A stretch of DNA of 22,035 nucleotides from a virus. The notes under the pieces are model-generated. The model did not search any database. It was not told where the DNA came from and saw only the letters and a list, made by a program, of their open reading frames with translations. Below, one piece after another: positions 1-22,035 of this stretch (positions are counted from its first letter, which is position 1; each line of letters opens with the position of its first letter). The stretch spans positions 1-22,035 of IMG/VR virus record IMGVR_UViG_3300043420_000964, one strand, 5' to 3'. The translations under genes were made by a program, and so were the position numbers.

Positions 1-3000
1 TCCCAACGAGGTGGTATCAAATCTTTCACTAACTCCAAATTGAATTCCTTGTCTTGATTGATTTGTTGTAGTAGTTACTGTAGAATTTCTAAAGTCAGTT
101 ACAGTGTCCTGGAAAACCTGATTTCTAAAGTTTCCAGAAGTAAAATCTGAAATTAATCTTGAATCTTGAATTCTTAGTAAGGATGGTCCCTGTACACTAG
201 AAGTTCCTGTCCAATTAGTTTCCCAAGATCCCCAGTTAATTGGAGATAACCCAGTATTACTATCAACACCCAACTGCTGCATTGCAGAAGTAAAGGAACC
301 CTCAATGTCTTCTACTCTTTCCGATCTTCTTGTTTCTATCCAAGTATCCGTTGATGGATTCAATTCAATTGAACCAATCCAAGATGGAGTATTAAATGGG
401 TTTATATTTTCTGTTCTAGTAGCAAAATTATTTTCAACATAGATAACATCTTCATAATTTAAGCATACGACATCCCCAACTCTTCTTACATCTGGGGAAC
501 CAAGATCTGTAGCATACCTCAAATCTACATTTGGATTGGAAGTTGTTCCAACACCAACAATTGCTTCAGACCCCAGTATCAAATCAACAGAGGTTGTATA
601 ATGCTGTGGTCTTAATATTCCATAAGCAGAATCTATACTGGACTTGTATGCGGGATTTGAAATATCTCCACCTAAATATGATTTAAAGTTATCAACAAAA
701 AATCCACACTTAAATTTATCAAGACCTGTTTGTGGATCTCTGATGACTAAATTCCTAGTATCTGTCTCCAATAGAGACAAAGAAGTATAATATTCTACAT
801 TCGCCAATCTATCTTCAATTCTTGAGATATCTTTCATAGTATATCTTTTATGTGATGCAAAAGATATTTTTACATCTTTAGTGCTATAAAGATATGCTGG
901 ATAGTAAATTGTTGCTATTTCCAATGCGGACTCTAAAGAATTAGGAGACTTTGGAGATAGTGATGGAACTCCTGTATTAATAGTAAATGTTCCGTCCTTT
1001 GTAAGGAAAAGCTTGTCAATTCTTGGTAGATAATAATCATAAGAAAGGATTACATTCTTATCTTTTGCAAAAATATTTGTTGAAGAGTTTAACTGCAAAT
1101 CAAATATTCTTGATTGGAATTCAAATGGAGATCTTGTCGCAGTTGATGGATTAAATCCAGCGACTCTTGGTCTTAAATCTATTATATCAGTATTTCTAAT
1201 TCCAGAAATAGATGGAATGTCTTTAGTATATCTAGATTTGTCATATGAATCTGCACCAACAAAATCACCGTCCGAAGTGGAATCAATCACATAATGGTTG
1301 TAAATGATTTTCAATTTCTTAGTAGGAGCAGAAAATTCTTTTTTCCTAATTAACCTTGAATAATCATAATATTCCGATCTTTGCCCATTATCCAGTATAA
1401 AGTTCTCTTTGATATTGTTATTTCCGTAAGTTAAAGAATTTACGACACCACTTATATTTGTAGTCTTTGATATTATAATTTCATTCAAGATAAAGGTGTT
1501 CTCATTCAAATAAATGATATCAACTTCATTTGTGCCATTATTTGAAATATATGATGCAACTGCACCACTTGTTTGTCCTACTAATTGTTCTCCTTGTACA
1601 AAATTATTTACATTTGAATTTAATGATTCAAATGTAATTTTTGGTAGAACGGGATCGGAAGTATCTGAAGACTCAAAAACTCCAACTATAGAAACTACAT
1701 CGGGAACATTTAAACATATTTCTTTATCCTGTACTCTAACTCCATATAGAGAACTATAACTTAATCCATCATTAAGTGTTGTAGTTCCAATTCCAGAAGA
1801 TGTTGAAGAGGACTTATCAATAATAATACTTGAGGATTGTATAAATGTTTTTGATTTTAACTTTGGATTTACTTTTCTATATGTTACAGTTAGAATAGCA
1901 TTACCATTTTCAGATAAATTGGAGAGTGAAACTGTTCTTCCGGAAGGTGTTAATTTTTGATTATCGAGAGATTCAACAGTGCCTGTACTTACATAGGTTA
2001 GATTGTAATCCTCTTCGTCAAATGGCTCTAAAGTTAAATTTGGGTCAGTTTCTAATGTTGCATTAAATACATTTGAAGATACTGAGATATTATAAGATTT
2101 TCGGATAACTAAATTAGATGCCAACAAATCTAAGTTGGCAATATTGTCTCTATTTAAAGATGAATATAGGTATGAATTTTCAACATTGGTTACTTCCAAT
2201 GATACTTTTTTAAAATCATTCGCTGTAACCAATGAAGATGGGAGATCTCCACTAGATACACCAACTACATTGGTAGCAGAACTCAAGGATAATAATTTAT
2301 TGGGAGTATCTATTGCACTAATTGAATTATATGTTGGTACTGATTGCCCTTGTTTAGTATAAGAAACAATATCGCCAATTTTTAACTGAGTTAAAAATGT
2401 TTGATTTGAAGTGCTTACAGTGCTAATTCCACCAGAGGCGGCAGAAATTGTAAATTGTGTTCCTGGTTCTGCAAGTAAGAATTGATTGTTTAGTACTGGA
2501 TCTGCGGTAAAAGTGCCAATACCGGCAATCCCTTCATTGGCAACTATTTGATGAACATCAGTTAAATCATAATCTCTTATTGCAGTTATAATTCTGCCAT
2601 TATCAATTCCATTAATTTGAATTTGTTCATCAATTTGAAAAGATCCAGAGACCTGATATAGAGTAACTTGAGTTGAATCAGATACATTAGAAACAAGATA
2701 TCCGTTAGAACCACTATTTTTTCCTTGAATTAGACAAGGAGTTGTTTGTGTAATAGCAGCATTTAAAGTTAATACAGTATATGTTTGTATGTCATATAAT
2801 GAGCATTCAAATTTTGTTTCTGGACCAGTGTACTCCGCATTTTTTAATTTTAAATCGTATACTCTGGCAACACCAATTTTTGAACCAGATGATTGTCCTG
2901 GTGTTGAAGTTCTTCCATTATAAAGAGATACTTGGGATGTAGTTCCAAATCCAACTGGAACAGAACCAAAAACATTATTCAATAAAATTTGTCTTCCGAC

Positions 3001-4182
3001 ACTGAATGGAATAGACTGATCTATTAATTTTTCTGTTAATCTGGGCTTTTCAAAATCAATAATTGTGGTATCAATAGTTTCTACTTCATACCCCCTAATA
3101 AATGCTTTTCCCGGACTAACTGTTAAACATCCAAAATTATCTGAAGGGACATTCCCTTGTCTAGTTTGATCCGTATTGTTATATATTCCATTATTGCCGA
3201 TCCTGTCATTTAGGGACTCTTTTACATTAACGGTAAATGGTCTAACATAATAATCACCAGATTCATCATAAGTTCTTCTTGCCAATTCGTCTCTTATTAA
3301 ATTGTATTGAGAATCGCTTACAAATTTCTGCAATACACCATTTTCAGTACGAAGAATTTCTACAAAATCTTCGTCATTAAAATCATTTAACTCTTTTTTA
3401 ATAAGTGTTGCAGTTATTTTTAATCTATCTGCTCCTGGAGCTGCAAAGTTTGAAAATCCCTGAGCATTATCAAATAAGTCCGGATTGCTATTTGTTGCAA
3501 CTGAAATCTCTTCATCAATTAATAGACCAACTCTATATGAGGGACTATTACTGTATTGATCTAAAATTACAGTTTGTGAAGGAACAGTTACAAAAAATCC
3601 TCTTATAAAATATACACCTTCTGTAATCTTAGCAGCAGAACCGGCATTAGTTGAATTTGAAATTAAAGTATTAGCAAATGTAGAATTTGCTCTAATTGTT
3701 GATACCCCATAATTGACATCATCAAGGGAAATTAAGTTTTCTCCATCAACAAATGTTTTAGTATCAAAATTTACATCACTAGCACTTTGATATTTTATAT
3801 AAAGTGTATAATTTCCTTTTTCTGACTGTGTATTTGTAATATAATTTTCAACTTTTGCAGTAACTCCGCTTATTTCTCCTTTTATGGTTTTTCCAATTAA
3901 ACTCGAAAGATATGTAATTACTGGAATTCCTAAATGTATCTCTTCAATTTGAACACAAGTATAGTATTGGTCATATGCAATCTGTCCAGGTATTACCAGA
4001 GATCCCTCTTTGAAGAAATGCTTACCGAATTTCTCTACTTGATTCTGAAGTATTGATTGTAATGTAGTTAACTCCCTAGCTTGAATTGGAGTTCCTGGCT
4101 TAAAAAGTACCCTTTGATAATTTTTAGATTCATTAAAGTCATCAAAGTATGGAGATACATTGAGATTAATATTTTGAGGCAT
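1..4182 (-). CDS. Large virion structural protein, DUF4815-type, C-terminus cut by window edge
   Basis: I read this frame triplet by triplet from the ATG at 4182-4180 to base 1 and found no stop, giving at least 1394 residues; the C-terminus lies outside the window. The N-terminus (MPQNINLNVSPYFDDF, then RVLFKPGTPIQARELTTLQ at about residues 24-42) is the signature I associate with the DUF4815 family of phage tail/baseplate proteins. Other recognisable blocks are YFIRGFFVTVPSQ near residue 200, ENFILDNGQRSEYYDYSRL near 930, and a probably helical stretch (RYTMKDISRIEDRL, then NVEYYTSLSLLE) near 1115-1145. It starts 6 bases after the gp8 stop, with GGAG 12 bases upstream, so it is probably translated with gp8. 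In T4 the genes after gp8 are gp9 and gp10; I see no clear similarity to either, so position alone suggests a peripheral baseplate or fibre-attachment role. Existence of the gene is near certain; the exact role is inferred. Confidence 0.9.
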   Translation of the reverse strand, partial: MPQNINLNVSPYFDDFNESKNYQRVLFKPGTPIQARELTTLQSILQNQVEKFGKHFFKEGSLVIPGQIAYDQYYTCVQIEEIHLGIPVITYLSSLIGKTIKGEISGVTAKVENYITNTQSEKGNYTLYIKYQSASDVNFDTKTFVDGENLISLDDVNYGVSTIRANSTFANTLISNSTNAGSAAKITEGVYFIRGFFVTVPSQTVILDQYSNSPSYRVGLLIDEEISVATNSNPDLFDNAQGFSNFAAPGADRLKITATLIKKELNDFNDEDFVEILRTENGVLQKFVSDSQYNLIRDELARRTYDESGDYYVRPFTVNVKESLNDRIGNNGIYNNTDQTRQGNVPSDNFGCLTVSPGKAFIRGYEVETIDTTIIDFEKPRLTEKLIDQSIPFSVGRQILLNNVFGSVPVGFGTTSQVSLYNGRTSTPGQSSGSKIGVARVYDLKLKNAEYTGPETKFECSLYDIQTYTVLTLNAAITQTTPCLIQGKNSGSNGYLVSNVSDSTQVTLYQVSGSFQIDEQIQINGIDNGRIITAIRDYDLTDVHQIVANEGIAGIGTFTADPVLNNQFLLAEPGTQFTISAASGGISTVSTSNQTFLTQLKIGDIVSYTKQGQSVPTYNSISAIDTPNKLLSLSSATNVVGVSSGDLPSSLVTANDFKKVSLEVTNVENSYLYSSLNRDNIANLDLLASNLVIRKSYNISVSSNVFNATLETDPNLTLEPFDEEDYNLTYVSTGTVESLDNQKLTPSGRTVSLSNLSENGNAILTVTYRKVNPKLKSKTFIQSSSIIIDKSSSTSSGIGTTTLNDGLSYSSLYGVRVQDKEICLNVPDVVSIVGVFESSDTSDPVLPKITFESLNSNVNNFVQGEQLVGQTSGAVASYISNNGTNEVDIIYLNENTFILNEIIISKTTNISGVVNSLTYGNNNIKENFILDNGQRSEYYDYSRLIRKKEFSAPTKKLKIIYNHYVIDSTSDGDFVGADSYDKSRYTKDIPSISGIRNTDIIDLRPRVAGFNPSTATRSPFEFQSRIFDLQLNSSTNIFAKDKNVILSYDYYLPRIDKLFLTKDGTFTINTGVPSLSPKSPNSLESALEIATIYYPAYLYSTKDVKISFASHKRYTMKDISRIEDRLANVEYYTSLSLLETDTRNLVIRDPQTGLDKFKCGFFVDNFKSYLGGDISNPAYKSSIDSAYGILRPQHYTTSVDLILGSEAIVGVGTTSNPNVDLRYATDLGSPDVRRVGDVVCLNYEDVIYVENNFATRTENINPFNTPSWIGSIELNPSTDTWIETRRSERVEDIEGSFTSAMQQLGVDSNTGLSPINWGSWETNWTGTSSVQGPSLLRIQDSRLISDFTSGNFRNQVFQDTVTDFRNSTVTTTTNQSRQGIQFGVSERFDTTSLG

Positions 4183-4188
4183 TTGTCT

Positions 4189-5754
4189 TTAGAACTCCAA
4201 TACGATTTTAATATCTTCTTTTTGGCTTGAGGACCTTGGAATAGGTTGTCTATTGTCAATATAAATTATTTCACCAGATTTTTTATTATATTCAGCAGAC
4301 GAAATTCCAGCAATAAAATTGCTTCCTAACTGATATGTCCTACTATTTATTACTGTACTAATGCCCGTAAAACCAGAATCAATAGATAGTGTCGGACCAA
4401 TAATACTATCACAAGATATTTCCAAAGATCCTCCAGCAGTGGGAGATGAAGTAAAGTTATTAATTTGGTAATTCACTCTCGCTGTGGCTAGTCCTACTGG
4501 TTGATAATACTTTAAAACTCCTGTAATACTGTCCCATGAAGCAACAAATCCTATTGCGGTTACCCCCAGACCAACTGTTTGAGTGATAACCGAATCAACT
4601 GCGTATGTTGTCTGCGTTGTTACTCCCGACAACTTTAAGGAATTTAAAGCACTTATTTCTGCAGTATTTAATAAATCAACATCGCTACCAAAAACTGTTG
4701 GGTTTTTAATTATTCCAACTCTAGCAAAATCATTTCCGATAATAACATCGGGATTAGTCTCATCAGTATTATAACGAGAATATACCAATACTCGGTATGC
4801 CCCCAATTCCCTGTAAATATCATATCCATGTCCACCTTTGGGTGGTATAACTACACTAAAAGTGGCAATTTCTGAGTCGTTTGAAAGTTCATTGGAAATT
4901 CCGGGAGCACCTGGAGAAAAATTTATAATTCCCTTTGTGTATCCAGATCCACCATCAGTAACAAAAACTTCTGATACTTTACCAAAAGAATCAACAGTTA
5001 CTGTAGCTTTTCCTCCAGTTCCATCTCCCAATATAGGAATATTCGTGAATGATCTTGAAATTGGTTGATATCCGCTGCCCCTATCAGAAATAGTAATGAT
5101 TTCAACTTTTCCGTCTATTGCATTATTTTTTATAGAAATACTCTCTCCAGAAGATCCCCAATTATCAGGAACGGGAATATATTCAATTGAATCAAATTTT
5201 ACAATTTCGGATGGTTTAATGGTATAAAGATACTTCCAGACGTATCCATCTCCACTTGTTCCTGCCGATCTCGGCTCTAAGTCAATAAATGTAGGCTCAT
5301 CAAATGATGGCCTTCCTGCTGGATTTTCTGGGTCTGTTCCATTCTGTAAACAAATGTAAACTCTTAGATCTTCGTTAATTACATAATAATTTGCACCATA
5401 CAAACTTGCTTGATTTGTGATTGGAGTTTTATTGTAAATTGAATAATTGTGCCTGTACATTTCATAAGTTGTACCTGCAGACCACTCAACCTTTCTAATC
5501 ATCCTTTTAATGTCATTGCTAGTTACTTTTTTCATAGCAATGATTGTTTCCTTAATTTGATTCTCTTCATCAAACCCATCAAGAGGTGGGATGCCAGATC
5601 CCCAGTTTGGGGATCCATTTGCCCTTTCATTTGTTGAATTTGGCTGTCCAATAAAAGTATAATAATTATTTGCTGTAGCACCAACAGATACCAAACTCTT
5701 TACGAAGGTATCCGCATTCATTATTCTAAACTGTTCAGATATGATAGCAGGCAT
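4189..5754 (-). CDS. gp8: Baseplate wedge subunit gp8
   Basis: This 521-residue protein matches T4 gp8 at both ends. The DGYVWKYLYTIKP segment near residues 168-180 corresponds to DGYVWEYLFEIPP in T4, and the C-terminal SGEIIYIDNRQPI corresponds to SGEMIYMENRPPI, followed in both by a short acidic strand ending in F. In T4, gp8 is a dimer joining gp10, gp7 and gp6 in the wedge. T4 gp8 has 334 residues; the excess here lies mostly in the middle, including two GxGY repeats (RGSGYQP near 227 and GGSGYTKG near 270) of the kind scattered through the giant protein upstream. The start at 5754 is the first ATG after the upstream stop and begins MPAIISEQFR, comparable to the T4 N-terminal region. No good Shine-Dalgarno sequence is visible, but a late-promoter-like octamer lies 20-28 bases upstream. 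Confidence 0.93.
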   Translation of the reverse strand: MPAIISEQFRIMNADTFVKSLVSVGATANNYYTFIGQPNSTNERANGSPNWGSGIPPLDGFDEENQIKETIIAMKKVTSNDIKRMIRKVEWSAGTTYEMYRHNYSIYNKTPITNQASLYGANYYVINEDLRVYICLQNGTDPENPAGRPSFDEPTFIDLEPRSAGTSGDGYVWKYLYTIKPSEIVKFDSIEYIPVPDNWGSSGESISIKNNAIDGKVEIITISDRGSGYQPISRSFTNIPILGDGTGGKATVTVDSFGKVSEVFVTDGGSGYTKGIINFSPGAPGISNELSNDSEIATFSVVIPPKGGHGYDIYRELGAYRVLVYSRYNTDETNPDVIIGNDFARVGIIKNPTVFGSDVDLLNTAEISALNSLKLSGVTTQTTYAVDSVITQTVGLGVTAIGFVASWDSITGVLKYYQPVGLATARVNYQINNFTSSPTAGGSLEISCDSIIGPTLSIDSGFTGISTVINSRTYQLGSNFIAGISSAEYNKKSGEIIYIDNRQPIPRSSSQKEDIKIVLEF

Positions 5755-5774
5755 TTTACAGAGACACTTTTTTT

Positions 5775-5782
5775 TATTTATT
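5775..5782 (-). promoter_or_regulatory. Candidate T4-type late promoter for gp8
   Basis: On the minus strand the octamer AATAAATA differs from the T4 late -10 element TATAAATA by one base. It lies between the stop codon of the giant gene (5785-5787) and the gp8 start (5754), in the only non-coding gap within the baseplate operon larger than a few bases. Initiation a few bases downstream would leave a very short leader. Such octamers occur by chance in AT-rich DNA, so position is the main support. Confidence 0.4.
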
Positions 5783-5784
5783 AG

Positions 5785-8700
5785 TTAAACTACACCACGA
5801 GTTCTATAAACATCTGGAGCAGTTGAAAGACCCACAATACCATTGTCAACATTTACAATAAAACTTTGAGGATTTTCTCTTGATCTATTCTGGAAATCAT
5901 ATATTTTACCCCAAGTATATCTTCCCATATATCCTTTAGGATTTGCAAAAGCATCTACTTGAATTGATCCTCCAGAAGGAGAAAGGGCAAAATTACATCC
6001 AACGGTGACAATTCCTGCTACGGGAGCAGTAACCCTTTCAACTCTATATAATCCATCAAGGAATGACACTGCAGTTCCAACCTTAGAGTCTGGATAATTT
6101 CCCAGACCACCCAAATAAGTAGAGATTCCAGTTAAAGCGTGTCCAGCGATTGAATTGCTTTCATATATTACAAAATAATCTCCAACTTCCAAACCGCTAT
6201 ATTCAACTCCATAACTATTAAGAGCAGTATACCCTATACCTAAAGTTGTATTATCATAATTTTCGGATTCTAAAGTAAAGTCAATTGTTGTCGCACCAAC
6301 TCCAATACTCTTAATTATACCAAAGTCTCCCTTGGATTTAATTGAAAATATATTTTCAGACTTAGTGGTATCATATCCAATAATAATTGGAGGTGGAACT
6401 TGTTGGGAATATCCAAATCCGCCATTAGTTATTGTTATTGAAGTTACAATCCCTCCACTAGCACTGGACACTGCAGTTGCTCTATTATATACGGGATCGG
6501 AATAAATTGCAGTTCCAGCAGATCCAACCGCAATATACCGTCCATTGTCACTAAAAGAACTAACAAATATTAAATCATTAAGGATATTTGACTGTAACGT
6601 TGATCTTAATACCCAATTGGTTAAATTGAATGAATAGTATAGATCACCAGATGAAGTTAATGCGGTATAAAATCCGTCATAATATGCAATTTTTTCAAAA
6701 TTTTCGGAAATATCAGTTGTTAATATTTGCCAAGAATTGAATCCAGATGGTGATGTCAATATTGTTCCATTATATCCACAAACAACAAATTTACTTTGAT
6801 CCCATATTACTGATTTTAAATCTTCGGAGGTTCCTAAAGATGGTATCCTTGACCAAATATCTGCAAATTGGGAGTGAATAATAATTCCACCATCACCAAC
6901 TGCAACGAATATTGCTTCATTGTTTGTTACGCTATTCAAATTGTCAAACGAGGGTGGTGTTTTTTGGAGTAGAGAAGTTGATCCAATACCAACTGCAGTA
7001 AATATAATAGAATCACTCCCAACGACAACTATTGTATCCCTTAGTGCCGAATATGTAGAGCTGTAAAATTCTCCCACAAATGGACTTGGCACTATTATTG
7101 GCAAAGGATTGCCAATTTCAAATGTTTCTCTATTTAACTTATACTCTTGCCAAGAATTAAGGGTTGAACCTATCCCTGTGGTAAATATTGCGGTGGCAGT
7201 ACTTCCAACTGCAATGTATTTGTTGGTGGATGCAAAGGAAATGTGATTAAATGAAACTTGACCACTATATCCAATATTGGACATATCCCAACTTTCCCCA
7301 TCACTGCTTGTTGCGATCAATCCACTTGATCCAACCGAAACTAATGCTGTTCCATAAACTATTGAATTAAAATTGTAATCTGTTGAAATTCCGCTGGAAG
7401 AATTCCAACTATAAATTGGATCTTTTTTGGTAATTCTTGAAGAAGATATTGCTACAAATGGAGAATTTGTATCTACATAACCAATTCCCGCAAAGTCAAT
7501 ATTGATACTTGATATGCTAGTAGCAGTTGATACTACTGCAGAAGATAAAGCTGGGACAATTTCTCTATTATCAACAATCTCAATGTCCCTCAAATCCTCA
7601 ACAATTTGGTCAACCTCAGTGAATAGTGGGAATGCATTATTTACATAAATGGTATCATCAAGAATTCCAACATTTTTAATAATTTTTGTTATTGGTGTAA
7701 TTCTTGATTTGAGATCTGGTCTAGATTTCGAATAAAGAACTCCATTTATAACTAAATCTGTAGTTTGCTTAGTCCATTTTAGTGGCCTCTCTTTTAGTGG
7801 ATTTGTATCAATACCAATACTATCATATGTAAAAGTATCTAATGAATTTGAAGAGATGATCCTTTTTACTACTCTATCAAATTGAGGTCTATCAAATGGA
7901 TCTAGGGTATTTTCTCCTATCTGTACAATGTCTCCCTCTTTAATTGTTTTTGGTGGATCAATTTGCTCAACATCTAAATCAGACCCCCTATAGAATAAAA
8001 CATAACACTTTGATCCTGCTTTAGGCGCTTCTTTGAAGCTAATTCTAGATCCATTAAATGTATAAGATTCAATTGGTTCTTGTAGAACATCATTAATATA
8101 AACAAACAAGTTATTTTCAATCTTTAAGTCGGTGCTTGAATCAACTTTGAGACTTAAAATATCAGTAACTCCTCCCTGAGTAACTGTTAAAGTAAATTTC
8201 GTCTTACTTCCATTGAATAGTGGACTTATATCATCAAATTTCACAAATTGCCCAGGATAGAATAAACCGAACTTATCAGTTAATGTTTCAAGAACAGTAA
8301 TTCTAAACTCATCAAATCCAATACCTACTGAGGGATCGGTGACTATTCCAGATACGGTAAGTATATCACCAACCTTATATGAAATTCCAGAAGTTTCTAG
8401 TTTGAATTGAGTAATACTTAAACCAAATCCCACAGATACCGATGCCGTTGCATTTTGTCCTATTCCGGTAGTCCCCCCAGTATAAACCAGTGGCAAATTG
8501 CTATATTCGGCAGGACTATCAACTATTACCTTCGGAAGAGGATTGGAGGTATATCCACTTCCTGCATTTGCAATTGTCAATGAAGTTACTGTTCCTCCGG
8601 AACCTATGGTTGATGTAAATGTTGCACCGCTACCAACATTGCTTATAATAGAAATTTCTGGGGGAGTTCTATAACCAGACCCAAAACCATTTAAGTAGAT

Positions 8701-11700
8701 GTTGGTAATAGATCCTGCTACAGAAACTTGAACAGTTGCTGCTGCAGCAACTAGCGGTTGATATCCATATCCAGTGGTAATTGCAACTCTTACTATTTGT
8801 CCTGCCTTTGGAGTTCCAGATAAGAATCTTACTGTGTTTTGTCCTGGAGTATCAATGGTAAAATCAACTTCGGATGTTTGTGGAACGTTATTGATCAGAA
8901 TAATGGGGTTGTTATTTATATCTGTTGTACTGTTAAGAACACTATTTGTATCCGTAAAAAGGCCAACAACATCATTTTTATTTGATTTTAATATAAATTC
9001 AGTAGCAGCAATACCTGTAAATTGATCAGAAATATCATCAACTACAAAATTTCTATCATTAGGTATATCTGGATCGTATCTTCTACTAAATGCCCTTCCT
9101 TGGAAAGTTGATCTTATCTCCACTCCATCTGGATCTGTTGTGCCGTAGGGTGGAGTTGAGAAATGAATTGTATCGCCTACTATATTAAAGTCTCCACGAA
9201 CTATAGTGACGGCAGAACCAACGTTGTGTGCAGCAGGAACTGACCCAAAGAATCCCCTAACGACACCAACAGCATTTGTTGATCCAATTCCAATACTCTT
9301 AACCTTTAAATATTCGGATCCAATATTGAATACGTCTAATGTTGTAATGGAAGAAATTCCATTGGAAACATAAATTACGCTAGTCCCAATTCCAATTTGC
9401 TCTGATAAAGAAATATTAAAATCTCTTATATAAACCGGAGTTTGTATAATATTATCTATTTGAATTATTACATTTGCATTAGGATTTTCCAATGTAAATG
9501 TTTGTGTGCCAATTCCCAATGAAGTTAAGTTTAAGTTTGTTGATGTAGATAATCCAGAAACATTAAATTTCGTATTATCAACTTTATCAACATAAAGTTT
9601 TGATGGTAATTTATCTGTTCCAAGAACAGTAGGTGATAAAAATATATCATCAGAGGGAGAAGATCCTCCTATATAAGTTCCCCCAATACTAATTCTATCA
9701 CTTAATGCATATCCAACACCACCATTTATCAATTCAATTGATGAAATATCTCCAACAGAATCCCTTGATACATTAAATAATGCACCTGTACCAAAACCAG
9801 ATACTGTAATTCCTGGTATGTTTGTAAATGTGCCATTTGCTGCAGATGGAACATTTGTATTTGCAACCTTTGAAACATTGAATGATAAATCATTTGTTGG
9901 AGATGCTCCACCAAAATATGTACCAGAGATGGAAACAGTATCTCCAACACCATATCCTCTTCCACCATCAACTAAAACAACTGATGTGGAAATTGGTTGC
10001 CCTGTGCTTGAGTTGTACACAATAAATACACTAAATTTAGCGCCTGTTCCTATTCCTGTTAGTGAAGTAGATTCAAATCCAGTTGGGAATCCATAAAATC
10101 TACTTTGCAGACTACTAAAGTTTGGTATTATTGCGGAAGAAACTCCACTAACGGTAGTACTTATTGCAACATTATACCCATTTTCATAAATGGCACTACC
10201 AACACCAGCACCAATTTCCATAATAATACTAGATTCTGTAGATGCAACAGAAATATATTGATTCTGACCTTCACCGTTAATAACAACAACAGAGCTATCA
10301 ACAAATGAGGTAGTTGCAATTCCAATTTTATCACTATTAAGTGCAGAATAATATAAAACTTGCCCACTTTGTAAATTGTGGAAATTGATATTAAACCGAT
10401 TCAAAGATAGATCAACAACAGATGCATCTGAACTATCAAATACTCTATGGAAAAGAGGGGCAGAATTAGAAGTTAATTTAAAAGTAGATAGTCCTACCAC
10501 TTCCCCACCAATTGTTGTAGTAAAACCTGTAAATTGTGGACTAATATCGTCAATTTTTATTACCTTATTAGTTTTGCTTAAAATATAAGGTCTTAATTCT
10601 ACACCATCTGGGAAAAATATTCTTTCTACTGAACCATCAGGTAAAGATTCTTCCTCCGTCACCATTGAGAAGTTATAACGATTATATATGGACTCTTGTT
10701 GATCAATATTGATGAGAAAATCTAAAGTTGATTCTCCAGTAGTCACCTTCATATCCGATGACTTTGATATTCCTACTTTCACCACACCGTCAGTTACAAT
10801 TCCAACAACATCAAGGTCAGAAAATTCCTTTAATCCTGCGGGATGAATTAAAGTTTTTACTGATTCTTTCCAAGTTTCATAATTTAATTCGCTTTTAATT
10901 GAGTATGAGAATTTCTGATAATAATCATTATCAGAAATTCTTTGTTGATAATCATTTAGATGCCCTATGTTATCTCCAAAGTTATTAACTTTGTCTCGGA
11001 AAACTCCTAGAGTTGATTCTAAATTAAAATTGTTAACTATTTCAACAATACCATTTAATCTTGATCTTTCTCCATATAAAGTATCCCCAACGTTCAATTC
11101 GCCTTTAGAATCAATCATTCTCAATTGATTGATATTATTGTCCCACCCATTCTGCATTACATTAGCAGTGAATGTGTTGGTTCCATTACTATCGTAACCA
11201 AGAATCTTCTCTCCAGAGAAATAGCTTAAATCATCAATTATATTCATCTCAAACTCAGCCATATCTCGCTTATTTACTACAAATCCATAATTAAAATCAT
11301 TTGTGTATTCTCCAAGATTATTTGATATTCCCTCCATACTGTAAGTAACTGTAAAGTTTGACGTATTAATACCAGTTACAGTAAAGAATCTATACCCATA
11401 ATCCGAAGAATTGAAATTGTCTTTTTCAACAATATTACCAGATCCATCAACTTCAGTTAAATTTATCCTACAATTCTCTATAAAAATTTGATCTCCAACA
11501 GAGAATGGGAAATCAATTTCTTTTCCACCATAACTTGTTGCTATGAATGGGAAAATCTGAATATCGGAATTTGATAATTCTAAAGTAACATCGTTTCCAG
11601 CAACTACAATATCATCAATATCATATCCATTTGAATTCCTAGTAGAAACTATTCTTAAAGGAGATGAAAGATTAGAAACATTTTGATCTATCGAAGTTTT

Positions 11701-14700
11701 AACTACAGACCCACCTTGAATTTCGCAAGAAACTCTAATGTCATCATTGCCAATAACTTTAAGTCTTGGTGCCCTATTGTATCCCTTTCCGCCAGTTACA
11801 ATACCAACATTCCCAATTCTGGAAATCCCACTTATTTGTACAACAGTGGGGATACTTAGGAAAGGCTTTAATGTTTTATCTGTAGGATAATCATATCCAT
11901 CTTTAATTCTTTCCAGTAGATCAATTCTTCCAATAGTATCTGAAATTGCTCTAATAATCGCACCAGATCCAGTTGTAGAAGCAACAGAAACAACTCTAGG
12001 AATTTTCTTATATCCTTTTCCACCAAAGTTAACTTTTAATTTTGAAATTGCACCAGTGGTATTTTTGGAGTTGGTGTCATAGAAAATAGAGGAAATACCA
12101 GCAATAGTTGTATATGTAGTAGTTTCTGGTCTTCCATTAAAGTTAATTTTAAATGATGTTGAACCTGTAGATACTATACTATACTCATCAATATACTTAC
12201 TTGGGACAATATTGATCTTATTTCTTCCAAATACTTCACTATCGGAGGAAATTTGATATTTTTCTGCTGCAATTGGAGATAGTGGAATTAATGTATAATA
12301 AAATGTTTTCTCAATACCAGATGTTCTAGTATTAATTGTTAGTTTTGCATTTGATAAACCAGATTCTATTGAATTTCTTGTATATTTGTAGGTTTCCAAT
12401 TCTTTTGAGAATTCTAAATCCCTAAACAATTTTAAATCCATTCCCGATAAAGAGGAGTCAGATAAATCAAATACTATATTATTATTGTTTGTAAACTCTA
12501 CCGGAGGATTAATCAGTGCGATAGACTGTGTTCCTGTTCCTGCAGATGAAAATACGATTGAATTTCCAATAATACTATCATACTGCGTATTTGCCAGATT
12601 AAATCTATCTGGGTGGTTTTTAATGACATAATATGCTTTATTATTTGTTAATCCACCAATAGTAGTATTTCCTTGATCGTAATATACTATCTTATCTCCA
12701 GTTTTTAAATTATTATTTGGAATTACAATTTCTGAGGAATCGGTCAGAACAGTATTAAATGTTTTAAGAGCGGTAGTAATCTTTCTTAATTGCAAATCAT
12801 AACGTAAAGATACAGTTTCAACCAAATTTGGTATTAAATTAAATTTAACATGATCACCATCACGTAAATTATGATTGCTCTCAGTAGTTGCACTTAAGAA
12901 AAAGTTTTCAACTCTTCCGGTTACGTTTGGATAACGAGTTGTAATTGAGTGTGATGCTCCAGTAACACCAATAGAGTCGTAAATAAACAGAGAATTGTTA
13001 GTGGTTGAAATGCCACTAGAAGTTGTAAATCCGACTGTTGAAATTCCCAGATAATCTTTTCCGTATCTTACTGCATATAAAGTTTGATTATCAATCAAGT
13101 TAAATGCAGATGAGAAGTCGCTATCAGAAACTAGAAGACCAGTTCCACCAATTCCGACGTTATATTTAAGTTGCTGCCCAGAAAATAAATTATGGTCTTT
13201 GATATAAATTGTTTTTGGTGGTACAAATAAATTCTGACCATTAAATAATTCGTAGTTACTACCTGTAGTTCCAAATCCAACTAGTGTTTTAGAGTTGAAA
13301 TAAAGAGTGTTGTTCTTTTTTATTTTTTGATTAGTAGAATTACTTGAGAAAACAAACTTTCTTGGAAGAAGAGTAACTGAGGAAATTCCAGCAGTATGAA
13401 TACCAATATTGTCAATTCTATCTACAGAAAGCATTAGACGATCAGAATCAATAGAGGTAATTCTCAATGTCTCCGAATCAATTTGAATATAATCATTTAC
13501 TTCATACCCACTAATATCATTAACAAAAACATTAGTAGAGTCACCTGTGGCCAAATAATCTCCAATATCTGTAACAATACCTGTGTTTGATATTTGCTGA
13601 ACAAATATGGATTTAAATCCTTCATATTCAGAATACTGATTTGTTGATATTCCACTTATTAATACTTTATCCCCGTTTAATAAATTATGTGGGTATCCAA
13701 CATCCACTGTAATGCTATTTCCATAATTGCTAAAATATGCATTATTAAAGGTGGCAATTCCAACATTGATGTTATATAGACCTTTGCCTCTTACCCTTGA
13801 TACTGCAGCAGATGCTCCTGTTCCCCCAGTATCAACATTATCAAACACCAAATTATCAGATACTTTATAGTTATTTCCTCTACTGTAAATCAATAAATCA
13901 TCAATTGATGAAGGATAAATTTGTTCAACTAAAAATTCTTGCTTATACTTGGGTCTTATCTTTTCAATAAGACCATATCCAGAATATGTTGAATTTACAT
14001 AGTATGGTCCTAAGTTACGAATTAAAGATATTGAACCCGATTCAATCTGATTGCTAAATTCATCTTGATTAAATCTTGAGTTAAAATTCTCCAGAATTGG
14101 ATTTGATTTAAAATGATTACCAATCAAATAAGGGTAAATTGCAGAGGAACTTGGATTTGAATCAATAGTCATGAAGTAAGCATAGGTTCCATTTGGAAAT
14201 TCTGGTGTAATACAAAATCTTCCATTATATTCATCAAGGTCTCCAGAAGACCTATTAAAAGAGTAATCTTGAACGAAGAATCCTTCAGGAAAATCTGGTC
14301 TCAATAGAGTATTTGCCTCCACATCTTTTACATAACTTGATCTTACTCTTCTTACTTCAGAATCCACTTGTCCATATGGACCATAAATTGGATTACCATC
14401 ATATGCCCATCCAATTATGGGAGAATGTATTCCATTGATTACTTCCTTACTGTCATTACCAATGTGATCATCAATAGACTTTCTTAAGATCTTGGGTGGA
14501 TAAAAATGAACAAATTGTAAACCAAATTCTTGATTTCTGCTTGGAACAATTATTCCCTCATCATCCAAATCAAGTAGATTTTTATTTTTCTCTACTTGAT
14601 TTATTTTCCACTCAAAAATATTTCCGATAAATTTGGCATCTGTTCCTCTTCTTTTAACAGAAAGAGATGTTTTATCTTTGTCATACCCAATTCCTCCGTT

Positions 14701-17700
14701 AATTACATTTACATTTACGATTCTTCCATTTTCAATGATGGGGTCCAGTTCTGCGAAAGATCCTTTACCATTAACAACAATATCAATTCCTTCATTATAT
14801 CCTCTTCCGAAATTTAATATCTGGACATCTACGATAGATCCATTAAGAATAATTGGTTTTAATAGTGCTTCTGATGTAATACTTGATATTCCAACATACG
14901 GTCTTCTATGGAAATTAATAATGTCAGAAGAACCATATCCAATACCACCATCAGTTATGAAAACACTATCAACGGAACCAGTAATAACTGGTTTTAATGT
15001 TGGTTTGACTGCGGTTGTTGATCCGATTCCAGATAGTGATTCTATAACAATTTCAATAGGTGGATATGAAAACGTATGTGCTCCCGAACCAAGACTTTCG
15101 AGAGAAATATATTTTTTATTATTGAAATTATTATCGTTTAAACTAGTCCCTATTCCTGCTTCTGACAACTTAAATATATTTGAATCAACAACAGTCACAT
15201 AATATTGAGTTTCTGTTGAAAGTCCACTAATTGCAGAATTTGAATATGAATATCTAACTAAATCCTTGTTTTTGAAATTATGATTTTTAGCAAAAATATA
15301 ATCATCAAAGGTGTTTACTCCATTTGTATTTCCATCAAAAGAAAGAGTTGAAGGAACAGTAACCTTTTTATTTGAATACCCAGAACCACTATTCTTTACA
15401 TATATTTTTGTTATTGTATTTTTGGAATTTAATGATTTTAGTCTGTGGAATCCAGAACTTATTCCTACCAAATTTATATTATTTACTTTTTGTATAGCAT
15501 CAAATTTTGTAGTATATAGCTTTAATTGCCTAGAACTTTCTATACCAACAAAATATGTTGAATTTGATACTAGTGGGTTTAAATTAGAGTTAAAGTTTGA
15601 ATCATATATTACTTCTTCTCCATCATCAAAATTGTGGTTTTCAATAAATGTAATTGTATCATTAGTTGGATTTACACCTCCACCATCTCCCTTAAAACCA
15701 GAAATAATCTGAGATCTTACTAAATTTGGTTCAATTACTGCACCAGATCCATTTCCACCAATCAAAGTAATTTTTGGTTTAGTTTGGTATCCAATTCCAG
15801 GAGTAATGATTTTTACTTCCTTTAATGACCCACTTACGTTTAAATGTACATCGGCACCGTAACCATTTTGATCCAAAACGTCTAATCTTGGATAATTAAT
15901 TACATCATACCCGCTACCAAAATTGGTAATTTCAATAGAATTAATAGTTCCATAGTAAATATTCTCATCATAGAGAGTTGGAGAATAAATTTCTACCCCA
16001 TTTACTAGTATCCCTACTTGTCTATTATTTGTTTTCTTATCTTCTTTATCAACAAATACTGTTTCTGAGTTATTTGCTTTAAACTTCTTGAATATTTTTT
16101 GATTGAATAGATCTTTATTTTGATAATCAAGCTTAACAAAATAATCACTAACAATTCCAGGATTTATTTCTATATATTTTTTAGCAAATAAATCATTTTT
16201 ACTATAAGATAATCTAATTCTAGTGCTATCTTTTGGATTTCCTACTGTAGTTACGTGATAAATTCCGGTGTTTATGCCACTATTTGTAGAGGAAAAATAA
16301 TAAATTTTCTCTCCGGTATAAAAATTATGAACCGAAGTAGTTTCCAGAACTGTTGTCTTTGCTGCCCCGGCCAATGTGAAGACATTTATTTTTCTATTTT
16401 CTGAGAATAATTTATATGATGGTAGACCCGAAGAGGCAACATAGAAGTTTTCACTATCTGAGTCAATGTAAGTATTTTGTACATTGCTTGGTAATATTGA
16501 AATGGATGGAAAATTATTTTTATTGCTTGAAGCTTTCGCAATGATTTTTTCTACTCTGGTTTTGCCGAAAAGACTAAAAGTAGATTCAACCTCAATAATA
16601 TTATCAGAAAGTATATTTGTTACTTTTGCTGTTCTTATTAAGTCATTTTCATCGTCCAAATTTAGAAACTTTAGGTTCTCATCATAGTAAAAAACAACAG
16701 AATCGTAGAATTCAACTCTCCATATAGATGCTGCTGGGGAAGTTATGTTTTTAATTTCGTGATTTGTGGGAATATTATAAATCCAACTGTTAAATTTTGG
16801 ATCTTCACTTAAATCTATACCAAATGAAGATAATGCAACTTTATCTCCTACTCTAAGATTTGAAGTTTTTGAATAATCTACATTATCAATTACATTAATA
16901 AGACGGAATTTAATTTCACTTTGATCCTCAAGGAATGAGTAAACTAAATTATCTTCTAAAATTATATCACCAAAAGATAAATCAAAATTTAGTCCTGTAA
17001 CTCCCAAAAATTGATTTGTATTTTTGTCAGTATATTCGACAGTAAATGTATCTGATAGATCCTTAGATTTTACTAGAAGTTTCCCACTATTTGAAAATCC
17101 AACAGTAGAATCAACAAAAATATAATTTGAACCTATTGAAACATCCTCTAAAACCTTTGTTGTTTTAGTTGTAGTAAAATTAGAAATAAATGATTCACCA
17201 TCTAAAGATATCTCATATAAATTCGCATTGTCTAATGGCCTAAATTCTACATTGTAAATTGATGCACTTGCGGAAGTAGTATTATCGATGTCTTGATATA
17301 ATGTCTTACCATTTAATTCTAATGGATCTCCACCAGAAAGTTTTTCAACTAAAACATTTTTAGTAATAATATAATTATTGTCTGATGGTCTCAGCAAATA
17401 CTCTTGAGGCTTAATTACACTAATTTTTTTATCATAAAGTATACTAAAGAGTAATTTGAATGCAGTGTCGGTTCCTTTTGCAGAGTAAAAATCTCTTGCT
17501 CTAGACAAAATATTTTTAATCTTTATTCCTTCAGCAAAAGTTCTATTTTCAAATCCAGGAATAAATTGACTTTTAAATTTAGTAAAGAGTCTATCGTAAA
17601 AAATTAAATTTAAATTTTCAACTACTGAAGAATTGGTATGAGAAGATGCAGAAGTAGTGGAAAAACTCAAAACTTCTGAATTCAAATCACTACTTAACTT

Positions 17701-18087
17701 ATCGATACCACTAAATCCACGAATACAACCAGTAAAAGTTGTACTTGTTTTGCCGGTATACGTAATAATTTCATCATCAATTTTCAGTAAACCATACTTT
17801 GAAGGGAATCCTATAGTATGATTCACTGAAATTATATCATCAAATGCTACTATTTCTTCTGTAAGGACGCAAGGGATTGCTTTTGTAAAAAATGTCTCGT
17901 TATTGAAATTCTCAATAGACTTATAAAAAGGTAAATTTTCTGCTAAATTTACCGCACCAGTCTGATGTTCTTGTGATATATAATATTGTTCTAAAAACTC
18001 TCTAAAAAGTGGTGATTCATCACTCAGAAATTCTGGAATTTGTGAGTCTACAATATTTTGAATTTTTACTCTTTTGATATCTGACAT
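5785..18087 (-). CDS. Giant modular baseplate/virion structural protein (4100 aa) at the gp7 position
   Basis: A single 4100-residue frame with no interruption. It starts one base after the gp6 stop and lies between gp6 and gp8, where T4 has gp7 (about 1030 residues); I see no direct similarity to T4 gp7. Cyanophage relatives at this position have been annotated as VrlC-like or simply as structural proteins. Regions seen: residues 1-250, a conserved-looking head (MSDIKRVKIQNIVDSQIPEF; RARDFYSAKGTDTAFKLLF near 200) that probably anchors it in the wedge; about sixteen GxGY repeats between 720 and 3900; a YHYH-type domain near 1180-1325; HN..G..V.Y...YYV repeats (about 585, 810, 930, 1630, 1790); DDIS..F.G modules near 2515, 3020 and 3287; a tandem duplication near 2674-2823; a probable beta-propeller at 3572-3863; and a C-terminal RYTWGKIYDFQNRSR/GLSTAPDVYR tail seen on other cyanophage structural proteins. 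No signal peptide or membrane segment. Probably a late virion protein; a role in cell-surface contact is inferred from the repeats and propeller. Confidence 0.9.
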   Translation of the reverse strand: MSDIKRVKIQNIVDSQIPEFLSDESPLFREFLEQYYISQEHQTGAVNLAENLPFYKSIENFNNETFFTKAIPCVLTEEIVAFDDIISVNHTIGFPSKYGLLKIDDEIITYTGKTSTTFTGCIRGFSGIDKLSSDLNSEVLSFSTTSASSHTNSSVVENLNLIFYDRLFTKFKSQFIPGFENRTFAEGIKIKNILSRARDFYSAKGTDTAFKLLFSILYDKKISVIKPQEYLLRPSDNNYIITKNVLVEKLSGGDPLELNGKTLYQDIDNTTSASASIYNVEFRPLDNANLYEISLDGESFISNFTTTKTTKVLEDVSIGSNYIFVDSTVGFSNSGKLLVKSKDLSDTFTVEYTDKNTNQFLGVTGLNFDLSFGDIILEDNLVYSFLEDQSEIKFRLINVIDNVDYSKTSNLRVGDKVALSSFGIDLSEDPKFNSWIYNIPTNHEIKNITSPAASIWRVEFYDSVVFYYDENLKFLNLDDENDLIRTAKVTNILSDNIIEVESTFSLFGKTRVEKIIAKASSNKNNFPSISILPSNVQNTYIDSDSENFYVASSGLPSYKLFSENRKINVFTLAGAAKTTVLETTSVHNFYTGEKIYYFSSTNSGINTGIYHVTTVGNPKDSTRIRLSYSKNDLFAKKYIEINPGIVSDYFVKLDYQNKDLFNQKIFKKFKANNSETVFVDKEDKKTNNRQVGILVNGVEIYSPTLYDENIYYGTINSIEITNFGSGYDVINYPRLDVLDQNGYGADVHLNVSGSLKEVKIITPGIGYQTKPKITLIGGNGSGAVIEPNLVRSQIISGFKGDGGGVNPTNDTITFIENHNFDDGEEVIYDSNFNSNLNPLVSNSTYFVGIESSRQLKLYTTKFDAIQKVNNINLVGISSGFHRLKSLNSKNTITKIYVKNSGSGYSNKKVTVPSTLSFDGNTNGVNTFDDYIFAKNHNFKNKDLVRYSYSNSAISGLSTETQYYVTVVDSNIFKLSEAGIGTSLNDNNFNNKKYISLESLGSGAHTFSYPPIEIVIESLSGIGSTTAVKPTLKPVITGSVDSVFITDGGIGYGSSDIINFHRRPYVGISSITSEALLKPIILNGSIVDVQILNFGRGYNEGIDIVVNGKGSFAELDPIIENGRIVNVNVINGGIGYDKDKTSLSVKRRGTDAKFIGNIFEWKINQVEKNKNLLDLDDEGIIVPSRNQEFGLQFVHFYPPKILRKSIDDHIGNDSKEVINGIHSPIIGWAYDGNPIYGPYGQVDSEVRRVRSSYVKDVEANTLLRPDFPEGFFVQDYSFNRSSGDLDEYNGRFCITPEFPNGTYAYFMTIDSNPSSSAIYPYLIGNHFKSNPILENFNSRFNQDEFSNQIESGSISLIRNLGPYYVNSTYSGYGLIEKIRPKYKQEFLVEQIYPSSIDDLLIYSRGNNYKVSDNLVFDNVDTGGTGASAAVSRVRGKGLYNINVGIATFNNAYFSNYGNSITVDVGYPHNLLNGDKVLISGISTNQYSEYEGFKSIFVQQISNTGIVTDIGDYLATGDSTNVFVNDISGYEVNDYIQIDSETLRITSIDSDRLMLSVDRIDNIGIHTAGISSVTLLPRKFVFSSNSTNQKIKKNNTLYFNSKTLVGFGTTGSNYELFNGQNLFVPPKTIYIKDHNLFSGQQLKYNVGIGGTGLLVSDSDFSSAFNLIDNQTLYAVRYGKDYLGISTVGFTTSSGISTTNNSLFIYDSIGVTGASHSITTRYPNVTGRVENFFLSATTESNHNLRDGDHVKFNLIPNLVETVSLRYDLQLRKITTALKTFNTVLTDSSEIVIPNNNLKTGDKIVYYDQGNTTIGGLTNNKAYYVIKNHPDRFNLANTQYDSIIGNSIVFSSAGTGTQSIALINPPVEFTNNNNIVFDLSDSSLSGMDLKLFRDLEFSKELETYKYTRNSIESGLSNAKLTINTRTSGIEKTFYYTLIPLSPIAAEKYQISSDSEVFGRNKINIVPSKYIDEYSIVSTGSTSFKINFNGRPETTTYTTIAGISSIFYDTNSKNTTGAISKLKVNFGGKGYKKIPRVVSVASTTGSGAIIRAISDTIGRIDLLERIKDGYDYPTDKTLKPFLSIPTVVQISGISRIGNVGIVTGGKGYNRAPRLKVIGNDDIRVSCEIQGGSVVKTSIDQNVSNLSSPLRIVSTRNSNGYDIDDIVVAGNDVTLELSNSDIQIFPFIATSYGGKEIDFPFSVGDQIFIENCRINLTEVDGSGNIVEKDNFNSSDYGYRFFTVTGINTSNFTVTYSMEGISNNLGEYTNDFNYGFVVNKRDMAEFEMNIIDDLSYFSGEKILGYDSNGTNTFTANVMQNGWDNNINQLRMIDSKGELNVGDTLYGERSRLNGIVEIVNNFNLESTLGVFRDKVNNFGDNIGHLNDYQQRISDNDYYQKFSYSIKSELNYETWKESVKTLIHPAGLKEFSDLDVVGIVTDGVVKVGISKSSDMKVTTGESTLDFLINIDQQESIYNRYNFSMVTEEESLPDGSVERIFFPDGVELRPYILSKTNKVIKIDDISPQFTGFTTTIGGEVVGLSTFKLTSNSAPLFHRVFDSSDASVVDLSLNRFNINFHNLQSGQVLYYSALNSDKIGIATTSFVDSSVVVINGEGQNQYISVASTESSIIMEIGAGVGSAIYENGYNVAISTTVSGVSSAIIPNFSSLQSRFYGFPTGFESTSLTGIGTGAKFSVFIVYNSSTGQPISTSVVLVDGGRGYGVGDTVSISGTYFGGASPTNDLSFNVSKVANTNVPSAANGTFTNIPGITVSGFGTGALFNVSRDSVGDISSIELINGGVGYALSDRISIGGTYIGGSSPSDDIFLSPTVLGTDKLPSKLYVDKVDNTKFNVSGLSTSTNLNLTSLGIGTQTFTLENPNANVIIQIDNIIQTPVYIRDFNISLSEQIGIGTSVIYVSNGISSITTLDVFNIGSEYLKVKSIGIGSTNAVGVVRGFFGSVPAAHNVGSAVTIVRGDFNIVGDTIHFSTPPYGTTDPDGVEIRSTFQGRAFSRRYDPDIPNDRNFVVDDISDQFTGIAATEFILKSNKNDVVGLFTDTNSVLNSTTDINNNPIILINNVPQTSEVDFTIDTPGQNTVRFLSGTPKAGQIVRVAITTGYGYQPLVAAAATVQVSVAGSITNIYLNGFGSGYRTPPEISIISNVGSGATFTSTIGSGGTVTSLTIANAGSGYTSNPLPKVIVDSPAEYSNLPLVYTGGTTGIGQNATASVSVGFGLSITQFKLETSGISYKVGDILTVSGIVTDPSVGIGFDEFRITVLETLTDKFGLFYPGQFVKFDDISPLFNGSKTKFTLTVTQGGVTDILSLKVDSSTDLKIENNLFVYINDVLQEPIESYTFNGSRISFKEAPKAGSKCYVLFYRGSDLDVEQIDPPKTIKEGDIVQIGENTLDPFDRPQFDRVVKRIISSNSLDTFTYDSIGIDTNPLKERPLKWTKQTTDLVINGVLYSKSRPDLKSRITPITKIIKNVGILDDTIYVNNAFPLFTEVDQIVEDLRDIEIVDNREIVPALSSAVVSTATSISSINIDFAGIGYVDTNSPFVAISSSRITKKDPIYSWNSSSGISTDYNFNSIVYGTALVSVGSSGLIATSSDGESWDMSNIGYSGQVSFNHISFASTNKYIAVGSTATAIFTTGIGSTLNSWQEYKLNRETFEIGNPLPIIVPSPFVGEFYSSTYSALRDTIVVVGSDSIIFTAVGIGSTSLLQKTPPSFDNLNSVTNNEAIFVAVGDGGIIIHSQFADIWSRIPSLGTSEDLKSVIWDQSKFVVCGYNGTILTSPSGFNSWQILTTDISENFEKIAYYDGFYTALTSSGDLYYSFNLTNWVLRSTLQSNILNDLIFVSSFSDNGRYIAVGSAGTAIYSDPVYNRATAVSSASGGIVTSITITNGGFGYSQQVPPPIIIGYDTTKSENIFSIKSKGDFGIIKSIGVGATTIDFTLESENYDNTTLGIGYTALNSYGVEYSGLEVGDYFVIYESNSIAGHALTGISTYLGGLGNYPDSKVGTAVSFLDGLYRVERVTAPVAGIVTVGCNFALSPSGGSIQVDAFANPKGYMGRYTWGKIYDFQNRSRENPQSFIVNVDNGIVGLSTAPDVYRTRGVV
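6499..7374 (-). other. Encoded domain: probable seven-bladed beta-propeller with BNR/Asp-box-like repeats
   Basis: Residues about 3572-3863 of the giant protein contain seven consecutive units of about 42 residues. Each has a hydrophobic strand with an A/V-V-G core (VSVGSSGLIATS, YIAVGSTATAIFTT, IVVVGSDSIIFTA, FVAVGDGGIIIHS, FVVCGYNGTILTS, FYTALTSSGDLYYS, YIAVGSAGTAIYS), and most then have a turn and a tryptophan (SSDGESW, STLNSW, FADIW, GFNSW, LTNW). This is the pattern of the BNR/Asp-box and Ycf48-like propeller superfamily; only the first unit keeps a clear SxDGxxW box. The unit count is read directly; the fold is inferred. Propellers in phage tails commonly bind glycans or proteins, but no catalytic sialidase residues can be assigned here. 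Confidence 0.65.
9619..10068 (-). repeat. Tandem duplication of a GxGY module inside the giant gene
   Basis: Two neighbouring segments of about 65-70 residues (copy 1 at 9859-10068, copy 2 at 9619-9807) share the same order of motifs: GIGTGAKFSV versus GFGTGALFNV, then VLVDGGRGYGVGDTVSISG versus ELINGGVGYALSDRISIGG, then TYFGGASPTND versus TYIGGSSPSDD. The linker between them holds a further short Gly/Pro-rich stretch. The similarity is higher than between other GxGY copies in the protein, which suggests a more recent duplication. Confidence 0.75.
14113..14550 (-). other. Encoded domain: YHYH-type domain
   Basis: Residues about 1180-1325 of the giant protein contain IIGWAYDGNPIYGPYG, then about 50 residues later LDEYNGRFCITPEFPNGTYAYF, and then YPYLIGNHF. 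This order (Gly-Trp-Ala-Asp-Gly-Pro-Ile-Tyr-Gly, Asp-Glu-Asn-Gly-Arg, Pro-Glu-Pro-Gly-Thr-Tyr) is what I know of the YHYH family. The eponymous YHYH tetrad reads YAYF here, so both histidines are replaced. The biochemical role of the family is not well established; here it is embedded as a module of a structural protein. Confidence 0.7.
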
Positions 18088-18088
18088 T

Positions 18089-19972
18089 TTATCTTGTATA
18101 TGCTCCGTTTACGTAGCTGGATGTTGTTATATAATCTGTTGCTGAAGTGTTTTCTCCGGAAGTAATAGTATCCTCTATCATATTTACCACAGTATTTGAC
18201 ATACTCAATTCTAAATATATATCCTTCAAGGCTATGATATCATTTGAGTCTGGAACTGCTTGAATTTGTATACCATCGGGATTAACCGAACTTGTAATAT
18301 TAACCACATCGAGGGTTATTTCTCCTTTCTCATAATTAACAACACCTGCGTTATTCTTTACTATTGCAGGTATATTATTTTCAAGTCTAAAGAAGAATAT
18401 GGTTCCTGTAGTTTCCGTTGTTGGAACATCACTCAAGTAAATTATTCCATTTACACCATCAATTGAGAATCCTGATGATTTTATATTATATCCTCTACCA
18501 TCAGATAAATTGTTCTTCTTGACGTAAAATTTATTACCGAAACAAATCTCATAGGTGGATAATTTATTATATGCTGGTTGTAGATCTCTCCTAATTTTTA
18601 TTTTTGTTATATTGGAGGTAATTGAATCGCTAGTATTATCAATCAATGATACGACTTTACTATATTTAAATCTTCCACCAAAGTTATTAATCTCATAAGA
18701 ATCACCATAAGACTTTAAAGTATTAATAACACTTGATTGCAAATTAAGTACATCTGATGTTGAACTCTTGTCATAATATACATTGGCATCAAGTTCAATG
18801 AAGAGGTACTTTAAGTCAACAATCTCTGGTTTAATTCCAGCAACAGAATACTGCTTTAGTTGCTTTTTAATTGTTTCTTTTGTTAATTGCGATAAATATT
18901 TTCCTCTTCTTGGTTTTATTGATATAAAAACTTTACCATACTCTGGTGGATCTAATTCATCTCCCCCATAAGCAGTTACAGAATCAACATTTGGGAACAA
19001 ATATGGTATTAAACCTTTATAGTCATTTGCAGTTACTGCTCTATATTGTGATGCATAAACTCTTGGTCCAAGGTATTTGATTGAATCTATAGGTTCAATA
19101 TCATCCCCATTTTCGGCGCTCTGGACAGTTGTTATGAGGGAAACACCCGAGGTTACTAAAGTATTGTTATTATCCCTTAGAACGCCAGAAAACGTGAAAT
19201 TGGAAGCACCATCTGCATCCTTACCATTAGTAGTAATGTAAGTTACTGAAATAGATGTGCCATTGATTGGCCTTTTCCCGATAATATCATCACCAAAAAT
19301 AATTTCATATTGTTCATCTTCAATTTCTTGTATCAAGAATACCTTTGATTCTTTCTGAAGATCAAAGATATTGGTGTATAACTTATATTCTTCTGTTGTT
19401 GTATTTGATGCATATACTCTAATTGTAGAAGTATCAATGTTAGAGTTGGGCAAAATAAATCTTTGATTTGGTTGAGAATTATCAACCACAAAGTTTTTCT
19501 TTAAAAATGCACCTTCAAATAATTCAACATCAGAAAATGTTGCCAACCCAGAATTATCTACAGGAACTGTCTTATCTTCTGGTAAAGAAAATATGTAGTT
19601 GCCACCTTCAACCGCACCAAGAGCAACAACTCCCGCCTTCAATACAACAGTCCTAGAGTCTCTTCCTGTTGTGTCTACAGTAAAATTAATTTTTGCTCTT
19701 GATGCTCTCTTTGATCTGGGAATGTATCCAATATTTCTAGCAAGAGAAACCACATTTTCTCTTAATGTTGCGCTGTCAAGAAACGACTCATTAACTGCCA
19801 TATTGGTGTTATAGGCAGTTATGTAACTATTATAAGATAAAACGTCAATTAGTGTTGAAAAATTAGATCCCTCAAAGTCAAAATCAGTAAAATTACTATT
19901 AGATCTCAAATAATCTTTTATCTGTGATCTTAAATCGCTAAAATCTAAATTTGTAAACTGATTGAAAGACAT
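18089..19972 (-). CDS. gp6: Baseplate wedge subunit gp6
   Basis: The 627-residue product is close to T4 gp6 in length (660). The N-terminus (MSFNQFTNLDFSDLRSQIKD, then about 70 residues of helix-rich sequence with DVLSYNSYITAYNTNMAVNE) is the characteristic start of cyanophage gp6. Residues about 300-415 resemble the Baseplate_J core: GPRVYASQYRAVTANDYKGL, a glycine-containing turn, VFISIKPRRGKYLS, then a helix and a strand pair. In T4, gp6 dimers bridge neighbouring wedges and form the continuous ring around the hub that reorganises during contraction. The ATG overlaps the gp25 stop as TAATG and has no clear Shine-Dalgarno sequence, so initiation probably depends on ribosomes finishing gp25. 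The stop is one base before the giant gene, extending the coupled chain. Confidence 0.95.
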   Translation of the reverse strand: MSFNQFTNLDFSDLRSQIKDYLRSNSNFTDFDFEGSNFSTLIDVLSYNSYITAYNTNMAVNESFLDSATLRENVVSLARNIGYIPRSKRASRAKINFTVDTTGRDSRTVVLKAGVVALGAVEGGNYIFSLPEDKTVPVDNSGLATFSDVELFEGAFLKKNFVVDNSQPNQRFILPNSNIDTSTIRVYASNTTTEEYKLYTNIFDLQKESKVFLIQEIEDEQYEIIFGDDIIGKRPINGTSISVTYITTNGKDADGASNFTFSGVLRDNNNTLVTSGVSLITTVQSAENGDDIEPIDSIKYLGPRVYASQYRAVTANDYKGLIPYLFPNVDSVTAYGGDELDPPEYGKVFISIKPRRGKYLSQLTKETIKKQLKQYSVAGIKPEIVDLKYLFIELDANVYYDKSSTSDVLNLQSSVINTLKSYGDSYEINNFGGRFKYSKVVSLIDNTSDSITSNITKIKIRRDLQPAYNKLSTYEICFGNKFYVKKNNLSDGRGYNIKSSGFSIDGVNGIIYLSDVPTTETTGTIFFFRLENNIPAIVKNNAGVVNYEKGEITLDVVNITSSVNPDGIQIQAVPDSNDIIALKDIYLELSMSNTVVNMIEDTITSGENTSATDYITTSSYVNGAYTR

Positions 19973-20373
19973 TATATTCTAGATGGTAGTAGTAAAAACT
20001 CTATGTTCTGTGAGGGGAATCCCTGCCCAACAATATCATAATCAATTTTTACGTTCATTTCGTTTGTATCCTCTGGAAATTCAACAAAAACATTTCTTAC
20101 ACTTATTCTTGGTTCAAAATTTTTAAGAGTAGATTCGATTTGTTGAGTTATAAATATCGCTTGCGATTCATCTTGATTTTCAAAGAGAGAATTCTCAACA
20201 GAAGATCCAATTAAGGGGTTAAAAAATCTCTCTCCAATACGAGTTCTTACCAAATTTATGACAGATCTTTTGATGGCATCTTCATTCTTGATAGGAATGA
20301 TATCGTTAGTTACAGGATGTCTAGAAAAAGACAAACTAATGTCTTTAAAACTCCTGGAAATCTTGAGTGCCAT
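19972..20373 (-). CDS. gp25: Baseplate wedge subunit gp25
   Basis: A 133-residue protein, matching T4 gp25 (132 residues) and the GPW_gp25 family shared with the TssE sheath-initiator proteins of type VI secretion. The family's central EPR motif is present as NFEPRISVRNV near residues 90-100, preceded by a conserved region in which IKRSVINLVRTRIGERFFNP (near 34-53) includes the usual R.GER.F.P pattern. gp25 sits at the inner baseplate ring and starts sheath polymerisation. The start at 20373 gives MALKISRSFKD; an ATG five bases upstream is out of frame. No strong ribosome binding site is visible in the AT-rich leader. It is the first gene of the baseplate operon in this window and overlaps gp6 by one base. 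Confidence 0.96.
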   Translation of the reverse strand: MALKISRSFKDISLSFSRHPVTNDIIPIKNEDAIKRSVINLVRTRIGERFFNPLIGSSVENSLFENQDESQAIFITQQIESTLKNFEPRISVRNVFVEFPEDTNEMNVKIDYDIVGQGFPSQNIEFLLLPSRI

Positions 20374-20408
20374 TCATATTTTAGGTATTTAATATATCTA
20401 TAATAGTT

Positions 20409-20648
20409 TTAAATGAACTTTCCGTAAGTTGGCTCAGTTCCATACTCCCAATCATCATAATCTTCATCGTTACGAATGCGCTCATGCAATTCAGTTTGCT
20501 TTTTTAAATTGTGTTTTGGGGCACTATCGTGCATAATTTCTTGAATAACTCTTTTTTGTGGGTCATTTTGGTAATCTGTGACTAATTTTCTAGTTCCCCA
20601 CATCTGATACATGTAATTTTGGTCTCTATCTACTGGTAAATTGGACAT
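20409..20648 (-). CDS. Conserved phage protein of unknown function (79 aa)
   Basis: I do not recognise this protein. It is a small, hydrophilic, charged product (MSNLPVDRDQNYMYQMWG at the start; a mid-region rich in Lys/His/Glu; an acidic NDEDYDDWEYG stretch near residues 60-70) with no signal peptide or membrane segment. It is supported as a real gene by an excellent ribosome binding site (AGGAG, six bases before ATG), codon use like its neighbours, and its position between speD and gp25 on the same strand with only 35 bases to gp25. Two hairpins lie in the 66-base leader, one ending inside the Shine-Dalgarno sequence. It could be a small virion or regulatory protein; nothing in the sequence decides. 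Confidence 0.8.
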   Translation of the reverse strand: MSNLPVDRDQNYMYQMWGTRKLVTDYQNDPQKRVIQEIMHDSAPKHNLKKQTELHERIRNDEDYDDWEYGTEPTYGKFI

Positions 20649-20656
20649 TTTAGCTC

Positions 20657-20675
20657 CTGTTTTTGTAAAAAACAG
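20657..20675 (-). promoter_or_regulatory. Perfect hairpin abutting the ribosome binding site of the 79-aa gene
   Basis: On the minus strand, CTGTTTTT, a 3-base TAC loop and AAAAACAG form an eight-pair stem. The last two bases (AG) are also the first two of the AGGAG Shine-Dalgarno sequence. The stem is mostly A-T and weak, so it may only modulate ribosome access. Confidence 0.45.
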
Positions 20676-20676
20676 A

Positions 20677-20712
20677 ACTTTTTTGGGAGGAGGTTGCTAT
20701 CTCCTAAAAAGT
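20677..20712 (-). terminator. Bulged hairpin downstream of speD, terminator-like or regulatory
   Basis: On the minus strand, ACTTTTT+AGGAG pairs with CTCCT+AAAAAGT around an 8-base loop (ATAGCAAC), with a CCCA bulge on the 3' side: twelve pairs in total. It starts three bases after the speD stop and a T-run (in GTTCTGTTTTTT) follows, partly inside the next hairpin. It fits a weak terminator or an mRNA-stability structure. The CCTCCTCC run is also complementary to Shine-Dalgarno sequences and could pair with the downstream AGGAG. Confidence 0.45.
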
Positions 20713-20714
20713 AT

Positions 20715-21041
20715 TTAACGTAAAACGTGTCGTAGATTATAATTATCAGAATTTAAGTATTTTAACATTTCTAATGCAATTAATTTGGGATTTCCAGGTC
20801 CACAAGTATAAACATCAATTGCAATACACCCTTCTTCTGGCCAAGTATGGCAAGAAACGTGACTTTCCGATAATGCTATGACTATTGTACATCCTTGAGG
20901 ATAAAAACAATGCTGAAAAACGTTCAAAATAGTCATTCCAGCACGTTCAATTCCCTTTTTCATAACTCTTTCGAGTTTAAGTGCATCATTAAGGAGCAAA
21001 TAATTGACCTCATACACCTCTAAGAGAAGGTGATTGCCCAT
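20715..21041 (-). CDS. speD: S-adenosylmethionine decarboxylase proenzyme
   Basis: The product decarboxylates S-adenosylmethionine to supply the aminopropyl donor for spermidine synthesis. It is a pyruvoyl enzyme made by self-cleavage of a proenzyme. The 108-residue product has the small bacterial (class 1B) form with all key residues: the cleavage site Glu59-Ser60 in SESHVSCHTWPEEG, His65, and Cys80 in DVYTCG; spacing agrees with Ser63, His68 and Cys83 of the Thermotoga enzyme. I chose the ATG at 21041 because it gives MGNHLLLEVYEV, the usual family N-terminus, with GGAAAAG nearby as a ribosome binding site; a TTG at 21086 would add 15 residues that look unlike the family. speD is a known auxiliary metabolic gene of T4-like cyanophages; polyamines may help DNA packaging or host physiology during infection. 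It is intact and probably functional. Confidence 0.95.
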   Translation of the reverse strand: MGNHLLLEVYEVNYLLLNDALKLERVMKKGIERAGMTILNVFQHCFYPQGCTIVIALSESHVSCHTWPEEGCIAIDVYTCGPGNPKLIALEMLKYLNSDNYNLRHVLR

Positions 21042-21091
21042 TGAAAACTTTTCCAACCCCAAACCCCCACAAAATATCGCAAACAAGTTAT

Positions 21092-21691
21092 TTATTTTAT
21101 TAAAAAGCCCTTTCTCTTATAGTCAGAATCCTTAATATAACTTAATTCTGAGTATTTTTTCCCACTATCATCTTCCCAAATTGGAATAGCAATATCATTG
21201 TTGTATCTAAAGTCAGGATTTTGGCGAATATGAACTTCTATTAGATTTCCACCTACAAATTCACAGTTAATCCAATCATACTTTCCATGTAAATTGGTTA
21301 AAATTGAAGGAAAGTCTATTTTTTTATTAATTTTTTCCCATTTTTTCCACTTATAAAGAGGATCATTAGAATCTCTAGTGCCTAAAACAACCAATTTTGC
21401 CTCTTGATGATAAAAATCAACACTTAAATGCTCTCCTGAGAACACTTCACACCAAAAATCTGAAGGGTATAAGTGTTCTGTGCTGTTTTCTATCCACTCT
21501 ATGCGTGCATAACGACCCATTCCAAGGAAATTAATACACGGACGCACAATATAAAAGTCGGGTTTTGGAACAGTAGTCCCAACAGGACCACAAGAATACC
21601 CCAAAACCCGACTTAGTTGTAATTTATTATAAATCCACAGATCGTCATAATGAATTGAATCCCACTCACTATTGACATCTAAGTGGTACAT
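21092..21691 (-). CDS. Conserved phage protein of unknown function (199 aa)
   Basis: I do not recognise a named family. The protein (MYHLDVNSEWDSIHYDDLWI at its start) is soluble-looking, rich in aromatic and charged residues, with no signal peptide or membrane helix. Conserved-looking blocks are PDFYIVRPCINFLGMGRYAR (about residues 44-63) and VGGNLIEVHIRQNPDF (about 147-162). A glycine-rich strand followed much later by an E-x-H/N-x-x-x-N-P motif loosely recalls ATP-grasp enzymes, but the usual second acidic metal ligands cannot be placed, so I treat this as a guess. It starts three bases after the 45-residue gene with AAGGA nine bases before ATG, and is followed by speD, so the three genes are probably co-transcribed. 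Confidence 0.85.
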   Translation of the reverse strand: MYHLDVNSEWDSIHYDDLWIYNKLQLSRVLGYSCGPVGTTVPKPDFYIVRPCINFLGMGRYARIEWIENSTEHLYPSDFWCEVFSGEHLSVDFYHQEAKLVVLGTRDSNDPLYKWKKWEKINKKIDFPSILTNLHGKYDWINCEFVGGNLIEVHIRQNPDFRYNNDIAIPIWEDDSGKKYSELSYIKDSDYKRKGFLIK

Positions 21692-21694
21692 CTT

Positions 21695-21832
21695 TTATTT
21701 TCCTTGTCCTCTGTACTTCTTACGTGCTTTATTGCGACTTGTTGCTGAATATTTTGTATTCTTACTTGCTCCTTGACGAGTCAGTTTGGGAATACTCTCA
21801 ACTTGTACTTCTTTACGGTTTTTTGCTGCCAT
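21695..21832 (-). CDS. Small basic conserved phage protein (45 aa)
   Basis: The frame from ATG at 21832 reads MAAKNRKEVQVESIPKLTRQ, continues with GASKNTKYSATSRNKARKKY and ends RGQGK before TAA at 21695. About a third of the residues are Lys or Arg, with no predicted membrane or signal segment; the composition suggests an unstructured nucleic-acid-binding or structural peptide, but this is inference. Support: an AAAGGA ribosome binding site 11 bases before ATG, a stop only 3 bases before the next gene, and my recollection that very similar small proteins occur in other T4-like cyanophages. It lies directly behind a terminator and a candidate late promoter. Confidence 0.75.
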   Translation of the reverse strand: MAAKNRKEVQVESIPKLTRQGASKNTKYSATSRNKARKKYRGQGK

Positions 21833-21882
21833 AATTCTCAAATTCCTTTAAAAAACGGTTTTATAATAATCTAAAAAGATTA

Positions 21883-21914
21883 AAAAGCACTCATAAGATT
21901 TATAAAGTGCTTTT
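21883..21914 (-). terminator. Rho-independent-type terminator after the glycosyltransferase fragment
   Basis: On the minus strand AAAAGCACT pairs perfectly with AGTGCTTTT around a 14-base loop and the T-run continues (TTTTTAA). It begins 7 bases after the TGA of the upstream gene. The A/T flanks make the stem also readable from the plus strand, but no plus-strand gene needs it. Confidence 0.7.
21897..21904 (-). promoter_or_regulatory. Candidate late promoter in the terminator loop
   Basis: The minus-strand octamer TATAAATC matches seven of eight bases of the T4 late -10 TATAAATA. It lies in the loop of the terminator hairpin, about 65 bases upstream of the 45-residue gene, where a promoter for the next transcription unit would be expected. 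Chance occurrence cannot be excluded. Confidence 0.35.
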
Positions 21915-21921
21915 GAAGAAA

Positions 21922-22035
21922 TCAAATGATACGAGTTTTTTCGTGACCAACGCGAATCTTAGGATCGCACCAGATCTCATATCCCATATCTTTTGCATCT
22001 AGACAGAATGAGACATCTTCGCCACACATATCTTG
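21922..22035 (-). CDS. Probable family-2 glycosyltransferase, C-terminal fragment
   Basis: Only the last 37 residues are in the window; the start lies beyond the right edge. The fragment contains CGEDVSFCLDAKDMGYEIWC followed by DPKIRVGHEKTRII and TGA. The GED...F...A...GY.I..DP...V.H pattern is typical of the end of GT-A fold glycosyltransferases of family 2, where Glu-Asp lies near the acceptor site and the final His can bind the metal. Such genes are common in T4-like cyanophages, where targets are unknown (virion proteins, phage DNA or host surface). The call is moderate because most of the protein is missing. Confidence 0.65.
   Translation of the reverse strand, partial: QDMCGEDVSFCLDAKDMGYEIWCDPKIRVGHEKTRII

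Follow-up and report, generated by a model that had tools for sequence, protein, structure and literature searches.

Does a cyanophage baseplate protein carry a beta-propeller of its own and, if so, from where was this domain acquired and what could it do for the virion? The question is raised by a 22,035-nucleotide viral fragment (IMG/VR record IMGVR_UViG_3300043420_000964, positions 1 to 22,035; the whole of it is hereafter 'the window'), in which a very large protein contains, near its C-terminus, a series of similar units. The basis on which T4-like cyanophages discriminate between Synechococcus strains is poorly understood.

A giant gp7-like protein in the wedge operon

The window holds the wedge operon of a T4-like cyanophage on its minus strand, namely gp25, gp6, a gp7-like protein of 4,100 residues and gp8 (table 1). 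The large protein occupies the place of T4 gp7, i.e. between gp6 and gp8. Its single sequence matched neither T4 gp7 nor any other PDB entry, whereas the profile of its family matched T4 gp7 weakly, over 33 residues (E 9.5e-5; the only other match listed had E 0.32). Apart from this short match, solved structures offered no detectable relative of the giant gp7-like wedge proteins. From synteny, the PHROG assignment and this weak similarity, we infer that the protein belongs to the baseplate, which agrees with the preliminary description of the repeats as part of a cyanophage baseplate protein, close to its C-terminus.

Table 1. Coordinates of the features discussed (positions in the window).
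Feature	Position	Strand	Evidence
gp25 baseplate wedge protein	19972..20373	-	PHROG 261
gp6 baseplate wedge protein	18089..19972	-	PHROG 219
gp7-like baseplate wedge protein, 4,100 aa, carrier of the predicted propeller	5785..18087	-	PHROG 2885 'baseplate wedge subunit', E = 0; between gp6 and gp8
gp8 baseplate wedge protein	4189..5754	-	PF09215; PHROG 438
GGxGY-type beta repeat adjoining the propeller on its N-terminal side (AGIGY)	7447..7551	-	Sequence comparison; model strands E7-12, E18-25, E38-40
Predicted seven-bladed beta-propeller domain, residues 3551-3868	6484..7437	-	AlphaFold2 model; Foldseek to Ycf48 and designed seven-bladed propellers; 51-sequence alignment
N-terminal strand, residues 3561-3563, with invariant W3561	7399..7407	-	DSSP strand 54-56 of the model; W in 51/51
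Blade 2/3 insertion loop	7069..7122	-	Column identity averaging 0.26, the minimum within the propeller
GGxGY beta repeat adjoining the propeller on its C-terminal side (NGGFGY)	6373..6483	-	Sequence comparison; model strands E364-370, E373-381, E394-396
C-terminal region common to propeller-bearing and propeller-lacking gp7	5788..6483	-	Sequence comparison

Repeat units and predicted fold

The range first delimited for the repeats, 6499-7374, is open and in frame on the minus strand and corresponds to residues 3572-3863 of the ORF running from 18087 to 5785. Seven units are indeed present (41, 61, 41, 41, 40, 39 and 34 residues), the summed pairwise similarity of which reaches 640, versus 415 ± 19 in composition shuffles (12 SD; maximum of 500 shuffles, 471) and at most 561 in all the other stretches tried in the gp7-like protein. 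The initial portrait of these units was accurate in outline and too regular in detail. A length of about 42 residues suits most of them (39-41), but not unit 2 (61, with a 20-residue insertion) or unit 7 (34); the A/V-V-G strand announced for every unit occurs in six, unit 6 reading TALTSSG; and a terminal tryptophan, ascribed to most units, is indeed present in five of the seven, unit 3 having none. The folded domain is slightly larger than this range on both sides (table 1).

The fold was modelled with AlphaFold2 from an alignment of the window and 50 IMG/VR relatives (51 sequences), yielding a mean pLDDT of 84 over 593 residues and of approximately 92 across the propeller. DSSP assigned seven groups of strands to this model, in which residues 3551-3868 are predicted, as opposed to solved, to form a closed seven-bladed beta-propeller. 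Structure prediction could have returned no closed propeller; it returned one, with the Ycf48-like fold that had been proposed. Indeed, Ycf48 ranked first in a Foldseek search against the PDB, and the best matches are seven-bladed (TMt of 0.78 to the seven-bladed designed v13WRAP-T versus 0.60 to the eight-bladed Tako8). The model also suggests how the ring would close. Only three strands belong to blade 7 itself, and blade 1 is preceded by a short strand bearing W3561, a residue situated before unit 1 and outside the range 6499-7374. As this tryptophan is invariant in all 51 aligned sequences, its strand is the candidate for closure: it would pair with blade 7 as the outer strand, in the manner of a velcro, and W3561 would most likely be the tryptophan of blade 7.

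PHROGs contains no family for the propeller alone. A predicted structure of the S-SSM7 homologue is already public, so that the fold was already there to be found. In the literature searched, no paper combined cyanophage, baseplate and propeller, and none placed a propeller inside a T4-type wedge gp7. Phage tail propellers are already known; what is new here is the location of one inside the gp7 wedge protein.

Insertion site and distribution among relatives

The propeller interrupts the loop that links two GGxGY beta repeats. At the aligned empty sites of S-SM2, S-B05, S-T4, Bellamy and SynMITS9220M01, a stretch of 7-15 residues connects this pair of repeats, and two further isolates, P-TIM68 and P-SSM5, possess the C-terminal region and lack the propeller according to its HMM. 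A structure model of an empty site retains the order of the strands and has, where the propeller would be, a loop of low confidence; this model is poor overall (pLDDT 52) and informs on strand order only.

In scans of IMG/VR, for which closer alignment subsets served as queries, those bearing the propeller found 133 and 18 matches, and one lacking it found 424. Among the loci fetched, the propeller HMM detected the domain in 99/99 from the propeller branch and in 0/80 from the propeller-less branch, all 80 of which keep the C-terminal region; as each query had been either with or without the propeller from the start, these counts define two clean classes and not frequencies. Relatives lacking the domain, which the preliminary description had suggested looking for, thus exist both as these 80 metagenomic loci and as the seven isolates named above. 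Host genus is not put forward as the determinant of the propeller: the isolates with a gp7 propeller have Synechococcus hosts, but propeller-less relatives infect Synechococcus too, and the Prochlorococcus phages with the C-terminal region in this host comparison are two only.

We propose that a complete propeller, with its N- and C-termini side by side, was inserted into the loop between the GGxGY repeats of the gp7-like protein. Such an event would exemplify how GGxGY beta-repeat loops can take up a whole foreign domain, a simple growth route for such proteins.

Descent and conservation of the propeller

In a gp8 tree, all eight bearers of a gp7 propeller (seven isolates plus the window) fall on the same side of a single branch (support 92/96), and the trait needs one change. 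In addition, the identities of the propeller and of the C-terminal flank are correlated (Mantel r 0.905, 0/2000 permutations). Given this single change and this parallel divergence, one insertion followed by vertical descent fits as the simplest reading. Independent acquisitions were set aside as unnecessary, the gp8 tree requiring a single change, and module swapping between phages was not seen, as propeller identity tracks that of the flank. On the sequences compared, the gp7 propeller is confined to one branch of T4-like Synechococcus phages.

In 98% of pairs, conservation is lower in the propeller than in the C-terminal flank. When gp7 was divided into 200-residue blocks, the propeller was the lowest in identity both against S-SCSM2R (0.30; others 0.35-0.61) and against S-CAM9 (0.29; at least 0.32 in the remaining aligned blocks), these two full-length comparisons being the basis on which we call it the least conserved block of gp7.

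Origin: host Ycf48 or generic propellers

A derivation of the module from Ycf48 of the host had been put forward as a possibility. Ycf48/HCF136 (PF14870 PSII_BNR; PDB 2xbg, 5oj3, 5ojr and 8am5) is seven-bladed too and, besides being the top structural match, was the only solved family found below E 1e-5 (E 1e-9) when the PDB was searched with the propeller profile; the single propeller sequence gave no match in the PDB. However, this origin is hardly credible in view of the remaining comparisons. Searches against Ycf48 profiles stayed below the family cut-offs (22.9 bits versus 27 for PF14870, and 20.5 versus 326 for the Ycf48 equivalog NF010237, both on the window), and the Asp-boxes expected of such families are nearly absent. 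Indeed, the canonical S/T-x-D-x-G-x-T/S-W box numbers two to four in each of 80 Ycf48s, whereas it is missing from 50 of the 51 phage propellers and occurs once in the other. The phage domains carry instead a box shorter by one residue, S/T-x-D/N-G-x-x-W (zero to six per domain, the commonest count being two). Moreover, all eight arginine columns conserved at more than 90% in the 80 Ycf48s, those of the arginine patch included, are mostly non-arginine in the phage propellers. A conserved arginine patch of Ycf48 mediates binding to membrane proteins (review, PMC9145668); its positions were deduced here from Arg/Glu differences between PDB 5ojr and 5ojp (Arg in 2xbg and 5ojr, Glu in 5ojp). The Ycf48 probe combined a sequence taken from an alignment with an N-terminal leader added by hand and was used only to collect real Ycf48 genes. 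Embedding in a virion protein is a further difference between the phage propeller and Ycf48.

Generic phage and bacterial propellers of the 'FVAVG...SxDGxxW' type (DUF6242-like) match far better than Ycf48. With the phage propeller HMM, Ycf48 scored at most 41 bits, versus 122 for a cyanobacterial IPT-domain protein and 215 for a protein of Limnohabitans phage DC31, the latter value summing eight overlapping repeat matches and so overstating kinship; the gap between generic propellers and Ycf48 is itself partly owing to repeat number, as long repeat proteins add up score. A similar ranking was obtained with hhalign (99.5%, E 8e-23 for the IPT-domain protein versus 67%, E 5e-5 for Ycf48). As for DUF6242 itself (PF19755), the window had no match at E 0.1, LC03 and S-CBWM1 were sub-threshold, the latter near the family, and the DC31 protein lay above the threshold (32.6 versus 29) and is a Pfam member. 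Consequently to these comparisons, the propeller was most likely recruited from a generic short-box (DUF6242-like) pool of phage and bacterial surface proteins, and not from host Ycf48.

The closest sequence relatives found outside Kyanoviridae gp7 are the DC31 protein and the 'BNR repeat domain protein' of Synechococcus phage S-CBWM1, which is located among tail genes. Unlike the propeller described here, both are encoded by stand-alone genes (L010:8903-10693 and L011:7166-10795) without insertion in gp7, and DC31 has more repeats.

Possible roles on the baseplate

In T4, gp7 occurs as six monomers and is a peripheral pin component that moves upon baseplate opening (PMC3004832). With one copy per wedge, a cyanophage protein in the equivalent position would furnish the baseplate with six propellers. 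We favour, with a probability of about one half, a function of the propeller as a wedge-borne host-surface-binding domain, on account of its fast evolution. It would bind with low affinity a component of the cell surface (an LPS sugar or an envelope protein) and help the baseplate to settle there once the cell has been located by the tail fibres. For the site of specificity, the variable blade 2/3 loop would be the best guess.

Binding of a glycan or envelope protein agrees both with the rapid divergence of the domain and with precedents in other phages. The C-terminal domain of PhiKZ gp131 (PDB 4GBF) is a seven-bladed propeller at the periphery of a myophage baseplate, proposed to bind a receptor (PMC4901313). 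There, the propeller is the C-terminal domain of the protein, whereas here it is a loop insertion in gp7; no sequence match linked the two, and 4gbf was absent among the 50 Foldseek matches listed. In phi11, the platform of the receptor-binding protein Gp45 is likewise a baseplate propeller for host recognition and has a GlcNAc-sized cavity (PMC4901313), but it has five blades and belongs to a trimeric, separate receptor-binding protein directed at a Gram-positive host. Several observations nevertheless speak against surface binding. Fast evolution could also reflect weak constraint, the domain is co-inherited with its flank without the module swapping seen in many receptor-binding domains, and propellers of phage tails can be structural or fibre-docking.

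This last case is that of the nozzle protein propeller of SU10 and T7, part of a podovirus tail channel; in SU10 it is seven-bladed, lines the channel and carries the dock of the short tail fibre (PMC9509320). By analogy, the gp7 propeller might be a docking platform by which a tail fibre, or some other peripheral protein of the virion, is attached to the wedge, with no contact of its own with the host. Co-inheritance with the flank suits a structural partner, and further structural genes lie downstream in those propeller-bearing isolates that were examined (S-SSM7), PHROG 15769 being found in S-CAM9 and DSL-LC03 and PHROG 10330 in Sf-FS3 and S-SSM7. Yet no fibre gene was found common to all propeller-bearing phages, the downstream genes differing between clades A and B, and the least conserved block of gp7 is unlike a fixed interface. 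We regard docking as the main rival to surface binding, though somewhat unlikely.

A lack of any active role was also considered, the propeller then being a neutral or mildly stabilizing insertion tolerated at an exposed loop. Low conservation would be expected of such an insertion, and the propeller-lacking branch gave more matches in the scans (424 versus 151). However, the domain is kept intact, as its reading frame contains no stop codon in the 50 aligned homologous stretches, at identities to the window down to 27%, which makes this explanation improbable.

Some phage propellers are endosialidases. An enzymatic propeller, sialidase-like or otherwise glycan-cleaving, could open the cell surface, and the phi11 propeller resembles carbohydrate-active enzymes (PMC4901313). 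Here, this activity is very improbable: besides the near absence of canonical Asp-boxes, profile searches of the window matched no glycosidase family, and invariance among the 51 propellers is confined to Gly, Trp, Val, Phe and Ser columns, none being acidic.

Surface binding by the wedge thus remains our preferred reading. More tentatively, one branch of T4-like cyanophages may carry a host-binding domain on gp7 itself; if true, these phages would attach by means of their tail fibres and, in addition, of a receptor-binding module integral to the wedge. The propeller is a bounded and probably expressible domain, for which natural propeller-free relatives could serve as controls in assays of cell binding.

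Other features of the locus

The propeller phages S-CAM9 and DSL-LC03, of clade B, share a PHROG 15769 protein of unassigned function that is encoded downstream of their wedge operons (L008:25452-27269 and L007:25464-26795) and is a possible partner of the propeller.

Within the window, an unfinished ORF of 1,394 residues is found at the site of genes annotated VrlC or DUF4815 in relatives, and an S-adenosylmethionine decarboxylase (PF02675, E 1.4e-28; 20715-21086, minus strand) adjoins the wedge operon. An Rfam search of the window returned no match.

The organization of gp7 varies among phages: it is a single ORF of 5,172 residues in S-SCSM2R (L006) and is split into two or three ORFs in Sf-FS3, S-SSM7 and DSL-LC02 (L004, L005 and L015), the propeller always being in the last. 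In a pairwise alignment with S-CAM9 gp7, none of residues 2601-2800 of the gp7-like protein (window 9688-10287) was aligned, and this stretch is perhaps a second variable insertion. The same protein also includes a YHYH domain (PF14240, E 2.5e-22; window 14155-14430, residues 1220-1311), the motif of which, GWAYDGNPIYGPYG, is mostly invariant across eight aligned gp7s.
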